DNA of 64,000 nt from Ectopseudomonas chengduensis (lineage in GTDB: Bacteria; Pseudomonadota; Gammaproteobacteria; Pseudomonadales; Pseudomonadaceae): the NCBI RefSeq assembly GCF_015712065.1, contig NZ_JACFYZ010000004.1, positions 1 to 64,000 of the forward strand, read 5' to 3'. This document shows, piece after piece, positions 1 to 64,000 of this stretch; positions within the stretch are counted from its first letter, which is position 1, and the number at the start of each line of letters is the position of its first letter. The translations under genes and the position numbers were made by a program. Below the pieces are notes generated by a model. The model was not told the DNA's origin and did not search any database. It saw nothing but the letters and a program-made list of their open reading frames with translations.

Positions 1-1033
1 CCACGGTCTCGGCAGATTGCTCGATGCTCATGCCCAGACGCTGGGCTTGATCCACCACAATCTGCATCGCCCGGGGAAACTCCTCGGCCGCAACGTCGGT
101 GTAACTCAGCAGCCGGGTTTCCGCTGCCACGATCTGTTCCGCGCTGAACAGCGACGAGCTGCGCAACTGCTCGGCCAGATCCTGCAACTGCTCAGCCGTC
201 AGCCCGGCCGCGTTGCCGGTCGAAGCCAGCGCCGCATTGAGCTGGGCCAGCGCCTGTTCGTTGTCGTTGCCCGAGCGGAACACCGCCGTAATGCCTTCAC
301 GCAGCTTGCCCAGCACCTGGCCAACGCCCAACAGCCCAGCCGCATAGGCAGCCAGGCGCTTGATACTGATACCAATCTGGTTGCTGTGCTCAGCCGTGGC
401 CTGGGCTCCTTCCCGCTGGCGCTGCAGTAGCTCGCGTGCAGCCACAGCTGCGGCTTTCTTCTTGCCTTCCAACTCGGTGCTGGCGGTTGCAGCGTCCCGC
501 TCTGCCTCAGCAGCCGCACGACTAGCCGCCGCTTCGTCCGCTCGCACGCTACGGCGCTTATCTGCGTTCGCTTTGAGTGCCTGTTGGGCCTTGGCCGATT
601 CCTCAGCCAGGCGCTTTTCTTCCGTCGCAAGCTGCTTGGTGTCGACACCTGCCAGGTTCAGCGCTGTGGACACATCGGCCAACGCAGGGCGAAGGTTGTC
701 GATTCGCTTATTTGCCTGCTCGAACTGCTTTTCTGCCTCGCGAAGGCTGGCCACCAACCCCTTGCTTTTCGGGGCTTCGTCTAGCTCTTTACGCAGTTGT
801 TCAATTCGCTTTGCAGCACGCTCAGAAGCGGCCTCGGCCAGCGCCAGCTCTCGTTCGGTCGTCTTCAACTCCTGAATAAGGCGGCGTGACTCTTTGGCCG
901 TATCCAAGGCTTTACCGAGTTCCTCGGCTTCCTTGGCAAGTTCAGCCATGGCCTCGCTGGCTTTCTCGGCAGCAGGGGACAGTTCGTCCTTACCACGTAA
1001 TACGAACTGAATAAGGCGTTCCTTGACACTCAT
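1..1033 (-). CDS. phage tail tape-measure-like protein, N-terminal 344 aa (runs off window)
   Basis: The frame starts at ATG 1033 (Met-Ser-Val-Lys-Glu-Arg) and stays open to base 1, so the C-terminus is outside the window. Residues about 15-200 are a long charged, Ala/Glu/Lys-rich coiled coil. A hydrophobic stretch (AAYAAGLLGVGQVLGKL) follows, then a globular segment reading SGNDNEQALAQLNAALASTG. This order is typical of tail tape-measure proteins, which set tail length and line the tail lumen. The start overlaps the stop of the 73-aa gene upstream (ATGA), so the two are probably translationally coupled. It sits directly beside the element's replication genes with no other tail gene visible. 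The family call rests on architecture, and a different long coiled-coil phage protein is possible. Confidence 0.72.
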   Translation of the reverse strand, partial: MSVKERLIQFVLRGKDELSPAAEKASEAMAELAKEAEELGKALDTAKESRRLIQELKTTERELALAEAASERAAKRIEQLRKELDEAPKSKGLVASLREAEKQFEQANKRIDNLRPALADVSTALNLAGVDTKQLATEEKRLAEESAKAQQALKANADKRRSVRADEAAASRAAAEAERDAATASTELEGKKKAAAVAARELLQRQREGAQATAEHSNQIGISIKRLAAYAAGLLGVGQVLGKLREGITAVFRSGNDNEQALAQLNAALASTGNAAGLTAEQLQDLAEQLRSSSLFSAEQIVAAETRLLSYTDVAAEEFPRAMQIVVDQAQRLGMSIEQSAETV

Positions 1034-1251
1034 GCGTCACCCCCTGGCTGCTGCTCACCTTCGAGTTCCGCTAAGGCCTCACGCATGGAGTGAATGACAT
1101 CTTCCAAAGCAGCGATGCCGCGGCGGCATACGCTTTCCATGGTGTCGCCATCGCGATCTTTTCCGCAGTGCACAGAAACCGTGAGACGCCAACCAACCGG
1201 AGTGTGCTCGAAGCGCTGTAGCGGGACAGGATGCGGTTTTATCTGATTCAT
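1030..1251 (-). CDS. small hypothetical protein of the integrated element (73 aa)
   Basis: An unrecognised 73-aa protein with two Cys (CGK and CRR contexts) and an acidic C-terminal helix (DVIHSMREALAELEGEQQ). It overlaps the tape-measure-like start by 4 bp and lies 10 bp downstream of the TubC-N-like gene, so it is part of the same minus-strand operon. It has no signal peptide or membrane segment. Its place directly before a tail-like gene could mean a chaperone or adaptor role, but nothing in the sequence proves that. Confidence 0.6.
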   Translation of the reverse strand: MNQIKPHPVPLQRFEHTPVGWRLTVSVHCGKDRDGDTMESVCRRGIAALEDVIHSMREALAELEGEQQPGGDA

Positions 1252-1261
1252 ATTGGCTCTC

Positions 1262-1585
1262 CTACAAATGTTGGCTTGCTGGCGTTGGTGGCGTAACTAG
1301 GTCGGCATCGGGCCAGCGCCATCGCGCTGCCTGTAATGCCTCGGGATATGTGATTGGCTCACTGATCATCACGCACAGTGGCCGCCCGGCCCGGGTGATC
1401 TGCCAGTGGCACCGACGCTCGTGTCCATCGTTCGCTGCCAGCTCGGCGATCAGTTCCAACCGGTGCGCCTTGATGTATTTGCGCACGTCATCGGTGAGGC
1501 GGCTGGCAGGAGAAACCACCAGGCGCTTGCCGGAGACCTTGGCCGAAAAGCCCTTTTCTATGAGGTGGTCGATGGCCGCCATCAC
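1262..1585 (-). CDS. TubC N-terminal docking-domain-like protein (107 aa)
   Basis: The first 50 residues (AIDHLIEKGFSAKVSG, LVVSPASRLTDD, IKAHRLELIAEL) follow the pattern of TubC N-terminal docking-domain-related proteins: a helix, a short beta hairpin, then a helix ending in RxELIAEL. In integrative elements such proteins often lie beside a RepA-like ATPase gene. The rest of the protein is about 55 residues with a Trp-rich end. The start overlaps the stop of the ATPase gene by 4 bp (ATGA). The function in these elements is unknown to me, and the family assignment is from pattern recognition. Confidence 0.6.
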   Translation of the reverse strand: MMAAIDHLIEKGFSAKVSGKRLVVSPASRLTDDVRKYIKAHRLELIAELAANDGHERRCHWQITRAGRPLCVMISEPITYPEALQAARWRWPDADLVTPPTPASQHL

Positions 1586-2844
1586 AGTGCCTCCGCGTCC
1601 GATTCGTCGAAGGCCAGCGGCGCTGGGTGGTTGCTCAGGGGAGGGGGCTCATTTGCCCATTCGTGCCCTTTTTCCTCATTCGTGCCCTCTCCTGAGAGTG
1701 GGCACGAATGGTTTTCTGAGGGCACGAATGGAGATTTGGGCACGAATGCAGGCAGCGACCAGTAAGAAACAATCTCCTTGCCGAAGCCCTCGCGGACGAT
1801 TTCGACAGCCAGTCTCTCCCGGGCAGTTCGCACCTGTTTGGCCGAAAAGCCATTATTGGCCATCGTCCGCTTGGCCTCTTTGCCGTCGATTCGGCCAGCA
1901 CTCAGAACTCGGCGCAGTACCTCGGTAGGATCGTCCTCGTCGGGCTCGCCATCGAGGCTGAGTTGCTCAACTTCCGCCAGGATCTCCCGGGCGCTACCGT
2001 CGATCACATCACCCCATGTTGCACGCACGGTCGCGATTCCATCGCCGATGGTGGTTGGCTCGATCATGTAGGTGCAGCCGCCGTCGTCGGCGCTAATGTT
2101 TGACTTGGCCCGCGCAAGCACCCGGTCTTCCTCGCCTTCACGCTTGGCACTGACCAGTACCATGCGCGCCAGAGCAGTGAATGCCTGGCTACCCAGCACG
2201 CGCTCGGCAGGGCTGCTTGCCTGGCTACCCTTGGAAAAGTGCGAAATGCCCACCACGGCGGCGCCGTGTTGTTCTGCCAGGTTCACCAGAGGTTGCAGCG
2301 ACCGGCGGACGTCGTTGGCTCGGTGCATGTCGCCGCTCACCGCCGCCACGATGGGGTCAATCATGATCAGGCCGGCGCCACCGATGCGCTCCAGTTCTCG
2401 TGCCAGCAAGTCGCAATCTCTGGAAGGGTCGAACGGCTCCTGTTCGCCCAAGTCGTTGATGCGGCCCTGCATGATGAACACGCGGTTCAGGTCTGCACCG
2501 GCGGCGATCAGGCGAGGAATGATTGTGTGCTCGGCAGAGTCCTCGCTGGAGAAGATCACTGCGTTCTGTTTATCGCTGCAGTGAGTACCGTCCGGCCACC
2601 GGCCACCGCTGGTCATGGTCGAGATCAGTCCGAGGGTGAGGGTGGTTTTCCCGTCACCGCCGGCACCGGCCAGGATGGTGAGCATCCCCCTGGGCAACCA
2701 CTGCGGCCAGAGCCACTGCGCTGCCTTCGGGGTGATAGTCGCGGCGGACACAAGGTTGGCGCGCCAGGCAGGCCCTCCGGCGGGTCTGGGCAGGACGCTG
2801 ACGCCTTCCCACTCCTTGGCGAAACGATCACTGGGCGCGTTCAT
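1582..2844 (-). CDS. RepA-like AAA family ATPase (420 aa)
   Basis: A RecA-fold ATPase of the AAA_25/RepA-helicase type. The Walker A is GAGGDGKTT near residue 61. A Walker-B-like LIMIDPIVAAVSGD follows near residue 157, and then GISHFSKG and GSQAFTALARMVLV, all typical of hexameric RepA-type helicases carried by phages and satellites. The C-terminal 130 residues resemble the linker and winged-helix part (AKRTMANNGFSAKQVRTARERL). It probably unwinds DNA during autonomous replication of the element. It overlaps the primase-like gene upstream by 17 bp and the TubC-N-like gene downstream by 4 bp, indicating one polycistronic replication module. Confidence 0.85.
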   Translation of the reverse strand: MNAPSDRFAKEWEGVSVLPRPAGGPAWRANLVSAATITPKAAQWLWPQWLPRGMLTILAGAGGDGKTTLTLGLISTMTSGGRWPDGTHCSDKQNAVIFSSEDSAEHTIIPRLIAAGADLNRVFIMQGRINDLGEQEPFDPSRDCDLLARELERIGGAGLIMIDPIVAAVSGDMHRANDVRRSLQPLVNLAEQHGAAVVGISHFSKGSQASSPAERVLGSQAFTALARMVLVSAKREGEEDRVLARAKSNISADDGGCTYMIEPTTIGDGIATVRATWGDVIDGSAREILAEVEQLSLDGEPDEDDPTEVLRRVLSAGRIDGKEAKRTMANNGFSAKQVRTARERLAVEIVREGFGKEIVSYWSLPAFVPKSPFVPSENHSCPLSGEGTNEEKGHEWANEPPPLSNHPAPLAFDESDAEAL

Positions 2845-3253
2845 TGGCCACCCCCAGGCGCTGCTTGGCCAGCTCGAAGCGTGCCTGGTCGTCGGCGCTA
2901 AGCCGGCAGCCGGTCTGCTGCATAGAGAGGCCTATCTGGTAGACAGTGCGCTCATGCTCGACAGCGGCCCGGCTCGGCCCCCGACGCGCCGGCTTGTCGC
3001 CGGGGAACAGGTCGCGCAGCTCCAGGCCGATCGCGGCGAGGATGTCGCGGGTTGTGCAACCGGCCCAGCAATGCAGCAGCACCTTGCCGTCGTCCGCCTC
3101 GCGGATGCTCAAGCTGGGGGCTGTATCGTTGTGTGCAGGACAGCAGGCTTTCCAGCGCTCGGAGCCTGCTGCCTTCACCTTGTCTAGGCGGCCCAAAACT
3201 TTCTCCAGGCAAGCCGATCCCGTCGGCGCACAGGCGCCGTTTTTCTGAGTCAT
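2828..3253 (-). CDS. CHC2-type zinc-finger primase protein (141 aa)
   Basis: The N-terminal half carries a zinc-binding primase signature: CPAHNDTAPSLSI near residues 39-51 followed by LLHCWAGCTTRDIL near 59-72, i.e. a Cys/His pair and a later pair of Cys. This matches the template-recognition finger of DnaG-type and P4-alpha-type primases. At 141 aa it lacks a TOPRIM catalytic domain. It may act with the RepA-like ATPase encoded directly downstream (17-bp overlap), or be a regulatory or initiator subunit. The catalytic polymerase would then be a host enzyme or lie outside the window. Confidence 0.75.
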   Translation of the reverse strand: MTQKNGACAPTGSACLEKVLGRLDKVKAAGSERWKACCPAHNDTAPSLSIREADDGKVLLHCWAGCTTRDILAAIGLELRDLFPGDKPARRGPSRAAVEHERTVYQIGLSMQQTGCRLSADDQARFELAKQRLGVANERAQ

Positions 3254-3258
3254 GGTGG

Positions 3259-3804
3259 TTACTCCTTCGCCGGCTTTTCGGCGGCGCTCACGATGGCCAG
3301 AAGGGCCGCGTCACCGCCAAGGGCCAGCCAGTGGTTTGCCTCGCTCAGGTACTGCTCATCGCTGCGGGGGGCGTTGTACTCAACCTCTCCAGGCCAGCCG
3401 GTAACCAACTGGCACGGATTGACCTTCCCGATGAAACCCTTCACCTGGCCGCGGAGTGCAACAAGCTCTTCCTGCGAGCAGGCCCTGGCCTTATCAAGCC
3501 AGGCTGCAGATATGTCGCCCAGCAGGCCGTGCTTGATGATGCATTCGGAGTCACGAATGTAATTCAGGTAGATCCCCGCGAGAGCTCTGCCGAGATAGCA
3601 GCCTGGCAAGAAGCCACTGGAAAGCGGCACATCCCAGTAGCTGAACTGGCCGTGATCCTTTCCAACGAAAGGCAGGCTGAAAACCTCGGGGTCGCGCTTC
3701 TTCAGCGGCTTGAAACGCAGGCGGTTCTTCTGGGTCTTGGAGGGCAAGGCTTTCAGCGTGGCGGGCTTGGCAGATAGCTGCTGAAGTTTGGCGGGAGCGT
3801 TCAT
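3259..3804 (-). CDS. hypothetical protein of the integrated element (181 aa)
   Basis: Not recognised. The N-terminus is basic and proline-rich (about residues 1-45), followed by a compact domain with FSYWDVP, GCYLGRALAGIYLNYIRD and CSQEELVALRGQVKGFIGKV. There is no signal peptide or membrane segment. It starts by overlapping the stop of the 115-aa gene upstream (ATGA) and ends 5 bp before the primase gene, so it belongs to the replication operon. An accessory role in replication or regulation is only a guess from position. Confidence 0.6.
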   Translation of the reverse strand: MNAPAKLQQLSAKPATLKALPSKTQKNRLRFKPLKKRDPEVFSLPFVGKDHGQFSYWDVPLSSGFLPGCYLGRALAGIYLNYIRDSECIIKHGLLGDISAAWLDKARACSQEELVALRGQVKGFIGKVNPCQLVTGWPGEVEYNAPRSDEQYLSEANHWLALGGDAALLAIVSAAEKPAKE

Positions 3805-4148
3805 TCTTGAGCCTCCTGCACTGCAGCGCGCTGGCAGTGCTGCAGCTTGTACGAGGCGTCGACGTGCATATCACTCAGGCTCCGCGACAGCTCTCCAAGT
3901 GCATGAAGCAGCCACCCGAGGGTGCGAATTTCATCGGCATCCATACCGAAGCTTTCATTGTCTGCCGTTGCAGCAAGGGCCCAGCCAATCGCGGATACGC
4001 CGCTGTTCAGAATGTCGCTGTAGCTGTTTGCTGCGTTGGCTATTTGCTCAAGCTGTTCCGCCTGTTCTTTTGACAGTGGCTCCTGACTGAAAGAAGAAGG
4101 AAACACCCCTGTCGAGACCAGTACGTCAGCCCATTTTGGAGAAGTCAT
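3801..4148 (-). CDS. hypothetical protein of the integrated element (115 aa)
   Basis: The frame opens at 4253, but I place the start at ATG 4148 (MTSPKWADVLVSTG). The upstream extension overlaps the 87-aa gene and reads as Arg/Gly-rich shadow sequence, while this ATG gives a 4-bp ATGA overlap. The protein is largely helical and acidic (EPLSKEQAEQLEQIANAANS, GMDADEIRTLGWLLHALGEL). No family is recognised. Continuous short overlaps on both sides place it in the single transcript running from the leader at about 4.4 kb to the tape-measure-like gene. Confidence 0.6.
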   Translation of the reverse strand: MTSPKWADVLVSTGVFPSSFSQEPLSKEQAEQLEQIANAANSYSDILNSGVSAIGWALAATADNESFGMDADEIRTLGWLLHALGELSRSLSDMHVDASYKLQHCQRAAVQEAQE

Positions 4149-4408
4149 TGCGCACCCCCTTGGCTTTCCTGGGGGCGCACCTTGGCCATTGCGGCAATTT
4201 CTTCGCAAGCATCGGCCCACTCTTCGCCCTCCAGGTTCTCCAGCCAATCGCAAGCGCTGGCCTGGGCTTTCAGGGCTCGAGCCTTGGCCATGGCGGCGTT
4301 GTAGCGAGCCAGACGAACGGACAGGGAGGAGTTGCTGCGGAGTGCTGAGAGGGCGCGGGCCTTCCAGGCGTCCGCATGCGATGCGGACAGATTTCGGACG
4401 TGGTGCAT
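4145..4408 (-). CDS. small hypothetical protein downstream of a P4-like structured leader (87 aa)
   Basis: The start is ATG 4408 (MHHVRNLSASHADAWKARAL). The protein is 87 aa and mostly helical (SLSVRLARYNAAMAKARALKAQASACDWLENLEGEEWADACEEIAAMA). The same frame is open upstream to 4696, but that part overlaps the structured leader and is probably not translated as one product. The GGAG at 4416-4419 is eight bases from the ATG and lies inside a 7-bp hairpin arm, so translation may be gated. Function unknown. Confidence 0.55.
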   Translation of the reverse strand: MHHVRNLSASHADAWKARALSALRSNSSLSVRLARYNAAMAKARALKAQASACDWLENLEGEEWADACEEIAAMAKVRPQESQGGAQ

Positions 4409-4692
4409 TGGTGTAGCTCCGTGTGTGTTGTCGGAGCTGCCACGGATCGTCGCCAAACGATTATGGGTGGCAGCTGTGCGCGGGTTGGCGAACCGGGACA
4501 CACGGAACCCGGCAGACCCGAGGGTCTCCCACGCACAGCCGCCATAACACGGCACTGCAGGCGCAAAAAAAGCGCCGGCAATGAAATGGTGGGCGCTTGT
4601 GCGCCGTGTGGTCTTCGGGTCGCCAAACCCGGTCGCGGGATTTACCGCGACGGGCCGACCATAACGCCGTGCCGGCTGAAGCGCAAGAGCAA
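4409..4692 (-). promoter_or_regulatory. P4-like structured leader/immunity-type region
   Basis: This is 284 bases between the DNA-binding-like gene and the 87-aa gene. It is dense in short inverted repeats: AGCTCCG/CGGAGCT (4415-4421, 4432-4438), GCGCAAAAAAAGCGC (4562-4576), and repeated phrases with CGCCAAAC near 4450 and 4619 and CCATAAC near 4540 and 4657. Two minus-strand frames are open through it. Similar leaders between AlpA/HTH genes and replication genes are common in P4-like elements, where phage P4 uses a processed CI RNA and transcription termination for immunity. Assigning that role here is inference from position and repeat structure. Confidence 0.45.
4415..4438 (-). promoter_or_regulatory. 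hairpin covering the ribosome binding site of the 87-aa gene
   Basis: A 7-bp perfect stem (AGCTCCG at 4415-4421, CGGAGCT at 4432-4438) has a 10-nt loop. On the minus-strand transcript the 3' arm holds GGAG, the ribosome binding site of the gene starting at 4408. Folding would hide the site. Pairing is seen in the sequence; regulation is inferred. Confidence 0.5.
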
Positions 4693-4995
4693 TCATGCCG
4701 CTACCTCCAGCGTAGGCAGGGAGCCCAGGTAGTAGAGAGCAACTCGACGGTGGGTGCGCCCTTGGTCGTCGGTGAGGGTAAGAAGGTGGGTTTTGATCGG
4801 GTGGCCGGCTTCGCGCAGTTCTTTGACCCTGGCAGCAGGCATCATGATGTTCAGGTCGCGGCGGGCGCTGATCGTGTCGACTGGGCTTTGGTGTAAGCGC
4901 TCCAGCAGTCGGGCGCGTTGCGCGCTGGTGGTGGTATCATCGAATCGCGTTTTCTTGGGGCTGGCCTGTTGGTCGGCCTTTTTCTTGTCCGTCAT
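4693..4995 (-). CDS. helix-turn-helix-like small protein of the element (100 aa)
   Basis: A 100-aa protein with a Lys-rich N-terminus. Its core (SAQRARLLERLHQSPVDTIS, ARRDLNIMMPAARVKELREAG, HPIKTHLLTLTDDQGRTHRRVALYYL) has the shape of a winged helix: a helix ending in RLLERL, a recognition-type helix PAARVKELREAG, and a beta wing. Such small proteins beside alpA in integrative elements are usually called helix-turn-helix proteins. It ends just before the AlpA gene stops and precedes the structured leader, so a role in controlling element genes or excision is plausible but not shown. Confidence 0.6.
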   Translation of the reverse strand: MTDKKKADQQASPKKTRFDDTTTSAQRARLLERLHQSPVDTISARRDLNIMMPAARVKELREAGHPIKTHLLTLTDDQGRTHRRVALYYLGSLPTLEVAA

Positions 4996-5226
4996 TTATG
5001 CGGCCTCCCCTCGGCTGGCGGCGATACGCGCCTCGCACCAAGCGAGCACCTCGGCCTCGATCCAGACAGCGGACTTCGGCCCAAGCATGACTTGGCGTGG
5101 AAAGCTGCCGCTGGCAATGCGGCGGTACAGTTCGGACGTGGAGAGGGTGGTAAGGGCTTTGACCTCGCGCAGTTTGATGAATTTGCGCGGGGAGTCGTTG
5201 GGTACTGCTTGGGCTGGTGCGGCCAT
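4996..5226 (-). CDS. alpA: AlpA family phage regulatory protein (76 aa)
   Basis: The core (FIKLREVKALTTLSTSELYR, RIASGSFPRQVMLGPKSAVW, IEAEVLAWCEARIA) matches AlpA/MerR-like excisionase-type regulators: a helix-turn-helix recognising LSxSxxYRRI, then SFPRQVxLGxxxVxWxxxEVxxW. I choose ATG 5226 because AAGGAGG lies seven bases upstream; the frame opens 90 bases earlier without a ribosome site. In CP4-57 AlpA activates integrase expression and excision, and a similar role is likely here because the integrase is carried by the same element. Direct repeats of the ACCCAA type lie upstream at 5298-5324. Confidence 0.85.
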   Translation of the reverse strand: MAAPAQAVPNDSPRKFIKLREVKALTTLSTSELYRRIASGSFPRQVMLGPKSAVWIEAEVLAWCEARIAASRGEAA

Positions 5227-5297
5227 GCTTTCGCCTCCTTGGGTGGCGTTGGGAACATGGCGAGTAGATTGATGGGGCAATATGGGTATGGCCGACG

Positions 5298-5324
5298 TAC
5301 CCAACCCGTGACCCAATACCCAAC
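5298..5324. repeat. ACCCAA direct repeats upstream of alpA
   Basis: TACCCAAC at 5298-5305 and 5317-5324 with GACCCAAT between them at 5310-5317, just upstream of alpA. The spacing of about 7-12 bp suits an operator for a small DNA-binding protein, possibly AlpA itself. The repeats are visible; the binding is inferred. Confidence 0.4.
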
Positions 5325-5345
5325 TTCAAAGATCAGGGCACCTTG

Positions 5346-6068
5346 CTACAGTTTTTTACGAATGGTTTCCACGCCATCAGGCAGATTGAGTTTGGTCTTA
5401 ACCAGTCCTGCCAACTGCCTTTTGGATGCCGGTTTTTGCCTAGACTGCTGTATTTCATTCGCAGTTGTTCGCCAGCGTCCATACTCGATTTCGCGGGCGG
5501 ATTGTGCCTCGCGCTGTTTGGCCGCGAACCCCTGAAGTCTCTGTCGAGTGATAGCCCCAAGAGCGGCGTCCGATTCGTTGGGCTGCTCATCAGAAGGCTG
5601 GCGACTCACATCCTTGGCAAGCCTTTCCAAGTCTTCACGCATGAAGATGATGCGCGAGCGAAGCATCTCGAAGGTCTCGCCCTGTTCAAGAAAGAGCCAG
5701 AAAAACTCCTCTGCCTCAAAAGCCTCGCGTATACCTGCAGGCTCATCTGTAGGCCCGAACTCACGGTGGTAGAAGCTCTCAACCTGGATGCCATTGGCTG
5801 AGTCAAAGAGCATGCTGCCCTGAGCTTCAAGGTAGGTAAGTTTGCCCATCGGCAACTGAGCGGTGGGGCCGTGAAAACTACCGTATGAGCCTGCTATGTA
5901 TTGCGGGCCAACCATGGATGCTCCGACTAGGTTGAACCCGACTGCAATTTGATAGTAGGCCGGGATGCTTCCTTCAATGGCGAGTTCAAGCGCTTCTCGA
6001 TTCGTGATCCCATAGAAACCAGAATCGGGGAAGTCCTCATAGAAAATCCGCTTCGGGATGAAAGCCAT
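5346..6068 (-). CDS. hypothetical protein between integrase and alpA, possible cargo gene (240 aa)
   Basis: Not recognised. Residues 1-115 are aromatic and beta-rich (IFYEDFPDSGFYGITNREAL, YIAGSYGSFHGPTAQLPMGK). Residues 115-165 are an acidic helix (EAFEAEEFFWLFLEQGETFEM). The last 70 residues are basic and end in a motif that looks like a helix-turn-helix (KRQLAGLVKTKLNLPDGVETI). It has no signal peptide or membrane span. It is a single gene between int and alpA, a position where P4-like satellites often carry host-benefit or anti-phage cargo. That context is established for P4 relatives, but this gene's role is unknown. Confidence 0.6.
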   Translation of the reverse strand: MAFIPKRIFYEDFPDSGFYGITNREALELAIEGSIPAYYQIAVGFNLVGASMVGPQYIAGSYGSFHGPTAQLPMGKLTYLEAQGSMLFDSANGIQVESFYHREFGPTDEPAGIREAFEAEEFFWLFLEQGETFEMLRSRIIFMREDLERLAKDVSRQPSDEQPNESDAALGAITRQRLQGFAAKQREAQSAREIEYGRWRTTANEIQQSRQKPASKRQLAGLVKTKLNLPDGVETIRKKL

Positions 6069-6171
6069 ATTTACGCCCTCCCAGGCGCTCCCACTGTCGG
6101 AATAGGTCGGCCAGCCAGGCGGGTGGGAAGTCCGCTTTTCACCCCGTCGGGTTAGGCTGGCCGAGTAACCG

Positions 6172-7395
6172 CTATGCCTTGCGCTTGATGCTCACCACGT
6201 TGGCGCCAGTGCGCAATGCATCTATCGAATCAGCCCAGGCCTGCATCATTTCCCGGCGCTGCTCGAGGTAGGTGGCGTGGTTGTAGGTGTCGCGAATCTC
6301 GTCCTGATCGCCATGCGCGAGCTGACGCTCGATCCAATCACGGTTGTAGCCACGCCCGTTCAGCTCGGTGCTTAGCAGGTGGCGGAAGCCATGGCCGGTC
6401 TGGCGATCCTTGTAGCCGAGCGCCTGCAGCGCCAGATTCACGGTGTTCTCGCTCATGGGCCGGCTGGTGTCGTGCCGGCCGGCGAACACCAGCGGGTACT
6501 TGCCGGTGATCTCGTGGAGCTGGCGCAGGATGGTCACGGCCTGGCGGGGGAGGGGAACGATGTGCGGGCGGCGCGCCTTCATCCGCTCCTTGGGGATGGT
6601 CCAGGTCGCAGCATCAAGGTCGAACTCGGCCCAAGGCGCGGCGCGCAGCTCGCCTGGGCGAACGGCCGTCAGGGCCAGCAGCTGGATGGCGCCTCGGGTC
6701 AGGACGTGGATCTTTGCCGCCTCGACCTTGTCGAGCAGTTCGGGGAGCTCGGCGAAGGTGACGTGTGGGTGATGCTTGGTCGCTGGCGGCTGAGCAGCGA
6801 TCACATCCAGATCGGTGGCCGGGTTGTGATCGATGGCGCCCTTAGCCAGACCGTAGCGGAAGATCTGATTCAGCCACTGGCGGGTTTTCTTGGCGACGTT
6901 GTGCGCACCGCGGCTCTCGATCTTGCGGATCAGCTCCACCAGGTCGGGCCTGGCCACCGACTCGAAGGGCTTCCTGCCCAGCGCGGGGAGTAGATCCGAT
7001 TCGAGATAGGCCAACGCCTTAGCCGCGGTCGTCGGCGCCCAGCGAGGCGTGCGGTACCGGTGCCACTCCCTGGCCAGGGCCTCGAAGGTCAGCACCTCAG
7101 CCAACTGCGCCAGCTTGTCGGCCTTCTTCTGTTCGCCGGGGTCGATACCCTCGGCCAACTGCTGCCGCGCTTCTTCTCGGCGTCGCCGGGCTTGCTGTAG
7201 GGGCACGGTCGGATATGCCCCTAACGCCAGGCGCTTTTCCTTGCCGGCGTAGCTGTACTTCAGGCGCCAGAGCTTGGAGCCGCCAGGCATCACTTCCAGG
7301 TATAGGCCCTGGCCGTCGGCGAGTTTGTAGGGCTTGTCCTTGGGCTTGGCGACCTTGATGGCCGAGTCAGTCAGCGGCGTGGCTTTGCGGGGCAT
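6172..7395 (-). CDS. int: P4-type tyrosine integrase (407 aa)
   Basis: A site-specific recombinase for integration and excision of the element. The N-terminal arm-binding domain (DUF4102 type: PLTDSAIKVAKPKDKPYKLA, GLYLEVMPGGSKLWRLKYSY) precedes a SAM-like core-binding domain (about residues 100-185). The catalytic domain has the Arg in TAVRPGELR, HGFRH near residue 343, LAHGDQDEIRDTYNH, and the Tyr nucleophile in YNHATYLEQRREMM. The length of about 400 aa is usual for the family. The gene is 176 bp from the 3' end of tRNA-Leu, the expected target. Repeats of TGCCCCTA lie just upstream of the start. Confidence 0.95.
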   Translation of the reverse strand: MPRKATPLTDSAIKVAKPKDKPYKLADGQGLYLEVMPGGSKLWRLKYSYAGKEKRLALGAYPTVPLQQARRRREEARQQLAEGIDPGEQKKADKLAQLAEVLTFEALAREWHRYRTPRWAPTTAAKALAYLESDLLPALGRKPFESVARPDLVELIRKIESRGAHNVAKKTRQWLNQIFRYGLAKGAIDHNPATDLDVIAAQPPATKHHPHVTFAELPELLDKVEAAKIHVLTRGAIQLLALTAVRPGELRAAPWAEFDLDAATWTIPKERMKARRPHIVPLPRQAVTILRQLHEITGKYPLVFAGRHDTSRPMSENTVNLALQALGYKDRQTGHGFRHLLSTELNGRGYNRDWIERQLAHGDQDEIRDTYNHATYLEQRREMMQAWADSIDALRTGANVVSIKRKA

Positions 7396-7458
7396 AGGGG
7401 CACCTGCGTAGGGGCATGAAACATGACCTAACTGGATATGCCCCTAAACATGCCCCTA
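7395..7458. repeat. four TAGGGGCA/TGCCCCTA octamers upstream of int
   Basis: TAGGGGCA occurs at 7395-7402 and 7409-7416, and its inverse TGCCCCTA at 7439-7446 and 7451-7458. Each pair is spaced 12-14 bp and the two pairs face each other. They lie between the integrase start and the tRNA attachment site, where arm-type integrase sites or excisionase sites are normally found. Confidence 0.5.
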
Positions 7459-7501
7459 AAACTTTGGGCTTGCAAGGGAAGAGTGGGGAATAATGGGCAA
7501 T

Positions 7502-7526
7502 AAAAAACCGGCTCATAGGCCGGTTT
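7502..7526 (-). terminator. terminator downstream of tRNA-Leu
   Basis: CCGGC and GCCGG arms surround a short loop (TCATAG), followed in the minus direction by TTTTTT. It lies 45 bp past the tRNA 3' end and would stop tRNA-Leu transcription before the integrated element. Confidence 0.7.
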
Positions 7527-7570
7527 TCTTGGGGTTTCAGGTCGTTTCGGTACAACCTGAGAAGATCTAG

Positions 7571-7610
7571 TGGTGCCCCGGGGGAGACTCGAACTCCCAC
7601 TCCTTTCGAA
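7571..7610 (-). other. probable attachment site (tRNA 3' end)
   Basis: P4-type integrases recombine at tRNA 3' ends. The element's genes begin beyond the CCA end of tRNA-Leu with int closest. The matching direct repeat at the far end of the element would lie left of base 1 and is not visible, so the exact core cannot be fixed. Confidence 0.5.
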
Positions 7611-7655
7611 AACGGATTTTGAATCCGCCGCGTCTACCGATTCCGCCACCGGGGC
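7571..7655 (-). tRNA. tRNA-Leu (anticodon CAA)
   Basis: An 85-nt class II tRNA. The acceptor arms GCCCCGG (5') and CCGGGGC (3') are followed by encoded CCA at 7573-7571. The D-arm contains GGTAGACGC, and the anticodon loop TTCAAAA gives anticodon CAA. A long variable arm follows, then the T-arm with GTTCGAGTC. It reads toward the integrated element, whose integrase lies beyond its 3' end, so the 3' half probably serves as the attachment site. In P. aeruginosa a tRNA-Leu also lies next to queA. Confidence 0.97.
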
Positions 7656-7668
7656 ACGATGGCGGCGC

Positions 7669-7697
7669 AGTATAGGGACGCACCTTGCTTCGGTCAA
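7669..7697 (-). promoter_or_regulatory. sigma-70 promoter of tRNA-Leu
   Basis: Reading the minus strand: TTGACC (7697-7692), a 17-bp spacer, and TATACT (7674-7669), ending 13 bases before the tRNA 5' end. This is a near-consensus promoter for the tRNA. Confidence 0.75.
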
Positions 7698-7844
7698 TCG
7701 GCGTTAGCGCAGTGATTGGTTGATCTACTAACGGCAATGGCGCGGCTAGTGGCATACGGCTTTTATTGCGTGGTTACCGCTAGTATCGTCCGTTGTCATC
7801 AAGAGCGCTGAGCGCGACGTGCATAGAGTGTCCGGGGCAGGCCA

Positions 7845-8633
7845 ATGTTGGGAGGGGGAGTGATCAACGTCTTGTGCGGAGCACTTGTTGCCGGTCTGCT
7901 ATTTACGTCCGTTGTTCAGGCCAAGACGCTGACCTACGCCGTGACCGATGAGAGCTGGGTGCCGTACTGGATTGTCGATGAGCAACGGGTCAGTGGAATT
8001 CTCCACGAGTTCATGCTCGCGCTGGATGAGCGATTGCCAGAGGAGCTGCAAGCCAGTCACCCGCTGCCGCCTCTGCGGACGCAGAAGCTGTTCCGTGAAG
8101 GGCAAGTGCAGATCGAATGTTGCGTGAGCAAAAGCTGGCGTAGCGATAGCGATCAGGAGTCGGTGTCGTTATGGACGGTGCCGGTGCTGGAAACCGAAGA
8201 AATGTTGATCTTCGCGCCGGGCAGACGTTTTCCCTACCAGCATCTGCAGGATTTGCAGGGACGCTCAATCGCGACGGTACGCGGTTATGGTTATGCCGGC
8301 AGTGAGTATTTTCAGCGCAACGATGGCGCCGATGCCCGAGCGCTGATCTATCTGGTGGCTCAGGGGCGTAGTGACGCCGGTATTCTGGATCGCCTGGAGT
8401 GGCGCTATCTTCAGCATGAAGATGCGCAGTTGCAGGCACCACGTTGGCAGGTAGAAGAAGGGCCGACGATCAATCGCTCTCAGCTGCGCCTGCGCCTGCA
8501 TCGACAGTTGGCCGGGCGGCTTGAGGTATTCAATGCTGCCATTCGTTCTCTGCAAGTCGATGGCACCCTGGCGCGTATCGTCGCTAGGTACGCGCCTAAG
8601 GCTCACGTGGTCGGCCTGGTGGAAATCCGGTAA
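7845..8633 (+). CDS. periplasmic substrate-binding protein, SBP_bac_3-like (262 aa)
   Basis: A signal peptide ([15 protein letters not shown], cleavage about residue 27) precedes a two-lobed family-3 solute-binding fold: [33 protein letters not shown], then [20 protein letters not shown] and [16 protein letters not shown]. No permease or ATPase gene lies beside it. It is therefore either an orphan binding protein, as is common in Pseudomonas, or a sensor-type periplasmic protein. The ligand is not predictable. A GTG at 7860 is an alternative start, but its purine-rich stretch is too close to serve as a ribosome site. Confidence 0.8.
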
Positions 8634-8668
8634 GCTTTGCCACCCTGCAGAAATACCCCCTCCGAATC

Positions 8669-10848
<2,180 letters not shown>

Positions 10849-10888
10849 TTCCCGAACGATTCAAGATCTTTTCCATTAGGAGTGATAC

Positions 10889-11218
10889 ATGAGCTTTTTC
10901 ATCCCCGCCGCTTACGCTGACACCGCGGCTGCTGGCCCTGCCGGCAGCGGTTTCGAGTGGGTTTTCCTGATCGGCTTTCTGGTCATCTTCTATCTGATGA
11001 TCTGGCGTCCGCAGGCCAAACGCGCCAAGGAACACAAGAACCTGCTCGGCAGCCTGCAGAAGGGCGACGAAGTGGTCACCAGCGGCGGTATCGCTGGCAA
11101 GGTGTCCAAGGTTGCTGACGATTTCGTGGTGATCGAGGTGTCTGACACCGTCGAGCTGAAATTCCAGAAGCAGGCCATCGCTGCCACTCTGCCCAAGGGC
11201 ACGCTGAAAGCCATCTGA
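10889..11218 (+). CDS. yajC: preprotein translocase subunit YajC
   Basis: A single-span inner membrane protein of the SecDF-YajC complex. An N-terminal segment (MSFFIPAAYADTAAA) precedes the transmembrane helix FEWVFLIGFLVIFYLMIW. The cytoplasmic part follows with RPQAKRAKEHKNLLGSLQKG and DEVVTSGGIAGKV, the family hallmarks. AGGAG lies seven bases before the ATG. It is separated from secD by 225 bp that hold a repeat element (11255-11406), which is unusual for this operon. Confidence 0.97.
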   Translation: MSFFIPAAYADTAAAGPAGSGFEWVFLIGFLVIFYLMIWRPQAKRAKEHKNLLGSLQKGDEVVTSGGIAGKVSKVADDFVVIEVSDTVELKFQKQAIAATLPKGTLKAI

Positions 11219-11254
11219 TTCGGTTCTTAGTTTCCATTCGACGGGGCGCTTTAG

Positions 11255-11406
11255 GGCACTTCTAAAAACGTAGGCGAGGCAGCCAGCGCAAGGCAAAAAC
11301 AGGCGAAAAACGGCCGGGGTCGCGACCGACTTTACGAGCGATTTTCGAGCATTTTGAGCCTGTTTTTAACGCAGCGATGGCAACGCAGGTAGTTTTTAGA
11401 GGTGCA
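11255..11406. repeat. non-coding inverted-repeat element, copy 1 (yajC-secD)
   Basis: About 152 bp with no ORF. The ends are inverted repeats: GCACTTCTAAAAAC at 11256-11269 and GTTTTTAGAGGTGC at 11392-11405 (one mismatch). Inside are the boxes GCAAGGC (11288-11294) and AACGCAGC (11368-11375), and a perfect 10-bp inner stem AAAAACAGGC/GCCTGTTTTT (11295-11304, 11358-11367). CTTTAG flanks both sides (11249-11254, 11407-11412) and looks like a target duplication. Removing the element restores the palindrome GGGGCGCTTTAGCGCCCC. Copies 2 and 3 share the architecture. Confidence 0.8.
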
Positions 11407-11443
11407 CTTTAGCGCCCCGCGTCATAAAGCGGGCGGCTCGTTC

Positions 11444-13312
11444 ATGCTCAATAAATACCCTCTGTGGAAGTACTTGCTGATTTTGTCCGTTCTGGCAATC
11501 GGCCTGGTGTACTCCATTCCTAACCTTTATCCAGACGATCCTGCCGTACAGATCAGTGGCGCCAGCTCGGCGCTGAGCATCGAGCAGGCAGATGTCGACC
11601 GCGCCAGCAAAGCGCTGCAGGACGCCGGTATTGCCGTCAAGGCTGCCAGCATCGACGAGCGTGGCCGCGGTGGTCTGATTCGTCTGACCAGGCAGGATGA
11701 CCAGTTGCCGGCCAAGGACATCGTCCGCCGTGCGCTGGGCGATGATTACGTCGTGGCGCTGAACCTGGCGCAAACCACCCCCGACTGGCTGCGTAGCCTG
11801 GGTGCGAGCCCGATGAAGCTCGGCTTGGACCTGTCTGGTGGTGTGCACTTCCTGCTGGAAGTCGACATGGACAAGGCGCTGGATGTGCGCCGCAAGGTCT
11901 ATGAAGGTGAGATCAAGAGCCTGCTGCGCAAGGAGCGTATTCGCTACCGCAGCATGCCGGAAAGCAATGGTCGGATTCAGCTCGGCTTCGCCGACAGCGA
12001 CACGCTGGACAAGGCGCAGCGCCTGATCCGCAAGGATTACAGCGATTTCGAATTGACCACTGTCGAGCGCAGCGGCCAGCAGATTCTGCAGTTGGGTCTG
12101 ACTCAGGCGAAGATCGCTGAGATTCGTGAGTACTCCATTCGCCAGAACCTCACCACTGTACGCAATCGCGTCAATGAACTGGGTGTGGCCGAGCCGCTGG
12201 TGCAGCGCCAGGGCGCCAACCGCATCGTGGTGGAGCTGCCGGGCGTGCAGGACACTGCCGAGGCCAAGCGTATTCTCGGCAAGACCGCCAACTTGGAGTT
12301 CCGTCTGCAGGCCGACCCCAATGCGCCGCGTGGCGCCACCGAGTCCTTCGGCTTCCGTGAGGAAGGTCGTCCGCCGGTACAGCTGGAGCGTGAGCTGATC
12401 ATCACTGGCGATCAGGTGACCGACGCCCAGGCCAGTTTTGACGAGAACGGTCGCCCGCAGGTGAACATTCGCCTCGATGGTCACGGCGGCGAGCTGATGA
12501 ACCGCGCCACGCGTAACAATGTCGGCCGCAGCATGGCGGTGATCTTCATCGAGCAGAAGCCGGTCACCCGCTACGTACGTCAGACTATCGACGGCGTCGA
12601 GCAGGAAGTTGCCATTTCTTCCTTCGTGGAAGAGAAGAAGATCATCAGCCTGGCGACCATCCAGTCGGCACTGGGCAGCCAGTTCCGCATCACCGGCCTG
12701 AACGGCCAGGGCGAGTCGTCCGAGCTGGCGCTGCTGCTGCGTGCCGGTGGTCTGGCGGCACCGATGTACTTCGCTGAAGAGCGCACCATTGGCCCGAGCC
12801 TGGGTGCCGAGAACATTGCCAAGGGTATTGCTTCCACCGAGTGGGCGATGATCTTCGTGGCTATCTTCATCATTGCCATCTATCGCTTCTTCGGTGTGCT
12901 GGCGACCGTTGCCCTGGCGTTCAACCTGGTGCTGCTGGTCGGTCTGATGTCGGCCATTGGCGCGACTCTGACCCTGCCGGGTATCGCCGGTATCGTGCTG
13001 ACCCTGGGGATGGCGGTTGACGCCAACGTGCTGATTTTCTCGCGGATACGCGAGGAACTGGCCAATGGGCTGCCGGTGCAGCGTGCCCTGCATGAGGGCT
13101 TCGATCGTGCCTATTCGGCGATTCTGGACAGTAACCTGACCACCTTGTTGGTGGGCGGCATCCTGTTCGCGATGGGGACCGGTCCGGTGAAAGGCTTCGC
13201 GGTAACGCTGTCGCTGGGCATCCTTACGTCGATGTTCACCGCCATCATGTTCACCCGTGGTCTGGTCAACCTGATCTTCGGTGGCCGTAACTTCAAGAAG
13301 CTGTGGATCTGA
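11444..13312 (+). CDS. secD: protein translocase subunit SecD
   Basis: An inner membrane RND-type protein that, with SecF, pulls translocated proteins into the periplasm using the proton gradient. The 622-aa protein has TM1 (WKYLLILSVLAIGLVYSIPN), a large periplasmic P1 domain, the family motif LGLDLSGGVHFLLEV, and five C-terminal TM helices with GIVLTLGMAVDANVLIFSRI. I start at ATG 11444 (MLNKYPLWKYLL); the frame opens upstream within the repeat flank. It is followed by secF 9 bp later. Confidence 0.97.
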   Translation: MLNKYPLWKYLLILSVLAIGLVYSIPNLYPDDPAVQISGASSALSIEQADVDRASKALQDAGIAVKAASIDERGRGGLIRLTRQDDQLPAKDIVRRALGDDYVVALNLAQTTPDWLRSLGASPMKLGLDLSGGVHFLLEVDMDKALDVRRKVYEGEIKSLLRKERIRYRSMPESNGRIQLGFADSDTLDKAQRLIRKDYSDFELTTVERSGQQILQLGLTQAKIAEIREYSIRQNLTTVRNRVNELGVAEPLVQRQGANRIVVELPGVQDTAEAKRILGKTANLEFRLQADPNAPRGATESFGFREEGRPPVQLERELIITGDQVTDAQASFDENGRPQVNIRLDGHGGELMNRATRNNVGRSMAVIFIEQKPVTRYVRQTIDGVEQEVAISSFVEEKKIISLATIQSALGSQFRITGLNGQGESSELALLLRAGGLAAPMYFAEERTIGPSLGAENIAKGIASTEWAMIFVAIFIIAIYRFFGVLATVALAFNLVLLVGLMSAIGATLTLPGIAGIVLTLGMAVDANVLIFSRIREELANGLPVQRALHEGFDRAYSAILDSNLTTLLVGGILFAMGTGPVKGFAVTLSLGILTSMFTAIMFTRGLVNLIFGGRNFKKLWI

Positions 13313-13321
13313 GGTGCAGCC

Positions 13322-14239
13322 ATGATCAAGTCAACCATTCGTTTCATGGCGATCCGCAATATCGCCTTCTCCATTACGGTCGTGCTGACGCTGATCGGTC
13401 TCGGCGCGCTGTTTGCCAAAGGGCTGAATTTTGGCCTGGATTTCACCGGTGGTACCCTGATCGAACTGCAGTATGAGCAGCCGGCCAATCTCGATCTGAT
13501 CAAGAGCGAGTTGGGCCAGGCAGGCTATGCCGATGCTGTGGTGCAGAGCTTCGGTGCCAGTACCGATGTGCTGGTGCGTCTGGCTGGCGATTCCCCTGAT
13601 CTGGGTAATGAGGTCGCGGCTGCGCTGCGCAAGGTCGACGAGGCGGCGCGCTTCGAGGTCAAGCGCGTCGAGTTCGTCGGCCCACAGGTGGGTGAGGAGC
13701 TGCGTGACCAGGGCGGTATCGCCATGCTCCTGGCGCTCGGCGGGATCATGCTCTACCTGGCTTTCCGCTTTCAGTGGAAGTTTGGTGTTGGTGCGATCGC
13801 TTCGCTGGTGCACGACGTGGTGATCACCCTGGGTGTGCTGGCGTTCTTCCAGATTCCATTCGACCTGACTGTGCTGGCGGCGGTGCTGGCCATGATCGGT
13901 TACTCGCTCAACGACACCATCATCATCTACGACCGGATTCGTGAGAACTTCCGTGTACTGCGCAAGACCTCGCTGATCGAGAACATCGACGTTTCGATCA
14001 CTCAGACCCTTCTGCGTACCATCGCCACCTCGCTGTCCACTGCACTGGCCTTGTTGGCACTGCTGTTTTTCGGCGGTGACGTACTGGCGGCCTTCGCGCT
14101 GACCCTGTTGGTCGGTGTGGTGGTGGGGACCTACTCGTCGGTCTACATCGGCGCCACGGTGCTGGTGTGGTTGAAGCTCAGCGTGGAGGATCTGATTCCT
14201 CCTGTGGCCGAGGCCGAGGCAGACGACGGTCGTCCATGA
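13322..14239 (+). CDS. secF: protein translocase subunit SecF
   Basis: The partner of SecD. 305 aa with TM1 (AFSITVVLTLIGLGALFAKG), the motif GLNFGLDFTGGTLIEL, a short periplasmic domain, and C-terminal helices carrying MIGYSLNDTIIIYDRIREN. Length and motif order are standard. A strong stem-loop terminator follows at 14271-14303, ending the queA-to-secF transcription unit. Confidence 0.97.
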   Translation: MIKSTIRFMAIRNIAFSITVVLTLIGLGALFAKGLNFGLDFTGGTLIELQYEQPANLDLIKSELGQAGYADAVVQSFGASTDVLVRLAGDSPDLGNEVAAALRKVDEAARFEVKRVEFVGPQVGEELRDQGGIAMLLALGGIMLYLAFRFQWKFGVGAIASLVHDVVITLGVLAFFQIPFDLTVLAAVLAMIGYSLNDTIIIYDRIRENFRVLRKTSLIENIDVSITQTLLRTIATSLSTALALLALLFFGGDVLAAFALTLLVGVVVGTYSSVYIGATVLVWLKLSVEDLIPPVAEAEADDGRP

Positions 14240-14270
14240 TGTTGTGACGCGCTTCATGAAAGTCAGCGAA

Positions 14271-14303
14271 AGCCGCGGCAAGTCGAACTTGTCGCGGCTT
14301 TTT
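14271..14303 (+). terminator. terminator after secF
   Basis: AGCCGCGGCAAGT and ACTTGTCGCGGCT arms (one mismatch) with loop CGA, followed by TTTTT. It ends the queA-tgt-yajC-secD-secF unit. Confidence 0.85.
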
Positions 14304-14356
14304 GCTGTCCTAGGCAGGGAGAAGGGCGCGAGTCGCCGAGCCTAGGAGACACAAAA

Positions 14357-14899
14357 ATGAATAAATCAATGTTGGTAGGTGCCGTGCTGGGTGCTGTGGG
14401 TGTGACCGCTGGTGGGGCCGTCGCCACCTACAGTCTGGTTGATCGTGGCCCGGACTATGCCGAGGTGCTGGCCGTAACCCCGATCAATGAAACCGTGAAA
14501 ACGCCGCGGGAAGTGTGCAAGGACGTGGCTGTCACTCGTCAACGTCCTGTGCAAGACCAGCACCAGATCGCTGGCACCGCTATCGGCGCCATTGCTGGTG
14601 GCCTGCTGGGTAATCAGGTCGGTGGCGGTACCGGCAAGAAGATTGCCACCGTGGCAGGTGCGGTCGGCGGTGGTTACGCCGGCAACAAGATTCAGGAAGG
14701 CATGCAGCAGCGAGATACCTATACCACCACCGAAACCCGCTGCAATACCGTGACCGACACCAGCGAGAAGCTGGTGGGCTATGACGTGAAGTATCAGCTG
14801 GGCGAGAAGGTCGGTACCGTGCGCATGGATCGTGATCCGGGCAGCCGTATTCCGGTCAACAAGCAAGGTGAGCTGGTGCTGGTGCAGCAGGCTCAGTAA
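14357..14899 (+). CDS. glycine-zipper 2TM domain protein (180 aa)
   Basis: The N-terminus MLVGAVLGAVGVTAGGAVATY is a membrane anchor or uncleaved signal. The centre has a glycine-zipper pair (AGTAIGAIAGGLLGNQVGGG, KIATVAGAVGGGYAGNKIQE) as in SlyB/17-kDa antigen-type outer envelope proteins. The C-terminus (YDVKYQLGEKVGTVRMDRDP) is a small beta domain. There is no lipobox. It corresponds by position to P. aeruginosa PA3819, between secF and suhB. Glycine-zipper envelope proteins often respond to envelope or osmotic stress; the function here is not known. Confidence 0.85.
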   Translation: MNKSMLVGAVLGAVGVTAGGAVATYSLVDRGPDYAEVLAVTPINETVKTPREVCKDVAVTRQRPVQDQHQIAGTAIGAIAGGLLGNQVGGGTGKKIATVAGAVGGGYAGNKIQEGMQQRDTYTTTETRCNTVTDTSEKLVGYDVKYQLGEKVGTVRMDRDPGSRIPVNKQGELVLVQQAQ

Positions 14900-14913
14900 G
14901 AATCTAAAGCAAT

Positions 14914-14939
14914 AAAAAACGCCCCTCGGGGCGTTTTTT
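14914..14939. terminator. bidirectional terminator between the glycine-zipper gene and suhB
   Basis: AAAAAACGCCCC and GGGGCGTTTTTT arms with loop TC give A- and T-tracts on both strands. It serves the convergent genes ending at 14899 (+) and 14955 (-). Confidence 0.9.
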
Positions 14940-14954
14940 ATTGTTCGATGGAAC

Positions 14955-15770
14955 TCAGCGCTTCATCGAGGGTGCCAGATGTGGCTGGATCGCGGTCAGC
15001 ACGGCCTTGAAGCATTTGGTGTTGCCGGCAACGATCTGGCCTTTCTCAAGGAATTCGTGACCACCAGTAAAGTCGCTGACCAGGCCGCCTGCTTCCTGAA
15101 TCAGCAGGGCGCCGGCTGCCATGTCCCACTCGGACAAGCCGAATTCCCAGAAGGCGTCGTAGCGGCCGGCTGCGACATAAGCCAGATCCAGGCTGGCGGC
15201 ACCGGCACGGCGTACGCCGGCGGTCTGGCCGACCAGGCTGCGGAACATGCCCAGGTAGTTCTCGAGGTTGTCCAGTTGTTCGTTGCGGAACGGGAAGCCG
15301 GTACCCAGCAGTGCGCCATCCAGGCTCTTGCGGTTGCTCACGCGCAGGCGGCGACCATTGAGGGCGGCGCCGCGGCCGCGGCTGGCGGTGAATTCTTCCT
15401 GGCGTACCGGGTCGAGAACGATGGCGTGCTCGAGGCGGCCGCGGTATTTGCAGGCGATGCTGATAGCGAAGTGCGGAACACCGCGGATGAAGTTGGTGGT
15501 GCCGTCCAGCGGGTCGATGATCCACTGATAGTCGGCGCCGTCGCCACTGCCTTCCAGCGCGCCGCCTTCTTCACCCAGGAAGCTGTGGGTCGGGTAGGCC
15601 TTGCGAATGGCCTGGACGATCATCAGCTCGGCGGCCTTGTCGACCTCGGTGACGTAATCCTTGGCATCCTTCTCGTCTACCGAGATGACATCCAGGCGCT
15701 CGATGGAGCGAAAGATCATTTCACCGGCGCTGCGAGCGGCGCGCAGGGCGATATTCAGCATGGGCTGCAT
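14955..15770 (-). CDS. suhB: inositol-1-monophosphatase family protein SuhB
   Basis: A 271-aa Mg2+-dependent phosphatase fold with the metal motif IDPLDGTTNFIRGVPHFAIS, GEEGG in HSFLGEEGGALEG, and WDMAAGALLIQEAGG. SuhB proteins hydrolyse inositol monophosphate and, in E. coli, join the NusA/B/E/G antitermination complex on rRNA operons. In P. aeruginosa suhB affects virulence regulation. It is transcribed divergently from trmJ, with about 136 bp between the starts. Confidence 0.96.
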   Translation of the reverse strand: MQPMLNIALRAARSAGEMIFRSIERLDVISVDEKDAKDYVTEVDKAAELMIVQAIRKAYPTHSFLGEEGGALEGSGDGADYQWIIDPLDGTTNFIRGVPHFAISIACKYRGRLEHAIVLDPVRQEEFTASRGRGAALNGRRLRVSNRKSLDGALLGTGFPFRNEQLDNLENYLGMFRSLVGQTAGVRRAGAASLDLAYVAAGRYDAFWEFGLSEWDMAAGALLIQEAGGLVSDFTGGHEFLEKGQIVAGNTKCFKAVLTAIQPHLAPSMKR

Positions 15771-15906
15771 GGGAGGTTCACCTGGGGCGTTAAAGAAAGC
15801 CGGCCATGTTAGCAGAAAACCGTTGCCGATGAAGCGCCGTCTGTACGCTGCATGGCATTAATCGGAGGGCTTGGGTAAGATCGTTGCCCCCTGAAGATTT
15901 CTGAGA

Positions 15907-16695
15907 GTGTCTGCATTGCTGGACAATATTCGCGTGGTTTTGGTGGGCACCAGTCATCCGGGCAATATCGGCGGCGCGGCGCGGGCGATGAAAAACATGG
16001 GGCTGTCGCGCCTGGTGCTGGTCGAGCCGGAGGATTTTCCCAGTGGCGACGCTGTGGCGCGTGCGTCCGGCGCGACCGATGTGCTGGATGCTGCGCTGGT
16101 CGTCGGCAGTCTTGAAGAGGCGCTGGTCGGCTGCAGTCTGGTGATTGGCACCAGTGCCCGCGATCGGCGCATTCCCTGGCCGCTGCTGGATCCACGTGAG
16201 TGCGGCGTGACCAGTTGCGAGCAGGCTGCTGCTGGCGGCGAAGTGGCGTTGGTGTTCGGGCGTGAATATGCCGGCTTGACCAACGAGGAGCTGCAGCGAT
16301 GTCAGTACCACGTGCATATCCCGTCCAATCCCGAGTTCAGTTCGCTGAATCTGGCGGCGGCGGTGCAGGTGCTGGCCTATGAAGTTCGTATGGCATGGCT
16401 CACAGCGCAGAATCTGCCGACCAAGGTAGAGAAGCTGGAGGCTACGGCCATGCTCAACTCACAGGCGGTGACGGCGGATGAGCTGGAGTCTTTCTACGGT
16501 CATTTGCGGCGCGTGCTGGTGATGATCGGGTTTCTCGATCCGCAGAAGCCGCGGCACCTGATGACTCGCCTGCGTCGGCTTTATGGACGCAGTGCGGTGA
16601 GCAAGTTGGAGATGAATATCCTGCGCGGCATCCTTACCGAGACAGAGAAGGCCGTGCGTGGAGAGCCTCACAAGCAGGGGAAGTCTGATGTTTGA
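15907..16695 (+). CDS. trmJ: tRNA (cytidine/uridine-2'-O-)-methyltransferase TrmJ
   Basis: A SPOUT methyltransferase modifying the ribose at position 32 of several tRNAs. The 262-aa protein starts at GTG 15907 ([20 protein letters not shown]). It contains [38 protein letters not shown] and [20 protein letters not shown], which form the SAM-binding trefoil knot. The C-terminal extension (about 90 residues) is the TrmJ dimerisation part. It overlaps the cysE start by 8 bp. Confidence 0.96.
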
Positions 16696-17467
16696 GCGCA
16701 TTCGAGAAGATATCCAAAGCGTTTTTCACCGTGATCCGGCGGCGCGCAATGCCTTCGAGGTGGTGACCTGCTATCCGGGGCTGCATGCCGTGTGGTTGCA
16801 TCGTGTGGCGCATGCCCTGTGGCGTTCGGGTTGGAAGTGGCTGGCGCGCGTGGTGTCCAATTTCGGGCGCTGGATGACTGGTATCGAGATTCATCCGGGG
16901 GCGAAGATCGGGCGGCGTTTCTTCATAGATCACGGCATGGGCATTGTCATCGGCGAGACCGCCGAGATCGGTAATGACGTCACGCTCTATCAAGGGGTGA
17001 CTCTGGGCGGTACCAGCTGGAACAAGGGCAAGCGCCATCCCACTCTGGAAGACGGTGTCGTGGTCGGTGCTGGGGCCAAGGTGCTGGGGCCGTTCACTGT
17101 CGGCGCTGGCGCCAAGATCGGCTCCAATGCGGTGGTGACCAAGGCTGTGCCGGCGGGTGCGACTGCGGTCGGCATTCCCGGCAAGATCATCGCCAAGTCC
17201 GATGACGAGCAGGAGGCCAAGCGTCAGGCCATGGCCGAGAAGATCGGTTTTGATGCCTACGGCGTCGGTCAGGATATGCCTGACCCGGTGGCGCGTGCCA
17301 TCGGCCAGCTGCTCGATCATCTGCATGCTGTAGACGGGCGGCTCGAGGATGTCAGCAAGGCGCTGGCCTCGATGGATTGCGACTACCGCGCCAAGGCCCT
17401 GCCTGTATTGCGCGATGAGGACTTCGCCGAGGTGTGCAAGGGGCAGGGCGACAAGCCTGCCGCCTGA
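16688..17467 (+). CDS. cysE: serine O-acetyltransferase
   Basis: CysE transfers acetyl from acetyl-CoA to L-serine, the committed step of cysteine synthesis. I start at ATG 16688 ([20 protein letters not shown]), inside the end of trmJ. An N-terminal helical domain precedes the left-handed beta helix with the catalytic segment [20 protein letters not shown] and [18 protein letters not shown]. Cysteine supply is relevant to the isc genes directly downstream, as IscS uses cysteine as sulfur donor. A terminator at 17476-17508 separates them. Confidence 0.96.
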
Positions 17468-17475
17468 TGCGCGCA

Positions 17476-17508
17476 GAGGTGGCATTTGCTATCATGCCGC
17501 CTCTTTTT
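17476..17508 (+). terminator. terminator after cysE
   Basis: A 10-bp stem GAGGTGGCAT/ATGCCGCCTC (one G-T pair) followed by TTTTT. It isolates trmJ-cysE from the iscR promoter. Confidence 0.8.
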
Positions 17509-17539
17509 GCGGTCAATCCTGAGTAAATCAATCGGTCTT

Positions 17540-17572
17540 ATAGTTGACTTAAATACTCGGAAATTGCATACT
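17540..17572 (+). promoter_or_regulatory. iscR promoter with type 1 IscR site
   Basis: TTGACT (17544-17549), a 17-bp spacer, and CATACT (17567-17572) form a sigma-70 promoter. It is overlapped by a 25-bp sequence at 17540-17564 whose halves ATAGTTGACT and ACTCGG fit the type 1 [2Fe-2S]-IscR site. Holo-IscR bound here would block RNA polymerase, giving the usual negative autoregulation of the isc operon. Confidence 0.75.
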
Positions 17573-17603
17573 TCGCCGCAATTCAGTGATTCGTGGTAGA
17601 GCC

Positions 17604-18095
17604 ATGCGACTGACTACCAAAGGCCGTTACGCCGTTACCGCCATGCTGGATCTGGCGCTGCACGCACAGCACGGTCCCGTTTCCCTGGCCGATATATCCG
17701 AGCGGCAGGGCATCTCCCTGTCTTATCTCGAGCAACTGTTCGCCAAGCTGCGCCGTGGCAATCTGGTTTCCAGTGTTCGCGGGCCGGGTGGCGGCTATCA
17801 GCTTTCGCGTGACATGCGTGGCATTCAGGTGGCTCAGGTGATCGATGCGGTCAACGAGTCCGTAGATGCCACGCGTTGCCAGGGGCAAGGCGATTGCCAC
17901 TCCGGCGACACCTGTCTGACCCATCACCTGTGGTGCGATCTCAGTCAGCAGATTCATGAGTTCCTCAGTGGCATCAGCCTGGCCGATCTGGTCGCGCGCC
18001 GTGAGGTTCAAGAGGTCGCGTTGCGCCAGGATCAGCGCCGCTGCAATGGCAGGACGCCGCGCCTAGATAAGATTGAAGCGTCTGCCATCGAGTGA
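17604..18095 (+). CDS. iscR: Fe-S cluster assembly transcriptional regulator IscR
   Basis: An Rrf2-family winged-helix regulator of the isc operon. The 163-aa protein has the N-terminal [20 protein letters not shown], recognition region [19 protein letters not shown], and wing [12 protein letters not shown]. The [2Fe-2S] ligands Cys92, Cys98, Cys104 and His107 are all present, so it should be a functional sensor. I start at ATG 17604; the frame opens 18 bases earlier. It precedes iscS by 30 bp and lies behind a promoter with its own binding site. Confidence 0.97.
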
Positions 18096-18125
18096 GCAGG
18101 GCGTTTGCCTGATAGGAGAAACCTA

Positions 18126-19340
18126 ATGAAATTGCCCATTTACCTCGATTATTCCGCCACCACGCCGGTAGACCCGCGTGTTGCGCAGAAGATGAGTGAA
18201 TGCCTGCTGGTCGACGGTAACTTTGGCAACCCGGCTTCGCGCTCCCATGTGTTCGGCTGGAAGGCCGAAGAAGCCGTGGAAAATTCACGTCGCCAGGTCG
18301 CCGAGCTGGTCAATGCCGACCCGCGCGAGATCGTCTGGACCAGCGGTGCTACCGAGTCCGACAACCTGGCGATCAAAGGCGTGGCGCACTTCTACGCCAG
18401 CAAGGGCAAGCACATCATTACCTCGAAGATCGAGCACAAGGCGGTACTGGATACCACTCGCCAGCTCGAGCGCGAAGGTTTCGAAGTGACCTATCTGGAG
18501 CCGGGCGAGGATGGCCTGATTACGCCGGCCATGGTCGAGGCCGCGCTGCGTGAAGACACCGTGTTGGTGTCGGTAATGCACGTCAATAACGAAATCGGCA
18601 CCATCAACGACATCGCTGCCATCGGCGAGCTGACTCGCTCGCGCGGCGTGCTGCTGCATGTCGATGCGGCGCAGTCCACCGGCAAGGTGGAAATCGACCT
18701 GGAGAAGATGAAGGTCGACCTGATGTCTTTCTCCGCGCACAAGACCTATGGCCCCAAGGGTGTCGGTGCTCTTTACGTTCGCCGCAAGCCGCGCGTGCGT
18801 CTGGAAGCGCAGACTCACGGTGGCGGTCACGAGCGCGGTATGCGCTCGGGTACCCTGGCCACTCACCAGTGCGTCGGCATGGGTGAAGCGTTCCGTATCG
18901 CCAAGGAAGAAATGGCTGCAGAGAATCAGCGTATCGCCGCTCTGCGTGATCGTTTCTACCGCCAGTTGGAAGATATGGAGGAGCTGTACGTGAATGGCAG
19001 TCTGACTGCTCGCGTGCCGCACAACCTCAACCTGAGTTTCAACTACGTCGAGGGTGAGTCGCTGATCATGGCGCTCAAGGATCTCGCCGTATCGTCCGGT
19101 TCGGCATGCACCTCGGCTTCCCTGGAGCCGTCCTACGTGCTGCGTGCCCTGGGCCGCAACGATGAACTGGCGCATAGCTCGATTCGCTTCACCTTCGGTC
19201 GTTTCACCACCGAAGAAGAGGTCGACTACGCCGCTGCCAAGGTCCGTGAGGCCGTGGACAAGCTGCGCGAACTGTCGCCCCTGTGGGATATGTTCAAAGA
19301 AGGTGTCGACATTTCCTCCGTGGAATGGGCAGCACACTGA
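18126..19340 (+). CDS. iscS: cysteine desulfurase IscS
   Basis: A PLP enzyme that removes sulfur from L-cysteine and passes it as persulfide to IscU, TusA and ThiI. The 404-aa protein has [13 protein letters not shown] at the N-terminus, [13 protein letters not shown], the PLP lysine in [20 protein letters not shown], and the mobile-loop catalytic Cys in [17 protein letters not shown]. The start is ATG 18126, after GGAGA. It lies between iscR and iscU as in other gammaproteobacteria. Confidence 0.98.
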
Positions 19341-19413
19341 TAGCTGCCGAGGCGGATCGCTCGATGGGCGATTCCGCCTGAAGAGCGGCACCTGATGAGA
19401 GAGGAAGTACAAC

Positions 19414-19800
19414 ATGGCTTACAGTGACAAGGTCATCGACCACTACGAAAATCCGCGTAACGTCGGCAAGCTGAACGCCGAAGATCCGGATGTCGGCACC
19501 GGCATGGTTGGCGCGCCCGCCTGCGGTGACGTCATGCGCCTGCAGATCAAGGTCAACGAGAGCGGCGTTATCGAAGACGCCAAGTTCAAGACCTACGGTT
19601 GCGGTTCCGCTATCGCCTCCAGCTCCCTCGCCACCGAGTGGATGAAGGGCAAGACCCTGGATGAGGCCGAGAGCATCAAGAACACCCAACTCGCCGAAGA
19701 ACTGGCGCTGCCGCCAGTTAAGATTCACTGCTCCGTGCTCGCCGAAGATGCCATCAAGGCTGCTGTGCGCGACTACAAGCAGAAGAAAGGCTTGCTCTGA
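19414..19800 (+). CDS. iscU: Fe-S cluster scaffold IscU
   Basis: A 128-aa scaffold on which [2Fe-2S] clusters form. Cluster ligands Cys37, Asp39, Cys63 and Cys106 are present, as is LPPVK (99-103), the motif bound by HscA. GAGGAAG precedes the ATG. The 73-bp gap after iscS contains no obvious hairpin with a T-tract. The product works with IscS upstream and HscBA downstream. Confidence 0.98.
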
Positions 19801-19813
19801 TACGAGGTTTGTA

Positions 19814-20137
19814 ATGGCCATCACCATGTCTGAAGCAGCTGCCCGCCACGTGCAACGCTCTCTTGAAGGGCGCGGCAAGGGCGAGGGTATTCGCCTCGGT
19901 GTGCGCACTACCGGTTGCTCCGGCCTGGCCTACGTGCTCGAGTTCGTCGATGAGCTGGCGGCTGAGGATCAGGTATTCGAGAGCCATGGCGTCAAGGTGA
20001 TCATCGATCCCAAGAGCCTGGTCTATCTCGATGGCACCGAATTGGACTTCGTCAAGGAAGGCCTCAACGAGGGCTTCAAGTTCATCAACCCCAACGTGCG
20101 CGGCGAATGCGGTTGCGGCGAAAGCTTCAACGTTTGA
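19814..20137 (+). CDS. iscA: iron-sulfur cluster assembly protein IscA
   Basis: An A-type carrier of 107 aa. The three conserved cysteines are Cys35 (TTGCSGLAY), Cys99 and Cys101 (GECGCGESF). It delivers Fe-S clusters, particularly [4Fe-4S], to apoproteins. I start at ATG 19814; the frame is open further upstream but overlaps iscU. Confidence 0.97.
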
Positions 20138-20146
20138 GGCATTTTT

Positions 20147-20668
20147 GTGGGTAATCCGTGTCACTTCGCCTTGTTCGACCTGCAGCCGAGCTTTCGTCTC
20201 GATCTGGAGCAGTTGGCTGCTCGCTATCGCGAGCTGGCGCGTCAGGTTCATCCGGATCGTTTTGCCGATGCCGGTGAGCGTGAGCAGCGCCTGGCACTCG
20301 AGCGCTCGGCCTGCCTCAACGAGGCGTATCAGGTTCTGAAAACGCCGTCTCAGCGTGCGCGCTACCTGCTAGCAATGCGTGGCCCCGAGCTGCCGCTGGA
20401 AGTGACGGTGCAGGATCCTGACTTCCTTCTGCAGCAAATGCAGCTGCGCGAAGAGTTGGAGGAGCTGCAGGATGACGCTGACCTTGCTGGTGTCGCGACC
20501 TTCAAGCGTCGCCTGAAGGCGGCGCAGGAGCAGCTCAACGAGCGCTTCGCTGCTTGCTGGGATGACGAAGCTCGCCGTGAAGAGGCCGAGCGCCTGATGC
20601 GCCGCATGCAGTTCCTCGACAAGCTCTCCCATGAAGTGCGCCAGTTAGAAGAGCGCCTCGACGATTAA
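20147..20668 (+). CDS. hscB: J-domain co-chaperone HscB
   Basis: A 173-aa DnaJ-type co-chaperone that delivers IscU to HscA and stimulates its ATPase. The J domain (about residues 2-75) has the HPDRF motif and the C-terminal domain is a helical IscU-binding bundle rich in Leu/Glu. The start is GTG 20147, 9 bp after iscA. Confidence 0.96.
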
Positions 20669-20713
20669 CCTGTAGGTTGCCTCGGCAGCCTGCCTGATGA
20701 CTTCAAGAAGACC

Positions 20714-22579
20714 ATGGCCTTATTGCAGATCGCCGAGCCCGGGCAGAGCCCGCAACCGCACCAGCGTCGTCTGGCAGTGGGTATTGACCTGGGTACCACC
20801 AACTCGCTGGTTGCCGCTGTGCGCAGCGGCCTGGCTGAGCCCCTGGCTGACGATGATGGCAAGGTCATCCTGCCGTCTGCCGTGCGTTACCACGCTGGAA
20901 GCATCGAGGTCGGCGAGTCGGCCAAGCTGGCGGCCGCCAGCGATCCGCTCAATACCGTACTGTCGGTCAAGCGCCTGATGGGGCGCGGTATCGCTGACGT
21001 GCATCAGCTCGGCGAGCAGATGCCTTACCGCTTCGCGGCAGGCGAGTCGCACATGCCCTTCATCGAAACGGTGCAGGGGGCGAAGAGCCCGGTCGAAGTC
21101 TCGGCGGAAATTCTCAAGACCCTGCGCTTGCGCGCTGAACAGACCTTGGGCGGTGAGTTGGTCGGCGCGGTGATTACCGTTCCGGCTTATTTCGATGACG
21201 CTCAGCGTCAGGCCACCAAGGATGCTGCGCGCCTGGCCGGTCTTACGGTTCTGCGTCTGCTCAACGAGCCTACTGCTGCTGCAGTCGCCTATGGCCTGGA
21301 TCAGAAAGCAGAGGGCGTAGTCGCCATTTATGACCTGGGTGGCGGCACTTTCGATATTTCCATCCTGCGCCTGACCGGTGGTGTGTTCGAGGTGCTGGCT
21401 ACCGGCGGCGACAGCGCGTTGGGCGGTGATGACTTCGATCATGCCGTGGCTGACTGGATCATCCAGCAGGCTGGTATTTCCAATGATCTCGACCCAGCGA
21501 CCCAGCGCAGCCTGCTGCAGACTGCCTGTGTGGCCAAAGAAGGGCTGACGGATGCCGATAGTGTCGAGCTGAGCCATGGTGAGTGGCGGGGTTCGTTGTC
21601 GCGCACGCAGTTCGAGGCGCTGATCGAGCCGATGGTGGCGCGCAGTCTCAAGGCCTGTCGTCGCGCCGTGCGTGATTCCGGTGTCGAGCTGGAAGAGGTT
21701 GGTGCGGTGGTCATGGTCGGTGGCTCCACCCGCGTGCCGCGTGTGCGTGAGGTCGTCGGCGAGCTGTTCGGTCGTGCGCCGCTGACCAATATCGATCCGG
21801 ATCAGGTGGTGGCCATTGGTGCTGCGATCCAGGCCGATGCTCTGGCCGGCAATCAGCGTGACGATGGCGAGGAGTTGCTCCTGCTGGACGTGATACCCCT
21901 GTCGCTCGGCCTGGAAACCATGGGCGGGCTGATGGAGAAGGTGATTCCGCGCAATACCACCATCCCGGTGGCGCGTGCGCAGGAGTTCACCACCTACAAG
22001 GATGGCCAGACGGCCATGATGATTCACGTGCTGCAGGGCGAGCGTGAGCTGATCGCCGATTGCCGCTCCCTGGCGCGTTTCGAGTTGCGCGGCATTCCGC
22101 CGATGGTGGCGGGGGCTGCGAAGATCCGCGTGACCTTCCAGGTCGATGCCGACGGTTTGCTCAGCGTCGCGGCGCGCGAGCTGAGCTCCGGCATCGAGTC
22201 GAGCATTCAGGTCAAGCCGTCTTACGGTCTGACCGATGGCGAAATTGCACGCATGCTGCAGGACTCCTTCCAGAACGCTGGAGGTGACAAGGCTGCCCGC
22301 GCGCTGCGTGAGCAGCAGGTCGATGCTCAGCGTCTGATCGAGGCGGTCGAAGCGGCGCTGCAGGCCGATGGCGAGCGCTTGCTGGATGCCGAGGAACGTG
22401 AGGTCATCGAGCTGCAGGTGCAGGAGTTGCGCGACCTGCTTGCGAGCAATGATGGTCTGGCCATCGAGCGGCAGACCAAGCGGCTGTCGCAGGTCACTGA
22501 CGCTTTCGCGGCTCGCCGCCTGGATTCGACGGTAAAAGCTGCGCTGGCCGGGCGCAATCTGAATGAGATCGAGGAATAA
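20714..22579 (+). CDS. hscA: Hsp70-type chaperone HscA
   Basis: A specialised DnaK paralog of 621 aa that uses ATP to promote cluster transfer from IscU. The actin-like ATPase domain has [63 protein letters not shown] and [12 protein letters not shown]. The substrate domain starts around [20 protein letters not shown] and includes the helical lid. It is directly followed by fdx, 3 bp after its stop. Confidence 0.98.
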
Positions 22580-22582
22580 TTG

Positions 22583-22924
22583 ATGCCGCAGGTAATTTTT
22601 CTGCCTCACGAGCGATTCTGCCCGGATGGCCTGGTGGTCGAGGCCGAGCCTGGCATTTCCATTCTTGAGCTGGCGCACGAGCACCATATCGAGATGGAAA
22701 GCGCCTGCGGCGGCGTGTGTGCCTGCACCACCTGTCACTGCATTGTGCGCGAAGGTTTCGACTCGCTGAACGAGGCCGACGAGCTGGAAGAGGACTATCT
22801 GGACAAGGCCTGGGGGCTCGAGGCTCAGTCGCGCCTGGCCTGTCAGGCTATCGTCGGCGAGGAAGATCTCACCGTCGAGATTCCCAAGTATTCGCTGAAT
22901 CACGCGGCTGAAGCGCCGCATTAA
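22583..22924 (+). CDS. fdx: ISC system 2Fe-2S ferredoxin
   Basis: A 113-aa adrenodoxin-type [2Fe-2S] ferredoxin that supplies electrons during cluster assembly. The ligands are Cys42, Cys48 and Cys51 (ACGGVCACTTC) and Cys87 (RLACQAIV). I use ATG 22583; a TTG codon three bases earlier is also in frame. It is tightly linked to hscA and followed by iscX. Confidence 0.97.
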   Translation: MPQVIFLPHERFCPDGLVVEAEPGISILELAHEHHIEMESACGGVCACTTCHCIVREGFDSLNEADELEEDYLDKAWGLEAQSRLACQAIVGEEDLTVEIPKYSLNHAAEAPH

Positions 22925-22940
22925 TCCAGGAAGCATCATC

Positions 22941-23141
22941 ATGAGTCTGAAATGGGTCGATGTACTGGACATCGCCATCGAGTTGAGCGAGCAGAAGCCG
23001 GATGTCGATCCGCGCTACGTTAACTTCGTCGATCTGCACCGCTGGGTCGTGGAGTTGCCGGAGTTCTCCGATGACCCGCAGCGTGGGGGGGAGAAGGTGC
23101 TGGAGGCGATACAGGCGGCCTGGATCGAAGAGCTCGACTGA
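22941..23141 (+). CDS. iscX: Fe-S assembly protein IscX
   Basis: A 66-aa acidic protein with the family signature KWVDVLDIAIELSEQ and DPRYVNFVDLHRWVVELPEF. IscX binds IscS and iron and modulates desulfurase activity. It is the last gene of the isc operon; a hairpin 40 bp downstream, at 23181-23208, may end the transcript. Confidence 0.96.
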   Translation: MSLKWVDVLDIAIELSEQKPDVDPRYVNFVDLHRWVVELPEFSDDPQRGGEKVLEAIQAAWIEELD

Positions 23142-23180
23142 AACAGGCGCTTACGGCGCCCGCCCTACGCTTTTAACCGG

Positions 23181-23208
23181 AACCCGCGTATAATTCGCGG
23201 GTTTAATT
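23181..23208 (+). promoter_or_regulatory. hairpin at the isc/ndk boundary that contains a TATAAT box
   Basis: AACCCGCG (23181-23188) and CGCGGGTT (23196-23203) form a perfect 8-bp stem whose loop is TATAATT. It is followed by TAATTTTT. As RNA it would be a terminator for the isc operon; as DNA the loop is a consensus -10 box (23189-23194) for ndk. The -35 region (TACGCT, 23166-23171) is weak. Confidence 0.6.
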
Positions 23209-23242
23209 TTTCGCTTTAACCCTAAAGTTTCTGGAGCTTCAC

Positions 23243-23674
23243 ATGGCTGTTCAACGTACTTTCTCCATCATCAAGCCTGACGCCGTTGCCAAGAACGTCA
23301 TCGGTGAGATCACCACCCGTTTCGAAAAAGCCGGCCTGCGCGTTGTTGCTTCGAAGATGGTGCAACTGTCCGAGCGCGAAGCAGCCGGTTTCTACGCTGA
23401 GCACAGCGAGCGTGGCTTCTTCAAGGACCTGGTTGCCTTCATGACCTCCGGTCCGGTCATCGTTCAGGTTCTGGAAGGCGAAAACGCCGTTGCCAAAAAC
23501 CGTGAGCTGATGGGCGCCACCAACCCGAAAGAAGCGGCTGCCGGCACCATCCGTGCTGACTTCGCCGTTTCCATCGACGAAAATGCTGTTCACGGTTCGG
23601 ATTCCGAAGCCTCTGCTGCTCGCGAGATCGCTTACTTCTTCTCCGCTACCGAGCTGTGCGCGCGCATTCGCTGA
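23243..23674 (+). CDS. ndk: nucleoside diphosphate kinase
   Basis: The 143-aa enzyme transfers the gamma phosphate between NTPs and NDPs through a phosphohistidine. The active His117 lies in NAVHGSDS. Also present are the N-terminal [18 protein letters not shown] and the [14 protein letters not shown] segment. It probably has its own promoter at the 23.2-kb hairpin. Its position between iscX and rlmN is the standard Pseudomonas order. Confidence 0.98.
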
Positions 23675-23700
23675 TTGGCGAATGATGCGAGGGTGAAGCC

Positions 23701-24849
23701 ATGACCAATACCACCGGCAAGATCAACCTGCTGGGCCTGACCCAGCCGGAAATGGAACAGTTCTTCGAGTCCATCGGCGAGAAGCGCTTCCGTGCCGGCC
23801 AGGTAATGAAGTGGATTCATCATTTTGGCGTCGATGATTTCGCCGCCATGACCAATGTCGGCAAGGCCTTGCGCGAGAAGCTCGAGGCCTCTGCCGAGAT
23901 TCGCGGCCCGGAAGTGGTCAGCGAAAACATTTCCGCCGATGGCACGCGCAAGTGGGTGGTGCGTGTGGCGTCGGGTAGCTGCGTGGAAACCGTGTACATC
24001 CCGCAGAACGGCCGTGGCACGCTGTGTGTGTCGTCGCAGGCTGGTTGCGCCCTGGATTGCAGCTTCTGCTCCACCGGCAAGCAAGGCTTCAACAGCGACC
24101 TGACCAGCGCCGAGATCATCGGCCAGGTGTGGATCGCCAACAAATCCTTCGGCACCGTTCCCGCGAAGGTTGATCGCGCCATCACCAACGTGGTGATGAT
24201 GGGCATGGGCGAGCCGCTGCTGAACTTCGATAACGTCGTCTCTGCCATGCAGATCATGATGGACGACCTTGGCTACGGCATTTCCAAGCGCAAGGTGACC
24301 CTGTCCACCTCCGGCGTGGTGCCGATGATCGACAAGCTGGCCGAGGTCATCGACGTGTCCCTGGCGCTGTCGTTGCACGCACCCAACGACGAGCTGCGCA
24401 ATCAACTGGTGCCTATCAACAAGAAGTACCCGCTGGAAATGCTTTTGGCTGCCTGCAAGCGCTATATCTCCAAGCTTGGCGAGAAGCGTGTGCTGACCAT
24501 CGAGTACACCCTGCTCAAAGGTGTCAATGATCAGCCCGAGCACGCTGAGCAGATGGTCGCACTTCTGGCCGATGTACCTTGCAAGATCAACCTGATTCCG
24601 TTTAATCCCTTCCCCTTCTCGGGGTACGAGCGGCCGAGCAATAACGCCATTCGCCGCTTCCAGGACCTGTTGCACAAGGCTGGCCATAACGTCACGGTAC
24701 GTACTACCCGCGGTGACGATATCGATGCGGCTTGCGGCCAGCTGGTTGGCCAGGTCATGGACCGTACTCGGCGCAGCGAGCGTTACATCGCCGTGCGCCA
24801 GTTGGGCAACGAGGCGCAAGAGCCTCATGCTGCCACCAATCGAAATTGA
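23701..24849 (+). CDS. rlmN: dual-specificity 23S rRNA/tRNA methyltransferase RlmN
   Basis: A radical SAM enzyme of 382 aa that methylates C2 of A2503 in 23S rRNA and A37 of some tRNAs. The [4Fe-4S] motif is CALDCSFC (C-x3-C-x2-C). [14 protein letters not shown] is the GxGE-type SAM motif, and the C-terminal part includes the catalytic Cys region [10 protein letters not shown]. As an Fe-S enzyme it depends on the isc genes encoded just upstream. Confidence 0.98.
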
Positions 24850-24862
24850 AGAGAGGATGCCT

Positions 24863-25624
24863 ATGACCCTGCGCCCAGCGCTGTTGTTGCTCGTTGTCAG
24901 TCTGCTTGCTGGTTGTGTGACCACAGGCGATGTCGACCCCATGCGTACGGCGGAAGGGCGTGATAAGGCGCGTGACTCCTTCATACAACTCGGTATTGCC
25001 TATATTCAGCAAGGTGATACCCAGCGTGCCAAAATACCGCTGAAGAGCGCCCTCGACCTTGATTCGTCGAATGCAGACGCGCATGCCGCGCTAGCTATGG
25101 CTTTCCAGCTGGAAATGGAGCCAAAGCTGGCCGATGAGCATTTTCGCAAAGCGCTGTCCCAGCGTCCGAAGGACGCCCGTCTGCTAAACAACTATGGTGG
25201 TTTCCTGTTCGAGCAGAAGCGTTATCAGGAGGCCATGAGCACCTATCTCAAAGCTGCAGAGGACAACCTCTATCCAGAGCGTTCCCGGGTTTTCGAGAAT
25301 CTGGGCATGACCGCTCTGCAGCTCGGTCAGCGTGAGCAAGCTAAAGAGTACTTCCAGCGCGCCTTGCGCCTGAGTAGTCGTCAGCCACGCGCATTGCTGG
25401 AAATGGCCGTACTGTCCTATGAGGACAAGGAGTACGTGCCAGCGCGGCGTTACTACGACAGCTACAGCGAAATGGCACCACAGAATGCGCGCAGCCTGCT
25501 GCTCGGCGCACGTTTGGCCGACGTATTCGAGGATCGTGACAAGGCCGCCAGTCTGGGCCTGCAGTTGCGTCGTCTGTATCCGGCCTCTCAGGAATATCAG
25601 CAATTTGTTTCGGGGCAACAATGA
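24863..25624 (+). CDS. pilF: type IV pilus biogenesis lipoprotein PilF/PilW
   Basis: An outer membrane pilotin that carries the PilQ secretin. The signal peptide ends in the lipobox LLAGC (Cys18), followed by six TPR-type repeats (for example FIQLGIAYIQQGDTQRAKIP, LLNNYGGFLFEQKRYQEAM, FENLGMTALQLGQREQAKEY). The length of 253 aa is normal. I start at ATG 24863, six bases after GAGAGG; the longer open frame overlaps rlmN. rodZ overlaps the stop by 4 bp. Confidence 0.95.
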   Translation: MTLRPALLLLVVSLLAGCVTTGDVDPMRTAEGRDKARDSFIQLGIAYIQQGDTQRAKIPLKSALDLDSSNADAHAALAMAFQLEMEPKLADEHFRKALSQRPKDARLLNNYGGFLFEQKRYQEAMSTYLKAAEDNLYPERSRVFENLGMTALQLGQREQAKEYFQRALRLSSRQPRALLEMAVLSYEDKEYVPARRYYDSYSEMAPQNARSLLLGARLADVFEDRDKAASLGLQLRRLYPASQEYQQFVSGQQ

Positions 25625-26601
25625 ACGCGGCACATAGCGAAGTGACTCAGCCGATGCCGACCAATCCGGGTGAAAGTCTGCGTCAGGCCCGGGAGATCAA
25701 AGGGTGGAGCGTCGCCGAAGTGGCGACTCAGCTCAACCTGACTCCTCAACGTCTTGCCCAGATCGAAGCCGGTGCTTTCGACAAGCTGCCGGGTACCACC
25801 TTCGCCCGTGGTTACATTCGCGCCTATGCCAAGCTTCTCGAAATGGACCAGAACCGTCTGGTGATGGAGTTCGATCAGTTCACGGGGACAGATGCCTCTG
25901 GTAGCAGTGTGCATGCCTTGGGGCGTATCGAAGAGCCTGTGCGCTATTCGCAGAGCATCCTGCGTCTGGTCAGCTTCCTGTTGCTGCTGGCATTGATCGG
26001 CGCAGGTTTTCTCTGGTGGCAGGATCAGGGCCGTCCAGTGGCCAGCTTGGCTGATCTGGGGCTCGAGCATGTGGAGGTGGAGGGCGCCGACGGTACCACT
26101 CAGGTGCACTCGCTTGCCGAGCCGGAAGACCAGGCGGTGATCGCCGCTCAGGGCAACGAGCAGAGCAGCCCGCTGCTGCTGCCGGTCGAGCCAGGGGAAG
26201 CACCAGAAGCTGCCAGCACCGCAGAACAGCCTGCTGCCGAAGCCGGCACGGCTGAAAGCGCGCAAGAGGCTCCTGCTGCTCCTGTATCGAATGCGCCGGC
26301 TGCTCCTGCTCCTGCTGCACCTGCAGCCGAGCCTGCAACGCCTGTAGTTGCCTCTGCTGGGCAGGGTGTGCTCAACGTGCAGTTCACCGCCGATTGCTGG
26401 ACTCAGGTTACCGATGCCGATGGCAAGGTTCTGCTAAGCGCACTCAAACGCAGCGGTGACCGTATCGAACTTGCTGGCAAGGCACCGCTGGAACTGCGTC
26501 TGGGTTTTGCCCGTGGTGCCCAGGTGGCCTACAACGGCGAAAGTGTTGACGTTGCGCCGCACATGACTGGCGAAACCGCGCGCCTGAAATTGGGGTTGTA
26601 A
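25621..26601 (+). CDS. rodZ: cytoskeletal/morphology protein RodZ
   Basis: A bitopic membrane protein linking MreB to the elongasome. An N-terminal XRE-type helix-turn-helix (about residues 18-85: GESLRQAREIKGWSVAEVAT, TFARGYIRAYAKLL) precedes one TM helix (LRLVSFLLLLALIGAGFLWW), an Ala/Pro/Glu-rich linker, and the C-terminal periplasmic domain (GVLNVQFTADCWTQVTDADG). The start overlaps the pilF stop. It lies 3 bp before ispG. Confidence 0.95.
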   Translation: MNAAHSEVTQPMPTNPGESLRQAREIKGWSVAEVATQLNLTPQRLAQIEAGAFDKLPGTTFARGYIRAYAKLLEMDQNRLVMEFDQFTGTDASGSSVHALGRIEEPVRYSQSILRLVSFLLLLALIGAGFLWWQDQGRPVASLADLGLEHVEVEGADGTTQVHSLAEPEDQAVIAAQGNEQSSPLLLPVEPGEAPEAASTAEQPAAEAGTAESAQEAPAAPVSNAPAAPAPAAPAAEPATPVVASAGQGVLNVQFTADCWTQVTDADGKVLLSALKRSGDRIELAGKAPLELRLGFARGAQVAYNGESVDVAPHMTGETARLKLGL

Positions 26602-26604
26602 AGC

Positions 26605-27717
26605 ATGCATTGCGAATCGCCGATCAAGCGCCGACTGTCGCGCAAGATCTGGGTTGGCTCGGTACCGGTGGGCGGCGATGCGCCGATCGCGGTACAGAGC
26701 ATGACCAACACCGACACCAACGATGTGGCTGCTACCGTGGCGCAGATCCAGCGCCTGGAAAATGCCGGCGCCGATATCGTGCGCGTTTCCGTGCCGGACA
26801 TGGACGCCGCCGAGGCCTTTGGCCGCATCAAGCAGCAGGTGCGCGTACCACTGGTGGCTGACATCCATTTCGACTACCAGATCGCTCTGCGTGTGGCCGA
26901 GCTGGGTGTCGACTGCCTGCGCATCAACCCCGGCAACATCGGTCGTGAAGATCGCGTCAGGGCGGTGGTCGAGGCTGCTCGTGACAAGGGCATCCCGATC
27001 CGTATCGGCGTCAACGCCGGTTCCCTGGAAAAGGATCTGCAGAAGAAGTACGGCGAGCCCACTCCTGCTGCGCTGGTGGAATCCGCGCTGCGCCATGTCG
27101 AGCACCTGGATCGCCTTAACTTCCCCGATTTCAAGGTCAGCGTGAAGGCCTCCGACGTCTTCATGGCTGTAGAGGCCTACCGTCTGCTGGCCAAGCAGAT
27201 CGAGCAACCGCTGCACCTGGGCATTACTGAAGCCGGTGGCCTGCGCTCCGGTACTGTGAAGTCGGCAGTCGGCCTGGGCATGCTGCTGGCCGACGGGATT
27301 GGCGATACCATCCGTATCTCTCTGGCCGCCGATCCGGTGGAGGAGATCAAGGTCGGTTTCGATATCCTCAAGTCCCTGCGCCTGCGTTCGCGTGGCATCA
27401 ACTTCATCGCCTGCCCGAGCTGCTCGCGGCAGAACTTCGATGTGGTCAAGACCATGAACGAGCTGGAGAGCCGCGTCGAGGACCTGCTGGTGCCGCTGGA
27501 CGTGGCCGTGATCGGCTGCGTGGTCAACGGCCCTGGCGAAGCCAAGGAGGCGCATATCGGTCTCACTGGCGGCAGCCCGAACAACCTGGTCTATATCGAT
27601 GGCAAACCGGCCTCGAAGCTGACCAACGAAAACCTGGTGGACGAGCTGGAAAAGCTCATTCGCGACAAGGCAGCCGAAAAGGTCGCCGCTGATGCCGCTG
27701 TGATCGTGCGCGGCTGA
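26605..27717 (+). CDS. ispG: 4-hydroxy-3-methylbut-2-en-1-yl diphosphate synthase IspG
   Basis: A MEP-pathway [4Fe-4S] enzyme that reduces MEcPP to HMBPP using flavodoxin or ferredoxin. The 370-aa protein has a TIM barrel ([35 protein letters not shown]) and C-terminal cluster ligands in [10 protein letters not shown] and [20 protein letters not shown]. It lies in the rodZ-ispG-hisS order typical of gammaproteobacteria. Confidence 0.98.
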
Positions 27718-27737
27718 TCCGTGCGTAAGGAATACAA

Positions 27738-29024
27738 TTGAGCAAGTCCCTGCAAGCCATCCGTGGCATGAACGATATTCTGCCGGAGCAGACGCCTGCC
27801 TGGCGCTACCTGGAAAGCACCCTGGTCAGCCTGCTCGATGGCTATGGCTACAAGGAAATCCGCCTGCCCATCGTCGAATATACCGAGCTGTTCGCCCGGG
27901 GCATCGGCGAGGGCACCGACGTGGTCGACAAGGAAATGTACACCTTCCTCGACCGCAACGAAGAGTCCCTGACACTACGTCCTGAAGGTACCGCCGGTTG
28001 CGTGCGTGCGGTGCTCGAGCATGGTCTGTCCGGTGGTGGCCAGGTGCAGAAGCTGTGGTACGCCGGCCCCATGTTTCGTTACGAGAAACCGCAGAAGGGC
28101 CGCTATCGTCAGTTCCATCAGGTGGGCGTGGAAGCCTTCAACCTGCCGGGGCCTGACGTCGATGCCGAACTGATCGTGCTTACCTGGCGTCTGTGGAAGA
28201 AACTCGGCCTGTCCGATGCCGTGACCCTGCAGCTCAACAGCCTGGGTTCCAGCGAGGCGCGTGCGGCTTATCGCGACGCACTGGTGGCCTACCTGCAGGA
28301 GCGCTTTGACCAGCTCGACGAGGACAGCCAGCGCCGTTTGACCACCAATCCGCTGCGCATTCTCGACAGCAAGAACGAGGCGACCCAGGCCGCGCTGGTT
28401 GGTGCGCCGACCTTGGGTGATTACCTCGACGAGGAGTCGCGCCTGCACTTCGACGGCGTCAAGGCGCGCCTGGACGCTGCCGGCATTCGTTACCAGATCA
28501 ACCACAAGTTGGTGCGCGGTCTGGATTACTACAACCGCACCGTATTCGAGTGGGTCACCGACAAGCTTGGTGCTCAAGGCACGGTGTGCGCCGGTGGCCG
28601 TTACGATGGCCTGGTGGCGCAACTGGGTGGCAAGGCCACGCCGGGTGTCGGCTTCGCCATGGGCGTCGAGCGTCTGGTGCTGCTGCTGGAAACCCTGGAG
28701 CTGTTGCCGGCCGAGCTCAATCGCGCTGCCGATGTCTACGTCTGCGCCTTTGGCGAGGCGGCGGAGCTGGCGGCGTTGACGCTGACCGAGCGTCTGCGCG
28801 ACGAGTTGCCGGGGTTGCGTCTGCTGCTCAATAGCGGTGGCGGCAGCTTCAAAAGCCAGTTCAAAAAGGCCGACAAGAGCGGCGCGCGTTATGCGCTGAT
28901 TCTGGGGGACGACGAATTGGCAGGGCGCGTGGTAGGTTGCAAGCCGCTGCGCGACGACAGTGAACAACAAAGCGTTGCCTGGGATGCTCTGGCTGAGCAT
29001 CTGGCTGCCTGCCAGCAGGCCTGA
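27738..29024 (+). CDS. hisS: histidyl-tRNA synthetase
   Basis: A class II synthetase of 428 aa. Motif 1 region: [20 protein letters not shown]; motif 2: [20 protein letters not shown]; histidine-specific motif: [16 protein letters not shown]; motif 3: [16 protein letters not shown]. The C-terminal domain binds the anticodon. The start is TTG 27738 (Met-Ser-Lys-Ser-Leu-Gln), with AAGGAAT upstream; no ATG fits the family start. Confidence 0.98.
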
Positions 29025-29056
29025 GCAGGCTCTCGATTAGGAGTACGGGGTTAGAC

Positions 29057-29695
29057 ATGCAGACCGAAGACGAACAGATCGCGCAACTCAAGGACTGGTG
29101 GGATCGCAACGGCAAGCCTTTGTTGGCCGGCGGCGTACTGGCGCTGGTAGCCGTATTCGGCTGGCAGGGCTGGCAGAAGTATCAGGTCAATCAGGCGCAG
29201 AGCGCCTCGGTGATCTATCAGCAACTGCTGGAAACCGCACTGGACCCGGCCGGCAAGCCCGACGCCGCGAAGGTTGCCGAACTGGCCGGCAAGCTCGACA
29301 GCGAGTTTGGCGGTAGCCACTACGCCCAGTACGGCAGCCTGTTCGTCGCCAAGGTCGCCGTCGAGGCGGACCGCCTCGACGACGCCGCTGCAGCGCTGCA
29401 GCGCGTGCTCGACAAGCCTGCCGACGCCACCCTCGGTGAGCTGGCACGTCAGCGCCTGGCCCGTGTGCTGGCCGCGCAGGACAAGGCTGATGATGCGTTG
29501 AAACTGCTCGATGCCAAGGTCGAGGATGCCTTCCTCGCCAGCCGTGAAGAACTCAAGGGCGACCTGCTGGTACAGCTGGGTCGCAGTGATGACGCGCACG
29601 CTGCCTATCAGAAGGCCAAGGATGCGCTGGCCGAAGACGCCGCTGTTGGCGGTCTGCAGATGAAGCTGGACGACCTGGCAAAAGGGGATGCGTGA
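29057..29695 (+). CDS. yfgM: YfgM family tetratricopeptide protein (translocon ancillary subunit)
   Basis: A 212-aa inner membrane protein: a short cytoplasmic N-terminus (MQTEDEQIAQLKDWWDRNGK), one TM helix (LLAGGVLALVAVFGWQGW), and a periplasmic TPR domain. In E. coli YfgM joins PpiD at SecYEG and aids periplasmic folding. It sits between hisS and bamB as in E. coli; the bamB start follows within 5 bp of its stop. Confidence 0.93.
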   Translation: MQTEDEQIAQLKDWWDRNGKPLLAGGVLALVAVFGWQGWQKYQVNQAQSASVIYQQLLETALDPAGKPDAAKVAELAGKLDSEFGGSHYAQYGSLFVAKVAVEADRLDDAAAALQRVLDKPADATLGELARQRLARVLAAQDKADDALKLLDAKVEDAFLASREELKGDLLVQLGRSDDAHAAYQKAKDALAEDAAVGGLQMKLDDLAKGDA

Positions 29696-29699
29696 CGTG

Positions 29700-30839
29700 A
29701 TGCGTTGGAAGAATGCCGCACTGCTGGCTCTGGCCGTTCTGGCCGTGGGTTGCAGCAGCAATAGCAAGAAGGAACTGCCGCCCGCCGAGCTGACCAAATT
29801 CGACGAAGAAGTCGAGTTGCGCACCGAATGGAGCCGTTCTGTCGGTGACGGTCAGGGCGAAACCTTCAACATGCTGGTACCGGCCATCGATGGCGAGGTG
29901 ATCTACGCCGCCGACGTCGAAGGCCTGGTCATGGCCATGGACCGCACCAGCGGCAAGGTCATCTGGCGCAAGAAACTCGAAATCCCGGTTTCCGGCGCCA
30001 TCGGCGTCGGCTACGGCCAGGTGCTGGTAGGTACGCTCAAGGGCGAAGTGATCGCGCTCGACTCCAGCGACGGTGAAGAACAGTGGCGCTCGCGCGTGAC
30101 CAGCGAAGTGCTGGCTGCACCAGCGACCAATGGCGATATCGTCGTGGTGCAGACCCAGGACGATCGCCTGATTGCCTTCGATGCCAGCACCGGTAGCCAG
30201 CGCTGGATCGTCGAGAACACCCCGGCCGTACTGACCCTGCGTGGCACTGGCGCTCCGCTGGTGACCAACCGTCTGGTGGTCGCTGGCCTGTCCAGCGGCA
30301 AGGTGGTCGCGGTAGACGCCCAGCGCGGCCTGCCTGTCTGGGAGCAGCGCGTTGCCGTACCGCAAGGTCGTTCCGAACTGGAGCGCGTGGTGGATATCGA
30401 CGGCGGCCTGCTGTTGTCCGGCGGCACCGTCTACGCAGTGAGCTATCAGGGCCGTGTCGCGGCCATGGATCTGGAGTCCGGTCGCGTGCTGTGGCAACGC
30501 GAGGCATCCAGTTCGGTAGGCGTCGCTCAGGGCTTCGGTAACGTATACGTCAGCCATGCCAGTGGCACCGTCGAAGGTATCGACGAGCGTAGCGCTTCGG
30601 CTCTGTGGAGCAACGACTCCCTGGCGCGCCGTCAGTTGTCGGCACCGCAAGTGTTCTCCAGTTACGTGGCCGTGGGTGATGTGGAAGGCTATCTGCATCT
30701 GCTGAGCCAGGTCGATGGTCGTTTCGTCGGCCGTACCCGTATCGACAGTGATGGCCTGCGTGCCCAGCCGCTGGTGGTCGGGGATTGGCTGTACGTCTAC
30801 GGCAACAGCGGCAAGTTGGTGGCACTGACCATCAAATGA
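29700..30839 (+). CDS. bamB: outer membrane protein assembly factor BamB
   Basis: A lipoprotein of the BAM complex. The signal peptide ends in a lipobox LAVGC (Cys18 from ATG 29700), followed by an eight-bladed PQQ-like propeller with repeats such as GLVMAMDRTSGKVIWRKKLE and GEVIALDSSDGEEQWRSRV. GTG 29697 and ATG 29688 are alternative starts; ATG 29700 gives the best signal peptide. It is about 379 aa, the usual length. Confidence 0.96.
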   Translation: MRWKNAALLALAVLAVGCSSNSKKELPPAELTKFDEEVELRTEWSRSVGDGQGETFNMLVPAIDGEVIYAADVEGLVMAMDRTSGKVIWRKKLEIPVSGAIGVGYGQVLVGTLKGEVIALDSSDGEEQWRSRVTSEVLAAPATNGDIVVVQTQDDRLIAFDASTGSQRWIVENTPAVLTLRGTGAPLVTNRLVVAGLSSGKVVAVDAQRGLPVWEQRVAVPQGRSELERVVDIDGGLLLSGGTVYAVSYQGRVAAMDLESGRVLWQREASSSVGVAQGFGNVYVSHASGTVEGIDERSASALWSNDSLARRQLSAPQVFSSYVAVGDVEGYLHLLSQVDGRFVGRTRIDSDGLRAQPLVVGDWLYVYGNSGKLVALTIK

Positions 30840-30894
30840 ACCGACTATGCTGCATCCAGACCTGAGTCTTGGATGCAGCAGCGCAACAGATTCC

Positions 30895-30926
30895 GGCCGC
30901 TGCCCGTGCAGCGGCCTTTGCATTTT
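30895..30926 (+). terminator. stem-loop between bamB and der
   Basis: GGCCGCTGC/GCAGCGGCC (9-bp stem, loop CCGT) followed by TTTGCATTTT. A second stem, GCTGCATCC/GGATGCAGC, lies at 30849-30879. Together they could reduce read-through from bamB into der. Confidence 0.6.
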
Positions 30927-30952
30927 CTGAATTAACTCAAGTGGAGAGCCTG

Positions 30953-32431
30953 ATGGTTCCCGTAATTGCCCTGGTGGGCCGGCCGAACGTCGGCAAGTCC
31001 ACACTCTTCAACCGCCTGACCCGCAGCCGCGACGCCATCGTTGGCGACCTGTCCGGTCTGACCCGCGACCGCCAGTATGGCGAGGCGAAGTGGCAGGGGC
31101 GCACCTACATTGTGATCGACACCGGTGGTATTTCCGGTGACGAAGAAGGCATCGACGCGAAGATGGCCGAGCAGTCGCTGCAGGCCATCGAAGAGGCCGA
31201 CGCCGTGCTGTTCCTGGTGGACGCGCGCGCCGGCATGACCGCCTCCGACCAGATGATCGGCGAGCACCTGCGCCGTCGTAACAAGCAGAGCTTCCTGGTG
31301 GTGAACAAGGTCGACAACCTCGACGTCGACCTGGCTCGCGCCGAGTTCAGCCCCATGGGCCTGGGTGAGCCACTGGCGATTGCTGGTGCTCATGGTCGTG
31401 GCATCACCCAGATGCTCGAAGTGGTGCTCGGCGCTTTCCCCAAGGACGCTGGTGAGCCGGAAGAGGGCGCCGAAGAAGAGGAAGAAGTGCTGGAAGGCCA
31501 GGAGGCCAAGCGCATTCCCGGCCCGAGCGAGAAGGACGGTATCAAGCTGGCCATCATCGGCCGCCCCAACGTGGGCAAGTCGACGCTGGTCAACCGCATG
31601 CTCGGCGAAGAGCGAGTCATCGTCTATGACCAGGCCGGCACCACGCGCGACAGCATCTACATCCCGTTCGAGCGTGACGACGAGAAGTACACCCTGATCG
31701 ACACCGCCGGCGTGCGCCGTCGCGGCAAGATCTTTGAGGCCGTGGAGAAGTTCTCCGTGGTCAAGACGCTGCAGGCCATTCAGGACTCCAACGTCGTGGT
31801 GTTCGTCATGGACGCCCGCGAAGGCGTGGTCGATCATGACCTCAACCTGCTCGGCTTCGTGCTGGAAAGCGGCCGCGCCCTGGTCATCGCGCTGAACAAG
31901 TGGGATGGCATGGATCAGGGGCAGAAGGACTATGTGAAGACTGAGCTGGAGCGCCGGCTGTTCTTCGTCGACTTCGCCGATATCCACTTCATCTCCGCCC
32001 TGCACGGCACTGGCGTCGGCCATCTGTACAAGTCGGTGCAGGCCTCGTTCAAATCGGCCATCACCCGCTGGCCCACCAGCCGCCTGACGCAGATTCTCGA
32101 AGACGCCGTCAGCGACCATGCGCCGCCTCTGGTCAACGGTCGCCGCATCAAGTTGCGCTATGCCCACCTGGGCGGTGCCAACCCGCCGCTGATCGTGATT
32201 CACGGTAACCAGGTCGACGCGGTCCCACGTGCCTACTCCCGTTACCTGGAAAACACCTTCCGCCGTGTGCTGAAACTGGTCGGTACGCCGATCCGCATCG
32301 AGTACAAGGGCGGCGAGAACCCGTACGAGGGCAACAAGAACAAGCTCACCGACCGCCAGGTGAACAAGAAGCGCCGCCTCATGAGTCACCACAAGAAGGC
32401 CGAGAAGAAGCGCAAGGACAAGCGCAAGTAA
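30953..32431 (+). CDS. der: ribosome biogenesis GTPase Der (EngA)
   Basis: A GTPase with two tandem G domains needed for 50S assembly. GRPNVGKST occurs twice (about residues 8 and 203), with DTGGI/DTAGV switch II and NKVD/NKWD guanine motifs. A KH-like C-terminal domain and a Lys/Arg-rich tail ([20 protein letters not shown]) complete the 492-aa protein. An acidic linker ([15 protein letters not shown]) separates the G domains. The start is ATG 30953, after GGAGAG. Confidence 0.98.
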
Positions 32432-32573
32432 TCTCTGCCGCACCGTGCACGTCGAAGATCGTTCGGCGTGCACGGCATAAGCTTCCAGCTCTTTTTCATA
32501 AGTGCTGCGGGTGCCGTCTATGGCGCCCTTCGGCTATCCTCGCGGCTTGCCTAGTTCTTCGTAGGAAGTCGCG

Positions 32574-33722
32574 ATGCTCGTCAGCAAATTGCCCAACGTT
32601 GGCACCACCATCTTCACGCGGATGTCCCAGCTCGCTCTGGAGACTGGCGCGATCAATCTGTCCCAGGGCTTCCCTGATTTCGACGGGCCGCAGGCGCTGC
32701 GCGAAGCCGTGGCGCGCCATGTCATGGAAGGGCGCAACCAGTATTCGCCGATGACCGGGCTGCCTAGTCTGCGTCAGCAGGTGGCGGCGAAGATCGCCCG
32801 CAGCTATGGCGTGCAGCGCGATTCTGACAGCGAGATCACCATTACCCCCGGTGCTACCGAGGCGATCTTTTGCGCGGTACAGGCGCTGATCCGTCCGGGT
32901 GATGAAGCCATCGTGCTCGACCCTTGTTACGACAGCTACGAGCCGTCGGTGGAACTGGCCGGTGGTCGTTGCGTGCATGTGCCGCTGGCATTGCCGGATT
33001 TCGCCGTGGACTGGCAGCGCCTGAGTGATGCCATCAGCCCGCGTACTCGACTGATCTTCCTCAACTCCCCGCACAACCCCAGTGGTGCGCTGCTGACCCG
33101 TGCCGATCTGGACAAGCTGGCCGAGCTGATTCGTGGCCGCGATATCCATGTGATCAGCGACGAGGTCTACGAGCATCTGATCTATGACGGCCAGCGTCAT
33201 GCCAGCGTGCTGGCCCACGAAGAGCTGTATCAGCGCGCCTTCGTGGTCAGCTCTTTCGGCAAGACCTATCACGTGACTGGCTGGAAGACTGGCTACGTGG
33301 TGGCGCCGCCGGCACTGACCGCGGAACTGCGCAAGATCCACCAGTACGTGAACTTCTGCGGTGTGACGCCGCTGCAGTTCGCACTGGCCGACTTCATGGC
33401 CGCGCACCCCGAGCATGTCGAAGAGCTGCCGGCCTTCTACCAGGCCAAGCGCGACCTGTTCTGCGACCTGCTGGCTGGCTCGCGCTTCACCTTCACCCGC
33501 GCTCCGGGGACCTATTTCCAGTTGGCCGACTATTCGGCCATTCGCCCCGATCTGGACGACGTGGCCATGGCCGAGTGGCTGACGCGTGAGCACGGCGTGG
33601 CGGCGATCCCGGTGTCGGTGTTCTACCAGTCGGCGCCCGAGGATATGCGCCTGGTGCGCTTCTGCTTCGCCAAGCGTGAAGAAACCCTGCGCCAGGCCGC
33701 CGAGAAGCTCAGTGCGGTGTGA
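32574..33722 (+). CDS. PLP-dependent aminotransferase, methionine/glutamine-type (YbdL-like)
   Basis: A 382-aa fold type I aminotransferase. Features include INLSQGFPDFDGP near the N-terminus, NQYSPMTGLPSLRQQ, FLNSPHNPSGALL, the PLP lysine in SSFGKTYHVTGWKTGY, and a C-terminal Arg in DMRLVRFCFAKREE. Close relatives use methionine, aromatic amino acids or glutamine as donors. The omega-amidase-like gene 70 bp downstream suggests a glutamine transaminase-omega-amidase pair that recycles 4-methylthio-2-oxobutanoate to methionine. That pathway is established for such pairs; its use here is inferred. Confidence 0.88.
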   Translation: MLVSKLPNVGTTIFTRMSQLALETGAINLSQGFPDFDGPQALREAVARHVMEGRNQYSPMTGLPSLRQQVAAKIARSYGVQRDSDSEITITPGATEAIFCAVQALIRPGDEAIVLDPCYDSYEPSVELAGGRCVHVPLALPDFAVDWQRLSDAISPRTRLIFLNSPHNPSGALLTRADLDKLAELIRGRDIHVISDEVYEHLIYDGQRHASVLAHEELYQRAFVVSSFGKTYHVTGWKTGYVVAPPALTAELRKIHQYVNFCGVTPLQFALADFMAAHPEHVEELPAFYQAKRDLFCDLLAGSRFTFTRAPGTYFQLADYSAIRPDLDDVAMAEWLTREHGVAAIPVSVFYQSAPEDMRLVRFCFAKREETLRQAAEKLSAV

Positions 33723-33724
33723 GG

Positions 33725-33777
33725 GTAGGGCGGGTGTAACCCGCCTGTAAGGAGTTGGCGGGTTTCACCCGCCCTAC
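33725..33777. repeat. REP-like nested palindrome
   Basis: GTAGGGCGGGTGTAACCCGCC at 33725-33745 and its inverse at 33757-33777 with one mismatch. Each arm is itself palindromic (GGCGGGT/ACCCGCC). It lies between the aminotransferase and amidohydrolase genes and resembles REP pairs scattered in Pseudomonas genomes. As RNA it could stabilise or attenuate the shared transcript. Confidence 0.8.
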
Positions 33778-33794
33778 GGCGAACGAGGTGCCCA

Positions 33795-34577
33795 ATGAGC
33801 GACAAACCCGATCTCGAACTGGCTCTGATCCAGACCACCCTGGCCTGGCATGATCCAGCGGCCAACCGTGAACACTTTCAAGCACTGCTGGAGCAGGCGC
33901 GTGGCGCTGATCTGGTGATCCTGCCGGAGATGTTCAGCACAGGTTTTTCCATGGAGTCAGCCGAGCTGGCCGAGCCCGAGGATGGCCCCAGCAGCGTCTG
34001 GCTGCGCGAGCAGGCGCAGCGTATCGATGCGGTGATCTGCGGCAGCCTGATCATCCAGGCGGCCGACGGCAGCTACCGCAATCGCCTGCTCTGGGCAGGC
34101 CCGAACGGCTCGTTGGCGCATTACGACAAGCGCCACCTGTTTCGCATGGCCGGTGAGCACAAGCATTACAGCGCCGGTAGCGAGCAGGTCGTGCTGGAGC
34201 TCAAGGGCTGGCGCGTGCGCCCGCTGATTTGTTACGACCTGCGCTTCCCGGTCTGGAGTCGCGATGCGGGTGGCACTGATCTGCTGCTGTATACCGCCAA
34301 TTGGCCGGGGGCGCGTCGCCAGCACTGGAACCGCCTGCTGCCAGCGCGAGCCATCGAGAACCTGTGTTATGTCGCGGCTGTGAACCGCGTCGGCGAGGAC
34401 GGCAAGGGCCACGGATATACTGGCGATTCTCAGGTACTGGATTTCCAGGGCGAGACCCTGCTGGCGGCAGGCGATGGTGATGGTGTGTTCCGCGCCCGGC
34501 TGTCGAGCGAGGCACTGGCTGCCTACCGCGAGCGCTTCCCCGCACACCTGGACGCCGATGCCTTCACCTTGAACTGA
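33795..34577 (+). CDS. carbon-nitrogen hydrolase, omega-amidase (YafV-like)
   Basis: A 260-aa nitrilase-superfamily amidase with the Glu-Lys-Cys triad: Glu in VILPEMFSTGF, Lys in YDKRHLFRMAGEH, and Cys in RPLICYDLRFPVWSR. Length and the motif FRMAGEHKHYSAG fit YafV/Nit2-type omega-amidases, which hydrolyse 2-oxoglutaramate to 2-oxoglutarate and ammonia. This removes the product of glutamine transamination and makes the reaction of the upstream aminotransferase effectively irreversible. Confidence 0.88.
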   Translation: MSDKPDLELALIQTTLAWHDPAANREHFQALLEQARGADLVILPEMFSTGFSMESAELAEPEDGPSSVWLREQAQRIDAVICGSLIIQAADGSYRNRLLWAGPNGSLAHYDKRHLFRMAGEHKHYSAGSEQVVLELKGWRVRPLICYDLRFPVWSRDAGGTDLLLYTANWPGARRQHWNRLLPARAIENLCYVAAVNRVGEDGKGHGYTGDSQVLDFQGETLLAAGDGDGVFRARLSSEALAAYRERFPAHLDADAFTLN

Positions 34578-34588
34578 TCAGGAGCTAC

Positions 34589-35050
34589 ATGAACATGGAC
34601 GTACAGCAGAGCAATCCCTTCCAGCCTCCGCAGGCCGACCTGCAGCAGGCCACCACCAATCAGTCGCCGCTCTACAGCGTCGCGGGTGTTGGCCTGGCGA
34701 CCTTCATCGGCACGCCGCTGGCTGGCGCCTGGCTGTTGGCGCATAACCTGCAGCTGCTCGGCAAGGCGGATCGAGTGGCGATGGTCTGGGGCATTTCCGT
34801 CTTCCTGCTGGTGGTTACCTTGGTCCTGGCTTTCGTCTTGCCGGAGGAGGTGCCCGCCATGCCGTTCGCCATCGCACAGTTGATGGCGATGATCATGTTT
34901 GCCAAGAGCCTCATGGAAGCCGATCTCAAGCAGCATGCCGAGGCCGGTGGTGCATTTCTGTCCAACTGGCGGGCGGTGGGTATCGGTCTGATGTTCACCC
35001 TCGGCCTGGCCGCGCTGATGTTCGCGGTGCTGATGATTTTCGATGTCTGA
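34589..35050 (+). CDS. hypothetical multi-pass membrane protein (153 aa)
   Basis: Not recognised. A soluble, Gln/Pro-rich N-terminus (NPFQPPQADLQQ) precedes about four hydrophobic helices: VAGVGLATFIGTPLAGAWLL, VWGISVFLLVVTLVLAFVL, MPFAIAQLMAMIMFAKSLM and AVGIGLMFTLGLAALMFAVL. NPF/NPY-QxPxA beginnings are frequent in small uncharacterised membrane proteins. It follows the amidase gene by 11 bp with AGGAG before the ATG, so it is probably cotranscribed. Confidence 0.75.
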   Translation: MNMDVQQSNPFQPPQADLQQATTNQSPLYSVAGVGLATFIGTPLAGAWLLAHNLQLLGKADRVAMVWGISVFLLVVTLVLAFVLPEEVPAMPFAIAQLMAMIMFAKSLMEADLKQHAEAGGAFLSNWRAVGIGLMFTLGLAALMFAVLMIFDV

Positions 35051-35300
35051 GCAATCCGTACCCTGAGCCTTCTTTAGGACATCCGCTTCTACAACGTTCT
35101 AGTCGCAGTGTCTTGAGTGTTACCAAGACCCATGGCAGCGGTGTCGATACCGGGTGAAGGCAATTCGCCAATAAATTCCGGACGGCCGCGTGCTTTGCTT
35201 CTAGCATTAGCGGCGCAGGGATGCGTCGATAGAAGTGGGTACAGGCTTGGTCCTGGTTGTTGTCGCTCCCTGCCCAACATGAACGCAAGGAGCGAAAGCA
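35051..35300. other. intergenic region, no gene seen
   Basis: 250 bp between the membrane protein gene and the secreted repeat-protein gene. I see no convincing ORF, strong hairpin or repeat. It probably holds the promoter of the downstream gene, whose ribosome site AAGGAG lies at 35289-35294. Confidence 0.4.
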
Positions 35301-37013
35301 ATGCACAAGATACTCATGGCGCTGGGCACCTGCCTGGCGATGAGCCCGTTGATGGCCGCTACATACTGCGATAGTCGGGGTAATAGTGGCAGTGAATGGA
35401 TCGCTGGCGTCGGCGTCAATGGCGCGACCCAGAGCTCCGGTAGCGATGGTGGCTACCTGAACGCCACTGGCAAACCGCCTTTCCAACTGACGGGCCAAGA
35501 TGACCGTCTCGAACTTCGTCCAGGCTTCCGTAACGCCCAGTACGTTGAGAACTGGGGTGCCTGGATCGACTTCAACCAGAACGGCAGTTTCGAGGCGAGC
35601 GAGAAGGTGATGGTCGCTCAGGGAAGTACCCTCGTCTCTGCCCCCATCACGGTCCCCTCCGGAGTCGCCGGTACAACCCGTATGCGGGTGCAAATGCGCT
35701 GGGGCGCTGCAGCCCAGCCCTGTGGAAGCTTCGGATATGGTGAAACCGAGGACTACCTAGTCAAGCTGCCGGACGGTTCTGCGCAGTCGGCGTTGCCCTA
35801 CAGTCTCATTCTGGAGCCAGGTTTCTGGGTGTCCCGTAGCGGCGACCTGGGGGACAAGCTGACCCTGGTGATCGAGCAGGACGGAAAACGTGTGCTCGGT
35901 CGCAACGCTGCCGGCCATCTACGTGACAGGTACTGGAACAACGTAACAGGCAATCGCTACCGAGTCTGGCTGGAAAGCTACATCGACGGTGGCTACAAGG
36001 TCGTTTCGAATATCGTGGGCTATCAGCCCGGCATGACCGACCGCGTTCTGTTGAGCCGCGATGCCAACCAGGGCAGCATCAGTCCGTCGGCCGCTTTCCA
36101 GGGGAACTGGGCGATCGCTCGTCAGGGCGGAGAGGTCTTGCGTCAGCCCGCCCAGGCTGGCGTGCCGCTGCAATTCGCCTTCACCTATGGCGAGCGCTAT
36201 CAGGTATGGGCTGAGGCCAGTGTGAACGGCAAGGACGAGTCGATCTCGGTTCCGCTCAGCTTTCGCGAAGGCTTTCCTTCTCGTTACATCGACCTGGAGG
36301 TCGAGGCGGACTTTCTGTTGCGCCACGATGGCCCTGTCGGCATCCCGTTGAACTGGGTGATCCGTGAGGACGGTGTGGAGGTGCTGCGCCAGCCCACCGG
36401 TGGTGCTGCGCAACTGCGCTATCCGTTTCAGCAAGGCCGCACGTACAAGGTCTGGATAGAACAGGCCGTTGGCGGCGAGTTGGTGCAAGTCTCAGATGCC
36501 GAGTACTTTTCGCCGGGGCTCACGGACCTCTATCAGCTGACCATCGGTGACAATCGCCAGATCACTCGTAGCGGCAACCTCGGTGACGGCTTGACCTGGG
36601 TGATCGAGGAGGAGGGCGACGTCGTTCTGGAGCGTAATGCCGCGAACGAGCTGACCTATACCCACTATCGATTCGACCCCGCCAAAGGCTACCGCGTATG
36701 GTTGACTCGCTTCGAGAATGGCTACTACCAGCGTGTTTCCAACGTGGTGCGCTATGGTCGGGCTGCCGAGGACTATCTGCCGCTTTACCAACTGACGGTG
36801 GATGCCAACCAGATCCTGACGCGCTCTGCGGGGACGCACACCATGCTGACCTGGGTGATCGAACAGGACGGCAGCATCGTGCTGGAGCGCTTGGCGGAAA
36901 ACGAGCTGAGCTACCGCTACTATGCGTACAGTGCGAACAAGCGCTACCGCTCCTGGCTGAAGGCCTACATTGACGGGCACTACCAACGTGTTTCGCCGGT
37001 GGTCAGCTACTGA
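35301..37013 (+). CDS. secreted GEVED-domain protein with five about 75-aa repeats (570 aa)
   Basis: A signal peptide (MHKILMALGTCLAMSPLMA) is followed by a GEVED-type beta domain (about 21-160). That domain contains AWIDFNQNGSFEASEKVM, VPSGVAGTTRMRVQMRW, CGSFGYGETEDYLVKL and two Cys. Five beta-rich repeats follow at about 167-242, 249-320, 330-403, 410-484 and 496-570. The units share a core like LTWVIEQDG, VLERxAxNEL and YRVWLxxYIDGxYQRVSxVV; units 1, 4 and 5 are most alike. GEVED domains occur in secreted enzymes and adhesins. No catalytic domain, sorting signal or membrane anchor is seen, so an extracellular binding or structural role is possible. Confidence 0.8.
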   Translation: MHKILMALGTCLAMSPLMAATYCDSRGNSGSEWIAGVGVNGATQSSGSDGGYLNATGKPPFQLTGQDDRLELRPGFRNAQYVENWGAWIDFNQNGSFEASEKVMVAQGSTLVSAPITVPSGVAGTTRMRVQMRWGAAAQPCGSFGYGETEDYLVKLPDGSAQSALPYSLILEPGFWVSRSGDLGDKLTLVIEQDGKRVLGRNAAGHLRDRYWNNVTGNRYRVWLESYIDGGYKVVSNIVGYQPGMTDRVLLSRDANQGSISPSAAFQGNWAIARQGGEVLRQPAQAGVPLQFAFTYGERYQVWAEASVNGKDESISVPLSFREGFPSRYIDLEVEADFLLRHDGPVGIPLNWVIREDGVEVLRQPTGGAAQLRYPFQQGRTYKVWIEQAVGGELVQVSDAEYFSPGLTDLYQLTIGDNRQITRSGNLGDGLTWVIEEEGDVVLERNAANELTYTHYRFDPAKGYRVWLTRFENGYYQRVSNVVRYGRAAEDYLPLYQLTVDANQILTRSAGTHTMLTWVIEQDGSIVLERLAENELSYRYYAYSANKRYRSWLKAYIDGHYQRVSPVVSY

Positions 37014-37025
37014 TCCGAGCTTTTC

Positions 37026-37069
37026 CTGAAACGAAGAACCCCGCCAATTAGCGGGGTTCTTCGTTTCAG
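37026..37069. terminator. bidirectional terminator with a 19-bp perfect stem
   Basis: CTGAAACGAAGAACCCCGC and its exact inverse surround loop CAATTA. It separates the convergent secreted repeat-protein gene (+) and leuA (-). The GAAGAACCCCGC core with T-rich 3' arm is a typical Pseudomonas terminator. Confidence 0.85.
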
Positions 37070-37080
37070 CGTGGTTGCTT

Positions 37081-38757
37081 TCAGGCTGCTTCGGTCTTCA
37101 GTTCCGCCTGCTTGACGGCGCGGTTGAGTGCGCTGAACAGAGCGCGGAAGCTGGCGGTGGTGATGTTCTCGTCGATACCGATGCCGTGCAGCGGGCGCTG
37201 GCCGTCCAGACGGATCTCGATGTAAGAGGCTGCTTTGGCGCTGGCCCCCGCACCGATGGCGTGCTCGTGGTAATCCATGATTTCCACGGACACCGGCAAG
37301 CTCGACACGAGCGCTTCCAGCGGACCCTTGCCTGAGCCCTTCCAGTGTTGCTCCTGGCCGTCTACCTGGATCTTCAGCTCGACACTGCTGTCGCCATTCT
37401 CTTCCTGCAGGCGATGACCTTTCAGGGTGTAGGGGCTGCGCGCTTGCAGGTACTCGGTTTCGAGCAACTGATGGATCTGCGCGGCAGTCATTTCCAGGCC
37501 GAGGCGATCGGTTTCACGCTGTACCACCTGGCTGAACTCGATCTGCATGCGCCGTGGCAGGCTGATGCCGTATTCCTGCTCGAGCAGGAAGGTGATGCCG
37601 CCCTTGCCGGACTGACTGTTCACGCGGATCACCGCCTCGTAGTCGCGGCCGATATCGGCCGGGTCGATCGGCAGGTAGGGCACTTCCCAGAGAGCATCTT
37701 GCTTCTGCTGGGCGAAGCCCTTGCGGATGGCGTCCTGGTGCGAGCCGGAGAAGGCGGTGTGCACCAGATCGCCGACATACGGGTGGCGCGGGTGCACCGG
37801 GATCTGGTTGCAATCCTCGACCACCTTGCGCACGGCGTCGATGTCGGAGAAGTCCAGTTCGGGGTTCACGCCCTGGGTGTAGAGGTTCAGCGCCAGGGTC
37901 ACCAGGCAGACGTTGCCGGTGCGCTCGCCGTTACCGAACAGGCAGCCTTCGACGCGGTCGGCGCCAGCCATGACGGCCAGTTCCGAGGCTGCGACGCCGG
38001 TGCCACGGTCATTGTGGGTGTGCACGCTGATCAGCACGCTGTCGCGGCGGTCGACGTGACGACCGAACCACTCGATCTGGTCGGCGTAGTTGTTCGGTGT
38101 GGCGCACTCGATGGTGGCGGGCAGGTTGAGAATCAGCTTGTTAGCCGGGGTCGGCTGGAACACACCGATCACCGCGTTGCACACCTCGACGGCAAAATCG
38201 ATCTCGGTGCTGCTGAACACTTCCGGCGAGTACTCGAAGCCCCACTGGGTTTCCGGTGCAGCCTCGGCCAGGCGCTTGATGGTGGTGCCAGCGGCCACGG
38301 CGATGGCTTTGACGCCAGCCTTGTCCTGATTGAAGACAATCTTGCGGAAGCTTGGCGCACACGCGTTGTAGTAGTGGACGATGGCCTTCTTGGCGCCTTT
38401 GAGCGACTCGAAGGTACGCTCGATAAGGTCGTCACGGGCCTGGGTCAGCACCTGGATGGTGACGTCGTCGGGGATGTGGCCGCCTTCGATCAGCTCGCGG
38501 ACGAAGTCGAAGTCGGTCTGCGAGGCGGACGGGAAGCCCACTTCGATTTCCTTCAGGCCCACTGCGACCAGGCACTTGAAGAAGCGCATCTTCTTCTCGG
38601 CATCCATCGGCTCGATCAGCGACTGGTTACCGTCACGCAGGTCGGTCGACAGCCAGATCGGCGCCTTGTCGATGATCTTGTCCGGCCAGGTGCGGTCCGG
38701 AATCTGGATCTGGGTGAACGGACGGTATTTCTTCGATGGGTCTTTGAGCATGGTCAT
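37081..38757 (-). CDS. leuA: 2-isopropylmalate synthase
   Basis: LeuA condenses acetyl-CoA with 2-oxoisovalerate, the first step of leucine synthesis. This is the 558-aa form found in Pseudomonas: [20 protein letters not shown] (metal and substrate site), [32 protein letters not shown] and NGERTGN, then a C-terminal regulatory domain (about 430-558) for leucine feedback. ATG 38757 or the in-frame ATG two codons later are possible starts. A leucine-rich leader ORF lies upstream at 38816-38890. Confidence 0.97.
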
Positions 38758-38815
38758 GAGAGGGTCCTGCGAAATGGGAGTCGAACACGAGGCCGGGCGG
38801 CCATGAAAGCGGGTT

Positions 38816-38890
38816 TCAGGCGGGGCTTCGCAGTCGCGGGCTGACCAGTCGCAGGCATGCGAGCTGGCGGACGAGAAAGATGTTTTTCAT
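38816..38890 (-). CDS. leucine-rich leader peptide upstream of leuA (24 aa)
   Basis: ATG 38890 to TGA 38816 encodes 24 residues beginning [20 protein letters not shown], with five Leu and five Arg. It ends 58 bp before leuA on the same strand. Leader peptides rich in the regulated amino acid are the classic mark of attenuation. I do not see a textbook terminator with a T-tract between it and leuA, so the mechanism could instead involve translational coupling or Rho. Confidence 0.5.
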
Positions 38891-38900
38891 GTGGGCACCC

Positions 38901-38919
38901 TATCCATAGCAGCTGGATA
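38901..38919 (-). promoter_or_regulatory. inverted repeat in the probable leuA promoter
   Basis: TATCCA (38901-38906) and TGGATA (38914-38919) flank 7 bp, about 10 bp upstream of the leader ORF start. It could be an operator or the -10 region; a TTGCCA overlaps it on the minus strand. Only the repeat is seen; the role is inferred. Confidence 0.35.
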
Positions 38920-39063
38920 TGGCAATGCTTGCTTAAAAAACGCCGATTTATTGCTGAATAGCGTTTTCTGGCGGATTTTATTGCTTTGAAAGGTATGTTT
39001 TCGGCGAATCGTGTTTGAGGGAGCATGCAGGTGCTCGCTCCCTGCACCGCTTATAGTCAGCCT

Positions 39064-39729
39064 TCAATCGGCGTAGTCATATGCGCCACCTTTTTCAAGG
39101 GCTCGGCGATAAGCCGGCCTGGCATGAGTGCGTTGCAGAAAATCGCTGAGACGCGGGTGGTTGCTTAGCACTCCACGGGCGGCAGCTGCTTCAAGCGGGA
39201 AACTGAGCTGAATATCGGCAGCGCTGAAGGCATCACCGGCAAACCAGTCGTGCTCGCTCAGTTGGCTCTCCAGGTAGTCGAAATGCAGCTTCAGCTGCGG
39301 CGAGATGAACGCCTGACTGACCTTGTTCGCGATACCTCTGGCGATGGGTTTGATGAAGAACGGCATTGGCGCGCTGCGCAGCTTGTCGAAGACCAGCTTG
39401 AGCAACAGTGGTGGCATCGCCGAGCCTTCGGCGTAATGCAGCCAGTAGCGGCAGCGCAGGCGTTCCGGGCTGCCGGCGGCAGGCAGCAACCAATCGCCAT
39501 AGCGCTCGGCCAGGTATTCGATGATGGCGCCCGATTCGGCCAGGGTCAGCTCGCCATCGGTGATCAGCGGCGATTTGCCCAGAGGATGCACCTGGCGCAG
39601 CTCGGCAGGGGCGAGCATGGTCTGCGGGTCGCGCTGGTAGTGCTTGATCTGGTAGTCGATACCAATCTCTTCGAGCATCCAGAGAATACGTTGCGAGCGC
39701 GAGTTGTTCAGGTGATGCAGGGTAATCAT
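39064..39729 (-). CDS. glutathione S-transferase family protein
   Basis: A 221-aa GST. The thioredoxin-like N-domain (MITLHHLNNSRSQRILWMLE, VHPLGKSPLITDGELTLAES, with the Ser in LAESGAI for glutathione) is followed by an all-helical C-domain (WFAGDAFSAADIQLSFPLEA). I start at ATG 39729; the longer frame to 39756 lacks family similarity. No adjacent degradative genes suggest a substrate, so it may act in general detoxification. Confidence 0.9.
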   Translation of the reverse strand: MITLHHLNNSRSQRILWMLEEIGIDYQIKHYQRDPQTMLAPAELRQVHPLGKSPLITDGELTLAESGAIIEYLAERYGDWLLPAAGSPERLRCRYWLHYAEGSAMPPLLLKLVFDKLRSAPMPFFIKPIARGIANKVSQAFISPQLKLHFDYLESQLSEHDWFAGDAFSAADIQLSFPLEAAAARGVLSNHPRLSDFLQRTHARPAYRRALEKGGAYDYAD

Positions 39730-39797
39730 GGCAAGCTCCGACCGATTTTGGGACAAAGGCTCTGTAACACGTCGTCCAGGGGCGCACCACTAGCGTT

Positions 39798-41060
39798 TCA
39801 TTGAGCCGCCCCGTGCTGTTCGACGATGGCTGGCCGCAGTTCGCGCATGTCCGCACCGCTCGGATGCTGGAACACGCGCAGGCCGAACTCGGGGAGGATG
39901 GCCAGCAGGTGGTCGAAGATGTCCGACTGGATACCTTCGTAGGCATTCCACGCGATGGTGTTGGTGAAGCAGTAGATTTCCAGCGGCAGGCCGTCGGCAG
40001 TCGGGCTGAGCTGACGCACCAGCAGGGTCATGTTCTGGTGGATGTTCGGGTTGTGCCGCAAGTAGTGCTCGACGTACGCGCGGAAGCTGCCGATGTTGGT
40101 GATGCGCCGGGTGTTCACCGCTTCCTTGCCGTGCTCGGCCAGCTTGGTGTTCCAGTCCTGCAGTTCCTGGTCCTTGCGGTCGAGGTACTCATCCAGAAGC
40201 ATGAAGCGGCGCAGCCGTGCGATCTCCTCGTCGCTGAGGAAATGTACGCTGGTCTGATCCAGAAACAGCGCACGTTTGATTCGACGCCCACCCGACTCCT
40301 GCATGCCGCGCCAGTTCTTGAACGGGTCGGTGATGAAGCGCTTGGTCGGGATGGTGGTGATGGTCTTGTCCCAGTTCTGCACCTTGACCGTGTGCAGGGC
40401 GATATCGATCACGTCGCCGTCAGCGTTCAGCTGGGGCATTTCCACCCAGTCACCGACGCGGATGATGTCGCTGGAGGAAATCTGCACGCTGGCCACCAGC
40501 GACAGCAGGGTGTCCTGGAAGATCAACATCAGCACGGCGGCCATGGCGCCGAGGCCGGACAGCAGGATCAGCGGCGAGCGGTCGATCAGCGCCGCCACCA
40601 TAAGGATCGCGGCGATGGCGAAGATGGCAATCTTGATCACCTGCAAGTAGCCCTTGATCGGCTTCAGGTGCGCGTTGGGGCGACGCTGGTAGAGGGTGTT
40701 AAGGATATCCAGCAGCGCGCCAATGGCCATGGCGATAGTCAGCACCACGAAGGCGCCGCAGACGTTGCGCGTCACTTCCACCACGGCAGCGGGCATGCCC
40801 GGCACCAAAACCACGCCGCTGGACAGCACCAGCGCCGGCACGATGTTGGACAGGCGCTTGATGATGCCGCTTTCCTTGATCTGACCATGGCGGCCCAGGG
40901 CGGTCGCGCCGACCAGGCGGTAGATGGCGCGGACCAGGATGCGTTTGACCACCCAGTTCGACAGCCAGGCGGCGACGATCAGGGCGAGAGTAGCGGTGAG
41001 GGTGAGCAGTTCTGGCTGAGTGTTCAGCCAGTCCATCCAGGTGTTGAGCTCATTCGGCAT
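39798..41060 (-). CDS. mechanosensitive ion channel family protein (MscS type, YbdG-like)
   Basis: A 420-aa inner membrane protein with about five TM helices followed by the MscS pore helix and beta domain. The latter includes LLSGLGAMAAVLMLIFQDTL, SDIIRVGDWVEMPQLNADG and VKVQNWDKTITTIPTKRFI. The length and the GRRIKRALFLDQTSVHFLSD extension resemble E. coli YbdG (MscM), which opens on mild hypo-osmotic shock. A non-coding repeat element (41100-41241) lies directly upstream. Confidence 0.9.
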   Translation of the reverse strand: MPNELNTWMDWLNTQPELLTLTATLALIVAAWLSNWVVKRILVRAIYRLVGATALGRHGQIKESGIIKRLSNIVPALVLSSGVVLVPGMPAAVVEVTRNVCGAFVVLTIAMAIGALLDILNTLYQRRPNAHLKPIKGYLQVIKIAIFAIAAILMVAALIDRSPLILLSGLGAMAAVLMLIFQDTLLSLVASVQISSSDIIRVGDWVEMPQLNADGDVIDIALHTVKVQNWDKTITTIPTKRFITDPFKNWRGMQESGGRRIKRALFLDQTSVHFLSDEEIARLRRFMLLDEYLDRKDQELQDWNTKLAEHGKEAVNTRRITNIGSFRAYVEHYLRHNPNIHQNMTLLVRQLSPTADGLPLEIYCFTNTIAWNAYEGIQSDIFDHLLAILPEFGLRVFQHPSGADMRELRPAIVEQHGAAQ

Positions 41061-41099
41061 TTCCGGCTCCGAAGCAGGCAGGAGGGAGGGCCGGCGCGA

Positions 41100-41241
41100 A
41101 GAGCCCGCTCAAAGTCTCGCGAGCTAGAGTCATGCAAGGCAAAAACAGGCGAGGAAGCGCAGTTTACGAGCTGTAAATGAGCATTCCGAGCCTGTTTTTA
41201 ACGCAGCAGGGCCGACGCGCAGCAGACTTTGAACAGGCTCT
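41100..41241. repeat. non-coding inverted-repeat element, copy 2
   Basis: 142 bp without an ORF. The 18-bp ends, AGAGCCCGCTCAAAGTCT and the inverse of AGAGCCTGTTCAAAGTCT, differ at two positions. Internal boxes are GCAAGGC (41134-41140), AAATGAGCAT (41175-41184) and AACGCAGC (41200-41207), with a perfect inner stem AAAAACAGGC/GCCTGTTTTT (41141-41150, 41190-41199). The flanks GGCCGGC (41089-41095) and GCCGGCC (41246-41252) are themselves an inverted repeat, so the element sits in a hairpin loop. Confidence 0.8.
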
Positions 41242-41322
41242 AAGAGCCGGCCATCTTAGCTGCCGTACCCTAGCAAAAATGTTCGGTTAACCCAAACAGC
41301 TGCTATTGCAGGCTATGTATTT

Positions 41323-42183
41323 TCAGGGCTTGAACGCGCCGATGAAGATCGCCGGGTCGACCCGAGCGTCGTTGAGGCTGACGTTCCAGTGCAGGTGAGG
41401 GCCGGTGGCGCGTCCGGTGGCGCCGACCTTGCCGACATGGCCACCTCGGGCGATTTCGTCGCCAAGCTTCACGTCGATCTCGGACAGGTGGCAGAACATG
41501 CTGATCAGCCCCTGGCCGTGATCGAGGAACACTGTCTTGCCATTGAAGAAGTAGTCACCGATGAGGATCACCTTGCCGGCTGCTGGCGCCTTGATCGGTG
41601 TGCCGCGGTTGGCGGCGAAGTCCAGGCCCGAGTGCGGGTTGCGCTCTTCGCCGTTGAAGAAACGACGCAAGCCGAACGGACTGGACAGCGGGCCGTTGAC
41701 TGGTCTGTCGAACATCAGGTTGCTCGGCTGGCGTGCGCTGAACTGCTGGTAGGCGCGGGTCTGCTCGGCCAGTTCGCGTTCGATGCGTTTGAGGTTGGCG
41801 GCGTTGGGGGTGACCTGCTGCTGGTTCTTGATGGTGATGCGCTGCTCGGTGTAGTGCTTGGCACCGACCTGGAAACTCAGCTTCTGGCCGCCCTCGACCT
41901 CTATCTGCTGAGTGCCCGGTTTGACGCTGAGTGGAATGCCGACGATGGCGATCCAGCGCTTGCTGTCCTCATGCACGGTCAGCACCGGCTTGCCCTGATA
42001 GCGCACCTTGGGCGCCTGCGCCGGGTTACCCAGATCGATCACCGCCACACCACCTGGCACCGGCTTGTTCAGCAGGCGGGTGATAAAGCCTTCGGCGTGG
42101 GCGGGCAGGGCCAGACACAGAGCCAGGACGAACAGGCACAGCTTGTGTAGAAGCGGGCTCTGCCCGCGAAGCTTTTGGGTCAT
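41323..42183 (-). CDS. M23 family peptidoglycan metallopeptidase (LytM-like)
   Basis: A signal peptide (LCLFVLALCLALPAHA) leads into an N-terminal beta domain (about 35-125) and a C-terminal LytM domain. Zinc ligands are in NPHSGLDFAANRG (H-x3-D) and GPHLHWNVSL (HxH), with an extra catalytic His in ISMFCHLSEID. All key residues are present, so it should cleave peptidoglycan cross-links or serve septal turnover. ATG 42183 gives a sensible signal peptide; ATG 42228, 7 bp after xseA, is the alternative. Confidence 0.9.
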   Translation of the reverse strand: MTQKLRGQSPLLHKLCLFVLALCLALPAHAEGFITRLLNKPVPGGVAVIDLGNPAQAPKVRYQGKPVLTVHEDSKRWIAIVGIPLSVKPGTQQIEVEGGQKLSFQVGAKHYTEQRITIKNQQQVTPNAANLKRIERELAEQTRAYQQFSARQPSNLMFDRPVNGPLSSPFGLRRFFNGEERNPHSGLDFAANRGTPIKAPAAGKVILIGDYFFNGKTVFLDHGQGLISMFCHLSEIDVKLGDEIARGGHVGKVGATGRATGPHLHWNVSLNDARVDPAIFIGAFKP

Positions 42184-42234
42184 GAATGTTCGCGAGCAGC
42201 GTTCGTTCAAACGGGCAAGGGCAGGCATGTTCAG

Positions 42235-43614
42235 TTAATCCAATAGCGACAGCGTCGCCGGTTGTATGTGGTTGTCTTCGACGCGCACGTGCAGTTCGCC
42301 TTCGCCAAGGCGCGCCTTGAGGCGCTGTCCGGGCTGGGTCTGCGCGGCGCTGCGCACGGCCTGGCCGCGTTCGTCGAGGAGGATGCTGTAGCCGCGGCCA
42401 AGGGTGGCCAGCGGGCTGACGATCTGCAGTTGCGCGGCCAGCGCACCCAGTTGCTGGCGCTGGCTGCGCAATTGGCTTTGCATCGCGCGTGGCAGGTGCG
42501 CGGCCAGGCCATCCAGGCGCTGGCGCAACAGGGCCAGGTTACGCCCCGGATGCTGCGCGGCGAGGCGAGCGTCGAGGCTGGCCAGGCGCTCGCGCTGATT
42601 GGCCAGTTGCTGGTTGAAGGCACGGCGCAGGCGCATGTCCAGATCGTCCAGGCGCTGGGCTTGCTGGCGCAGTCGCTCGCCGGGGTGGCGCAGGCGTCGG
42701 CTCGTTCCTTCAAGTCGTAGACGTTCGCGAGCCAGGCGGCCCTGCATGTGCAGGACCAGGCGGCGTTGCAGGTTGTGCAGGCGCTGCACCAGCTCGCTGC
42801 TATCGGGTGCCAGCAGTTCGGCGGCGGCCGAGGGCGTCGGCGCGCGCACATCGGCGACGAAGTCGGCGATGGACACGTCCGTCTCGTGACCCACGGCGCT
42901 GACGATGGGCGTCACGCAGGCCGCCACGGCGCGGGCCACGGCCTCCTCGTTGAAGCACCACAGATCTTCCAGTGAGCCACCGCCACGGGCCAGGATCAGT
43001 GCGTCGAAACCCTGCGCCTCGGCGCGTTGCAGGGCGCGGACGATCTGCGCCGTGGCGTCACGGCCCTGTACGGCGGTGGGGATCAGGTTCAGCTCCACCT
43101 GCGGCGCGCGCCGGCGAAACACGCTGATGATGTCGCGGATCACCGCACCGGTCGGTGAGGTGACGATGCCGATGCGCTTGGGGTGAGCGGGCAGGGCGAT
43201 CTTGCGTTCGGTAGAGAACAGACCTTCGGCGCCGAGCTTCTCCTTCAGTGCCTCGAAGGCCAGGCGCAGCGCGCCGTCCCCGGCGGGCTCGACGGCGTCG
43301 AGAATCAGCTGATAATCGCCGCGCCCCTCGAACAGCGAGACCTTGCCGCGTACCTTCACCGCCAATCCGTCGCGCAGCGCCTGGCGTACGCGCGCAGCGT
43401 TCTGCCGGAACAGCGCGCAGCGCACCTGCGCCTGACTGTCTTTCAGGGTGAAGTAGATGTGGCCGGACGCTGGACGGGCGAGGTTGGAAATTTCCCCCTC
43501 GACCCAGATGCCGGCGAACACGTCTTCCAGCAGCAGGCGGGCGCGGTTGTTGAGCTGGCTGACGCTGAGCACCTCGCGGTCGAGGTTCAGGCGTGCAAAG
43601 GGATCATTGATCAT
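42235..43614 (-). CDS. xseA: exodeoxyribonuclease VII large subunit
   Basis: XseA with XseB degrades single-stranded DNA bidirectionally. The 459-aa protein has an N-terminal OB fold (LLLEDVFAGIWVEGEISNLA), a catalytic region (IGIVTSPTGAVIRDIISVFR, LILARGGGSLEDLWCFNEEA, VGHETDVSIADFVADVRAPT) and a long coiled coil. I start at ATG 43614 (MINDPFARLNLDREV); the frame opens further upstream. The small subunit gene is not in this window. Confidence 0.96.
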   Translation of the reverse strand: MINDPFARLNLDREVLSVSQLNNRARLLLEDVFAGIWVEGEISNLARPASGHIYFTLKDSQAQVRCALFRQNAARVRQALRDGLAVKVRGKVSLFEGRGDYQLILDAVEPAGDGALRLAFEALKEKLGAEGLFSTERKIALPAHPKRIGIVTSPTGAVIRDIISVFRRRAPQVELNLIPTAVQGRDATAQIVRALQRAEAQGFDALILARGGGSLEDLWCFNEEAVARAVAACVTPIVSAVGHETDVSIADFVADVRAPTPSAAAELLAPDSSELVQRLHNLQRRLVLHMQGRLARERLRLEGTSRRLRHPGERLRQQAQRLDDLDMRLRRAFNQQLANQRERLASLDARLAAQHPGRNLALLRQRLDGLAAHLPRAMQSQLRSQRQQLGALAAQLQIVSPLATLGRGYSILLDERGQAVRSAAQTQPGQRLKARLGEGELHVRVEDNHIQPATLSLLD

Positions 43615-43657
43615 GGGGCGGCATGATAAGCCGAGAGGCCCGCAGGTGCGACCTTCA

Positions 43658-44536
43658 TCAGGTGTCCTGCAGCAGACGCTCGAGCAACCAGGCTGCGACC
43701 GGGCCGAGTTCGCGCTGGCGTGACCAGATGGCGTCCACCGTGACCCGCCGTGGCCAACCACTGCAGGGCAGTTCATGCAGGCCACCGAAGCCGTAGGCGT
43801 CGACCAGTTGTCGTGGCAGTTCGGCCCAGCCGAAGCCCAGGCGCGCCATCTCCAGCAGCATCAGGTAGTCCGGTGCGGCCCAGCAACGTCCGCCGCTGCC
43901 GGGCAGGTCATCGGTATTGGCATCGTCATGGGCGACGCTGCTCAGACGCAGCAAGCGCCAGCGCGACAAGTCGTCCTGGCGTACCTGAGCCAGCCTGCTC
44001 AGCGGATGGTCCTTGGCCACGAACAGACCGAACTCGCTGCTCATTTCCAGGCGGGCGTGGGCGATATGCGGCGGGTAGGTCGGTTGCGCGCCTAGCAGCC
44101 CCAACTGCGCGCGGCCCTGAGTAACCAGATCGAGTACATCGGCCTGTTCGGCGATCAGGCTCTCGAACTGCAAGTCGGGGAAGCGCTGATCCAGCTCCTG
44201 CAGGCGAACTTCGTATTGTTTCGGCTGATACGCATCGGACAGAGCCAGGGTCAGGCGCGCTTCCTGGCCTCTGGCCAAACCGGCCGCGTGTCGCGCCAGG
44301 CGGTCGCTGGCACAGAGCACCTCTTCGGCGTGGGCCAGCAGGCTGGCCCCGGCTTCGGTCAGTTGCAATGTGCGTGGGCCGCGCTCGAACAGCGTCACGC
44401 CCAGGTCGATTTCCAGGCGCGCAACGGCCTCGCTGATAGTCGACTGGCTCTTGCCCAGGCGCCGCGCCGCAGCGCTGAGCGAGCCGCAGTTGGCGGCCTG
44501 AGCGAAGGCTTGCAGCGATTCAGGTGAAATATTCAT
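43658..44536 (-). CDS. LysR family transcriptional regulator
   Basis: A 292-aa LTTR: an N-terminal winged helix (NISPESLQAFAQAANCGSLS, LGKSQSTISEAVARLEIDLG, LFERGPRTLQLTEAG) and a two-lobed effector domain (LTLALSDAYQPKQYEVRLQE). The start is ATG 44536; the longer frame would overlap the promoter region. It is divergent from the PACE efflux gene, 88 bp away, the classic arrangement for an activator of that gene. Confidence 0.93.
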   Translation of the reverse strand: MNISPESLQAFAQAANCGSLSAAARRLGKSQSTISEAVARLEIDLGVTLFERGPRTLQLTEAGASLLAHAEEVLCASDRLARHAAGLARGQEARLTLALSDAYQPKQYEVRLQELDQRFPDLQFESLIAEQADVLDLVTQGRAQLGLLGAQPTYPPHIAHARLEMSSEFGLFVAKDHPLSRLAQVRQDDLSRWRLLRLSSVAHDDANTDDLPGSGGRCWAAPDYLMLLEMARLGFGWAELPRQLVDAYGFGGLHELPCSGWPRRVTVDAIWSRQRELGPVAAWLLERLLQDT

Positions 44537-44624
44537 ATCGGTTTTGCCGATGGCAGCTGCCTTTGGGTTGGCTGATATTCCGATGATCATAACGCTCGTC
44601 GTCACTTATCACGAGGTTCGCTTC

Positions 44625-45092
44625 ATGACTCAGCCCCTGCCGCGCTCCCTGCGCGAGCGCATCGGTCACGCTCTGGCCTTCGAGACCATCGCCGTGCTCA
44701 TCTGCGCGCCGACCATGGCCTGGTTCATGGACAAGCCACTGCTGCACCTGGGTGTGCTGACCCTGATGTTCTCCACCGTGGCGATGCTGTGGAACATGCT
44801 GTTCAACTACTTGTTCGACCGCGCACAGAGTCGTCTGGGCTTCGAGCGCGGCTTGTGGGCGCGGGTCAGTCATGCGCTGCTGTTCGAAGTGGGGTTGATC
44901 GTCGTACTGGTGCCTCTGGCTGCCTGGTGGCTGTCGATTGGTCTGCTCGAGGCGTTGCTGCTGGATATCGTGCTGATCCTGTTCTTCCTGCCGTACACCC
45001 TGGCATTCAACTGGGTTTATGACGTATTGCGTGCTCGCTGGGTGGCCCGCCGTGAAGCACAGGCGACTGCTGTGATTTGTCGCGGGGCTTGA
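44625..45092 (+). CDS. PACE family efflux transporter (AceI-like)
   Basis: A 155-aa protein made of two tandem bacterial transmembrane-pair domains, four helices in all (LAFETIAVLICAPTMAWFMD, LTLMFSTVAMLWNMLFNYLF, LLFEVGLIVVLVPLAAWWLS, LLLDIVLILFFLPYTLAFNW). Both repeats keep the acidic residue after (H)ALxFE and the N-x-x-(F/Y)D pattern. AceI in Acinetobacter exports chlorhexidine and polyamines by proton antiport. The divergent LysR gene matches the usual PACE context. Confidence 0.92.
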   Translation: MTQPLPRSLRERIGHALAFETIAVLICAPTMAWFMDKPLLHLGVLTLMFSTVAMLWNMLFNYLFDRAQSRLGFERGLWARVSHALLFEVGLIVVLVPLAAWWLSIGLLEALLLDIVLILFFLPYTLAFNWVYDVLRARWVARREAQATAVICRGA

Positions 45093-45147
45093 TTTGCCGG
45101 CGGCAGCGCCTAAGCTGCCGCCTTTCTTCGCCGACCGTTCGAACACC

Positions 45148-45702
45148 ATGACCGCGCAACTGATCCTCGTCCCGCAGATATCCACGCTTCCCGCCCACGA
45201 GCAAAAGGCCCAGGCCATGCTGCGCTGGCTGGTCAAGCGGGAGATCGTCGAGGCGTTGCCGACCACCTGCGGCCAGGGCGGCAACGGTATGGCCTACGCC
45301 ATCGGGCCGGGTGCCCGACGTATCGCTCAGCGCCCAGAGTTGCTGCCCTATGGCCAGGCGCACAATGGCCTGGAAATCATCACCCACCGCTGCATCTATG
45401 TGCCGACACGCGGCTTCCTCGAAGAAGCGGGCTGTGCCGAATGCCGCAGGGAAGTCGGCGTGCCGCTGTTCGACAGCCTGGAGGTGTGGTGGCCAGGGGA
45501 AACCGACAACTTCACCTGCCCGGAATGCGGGCATGAAGATGACATCAACGGCTTCCTGTTTCTGCAGCCATGCGGCTTTTCCAACCTGGGTTTCATCTTC
45601 AACGGCTGGGCAGAGGCCGGCCTGCGCCCGGCGTTCGTCGAGGAGTTCGGCGAACGCTTGGGCTTTGCCGTGAGGCAGGTGCGGGTCGACGATCCGGCTT
45701 GA
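45148..45702 (+). CDS. conserved hypothetical protein with zinc-ribbon-like cysteines (184 aa)
   Basis: An unrecognised protein starting at ATG 45148 (MTAQLILVPQIST). The middle has two CxxC pairs (EAGCAECRREVG and FTCPECGHEDDING) about 32 residues apart, which suggest a bound zinc. The C-terminus is hydrophobic and aromatic (FLFLQPCGFSNLGFIFNGWA). Database names such as sugar ABC transporter ATPase have been used for similar proteins, but no Walker motif is present, so that name would be wrong. Confidence 0.75.
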   Translation: MTAQLILVPQISTLPAHEQKAQAMLRWLVKREIVEALPTTCGQGGNGMAYAIGPGARRIAQRPELLPYGQAHNGLEIITHRCIYVPTRGFLEEAGCAECRREVGVPLFDSLEVWWPGETDNFTCPECGHEDDINGFLFLQPCGFSNLGFIFNGWAEAGLRPAFVEEFGERLGFAVRQVRVDDPA

Positions 45703-45718
45703 GCGGTTTTTAGCCGAT

Positions 45719-45780
45719 TGTGGGAGGGGCTTTAGCCGCGACTTCATATGGTTTCAGTCGCCGCTGAAGCGCCTCCCACA
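45719..45780. repeat. Pseudomonas REP palindrome
   Basis: Two inverted arms of 24 nt, TGTGGGAGGGGCTTTAGC... at 45719-45742 and ...GCTGAAGCGCCTCCCACA at 45757-45780, with three mismatches. TGTGGGAGGC-GCTT-type arms are the common REP of Pseudomonas. It sits between convergent genes and may help termination. Confidence 0.85.
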
Positions 45781-45809
45781 GGCGCTCAGCAGTTGTAATC
45801 GGGATCAGC

Positions 45810-47954
45810 TCAAAACTCGACACTGGCCGACAGGCGCAGTTCACGCGGCTCGCCCACGGCGATGCGCAGGTCACCACCGCTGGACGGGTAGTATTCCTTG
45901 TTGAACAGGTTGTTGGCATTGAGCTGCAGCCTGGTTTTGTCGCCTAGCAGGCGCGTGGTTTCCCAGGAGACGAAAGTATCGGCCACGGTGTAGCTGTCCA
46001 GCCAGGCACTGTTGGCGTTATCCACCGCGCGTTTGCCGATGTAACGTGCTCCGCCGCCGACGCGCCAGAGGCCAAATTCGCCCGGTACCGCCAGGTCGTG
46101 GCTCAGGTACAGACTGCCCATGTTCTTCGCTGCGTTGACCAGTGCATTGCCCTTGTTGCTCGGATCATCAAGGATTTCCGTATCGGTATGGGCGTAGGTG
46201 GCGATCAGATTCAAGCGTTCGGCGATACGGCCGGTCAGATCAACCTCGATGCCGCGCGAGCCGACCTTGCCGGCGGCTTGATCAACGCCATTGTTGGTGA
46301 CCACAACGTTCTTCTTCTCGATGTCGTAGAGCGCGATGTTGGCGCTCAAACCGGGTGCAATATCGTACTTGGCGCCGACTTCTCGGCTCTTGCCTTCTTC
46401 CGGGTCATAGGCGCTGGCGTCAGACAGGCTGTCGGACTGGTTGGGCTTGAACGACTCGCTGTAGTTGGCATACAGCGAGAGCTTGTCGGTGGCGGCGAAT
46501 ACCACCCCTAGGAAAGGCAGGAAGGCCTGGCCCTGATCGTCGATCAAACGGTTATAGCTACTGCCCAGCCCCTGATCCAGATATTGGTCGTAGCGTTGAT
46601 AGCGGCCACCCAGCACGAGTATCCATTGATCATTGAGGTGCCAATTGTCCTTGGCGTAGATCGAGTTGGAATGCACTTCGTCGCGGCGGTCGCTTTGCAC
46701 TGCGCTGAGAGCACGCGATTCGTCCAGGTTGCCGTAGACCGGGCGATAAATATTGAAGTTGCTGTTGGCGGTGCCGCGATAGGTATCACCCCGGAAGTTA
46801 TCCACCTGCTCGTCGTCGACACCGATCAGAAGCTCGTGGCGCTGGCCTAACAGGTGAGTGTTGCCGATCCAGTCCCAGGCGGCGTATTGCACCTGATTGT
46901 CGTAGTTGCCGCCGTTGGCCTGGCGGCGCAACGTACCAAGATTGTTCAGCGCTTCGCGCTGGGTAATGGCGGCATTGCCTGTGGTAGCAAGGGTTGGCAC
47001 CGCTTCGGCAAAGTCGTACTTTTCCTGATTGAAGCTGTAGGTGAAGCGGGTTTTCCAGTCCGGGTTCAACTGGTATTCGATGCGTGCATCGAAAATCTGG
47101 CCAATGCCCTCGTTCTTCGCCCAGGGCTCGCCGAACTGCTGGTTGTAGCGGGTGTTGGCGACGCGCTTGTTGACCAGCACCGTGCCGCGATCCACAGGGG
47201 TGGAATATTCCTTGTACTGGTAGGACAGATCGATGCGCAGGTCATCCCCGGTCCAGCTCAGCGACGGCGCAATCAAGCTGCGCTCGTCGCTGCCGTAGTT
47301 GCGCCAGTAGTCTTCGTGCTGCCGTTCGGCGACCAGACGGTAGGCGAAGCCGCTGTCACCCAGTGGGCCGGTGGTGTCGACCGATAAATTGCCGCCGCCA
47401 AAGCTCGAATGTTCGCCCGACAGGCGAGTGCGCTGGCTGTATTCGGGACGCTTGCTGATGACGTTGATCAGCCCACCTGGTTCCAGGGCACCATAAAGCA
47501 GCGACGCTGGCCCCTTGAGCACCTCGACCCGCTCGGTGGTGGCGTCGAAGTTGCGCGACAGGTTGCTGCGCACGCCATCGCGCAGAGTCGAACCGTCGGT
47601 ATTGTTGCCGAAACCGCGTTTGACGAAACCGTCCTGAGTACCAGCCAGTGTGTTGCTCTGTGTCATGCCGCTAACGAATTTCATCGCATCGTCCAGCGAT
47701 CTGACCTGAAAGTCCTCGATGGTCTGTGGTGTTACCACCTGCACTGATTGGGCCTCATCCTTGAGTGCAACGGAGGATTTGCTCGCTGTACTGGCGCGCT
47801 TGGCCTGGTAGCCGTTTTCTTCGGCGGTAGGCTTGGCGACCACTTCCTGGCTAGGCAGCTCCAGTTCCTGGGCTAGCAGTTGGCCGGCTGGAAGCAGGCA
47901 AAAGGTAAGCAGAACAGCACATTGGCTGCTCAGGGAAGGACGGCTAGATTTCAT
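45810..47954 (-). CDS. TonB-dependent siderophore receptor (714 aa)
   Basis: An outer membrane ferric-siderophore importer. A signal peptide (about 1-28) is followed by a plug domain (SVQVVTPQTIEDFQVRSLDD, VEVLKGPASLLYGALEPGGL, INVISKRP) and a 22-strand barrel ending in ELRLSASVEF, with a terminal aromatic. There is no N-terminal STN signalling domain, so it does not itself drive an anti-sigma factor. A Fur-like site lies 20-40 bp upstream. The ligand is unknown; the sequence resembles ferrichrome/hydroxamate-type receptors. Confidence 0.92.
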   Translation of the reverse strand: MKSSRPSLSSQCAVLLTFCLLPAGQLLAQELELPSQEVVAKPTAEENGYQAKRASTASKSSVALKDEAQSVQVVTPQTIEDFQVRSLDDAMKFVSGMTQSNTLAGTQDGFVKRGFGNNTDGSTLRDGVRSNLSRNFDATTERVEVLKGPASLLYGALEPGGLINVISKRPEYSQRTRLSGEHSSFGGGNLSVDTTGPLGDSGFAYRLVAERQHEDYWRNYGSDERSLIAPSLSWTGDDLRIDLSYQYKEYSTPVDRGTVLVNKRVANTRYNQQFGEPWAKNEGIGQIFDARIEYQLNPDWKTRFTYSFNQEKYDFAEAVPTLATTGNAAITQREALNNLGTLRRQANGGNYDNQVQYAAWDWIGNTHLLGQRHELLIGVDDEQVDNFRGDTYRGTANSNFNIYRPVYGNLDESRALSAVQSDRRDEVHSNSIYAKDNWHLNDQWILVLGGRYQRYDQYLDQGLGSSYNRLIDDQGQAFLPFLGVVFAATDKLSLYANYSESFKPNQSDSLSDASAYDPEEGKSREVGAKYDIAPGLSANIALYDIEKKNVVVTNNGVDQAAGKVGSRGIEVDLTGRIAERLNLIATYAHTDTEILDDPSNKGNALVNAAKNMGSLYLSHDLAVPGEFGLWRVGGGARYIGKRAVDNANSAWLDSYTVADTFVSWETTRLLGDKTRLQLNANNLFNKEYYPSSGGDLRIAVGEPRELRLSASVEF

Positions 47955-47975
47955 TTGGCACTCAAGTGCAAGTGT

Positions 47976-47994
47976 TTTTGAGAATCATTATTTT
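47976..47994 (-). promoter_or_regulatory. Fur-like box upstream of TonB receptor
   Basis: TTTTGAGAATCATTATTTT contains GAGAATCATTAT, which fits the 3' half of the Fur consensus (AATCATTATC). Its position just before the receptor start supports iron repression. The 5' half is weak. Confidence 0.6.
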
Positions 47995-48034
47995 ATGTGT
48001 TTCGAGGTATGGTTGCCTAGAGACACACTTTGCA

Positions 48035-49567
<1,533 letters not shown>

Positions 49568-49568
<1 letters not shown>

Positions 49569-49708
49569 AAAATCGATTTGACGCTGCTGCGCTTGAGCAT
49601 GCTGCGTTGGAGAAAAACTCGAGATGCTCATTTGCTTCAGCAAACTCCCCTCTCTCGTTTCTCTCCGCCTTGCCTGCTCGTCGCTCGCGATGCGGCAAAT
49701 CGATTTTT
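49568..49708. repeat. non-coding inverted-repeat element, copy 3 (guaB-guaA)
   Basis: 141 bp in reverse orientation to copies 1 and 2. It begins at the last base of the guaB stop codon. The ends AAAAATCGATTTG (49568-49580) and CAAATCGATTTTT (49696-49708) are perfect inverses. On the minus strand it has GCAAGGC (49667-49673), AAATGAGCAT (49624-49633) and AACGCAGC (49601-49608). The inner stem GGAGAAAAAC/GTTTCTCTCC (49609-49618, 49657-49666) replaces the AAAAACAGGC stem of the other copies, so pairing is kept while sequence changes. Confidence 0.72.
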
Positions 49709-49722
49709 ACAATGTATGAATA

Positions 49723-49746
49723 ACGGGGCTGTTCGATCAGCCCCGT
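49723..49746 (+). terminator. hairpin between guaB and guaA
   Basis: ACGGGGCTG/CAGCCCCGT, a 9-bp perfect stem with loop TTCGAT, followed by a weak T-run (GTCATTTG). It may partly terminate guaB transcripts. Confidence 0.5.
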
Positions 49747-49776
49747 GTCATTTGTGAATACCTACGAGAGACGGCC

Positions 49777-51354
49777 ATGGCCCACGACATTCACGCCCAC
49801 CGCATCCTCATTCTGGACTTCGGTTCCCAGTACACCCAGCTGATCGCCCGCCGCGTGCGCGAGATCGGTGTCTATTGCGAACTGCACCCCTGGGACATGA
49901 GCGACGAAGATATCCGCGCCTTCGCTCCGCGCGGCATCATCCTCGCCGGTGGCCCGGAGTCGGTGCACGAAGCCAATAGCCCGCGCGCCCCGCAAGCGGT
50001 GTTCGACCTGAACGTGCCGGTATTGGGCATCTGCTACGGCATGCAGACCATGGCCGAGCAGCTCGGTGGCAAGGTGGAAGGTTCCGATTTGCGTGAATTC
50101 GGCTACGCCCGTGTCGACGTGGTCGGCAAGAGCCAACTGCTGGCCGGCATCGAAGACCATGTCGACGCCGACGGTGTACTGGGCCTCGACGTGTGGATGA
50201 GCCACGGTGACAAGGTCACCCGCCTGCCGGAAGGCTTCCACATCCTCGCCAGTACCCCGAGCTGCCCGATCGCCGCCATGTGCGACGACACTCGCCACTA
50301 TTACGGCGTGCAGTTCCACCCGGAAGTGACCCATACCAAGCAGGGCGGTCGCATCCTCTCGCGCTTCGTGCTGGAAATCAGCGGCTGTGAAGCCCTGTGG
50401 ACCCCGGCCAACATCGTCGAAGACGCCATCGCTGCCGTGCGCGCTCAGGTCGGTGACGCCAACGTGCTGCTCGGCCTGTCCGGTGGCGTTGACTCCTCGG
50501 TGGTCGCGGCGCTACTGCACAAGGCTATCGGCGATCAACTGACCTGTGTGTTCGTCGACAACGGCCTGCTGCGTCTGCACGAAGGCGACCAGGTAATGGC
50601 CATGTTCGCCGAGAACATGGGCGTCAAGGTGATCCGTGCCGATGCCGAAGAGCAGTTCCTCAGCAACCTGGCCGGCGAGTCCGACCCTGAGAAGAAGCGC
50701 AAGATCATCGGCCGCACCTTCATCGACGTGTTCGATGCGCAGGCCAGCAAGCTGGACAATATCCAGTTCCTCGCCCAGGGCACCATCTACCCGGACGTGA
50801 TCGAGTCGGCTGGCGCCAAGAGCGGCAAGGCTCATGTGATCAAGAGCCACCACAACGTTGGTGGCCTGCCGGAGGAAATGAACCTCAAGCTGGTCGAGCC
50901 GCTGCGTGAACTGTTCAAGGACGAAGTGCGCAAGATCGGCCTGGAGCTGGGCCTGCCCTACGACATGGTCTACCGCCACCCGTTCCCAGGCCCGGGCCTG
51001 GGCGTGCGCATCCTCGGCGAAGTGAAGAAGGAATACGCCGACCTGCTGCGCCGCGCCGACCACATCTTCATCGAAGAGCTGCGCAAGGCCGACTGGTACC
51101 ACAAGACCAGCCAGGCGTTCGTGGTGTTCCAGCCGGTGAAATCGGTCGGTGTCGTCGGTGATGGCCGTCGCTACGCCTGGGTCGTTGCCCTGCGCGCCGT
51201 GGAAACCGTGGACTTCATGACCGCTCGCTGGGCGCACCTGCCTTACGAGCTGCTGGAAACCGTCAGCGGCCGCATCATCAACGAAATCGAAGGCATCTCC
51301 CGCGTCACCTACGACGTGTCGAGCAAGCCGCCAGCGACTATCGAGTGGGAGTGA
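49777..51354 (+). CDS. guaA: GMP synthase (glutamine-hydrolysing)
   Basis: GuaA converts XMP to GMP. The 525-aa protein has a class I amidotransferase domain ([11 protein letters not shown], nucleophile in [18 protein letters not shown]) and an ATP-pyrophosphatase domain with the P-loop [14 protein letters not shown], and ends in the dimerisation domain ([15 protein letters not shown]). It is intact. A second, decayed copy of its 3' part lies at 58606-58989. Confidence 0.98.
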
Positions 51355-51368
51355 TCCCGCGGGGTTGA

Positions 51369-51400
51369 ATGAAAAAACCGGCTTAGGCCGGTTTTTTCAT
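51369..51400. terminator. bidirectional terminator after guaA
   Basis: ATGAAAAAACCGGC and GCCGGTTTTTTCAT arms with loop TTAG. It serves guaA (+) and the PepSY gene (-). A copy differing by one base occurs at 61396-61427. Confidence 0.9.
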
Positions 51401-51414
51401 ATGTGCCTGGACAG

Positions 51415-52683
51415 TTATGGCGTATCGCACGAAGAGCCTTTTCGGCCGCTCTTTCCCCTGCGCAACCAATAGTGCAGCAACAGGCTGGCGAGCCCGGCAG
51501 CTGCGGTGGCGATCAGCCACGCGTTGAGGTCGTTATCGGCCGCATTGTATTTGATGCGCCAGAAAAGGATCGTGCCGACTGCGGTCAGTAGCGATGCGCT
51601 GACCCCGGCAGTGAACGTCCATCCGGCCAATCGACCCCGCGGTAGCAGCTTTCCGGCCACCTTCAAGCGGCGGTCCGCCCACAGCCACAGCCCTAGCCAG
51701 ATCAGCACGCAGCAACCCAGGCCCAGCAAGGCATAGAGCCAGCGCAAGCTCACGCCTGACCAGTCGCCCAGGTGCAAAGGCATCATTGCTTGCTGCCACC
51801 AGTGCAGGCCTTCGAGTTGGCGCGGGTCGTGCACGCCCAGGAGCAGGCCGCTTTGACCCGCGTAGAGAACCTCTGCGCTGTAGCGCTGTACCAGGTGGCC
51901 GGGCAGGTTGCCGCGCACGCTCACATGGCCTCTGTCAGGGAAGAAGTCGATAAAAACCGGTACCAGTCCAGGCAGTTGTTGGCGCGCGTCGTCCAGCATC
52001 TGCTCCAGCCCGGTTGGGGTTGTGTAGGCCGGCGCGGCCGCGGCCTTGACGCCTTTGATCTCGGCTGTGGTCACCAGGGTAGCCAGGCCCAGCCAGGCGC
52101 CGCTGAAGGCCGTGAGTAGAAGAAAGGGCAGGAGCCAGGTGCCGAGCAGTTTGTGGCCATCGGAGCGGACAAGCCGAGGGCTTTTGCCGGCTCTTAAGGT
52201 GAACAGCTGGCGCAAGACTTTGCGATGCAGCAACACGCCGGAGACCAGGCTCAGCAGCATCAACACGCCGAACAGTCCTACGATCCAGCGCCCGGCTTTG
52301 CCCATCAACAGACGGGTGTGCAGGTTGACCAGAAAGTCCGCTGCCTGGCTGCGTGGCCCTTGCAGCGCCTGGCCGCAGAGGTCTGCCTGAGCACGCTCGC
52401 CATTGGCCAGGCGCAGTTCCCAATACCCGCCGGTGAGCTCTGGCAAGCTCAAACGGCGCAGCAGGCCCCCGGTATCGGGGGCCTCCTGCAAGCGAGTACG
52501 CAAGGTAGCGAGCACCGCGTCAGCCGCAAGCGTGCAGTTCGCCGGGGCGCTGAGCCCGCCGCTAACCCATTGGCTGATCTCCAGGCGGAACACGGCCAGG
52601 CTGCCACTCAGGCACAGCAAGAGGATGAGCAGCCCCGAGCCCGCGCCAAACCAGACGTGTAGGCGGTGGATCAACGTCCTCAT
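51415..52683 (-). CDS. PepSY-associated TM helix protein (422 aa)
   Basis: An inner membrane protein of the PepSY-TM type often found with TonB receptors in Pseudomonas. The first TM (LHVWFGAGSGLLILLLCLSG) carries the typical RLHVWFG motif. Further helices are at about 135-155 (IVGLFGVLMLLSLVSGVLLH), 190-210, 320-340 (ALLGLGCCVLIWLGLWLW), 352-375 and 385-405, separated by periplasmic PepSY-like domains. Some relatives reduce ferric siderophores (FpvG-like). It is the last gene of the FecI-FecR-receptor unit, so a role in iron release is plausible. Confidence 0.85.
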   Translation of the reverse strand: MRTLIHRLHVWFGAGSGLLILLLCLSGSLAVFRLEISQWVSGGLSAPANCTLAADAVLATLRTRLQEAPDTGGLLRRLSLPELTGGYWELRLANGERAQADLCGQALQGPRSQAADFLVNLHTRLLMGKAGRWIVGLFGVLMLLSLVSGVLLHRKVLRQLFTLRAGKSPRLVRSDGHKLLGTWLLPFLLLTAFSGAWLGLATLVTTAEIKGVKAAAAPAYTTPTGLEQMLDDARQQLPGLVPVFIDFFPDRGHVSVRGNLPGHLVQRYSAEVLYAGQSGLLLGVHDPRQLEGLHWWQQAMMPLHLGDWSGVSLRWLYALLGLGCCVLIWLGLWLWADRRLKVAGKLLPRGRLAGWTFTAGVSASLLTAVGTILFWRIKYNAADNDLNAWLIATAAAGLASLLLHYWLRRGKSGRKGSSCDTP

Positions 52684-52717
52684 CTGGTTCGGTGCTCACT
52701 GGCGGTTGTCACGTGGC

Positions 52718-53884
52718 TTACGCCGCGCCGGCAATGGCGCGTTCTGCGCGGCCTAGCAGCTCCTTGGCCTGTTCCAGCTGACGCGCTTCGATGCGCTCCG
52801 AGGCCAGCTTGCGTAGCACGGTGGCGCGCAAGTAGGGCGACTTCACCAGATCGGCTTCCTGTTCGCTGCGCTCCAGCAGTTTGTAGGCGGCCTCCTGGTT
52901 GCCGGTGCGAGCCATGTTCTTGGCGTTGCGGATAAAGCCTTCGATACGGTGGTAGGGGTCAGCAATTTTCTCGGCCAACGCAATGCCGGGCTCGAAGCGG
53001 TGGCTCTGACCGTAGTTGCGCGAAATTTCGCTGAGCACTGCGGCGCGCTCCTCGCTTTCCGGCAGGGCCAGGGCCACTTCTCGGCCTTTGTCGAGGGCTC
53101 CGACTGCGCGATCACGCAGGTTTTTCTCGGCCATTTCGCCGCCCAGCATGGCCAGCACCTTGGCTTGATGCAGCGGTTCTTCGATCTGTGGCACCAGATG
53201 ATCGACGGCCGCGAAAACGGCCAGTGCCTGCTCGGTGTGCCCGATGTCCACCAGGTGCGCACCGGCCTCGTTGAGCATCACGCCGCGCTCGTACAGGTCA
53301 GGCAGCATCTGCGCCATACCGTAGGACTCGTAAACCAGGTTTTCTCCCTTGGCCCGGGCGACATAGCGATAGGCTGCGCCTGTGCCCGAGAGCAGCTCGG
53401 CGCGCAGCAGCGGTTCTGCCACTGTGCGGGTGCGTGTTTCTGCGCGCTCCAGCAACTCGGCAGCGCGTTCGGGTTGCTTGGATTTGGCAAACTTGCCGAT
53501 GAGTTTCCACGCGGTTTTCACCCAGACGTCGGTGTCCTGCACCTTGTCCAGCGCCTGGAGGGCGTCGTCGTAATGGCCGCTGGAGGCCAGTTCATTGGCC
53601 AGGTGGGCCTTCAGTACATCGCGTATATAGTCGTCTTGTACGCGCTTGGCTGCTGAATCAGAGCGGGCGAACAAGTCGCTCGATTTAGGCGCGTCGCCCA
53701 GTTCTTTCCACAGATTACCCAGTTGGGCGTACACCTGAGCGTGCTCGAAAGCGCTGGTGACGGCGGCTGGGTGGGTATTCAGCCAGGCTTGCAGGCGCAG
53801 ATCTTCGTGGGCTTGCGCGGCCATCGGCGGCAGGGCAAACGACAGGCTGAGCGCCAGTGCTGAAACGGCAGTGAGTGTTCTCAT
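52718..53884 (-). CDS. exported helical-repeat (TPR-like) protein (388 aa)
   Basis: A signal peptide (AVSALALSLSFALPPMAAQA) is followed by about nine TPR- or SEL1-like helical pairs, for example AQVYAQLGNLWKELGDAPKS, LANELASSGHYDDALQALDK, LLNRAE-type segments and VLSEISRNYGQSHRFEPGIA. It is not recognised as a named family. It lies 42 bp downstream of the STN receptor and 34 bp upstream of the PepSY gene, all on one strand. A periplasmic partner of the receptor system is the simplest reading. Confidence 0.7.
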   Translation of the reverse strand: MRTLTAVSALALSLSFALPPMAAQAHEDLRLQAWLNTHPAAVTSAFEHAQVYAQLGNLWKELGDAPKSSDLFARSDSAAKRVQDDYIRDVLKAHLANELASSGHYDDALQALDKVQDTDVWVKTAWKLIGKFAKSKQPERAAELLERAETRTRTVAEPLLRAELLSGTGAAYRYVARAKGENLVYESYGMAQMLPDLYERGVMLNEAGAHLVDIGHTEQALAVFAAVDHLVPQIEEPLHQAKVLAMLGGEMAEKNLRDRAVGALDKGREVALALPESEERAAVLSEISRNYGQSHRFEPGIALAEKIADPYHRIEGFIRNAKNMARTGNQEAAYKLLERSEQEADLVKSPYLRATVLRKLASERIEARQLEQAKELLGRAERAIAGAA

Positions 53885-53925
53885 GGGGTGGTCCTTTTTC
53901 AGGTTGGGGATACCAGTGACAGGTT

Positions 53926-56517
53926 TCAGAAGCGGCCTTCGACAAGCAGTTGGAAGGCTCGCGAGGAGCTTTCGTCTTCCTGCTCGAACAGGGCGACCGT
54001 GCCGTTGGGGCGCACGGTGGTGCGGGAACGGTTTTTCTCGGCTTCAAGCGCGTTGAGTGCGCTGAGCTTGAGCGTGAGGTCTTGGCTGATGGGCAGTGAT
54101 GCGCTCAGGTCGAGGTAGCGCGAGGGGGTTTGCTCCTGGGTGCGCAAGTTGCTGCCGACCATGTCGACTTTCTGCAACCGTCCGATTTCGTTGTAGTGCG
54201 CGCCGAACTTGAGCTTCCAGGGCCGGTATTCGTAATCAGCCCCGGCATTGAAGATGTATTGCGGTTGGTCGTTGATCGGGCGCTTGCCGCCAGTTGCCGG
54301 GTCGTTCACTTCGGAATCCATCCAGCTGTAATTGCCCTTTACGGTCACGCCGTGGGCGGGTGTCAGCTCAAATCGGTAGGAGCCATCCAGTTCCACGCCC
54401 CAGGTACTGGCCTTGGCCGTGTTGATGGGCATCTGCTGATAGCGCCCGCTGTCAGCATCCAGCACGATGGTTTTTTCGATCAGATCGGTGATGTCGCGGT
54501 AGAACAGGTTGGCGCTGACCACGCCGCGGCGCTCGGCGAAAAGACGCTCCAGGCTGGTCTCCGCGCCCCAGGCTGTCTCGGGCTTGAGGTCGGGGTTGCC
54601 CACCACGTCGGGTTCGTTTGCGGTGCCCGCTTTGCTTTCGGTCAGCCCGGCGAGATCCTCGAACTTGGGGCGGCGGATGCTGCGGGTGACACTGGCCCGC
54701 CAGTTGAGTTCGGGGGTGATGCTGGTCAGCCAGTGCAGCGATGGGCTCGGCTGCAGGTGATGTTGGCTGCCAGTTTCCGCTTGGCTATTGTCGGTTCGGG
54801 TGCTTACGCTCTCCAGGCGCAGGCCTGGGGTCAGCACATGCATCCCGCCAAGCAGGATTTCGTCCTGGGCATAGAGGGCGAACTTGCTTTCTTCCACCGA
54901 GGAGCTGGTACGGGCCTCGTCGCTGCGGTTGACCTGCTTCCACCCCAGCTTGTGCATGTCCCACTCGGTTTTGCCTGCCTCCGCGCCGATGTCCAGAGCA
55001 TGGATACCGCCCAGGTGCTTCTGCATGGAGCTTCTGAGGGTGAATCCCTTCTCGCGGATCGAGTCATCATTACCGCTGGCGAAGGTCGGCAGGTTGTCAA
55101 ACGATCCGCCTGCCGCGCCCTTGCGCTCGGTTTTATCGGTCTGGGTATCGGTGCCCTGCAGATTGAATCCCAGGTTGTAGCGGCTAGTGGGATCCACGGT
55201 GCGTTGCCAAAGGCCGTTCAGCCCGAGGTACTGACGAGTCTTGGCCTGGTCCATGCGCTCGGCATCGCTCAAGGTGGCTTTCTTCAGCCGGTCACGCTCC
55301 TTGTCTTCACGCGAATAGAGGTAGCGTGGATCGAGGCTGAACTCATCCTGTTCGTTGAGTTGCCATTGCAGGCGTGCAGACAGGCCGAGTTCGTCATGCT
55401 CGCGATACTCATAGTCGAGTTCGCGGTTGGTCAGGGTTGCACCACCGTTGTTGTAGTCCTGACGATCCTTGGTTCTGACCCCGTTGCGGCGCTGGACTAC
55501 GCCATCGACCTGGTAGCGGAAATTGTCCAGGCTGTCTCCGAGTGTCAGGCCTGCGCTGCCAAAGGTGCCCGCGCCAGGTGCATCGGGCAGTGTGCCGGTC
55601 GCCGCATGCCAGCGGGAGGTGCGCTCTTTGGGGGGCTTGCGCATGATGATATTGACGGTGCCGGCAATGCCCTGGTTGTCCATATTGGCGGTTGTCGTGC
55701 GGATGATCTCGATGCGCTCAACCAACTGAGCAGGAATCTGGTCGATTGAAAAGTCGCGACCAGGCGTAGGCTGGCCATCAATCAGGATCTGTGTGTATTC
55801 CTTGTTGAGGCCGCGCAGGCGGGCGTCGTTGTTTTCGCCTGGTGGGCCGCCAAAGCTGATGCTGGGCATGCGCCGGATCACTTCTCCCATGCTGGCGTCG
55901 CCGAAGGTTTCGATCTCGTCGCGACCGACGATGATCTTGGCGGCAGACAAACTCATCCTTTGTTCGACGACGTCGTCGTCCAGGCTGCCATGCACGATCG
56001 CGGCTGGGAGCAGGGTGGTTGCTGGTGCGACCGGCTCGTCCGGGGGCTCGGCCACAGGCGCTACGCGCAGTACATAGCCGCCGTTGTCCAGTTGTGCCGC
56101 CTGCAGCCCAGTACCTGCCAACAGCGTGCTCAAGGCGGCCTGCGTGCTGTACTGGCCCTGTAGCCCGGAGGTGGTCTTGCCGTTGGTTTGCTCAGCGGTA
56201 AATGTCAGCAACAGGTTGGCTGCGCTGGCCAGGCTGCGCAGGGCCGGAGCCAGTGGTCCGGCGGGGATGGTGTAGTCCTGCAGTGTGCTGGCAGGTCGTT
56301 GCGCTGGCGGCTGTGCGGCTGGCGTTTGTGCCAGTACGGCGTCGGGCACGGCCATGGCCAATGCGATGCTGCATGCTGCTATTGAGGCCGCATAGGTAAT
56401 GGGGCGCTGGGTCAACGGCGGTTGAGGTGCCTGCTGGACGTTAATGCTGGTGGCTGGGGTGGTTTGACGACTGCCGCCATGCTCCTTTCGGCGGGTGCGC
56501 GGGTTGATTAGGGGCAT
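53926..56517 (-). CDS. TonB-dependent receptor with STN signalling domain (863 aa)
   Basis: A FecA-type outer membrane receptor-transducer. A long N-terminus with a signal peptide (AASIAACSIALAMAVPDAVLA) leads into an STN domain (about 80-155: YTIPAGPLAPALRSLASAAN, STQAALSTLLAGTGLQA), then a plug (MSLSAAKIIVGRDEIETFGD, INDQ region and AGTVNIIMRKPP) and a barrel ending in RAFQLLVEGRF. The STN domain passes ligand binding to the FecR-like protein encoded upstream. The barrel resembles TonB receptors of the IroN/PirA-like or unknown-ligand class. Confidence 0.9.
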   Translation of the reverse strand: MPLINPRTRRKEHGGSRQTTPATSINVQQAPQPPLTQRPITYAASIAACSIALAMAVPDAVLAQTPAAQPPAQRPASTLQDYTIPAGPLAPALRSLASAANLLLTFTAEQTNGKTTSGLQGQYSTQAALSTLLAGTGLQAAQLDNGGYVLRVAPVAEPPDEPVAPATTLLPAAIVHGSLDDDVVEQRMSLSAAKIIVGRDEIETFGDASMGEVIRRMPSISFGGPPGENNDARLRGLNKEYTQILIDGQPTPGRDFSIDQIPAQLVERIEIIRTTTANMDNQGIAGTVNIIMRKPPKERTSRWHAATGTLPDAPGAGTFGSAGLTLGDSLDNFRYQVDGVVQRRNGVRTKDRQDYNNGGATLTNRELDYEYREHDELGLSARLQWQLNEQDEFSLDPRYLYSREDKERDRLKKATLSDAERMDQAKTRQYLGLNGLWQRTVDPTSRYNLGFNLQGTDTQTDKTERKGAAGGSFDNLPTFASGNDDSIREKGFTLRSSMQKHLGGIHALDIGAEAGKTEWDMHKLGWKQVNRSDEARTSSSVEESKFALYAQDEILLGGMHVLTPGLRLESVSTRTDNSQAETGSQHHLQPSPSLHWLTSITPELNWRASVTRSIRRPKFEDLAGLTESKAGTANEPDVVGNPDLKPETAWGAETSLERLFAERRGVVSANLFYRDITDLIEKTIVLDADSGRYQQMPINTAKASTWGVELDGSYRFELTPAHGVTVKGNYSWMDSEVNDPATGGKRPINDQPQYIFNAGADYEYRPWKLKFGAHYNEIGRLQKVDMVGSNLRTQEQTPSRYLDLSASLPISQDLTLKLSALNALEAEKNRSRTTVRPNGTVALFEQEDESSSRAFQLLVEGRF

Positions 56518-56580
56518 GGATTCCTCTCGAGGGGATGTTGAAAAATGACGTGCTTGTTGAAAGGTGCCGCGAGAAAGGAA

Positions 56581-56612
56581 ATCGGGCAGTCAATAACGGG
56601 AATTATTTTCAA
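56581..56612 (-). promoter_or_regulatory. candidate FecI-type ECF promoter before the STN receptor
   Basis: On the minus strand GAAAATAATT (56610-56601) matches the -35 region of E. coli fecA exactly over ten bases. TGCCCG follows about 11 bases later, where fecA has TGTCC. It lies in the 171-bp gap between the fecR-like and receptor genes, where such a promoter is expected. Confidence 0.5.
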
Positions 56613-56688
56613 CAATTGCTTGCTGGGTGCCTGCGCCCCTGGCGAGACTGGGGCCGAGAGAGTGCGGCGAAGTCTTTGGGCGGGCGAG

Positions 56689-57720
56689 TTAGCGTGCGGC
56701 TGCGACTGTTACCCAGTAGCGGGTGCGTTGACTGACTTGCACCGGTAGCACGGTGGGCAGCGTGGCCAGAATGCGGTCGGTGTCATGCAGCGGGAACACG
56801 CCGGAGACGCGCAGGTTGGCCACGCTCGGATCGCAGCGCAGAAGGCCGGGGCGGTATCGCCCCAGGTCGGCGAGAAAATCCTCCAGGCGCACGTTGTCGG
56901 CCACGATCTGCCCGCGTGACCAGGCTGACGATTGCTCGTCTAGTGGCTGATCGGCTTCTAGAACCCGGCGGGAAAAAGAGGCTTGTTTACCGGCGTGGAG
57001 GATGCGCGTCTGGGTGCTGTTGTCGCGAGGGGTAATCTGCACCGCACTTTCCAGCACGGCTACATGGGTCTGTCCGTCAAGTTGGCGAAGGGTGAAGCGG
57101 GTGCCGAGGGCGCGAACATCGCCTTCGGCTGACTCGACGATAAAGGGGCGCGTTTCAGCGTGGCCACTGTCATGGGCATGACCGGTGACGATCAGCACCT
57201 CGCCGGCCACCAGGCGTATCAGACGCCGCTCGCCATCGAAACGCAGATTGATGGCGCTGTCAGTGTTGAGCGTGATCTGGGTGCCGTCGTCCAGCACCAG
57301 GCTGCGCTGTTCGCCGATGCCGGTGCGGTGTTCGGCCACCGCCTGTTGCCAGCTCTGTGTGCGCGAAACCAGCAAGCCGGTGGTGCAGGCCACGCCGCCC
57401 CACATCAGCATCTGCAGCGCCTTGCGCCGGCCTGGCGAGATGGGCGTTTGCGCGCCGCGAGGCGCTGCGACATAGGGAGACAGTGTCCGGTAGGCCGCTT
57501 TCGGCTCCATCTGCTTTAACCGACCGGTGATGGCTTCGATGTGCTGCCAGGCACGCTCGTGATCGGGGTGTGCGGCGCGCCATTGCTGCCAGCTTTGCCG
57601 CTCTTCGTGGCTCGCTTCTCCGGACATCAGCAGGGTCAGCCACTGCGCCGCCTGGTCTGCGGTCGCTTCGCTGATGGGCTGGCCGCCGGCCATGGGGCGC
57701 GCGTGGTGGGTATCGGTCAT
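56689..57720 (-). CDS. FecR domain-containing anti-sigma factor/signal transducer
   Basis: A 343-aa single-span membrane protein. The N-terminal cytoplasmic DUF4880 part (QAAQWLTLLMSGEASHEERQ, SWQQWRAAHPDHERAWQHIE) precedes a TM (LQMLMWGGVACTTGLLV) and the periplasmic FecR domain (EQRSLVLDDGTQITLNTDSA, AEGDVRALGTRFTLRQLDGQ), which contacts the receptor STN. I start at ATG 57720. It is 32 bp downstream of the sigma gene. Confidence 0.95.
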   Translation of the reverse strand: MTDTHHARPMAGGQPISEATADQAAQWLTLLMSGEASHEERQSWQQWRAAHPDHERAWQHIEAITGRLKQMEPKAAYRTLSPYVAAPRGAQTPISPGRRKALQMLMWGGVACTTGLLVSRTQSWQQAVAEHRTGIGEQRSLVLDDGTQITLNTDSAINLRFDGERRLIRLVAGEVLIVTGHAHDSGHAETRPFIVESAEGDVRALGTRFTLRQLDGQTHVAVLESAVQITPRDNSTQTRILHAGKQASFSRRVLEADQPLDEQSSAWSRGQIVADNVRLEDFLADLGRYRPGLLRCDPSVANLRVSGVFPLHDTDRILATLPTVLPVQVSQRTRYWVTVAAAR

Positions 57721-57752
57721 GTCGCCTGAGTGGTCCGCGTCGATTGAGAGCG

Positions 57753-58262
57753 TTATACCGCCAGGGCGAAGAGGCACTGCCGGTTCGCGCGGGTCAGGTA
57801 CTGTTTGACCGAACTGGTAGACACGCCCAGGCGTGCGGCGATTTCGGCATAGCTCAGCTCTTCCAGGTGGGCCAGCAGAAACGCTTCCTTCACCTGACGA
57901 GGCAGGCCGTCCAGGGCGCGGTCAATCTGCTGCAGGGCTTCGATCGCTAGCAGTTGTGCCTCGGGCGAGGGGGCCAGTTCCTCCGGCAGCGTGGCGAGCA
58001 TTTCCAAATAGCTGGTTTCGAGTAGCTGACGCCGATGGCGGTGGGCGATCAAGCGGCGGGCGATGGTTGCCAGAAATGGGCGCGGCTGTCGGATGTCGCT
58101 GGCGCTGCTTGCTGTAATGACGCTGATAAAGGTGTCCTGGGCCAGATCCGCAGCCACGAACGAATCGCCTAGCTGGCGACGTAACCAGCCCAGCAGCCAG
58201 CCATGATGGTCGCTGTAGAGGGCTGCGATCTGCTGCTGGGGTGAAAATTCGCTGGCGGTCAC
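57753..58262 (-). CDS. FecI-like ECF sigma-70 factor
   Basis: A 169-aa sigma factor with region 2 (LYSDHHGWLLGWLRRQLGDS, AADLAQDTFISVI, RPFLATIARRLIAHRHRR) and region 4 (LDGLPRQVKEAFLLAHLEEL, SYAEIAARLGVSTSSVKQYL). I choose GTG 58262 because AGGA lies eight bases upstream and the longer frame to 58349 covers the Fur-like site. It should transcribe the receptor operon when released by the FecR-like protein. Confidence 0.93.
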   Translation of the reverse strand: MTASEFSPQQQIAALYSDHHGWLLGWLRRQLGDSFVAADLAQDTFISVITASSASDIRQPRPFLATIARRLIAHRHRRQLLETSYLEMLATLPEELAPSPEAQLLAIEALQQIDRALDGLPRQVKEAFLLAHLEELSYAEIAARLGVSTSSVKQYLTRANRQCLFALAV

Positions 58263-58305
58263 GCTAACTGTCCTGTGTACCCATGAGATTTTTGTTGAGT
58301 GCACG

Positions 58306-58328
58306 TAATAATGATTCGCAATCATATA
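58306..58328 (-). promoter_or_regulatory. Fur-like box upstream of the ECF sigma gene
   Basis: TAATAATGATTCGCAATCAT contains AATAATGAT and its inverse-like AATCATAT, close to the 19-bp Fur palindrome. It lies about 50 bp before the sigma start, which supports repression in iron-replete cells. Confidence 0.65.
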
Positions 58329-58349
58329 TATTTCACTGCGGCTGGCCAA

Positions 58350-58605
58350 GACATGTTTTCTGCTGGGGCGATTAAGTGGTTTGGCCTTGAGAACTTTGGG
58401 TTGTTGTCTGATTGGCTGCGTTAGCGGGCTTTCAGTGCATCGCGTGGGGGGCTTATGTTTCGCCTGGGCGACGCTACGGCATCCTGTCTATATCCCTAGG
58501 TCGTCAGCGTTGTTGTTTAAATGAGAAAATATCCCATTTGTTGGGGCGGAGCTGACTATGCCGGCCCATCTTCCCGGATTGCTTTCGGGCCACGGATACG
58601 GCAAT
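58350..58605. other. region with no recognised gene
   Basis: 256 bp between the sigma control region and the guaA relic. It is slightly AT-richer than its surroundings, with no convincing ORF or long hairpin. It may be the decayed edge of the duplication that created the relic. Confidence 0.4.
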
Positions 58606-58989
58606 GAAGCTACCCAATTCCTTGCCTATGGCACCATTTCCCCTACGTGCTCGAGTCGGCTGGCGCCAAGAGCGGCAAGGCCCACGTGATCAAGAACCAC
58701 CAAAACCTTGGCGGCCTGCCGGAGGAAATGAACTTCAAGCTGATCGAACCGCTGCGTGAACTGTTCAAGGACGAAGTGCGCAAGATCGGCCTGGAGCTGG
58801 GCCTGCCCTACGACATGGTCTACCGCCACCCATTTCCAGGCTTGGGTGTGTCCTGGAATACGCCGACCTGCTGCGCCGCGCCGAGCACATCTAAGAGCTG
58901 CGCAAGGCCGCTTGGCACCACAGGACCAGCCAAGCGTTGTGGTGTTTCAGTCGGTGAAATCGGAAGCGTGGTCGGTGGTTCGTCGCTAC
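58606..58989 (+). pseudogene. guaA: guaA relic (partial, decayed copy)
   Basis: This segment aligns with intact guaA 50749-51177. The block from about 58647 to 58840 is nearly identical and encodes [20 protein letters not shown] and [20 protein letters not shown]. Then about 26 bases are missing after the PFPG codons, shifting the frame, and a TAA appears at the [10 protein letters not shown] junction. The copy lacks the amidotransferase domain, P-loop and true C-terminus, so it cannot be functional. It lies 7.3 kb from guaA, inside the iron block. Confidence 0.92.
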
Positions 58990-59111
58990 TAGTTTTAACC
59001 GCGCTCTATCTGGCAAGCGGTCCGGCACCGCTCTGTGCTCCGAACAAGCAATTGAGGTGGAACGCGCCTGGTAAATAACGGGTTCGGTATCAAGAGAGAT
59101 CGGTAAATCTA

Positions 59112-59132
59112 TATGTAAGTCATTATCGTTTT
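59112..59132 (+). promoter_or_regulatory. weak Fur-like site before the third TonB receptor
   Basis: TATGTAAGTCATTATCGTTTT contains TCATTATCG, matching one half of the Fur consensus. It is about 105 bp upstream of the receptor start. Confidence 0.45.
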
Positions 59133-59237
59133 GATGTGTGTTTTCTGCTATGTTGCCGCCGCCAATCAGGTACCGCCACATAGAAAGATGACAAGGCAGG
59201 CCGCTGACACGCTTCTTAACCGATAAGGACCATGAGC

Positions 59238-61361
59238 ATGACCGATAGTAAGAACGGGGTTCTCAATACACGAGCGCCCTGGCGGCGCGTTACCAGCGTT
59301 GCTCTGTTTTGCACGCCGCTGGTTGCTGCGCCTCTCTACGTTCACGCGCAAGAGGCAAGCTCTGCCAAAGAGGATGAACCCTTCCGCCTCGCGCCGATTA
59401 TCGTCAACGCCAAGGCCTCGGCAGGTGATGATGCCAGTTCGGTGGTTGCCCAGGAGCTCTGGGTCGGCGGCAAGGTCGCCACCAGCATCCTCAATACCCC
59501 GGCCTCTGTTTCCGTGGTGACCCAGAAGGAAATCGAGCAGCGCAGCGTCAACACCACAGAAGAACTCCTGCAATACACGCCAGGCGTGATCACCGACTTC
59601 TACGGCAGCGATGACCGCAACGACTACTTCAAGATTCGTGGTTTCCAGGCCACCACCTATCGCGATGGTTTGACACTGAGTTCCATGCGTGGTGTTCGCG
59701 AAGATCCGTTCGCCTTCGAGCGCGTTGAAATTCTGCGGGGCGCCAACTCAACGCTGTTTGGCGCAGCTGACCCCGGTGGTTCGGTGAACTTTGTGACCAA
59801 GAAGCCGCGCTTCGAGAAGTTCGGTCAGGTCTATGGCACCTACGGTTCCTTCAACCACAGGGAAACCGGCATCGACGTCGGTGATGTGCTGAATGCGGAC
59901 AAGACCTTGGCTTATCGTTTCACCGGCAAGTTCCAGGACAGTGATCGTGAGTACGATCACTCTCAGGACGACAATCAGCTCCTCATGGGCGGGCTGACCT
60001 GGGCACCGACGGCCTATACCTCGGCAACCCTCGTCGTGGATCACCTCAAGACCAAGAGCACCCCCAACAGTGGCGGCTACCCGACAGACAGGGAATATGA
60101 TCGCGATGAATTCTTCGGTGAGCCTGGTTACAACTTCCACGATGTGGAACGCACCAATATCAGTGGTAGTTTCACTCACGATTTCGACAACGGTTTCATC
60201 CTGCGCAGCAACCTGCGGTACAGCGAGCTGACGGATGATTTTGCATACCTGTATCTGAGCGGGACAGGAACGGGAACCCTGCGCGACCGTGACGCTTTTG
60301 GTACCGATACTGAGGCCGAGCAGGTCAACGGTAATCTGATGCTGCAGTACGATGCCCGTTTCGGGAATATCGATAGCAGCACCATGGTGGGGGTCGAGTA
60401 CGGCGACTCTACAACTGACGCCAGCTCTATCTATGCCCGAGCGACGCCCATCGATATTGCCAACCCGGTCTACAGTGGTGCCCCAGGCGGACTGTCGCCC
60501 TACCTTGTTCAGCGGCGGGATTACACTACCAAATCGGTATTCCTGCAGCAGAACCTGTCGTTCTATGACCGCGTTATCGTCACCGCAGGCGTACGCAATG
60601 ACTCGATGGATCTTGCGGAGACGAACAAGCTCACCTCGACCAAAACGTCGGATAGTTTTTCTGAAACGTCTTACCGTGGCGCGTTGACCTTCATCGTCAC
60701 TGACGAGGTTTCGACCTATGTCAGCATGGTGGAATCCGTTTCTCCGCCCGAGATTGGCGTCACTCCGAAGCGTGGCAAGCAGTATGAAGTGGGGGCGAAA
60801 TATTCACCTGCTGGTATGAACGCGCTCTTTTCCGCAGCTATCTATGACTTGACTCAGGAAAATGTCGCCATTGCTGTTGTTGTACCTGGCGTTGGTATTG
60901 AGCGGCAGACGGTCGGTGAGACAAGGGTGCGAGGTCTGGATCTGGAGGCCAAGGCCGAGCTGACCGAGAACCTGAGCCTGGTTGGCGGTTACTCCTACAT
61001 GAAGTCAGATGTGCTTCGCGGTTCGCTGTGGGATGGCACGTCTCTCAAAGGCAATGAATTTGAAGTCACTCCACGGCATAGCGCTTCACTCTGGAGCTAC
61101 TACAGTGTGCCAGGCACGAAGGTGAGCGTAGGTCTGGGTGCCCGTTACATTGGTGAATACTATTTTGGCGCCGCCAACACCGATAAAAGCGATGCCGCTA
61201 CAGTGTTCGACGCCGCCTTCACCTACAACATCGTCAAGGGTACGGATCTGGCTCTGAACGTCAGCAATCTGCTGGATGAGCAGCACGTGGTCGGCTCCGG
61301 TACGGCTGATTACTACAACCCGGGTCGTGAAGTTACCGCCAAGCTGAGCTACAGCTGGTAA
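59238..61361 (+). CDS. TonB-dependent siderophore receptor (707 aa)
   Basis: An outer membrane receptor with a long signal peptide (VTSVALFCTPLVAAPLYVHA), a TonB-box-like segment (FRLAPIIVNAK), plug motifs (VSVVTQKEIEQRSVNTTEEL, VEILRGANSTLFGAADPGGS, VNFVTKKP) and a barrel ending in VTAKLSYSW, with a terminal Trp. No STN domain is present. I use ATG 59238, eight bases after AAGGA; ATG 59232 is too close. The plug resembles FhuA/FoxA-like hydroxamate receptors, but the ligand is not certain. Confidence 0.92.
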   Translation: MTDSKNGVLNTRAPWRRVTSVALFCTPLVAAPLYVHAQEASSAKEDEPFRLAPIIVNAKASAGDDASSVVAQELWVGGKVATSILNTPASVSVVTQKEIEQRSVNTTEELLQYTPGVITDFYGSDDRNDYFKIRGFQATTYRDGLTLSSMRGVREDPFAFERVEILRGANSTLFGAADPGGSVNFVTKKPRFEKFGQVYGTYGSFNHRETGIDVGDVLNADKTLAYRFTGKFQDSDREYDHSQDDNQLLMGGLTWAPTAYTSATLVVDHLKTKSTPNSGGYPTDREYDRDEFFGEPGYNFHDVERTNISGSFTHDFDNGFILRSNLRYSELTDDFAYLYLSGTGTGTLRDRDAFGTDTEAEQVNGNLMLQYDARFGNIDSSTMVGVEYGDSTTDASSIYARATPIDIANPVYSGAPGGLSPYLVQRRDYTTKSVFLQQNLSFYDRVIVTAGVRNDSMDLAETNKLTSTKTSDSFSETSYRGALTFIVTDEVSTYVSMVESVSPPEIGVTPKRGKQYEVGAKYSPAGMNALFSAAIYDLTQENVAIAVVVPGVGIERQTVGETRVRGLDLEAKAELTENLSLVGGYSYMKSDVLRGSLWDGTSLKGNEFEVTPRHSASLWSYYSVPGTKVSVGLGARYIGEYYFGAANTDKSDAATVFDAAFTYNIVKGTDLALNVSNLLDEQHVVGSGTADYYNPGREVTAKLSYSW

Positions 61362-61393
61362 GTCGGTCCAAGCCCTGAATGGGTGTCAGGCCC

Positions 61394-61429
61394 AAATGAA
61401 AAAACCGGCTTCGGCCGGTTTTTTCATTT
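61394..61429 (+). terminator. terminator after the third TonB receptor
   Basis: AAATGAAAAAACCGGC and its inverse close a TTCG tetraloop with long T-tracts on both sides. The 32-base core differs from the guaA terminator by one loop base. Confidence 0.9.
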
Positions 61430-61440
61430 CTGCAGCAGTG

Positions 61441-61539
61441 TCAGTACAACGCTTTTGGCAAGCGCGAGCAGCGCAGCATCTCGCGCTTGGCGCGTACCTG
61501 GTTGGTCAGCATCACTTCGATGCTTCCAGGGTCAATCAT
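61441..61539 (-). CDS. tiny ORF (32 aa), possible gene
   Basis: ATG 61539 to TGA 61441. It starts inside the stop of the preceding small ORF (ATGA overlap), a layout typical of coupled genes. The product is basic (LTNQVRAKREMLRCSRLPKA). No family is recognised and it could be chance; it is the only minus-strand pair in the 400-bp gap before the multicopper oxidase. Confidence 0.25.
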   Translation of the reverse strand: MIDPGSIEVMLTNQVRAKREMLRCSRLPKALY

Positions 61540-61634
61540 GCGACGTACAGTGCCAGTGCGCTGGTCATCGCCATGCCGAACAGGTCTATGGCATATCGAT
61601 AGCCTTGTCGGACAGGCGGCTTCGCAGGCGACAT
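61536..61634 (-). CDS. tiny ORF with one hydrophobic segment (32 aa), possible gene
   Basis: ATG 61634 has GGAG nine bases upstream. The 32-aa product has a basic N-terminus and a hydrophobic C-terminal half (YAIDLFGMAMTSALALYVA) that could span the membrane once. The frame is open to an ATG at 61667 as well. No family is recognised. Confidence 0.3.
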   Translation of the reverse strand: MSPAKPPVRQGYRYAIDLFGMAMTSALALYVA

Positions 61635-61763
61635 GGTCAGGCGCTCCCGTGTGTTTGTCGCGTTCATCTGCGGCAATAAGTCCTTCGACCGAGCTCGTTT
61701 CTTCCTTCGTGAAAATGAGAAGATACCGCAATTGAGTATGCTCGCAGATTGCCGAGGATGAAG

Positions 61764-63137
61764 ATGTCGTTTACCCGCAGACAAGTGCTCGCCGGTCTGG
61801 CTGGTCTGGGTGTTGCCGGCCTGGGCGCAGGTGGTGTGCGCTACTGGCTCGGGCGCCCGGAGAACGTGGTGAGCCATGACTACGAGCTGATCGCCGCGCC
61901 GCTTGATCTGGAGCTGGTGCCGGGGCACAAGACGCCGGCCTGGGGCTATGGCGGCCAGGCGCCGGGATTGGAGTTGCGCTGTCGGCAGGGCGAGCGTTTG
62001 CGGGTGCGCTTCATCAACAAGCTGGATGTGCAGAGCACCATCCATTGGCACGGCATTCGTCTGCCGCTGGAAATGGACGGCGTGCCCTATGTCTCCCAGG
62101 CACCGGTGCTGCCGGGCGAATACTTCGATTACGACTTCATCTGCCACGACGCCGGCAGCTTCTGGTACCACCCGCACACCACCAGTGCCGAGCAATTGGG
62201 GCGCGGTCTGGTCGGCCCGCTGATCGTCGAGGAGCGCGAGCCCACCGGGTTCCGCCATGAGCGCACGCTGAGCCTGAAGACCTGGCATATCGACGAACAG
62301 GGCGCCTTCAGCGAATTTCTGGTGCCGCGTCAGGCGGCGCGGGAGGGTACGCGTGGGCGCTTGACCACCATCAACGGCGAACCGAACCCGACCCTCGAAT
62401 TACCTGCAGGGCAGGTGGTGCGCCTGCGCCTGATCAACGTCGACAACACTATCACCTATCGCCTCAATCTGCCGGGTAGCGAGGCGCGCATCTATGCGCT
62501 GGATGGCAACCCGGTGCAGCCGCGGCCTTTGGGTAAGGAATACTGGCTGGGGCCTGGCATGCGCATCGACCTGGCGCTGAAGGTGCCGGCAGCCGGCGAG
62601 GAATTGTCGCTACGCAATGGTCCGCTGCGCCTGGCCACCCTGAAAGGTGTCGCCAGTAGCGAAGTCGCAGGCGACTGGCCACCGCCTCTGCCGGCCAACC
62701 CCGTCGCCGAACCGGACCTGGCCCGCGCCGAGACGCTGCGTTTCAACTTCGAGTGGGCTGCCGCACTGGCTTCGCCGGCCGACGAGGCCGCCGGTCGCTA
62801 CAAGTACTGGCAGATCAACGGCCAGGCCTGGGACATCAACGACAAGACCTGTGCCGATCGCCCGATCGCCACGCTGAAGAAGAATGGCCACTACATCTTC
62901 GTGCTGCGCAATATGGCGCAGTATCAGCACCCGATTCATCTGCACGGCATGACTTTCAAGGTGCTGGGCTCGGACCGGCGCAAGATCATTCCGTATTTCA
63001 CCGACACCTATCTGCTGGGCAAGAACGAGACCGCGCGCATCGCCTTCGTCGCCGATAATCCCGGTGTGTGGATGTTCCACTGCCACGTCATCGACCATAT
63101 GGAAACGGGGCTGATGGCGGCCATCGAAGTGGTGTAG
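61764..63137 (+). CDS. multicopper oxidase family protein
   Basis: A periplasmic oxidase exported by Tat (FTRRQVLAGLAGLGVAGLGA at the N-terminus). It has three cupredoxin domains. Copper ligands: STIHWHG and FWYHPHT (type 2/3), and C-terminal HPIHLHG and MFHCHVIDHMETGLM (HCHxxxHxxxxM, type 1). All four boxes are complete. Likely substrates are metals or phenols, as in CueO/laccase relatives. ATG 61764 has GAGG six bases upstream. It corresponds to P. aeruginosa PA3768, which is normally beside guaA. Confidence 0.93.
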   Translation: MSFTRRQVLAGLAGLGVAGLGAGGVRYWLGRPENVVSHDYELIAAPLDLELVPGHKTPAWGYGGQAPGLELRCRQGERLRVRFINKLDVQSTIHWHGIRLPLEMDGVPYVSQAPVLPGEYFDYDFICHDAGSFWYHPHTTSAEQLGRGLVGPLIVEEREPTGFRHERTLSLKTWHIDEQGAFSEFLVPRQAAREGTRGRLTTINGEPNPTLELPAGQVVRLRLINVDNTITYRLNLPGSEARIYALDGNPVQPRPLGKEYWLGPGMRIDLALKVPAAGEELSLRNGPLRLATLKGVASSEVAGDWPPPLPANPVAEPDLARAETLRFNFEWAAALASPADEAAGRYKYWQINGQAWDINDKTCADRPIATLKKNGHYIFVLRNMAQYQHPIHLHGMTFKVLGSDRRKIIPYFTDTYLLGKNETARIAFVADNPGVWMFHCHVIDHMETGLMAAIEVV

Positions 63138-63193
63138 GGTAGGCGCCGTTTTCAGGTCCGCCTAGCAGGGTGGCCTCCCTTCGGATTGATGCA

Positions 63194-63670
63194 ATGAAGC
63201 GACCGCAGATCATCGATCGCTCGCGTGACGAGCACTTCATGCGCCTGGCGCTGGCGCAGGCGTGCCTGGGCGCGGAGCAGGGCGAGGTGCCGGTCGGCGC
63301 CGTACTGGTGCAGGATGGCGAGGTGGTCGGGCAGGGCTTCAACTGCCCGATTCTGCGTCACGACCCCAGTGCCCATGCCGAGATGGTGGCGATTCGCGCG
63401 GCGGCGCAAAGCGTGCAGAACTACCGACTGCCCGGCAGCACCCTGTATGTCACGCTGGAACCCTGCAGCATGTGCGCTGGCCTGATTGTGCATGCGCGCA
63501 TCGCCCGGGTGGTGTTCGCCGCCAGCGAGCCGCGTGCGGGGGTAGCGATCAGTCAGGGGCAATTCTTCGACCAGGGCTTTCTCAACCACCGCGTGCGGGT
63601 GGAGGGTGGCTTGCTGGCCGAGGAGAGCGGGGCGCTGCTAAAAGAGTTCTTCAAGGCTCGGCGAGGCTGA
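63194..63670 (+). CDS. tadA: tRNA-specific adenosine deaminase
   Basis: TadA converts A34 to inosine in tRNA-Arg(ACG). The 158-aa protein has the deaminase motifs HAEMVAIR (His/Glu) and LEPCSMCAGLIVHARI (PCxxC), with zinc ligands complete. The helix FMRLALAQACLGAEQGEVPV and the C-terminal EESGALLKEFF are typical. I start at ATG 63194; the frame opens slightly upstream. Confidence 0.97.
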   Translation: MKRPQIIDRSRDEHFMRLALAQACLGAEQGEVPVGAVLVQDGEVVGQGFNCPILRHDPSAHAEMVAIRAAAQSVQNYRLPGSTLYVTLEPCSMCAGLIVHARIARVVFAASEPRAGVAISQGQFFDQGFLNHRVRVEGGLLAEESGALLKEFFKARRG

Positions 63671-63691
63671 GCGTTCTTGCAGGGAATGAGC

Positions 63692-64000
63692 ATGAACAAA
63701 TGGATGTTGAGTGTACTGACGTTCCTGGCTGCGCCGGCGTTCGCGGAGCAACCCGAGGTGTATCTGGTCGCCAGCGTGCAGCTGGGTGGCTCCAACCTGG
63801 CGCAGAGCATTTTCCTGCACGAGCCGCAGATCACCACGCTTGCAGAGTGCCAGGAGGCCTTGCGTGTCGGGCAGCGTGATCGCGACTGGCAGCGTTATCA
63901 CCACATTTTCATGCGTGATCGTTTTCAGGGCTTTACCGGCCATCTGGACTATCGCTGCGTGTTCAGCACTCAGCGTTTCAGCGGCTGGAATGACCGGGCG
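63692..64000 (+). CDS. exported hypothetical protein, 5' part (103 codons, runs off window)
   Basis: ATG 63692 has AGGGA upstream and opens a frame that continues to base 64000. A signal peptide (WMLSVLTFLAAPAFA) is followed by VYLVASVQLGGSNLAQSIFL, two Cys (EC and RC contexts) and an aromatic segment (YHHIFMRDRFQGFTGHLDYR). No family is recognised. In P. aeruginosa a small hypothetical gene lies between tadA and mltF, which fits. Confidence 0.7.
   Translation, partial: MNKWMLSVLTFLAAPAFAEQPEVYLVASVQLGGSNLAQSIFLHEPQITTLAECQEALRVGQRDRDWQRYHHIFMRDRFQGFTGHLDYRCVFSTQRFSGWNDRA

Follow-up and report, generated by a model that had tools for sequence, protein, structure and literature searches.

A MITE-like superfamily of Pseudomonadota that probably joins a conserved folded core to interchangeable insertion sequence ends

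Three non-coding elements in the 64,000-nucleotide stretch of Ectopseudomonas chengduensis DNA analysed here (the window) are members of a real and numerous family. Probably, this is a MITE-like, non-autonomous superfamily in which a conserved folded core carries interchangeable insertion sequence (IS) ends and is moved by the transposases of the matching IS. MITEs are usually viewed as relics bound to one parent IS. Here, many Pseudomonadota keep a core under structural selection, and its ends shift between IS5-type, IS1182-type and other forms, which suggests that the element parasitises several transposases.

Results

Three copies in the window and their relatives in the genome

The original prediction had described three elements that share internal boxes in the same order and spacing. 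All three sit where it had placed them, with copy 1 corrected to 11254-11407 between TTTA repeats, and the boxes GCAAGGC...AACGCAGC at the proper spacing occur three times in the window, whereas shuffled sequences give an expectation of 0.03. The features are as follows.

11243-11249 and 11412-11418: host hairpin arms around copy 1 (GGGGCGC-TTTA-GCGCCCC)
11250..11253, no strand: left target-site duplication TTTA of copy 1, in the loop of the host hairpin GGGGCGC..GCGCCCC
11254..11407, + strand: copy 1, type-5 ends GGGCACTTCTAAAAAC / GTTTTTAGAGGTGCAC, in the interval yajC / secD
11288..11375, + strand: conserved folded core of copy 1
11408..11411, no strand: right target-site duplication TTTA of copy 1
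41101..41240, + strand: copy 2, type-1 ends GAGCCCGCTCAAAGTCT / AGACTTTGAACAGGCTC
41134..41207, + strand: conserved folded core of copy 2
49568..49707, - strand: copy 3, AAAATCGATTTG-type ends, in the interval guaA / guaB
49601..49673, - strand: conserved folded core of copy 3, whose inner stem differs from that of the other two copies

The core of copy 1 is made larger by one extra hairpin, and its empty site, GGGGCGCTTTTAGCGCCCC, is present in the relatives G008 and G012 (with one extra T). Copy 2 is flanked by GAA and TAA, an imperfect 3-bp duplication at best. Copy 3 adjoins the guaB stop codon and is flanked by TA at 49708-49709 and 49566-49567 (by eye); it is absent from G001, G008, G012 and G013. 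In the yajC-secD interval of G001, a piece of an oppositely oriented copy (L137) lies where the window has copy 1, apparently through an independent insertion.

Further copies were abundant. A blastn search with copy 2 gave 41 matches in its own genome (5.49 Mb in 61 contigs), and a covariance model of the core gave 89 matches at E<=0.01, the weakest being partial, and 82 at E<=0.001. Dozens of copies thus add to those in the window, about 80 in all. Across the superfamily the element is approximately 120-250 bp long and, like a MITE, it carries no transposase gene and stays below 500 bp. The lack of an ORF was judged at a threshold of 90 aa: no ORF of that length lies within a copy, and long mechanical ORFs run into the edges of copies. 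The two halves of the core were at most 130 bases apart among the loci compared, which include no autonomous, gene-bearing version, and the model matches in the own genome span at most 171. An Rfam covariance-model search of the window gave no match at the gathering threshold of any family at a copy; for six loci searched at E up to 1, the sub-threshold matches covered no core.

The core is a hairpin with conserved loops and compensating stems

At the centre of the core is an apical stem of 6 bp, which is followed outwards by the conserved internal loop GCGGAG/TGAGCA and a stem of 4 bp. Next come, frequently, a GA/GA loop and then a 10-bp stem whose sequence varies, the conserved loop AAGGC/AACGC and another variable stem with a mismatch, beyond which lie the outer arms. 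Extra hairpin modules recur at fixed points of the core (L212, L218, L242, L243, L247, L251 and L275-L280). As predicted, the inner stem is the same in copies 1 and 2 and differs in copy 3; the version in copies 1 and 2 is, however, also common in the family at large.

For the covariation analysis 42 copies were anchored by script, and 34 were kept in the alignment (L003, L005, L012, L014, L018, L026, win1 and the mis-anchored, insert-bearing L036 were left out). Standard pairs made up 95.3% of the core structure in this alignment, both sides had changed in 22 of the 29 core pairs, and the covariation score was 0.398 versus 0.158 in shuffles, with 0 of 500 shuffles as high. Shifting the partner by 1-3 columns lowered the pairing to 33-44%. 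An alignment of 109 matches from other organisms, which was fitted to the model and in which the search pattern fixed some columns, gave 93.9% standard pairs and a score of 0.403 versus 0.155, and here, too, the number of pairs with changes on either side was 22 of 29. The internal-loop boxes are constant while the stem columns covary, and many of the distant copies shown retain the inner loops, whole or in part, while stems and arms differ. Covariation was thus strong in both sets and, together with the fixed loops, it supports the earlier claim that a conserved core with compensating stems reflects selection on a folded form.

Such selection could act on RNA. According to this alternative, the core would be a structured RNA that is mobile, transcribed from the + strand and active in its folded form, for example in trans or by softening the effect of the insertion on a neighbouring mRNA. 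It is compatible with the transposon reading, and we give it a substantial chance, albeit below even. Conserved internal loops with replaceable stems and extra hairpins at fixed points would be expected of an RNA. In the core, G-U also exceeds A-C on the + strand, with 26:3 cells in one alignment and 75:21 in a second, while the excess in the arms is smaller (106:63). This suggests that the + strand is the one that folds. The cell counts, however, come from related copies, and when counted by pair and type the excess shrinks to roughly 14:3 (binomial p 0.013) and 23:12 (p 0.09). Moreover, G-U makes up few of the cells (75 of 3009), and G-T is the more stable mismatch in DNA too. The directions of the flanking genes, determined with a simple purpose-made gene caller, showed no bias (++ 42, -- 47, +- 23 and -+ 21, against a background of 161, 178, 91 and 85). 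Neither a sigma-70-like site near the three window copies nor a matching Rfam family was found. Replication-strand bias was inconsistent among G029 (22:12), G012 (20:17) and G014 (5:10), as judged by eye and with the origin assumed at the contig start.

Alternatively, the pairing might be a by-product of mutation, in which template switching within the hairpin matches the arms to each other and no selection acts on the fold. The many double changes with few wobble intermediates agree with this, as do changes of whole blocks on both strands, such as those in the inner stem of copy 3 and in L030 of G000 compared with G001. Template switching alone should also erase the internal loops, yet the loop letters persist in distant genomes in which the stems have been replaced. 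We therefore regard this explanation as improbable and selection on the folded form as the better account. The changes in L030 between G000 and G001 are compensating changes of the inner stem.

The outer arms resemble the terminal inverted repeats of transposons

The prediction that the two arms pair within each copy, yet differ between copies, was borne out: arms matched their own partner with a mean score of 13.0 versus 6.6 between copies, the own score being higher in 148 of 162 comparisons. The arms are not unique to single copies, however. They fall into types that recur. A type could be assigned at either end in 82 of the 168 copies, and the two ends agreed in every one of these. To judge from their sequences, the outer arms are terminal inverted repeats (TIRs) of a transposon. 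The element thus possesses the TIRs of a MITE, but its ends are not conserved between the copies of the family, as those of a classical MITE would be; fixed terminal repeats were not found, and the ends vary between copies. This variation had been taken to speak against a MITE. That argument no longer holds, because the arms resemble the TIRs of different IS and go with the same kind of target. The TIRs of types 2, 3 and 5 have inner letters in common (GAAAAAC or nearly so), and GTAG adjoins the arms in these three types but is absent beside the arms of types 1 and 7.

Insertion sites and target repeats differ by arm type

We placed the flanks of 16 sites of the own genome in five relatives by means of a joined query, and 13 sites were aligned. 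At 11 of these 13, the element was absent from at least one relative. The relatives differ also in the sequence surrounding the element at L007, L031 and L032, the L030 site is filled in G012 and G001, and at L010 the relatives have unalignable sequence.

The flanks track the type of the arms, being either a constant TA, 3-bp TNA repeats, 4-bp repeats, 4-5-bp repeats that often lie in hairpin loops, or 8-bp repeats. The chance level was taken from the flanks of different copies, and the counts also include copies that lack an exact repeat. Exact flanking repeats of 4-5 bp were present in 5 of 11 type-3 copies (chance about 1%), of 4 bp in 3 of 7 type-5 copies (chance 2.4%) and of 3 bp in 12 of 27 type-1 copies (chance 19%). 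TA stands at both flanks in 21 of 30 type-2 copies, where a 2-bp repeat occurs in 23 of 30 (chance 56%), and in 17 of 20 type-4 copies, where the chance of a 2-bp repeat is 80%. As the flank of types 2 and 4 is an almost constant TA, the target is evident for them but a duplication is not separable from it. The same is true for G106, with a 2-bp TA match in all 8 copies that have both ends (10 loci), and for G114, with 6 of 8. TNA repeats of 3 bp were found in 4 of 4 G074 copies, and 8-bp repeats in 4 of the 17 copies with both ends in G153 (21 loci); L383 adds one further 8-bp repeat (by eye). An exact repeat of the expected length is missing in 13 of the 17 G153 copies and in more than half of types 1, 3 and 5. 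Target-site duplications, another MITE hallmark, thus exist for types 1, 3, 5, G074 and G153, with many older copies lacking them.

Hairpins of the host flank 5 of 11 type-3 copies (1.0% in the null), copy 1 in the window, and all six IS1182-type elements, which might suggest that the arms themselves are host hairpins into which the core inserted; this is very unlikely, since a given TIR type turns up at sites that have nothing to do with one another, few copies of the other types lie between hairpin arms (2 of 27 for type 1, 0 of 30 for type 2, 0 of 20 for type 4 and, counting copy 1, 1 of 7 for type 5), and the relatives without the element are also without the TIRs, which rules out host hairpins as their source.

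Full-length insertion sequences share the ends of three types

We scanned the loci around Pfam DDE_Tnp_IS66 and DDE_Tnp_1 hits in seven genomes, one of which had no hit. Pairs of TIRs were sought at 42 transposase loci, some of them overlapping (some G012 hits were given no locus), and an IS was counted when TIRs of the element, each with no more than 2 mismatches in 16, bounded a stretch of IS size. This was the case at 10 of the 42 loci. Type-2 TIRs bound 1333 bp at three G012 loci, with TA at both flanks in 3 of 3. Type-3 TIRs bound 1596-1608 bp at five G012 loci and one G000 locus, with target-site duplications of 4-5 bp in 5 of 6, and type-5 TIRs bound 1279 bp at one G000 locus with the duplication TGAA. 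The transposases between the TIRs of types 2, 3 and 5 belong to the IS5, IS1182 and IS5 families, respectively (NCBIfam, each above its cut-off). For three arm types, therefore, a full-length IS in the own genome or a relative combines TIRs like those of the element with the same kind of target. The IS1182-family elements in G012 and G000 (L402, L403, L406, L409, L412 and L415) all lie in loops of terminator-like hairpins (6 of 6).

Each matching IS has only about 16-17 bp in common with the element at each end, which argues that the elements are not simple deletions of these IS. Two copies with type-6 ends, L180 (Halomonas) and L267 (own genome), are within 3 mismatches of the published TIR of ISPsy19 and have TGA on both sides; ISPsy19 is described, in the part of the source consulted, as an IS5-family member with 3-nt duplications (PMC3189936). 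TIRs in common with an autonomous IS are thus established for types 2, 3 and 5, with type 6 being near ISPsy19.

For type 4, the only IS ends found were similar ones (L398). No IS with type-1, type-7 or copy-3 ends was present among the transposase loci scanned, the commonest type-1 ends formed no IS-sized pair in G000, G008 and G012, and a pattern search of the own genome with type-2 ends gave none either. The 8-bp type of G153 may be IS66, to judge by the length of the duplication; a search of G153 for an IS66 transposase with the ends of this type gave only a 104-aa fragment, itself matched by a copy, and weak pairs of a short 12-letter G153 word in L383 and L400 were not counted as IS. A search of the repeat loci with nine TIR words yielded five pairs at distances of 600-3500 bp. 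These were rejected as IS because their ORFs contained no transposase (by eye) and because, in 3 of the 5, each end belonged to a separate copy.

With no ORF inside the element and with TIRs that match full-length IS for three types, the earlier view that mobility needs help from elsewhere is strengthened. It seems, on sequence grounds, that more than one transposase is able to move the element.

The ends change on near-constant cores

Among copies with cores of equal length (70-77 nt), 54 pairs of different TIR type differ at no more than 3 core positions, some at 1. For example, L022 (type 2, flanked by TA) and L170 (type 5, flanked by a TTAA repeat) differ in one core nucleotide and in their ends. 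Types 2 and 5 have the block just inside the TIR in common, so that the difference is confined to roughly the outermost dozen bases of each end. Considering the likeness of the inner letters in types 2, 3 and 5, some of the type switches may have been stepwise mutation. Parsimony on a core tree of 74 columns gave 31 type changes; this tree is poorly resolved, and its well-supported branches force only 1-2 changes per type.

Spread of the superfamily

An even draw of Pseudomonadota, the own genome included, comprised 397 genomes from 231 genera, and no more than 9 candidates were scored for each genome. Matches at E<=1e-6 occurred in 69 of these genomes and 40 of the genera. Among near genomes, 31 of 38 (again with the own) had a match at E<=0.001, with 0 to 82 copies each. 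The matches listed from a pattern scan include Pseudomonas, Stutzerimonas, Halopseudomonas, Halomonas, Hahella, Motiliproteus, Oceanobacter, Chromatiales, Nitrosomonadales and Gallionella, as well as single MAGs titled Tidjanibacter and Thermodesulfobacteriota (by record title alone). Fourteen plasmid records matched, with none annotated beneath the match. Phage records gave no match to the element and five viral contigs did; near-identical copies occur in three IMG/VR contigs (L260-L262). Phages or prophages may thus carry the element.

The distant 2.0 Mb genome G153 has 147 matches (L340-L359 among the loci), and some of its copies lie inside a longer composite that has a second GTAACTACTCAG end. 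Mostly one to few weak matches (E about 1e-7 to 1e-11) were seen in G042, G054, G073, G077, G145 and others of the distant family f60, and these may represent ancient copies or a sequence related to the core.

Discussion

On the reading that we favour, each element would consist of a core, folded into a single long hairpin, between TIRs that resemble those of one IS out of several. It would be moved in trans by the transposase of that IS, and the same transposase would thereby set the target. The two ends would change together, one being altered first and then copied to the other by template switching in the hairpin. The most speculative step is that selection preserves the core for a fold that draws the ends of the element close to each other in DNA and so could aid whichever transposase is present. 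We lean toward such a DNA-level role in joining the ends, since any transposase could profit from it and selection for it would act in cis, and we consider an RNA role nearly as likely. Taken to its full extent, the idea is that of a selfish structured module independent of any one transposase, whose core pairs the ends, copies a new terminal repeat across and so changes IS family. We put this forward tentatively, as something that could well prove wrong. If true, such a module would outlive each IS and spread through the phylum.

Several known systems are close. IS-derived MITEs, as characterised in the part of the source that we used, are shorter than 500 bp, have TIRs, direct repeats around the younger copies, no ORF and a stable stem-loop (PMC10969869). 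The element agrees with this description in its size, its TIRs like those of autonomous IS, its repeats, its lack of an ORF and its stem-loop, but one conserved core is here joined to the TIRs of several IS. MITEPsy1 of P. syringae moves in vivo, has IS5-like (ISPsy2) ends with a 4-nt CTAG/YTAA duplication and is known from six copies with identical ends; it is 100 nt long and MITEPsy2 228 nt, according to the portion consulted (PMC3189936). These too are Pseudomonas MITEs, but with other TIRs, and we tentatively set them apart by their description. The copies found here are longer than the 100 nt of MITEPsy1 and do not have its ends (..TCTGAAAAAGCC), and none of three pairs of TCTGAAAAAGCC-type ends in the loci examined bounds a hairpin-core copy. 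The repeats R0, R2 and R178 of P. fluorescens are intergenic like the element and form separate families, R178 being 101 bp long with internal 11-bp inverted repeats, as far as the consulted text goes (PMC2718517). Compared by description alone, R178 may or may not be related. TIMEs are Tn3-derived miniature, non-autonomous inverted-repeat elements with mosaic forms in Pseudomonas, according to excerpts of two papers (PMC4133298, PMC13367494). They share with the element the non-autonomous inverted repeats, and we separate them by description, as their name implies a Tn3 origin.

Structural constraint on mobile palindromic non-coding DNA is also a feature of REPINs, which have GTAG-footed REP sequences and a RAYT transposase as partner. 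The element differs from them in having TIRs, target duplications and DDE-type IS as partners.

We recognised no paper in open-licence PubMed Central that describes the core or such swapping of ends, and the papers containing words of the element, among the matches listed, had only 11-letter words and seemed unrelated. In the parts consulted of the two close Pseudomonas studies, each repeat family is given its own ends. Repeat finders that expect fixed ends could miss such elements. The family offers a direct test of whether an internal fold aids transposition or copies one end to the other, and provides, on a large scale, a natural experiment in how DNA or RNA hairpins undergo compensating change.

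Two minor observations were made alongside. The own genome also contains a short palindromic element of approximately 66-92 bp with type-2-like ends and an unrelated core (L265, L267 and L270), and in L268 and L031 its sequence is apparently joined to the left arm of a hairpin-core element. Finally, a C4 antisense RNA with a1/b1 targets, an int-alpA RNA and a tRNA lie in the window at 4463-4664, 6092-6162 and 7574-7655, which are signs of a P4-like satellite prophage.
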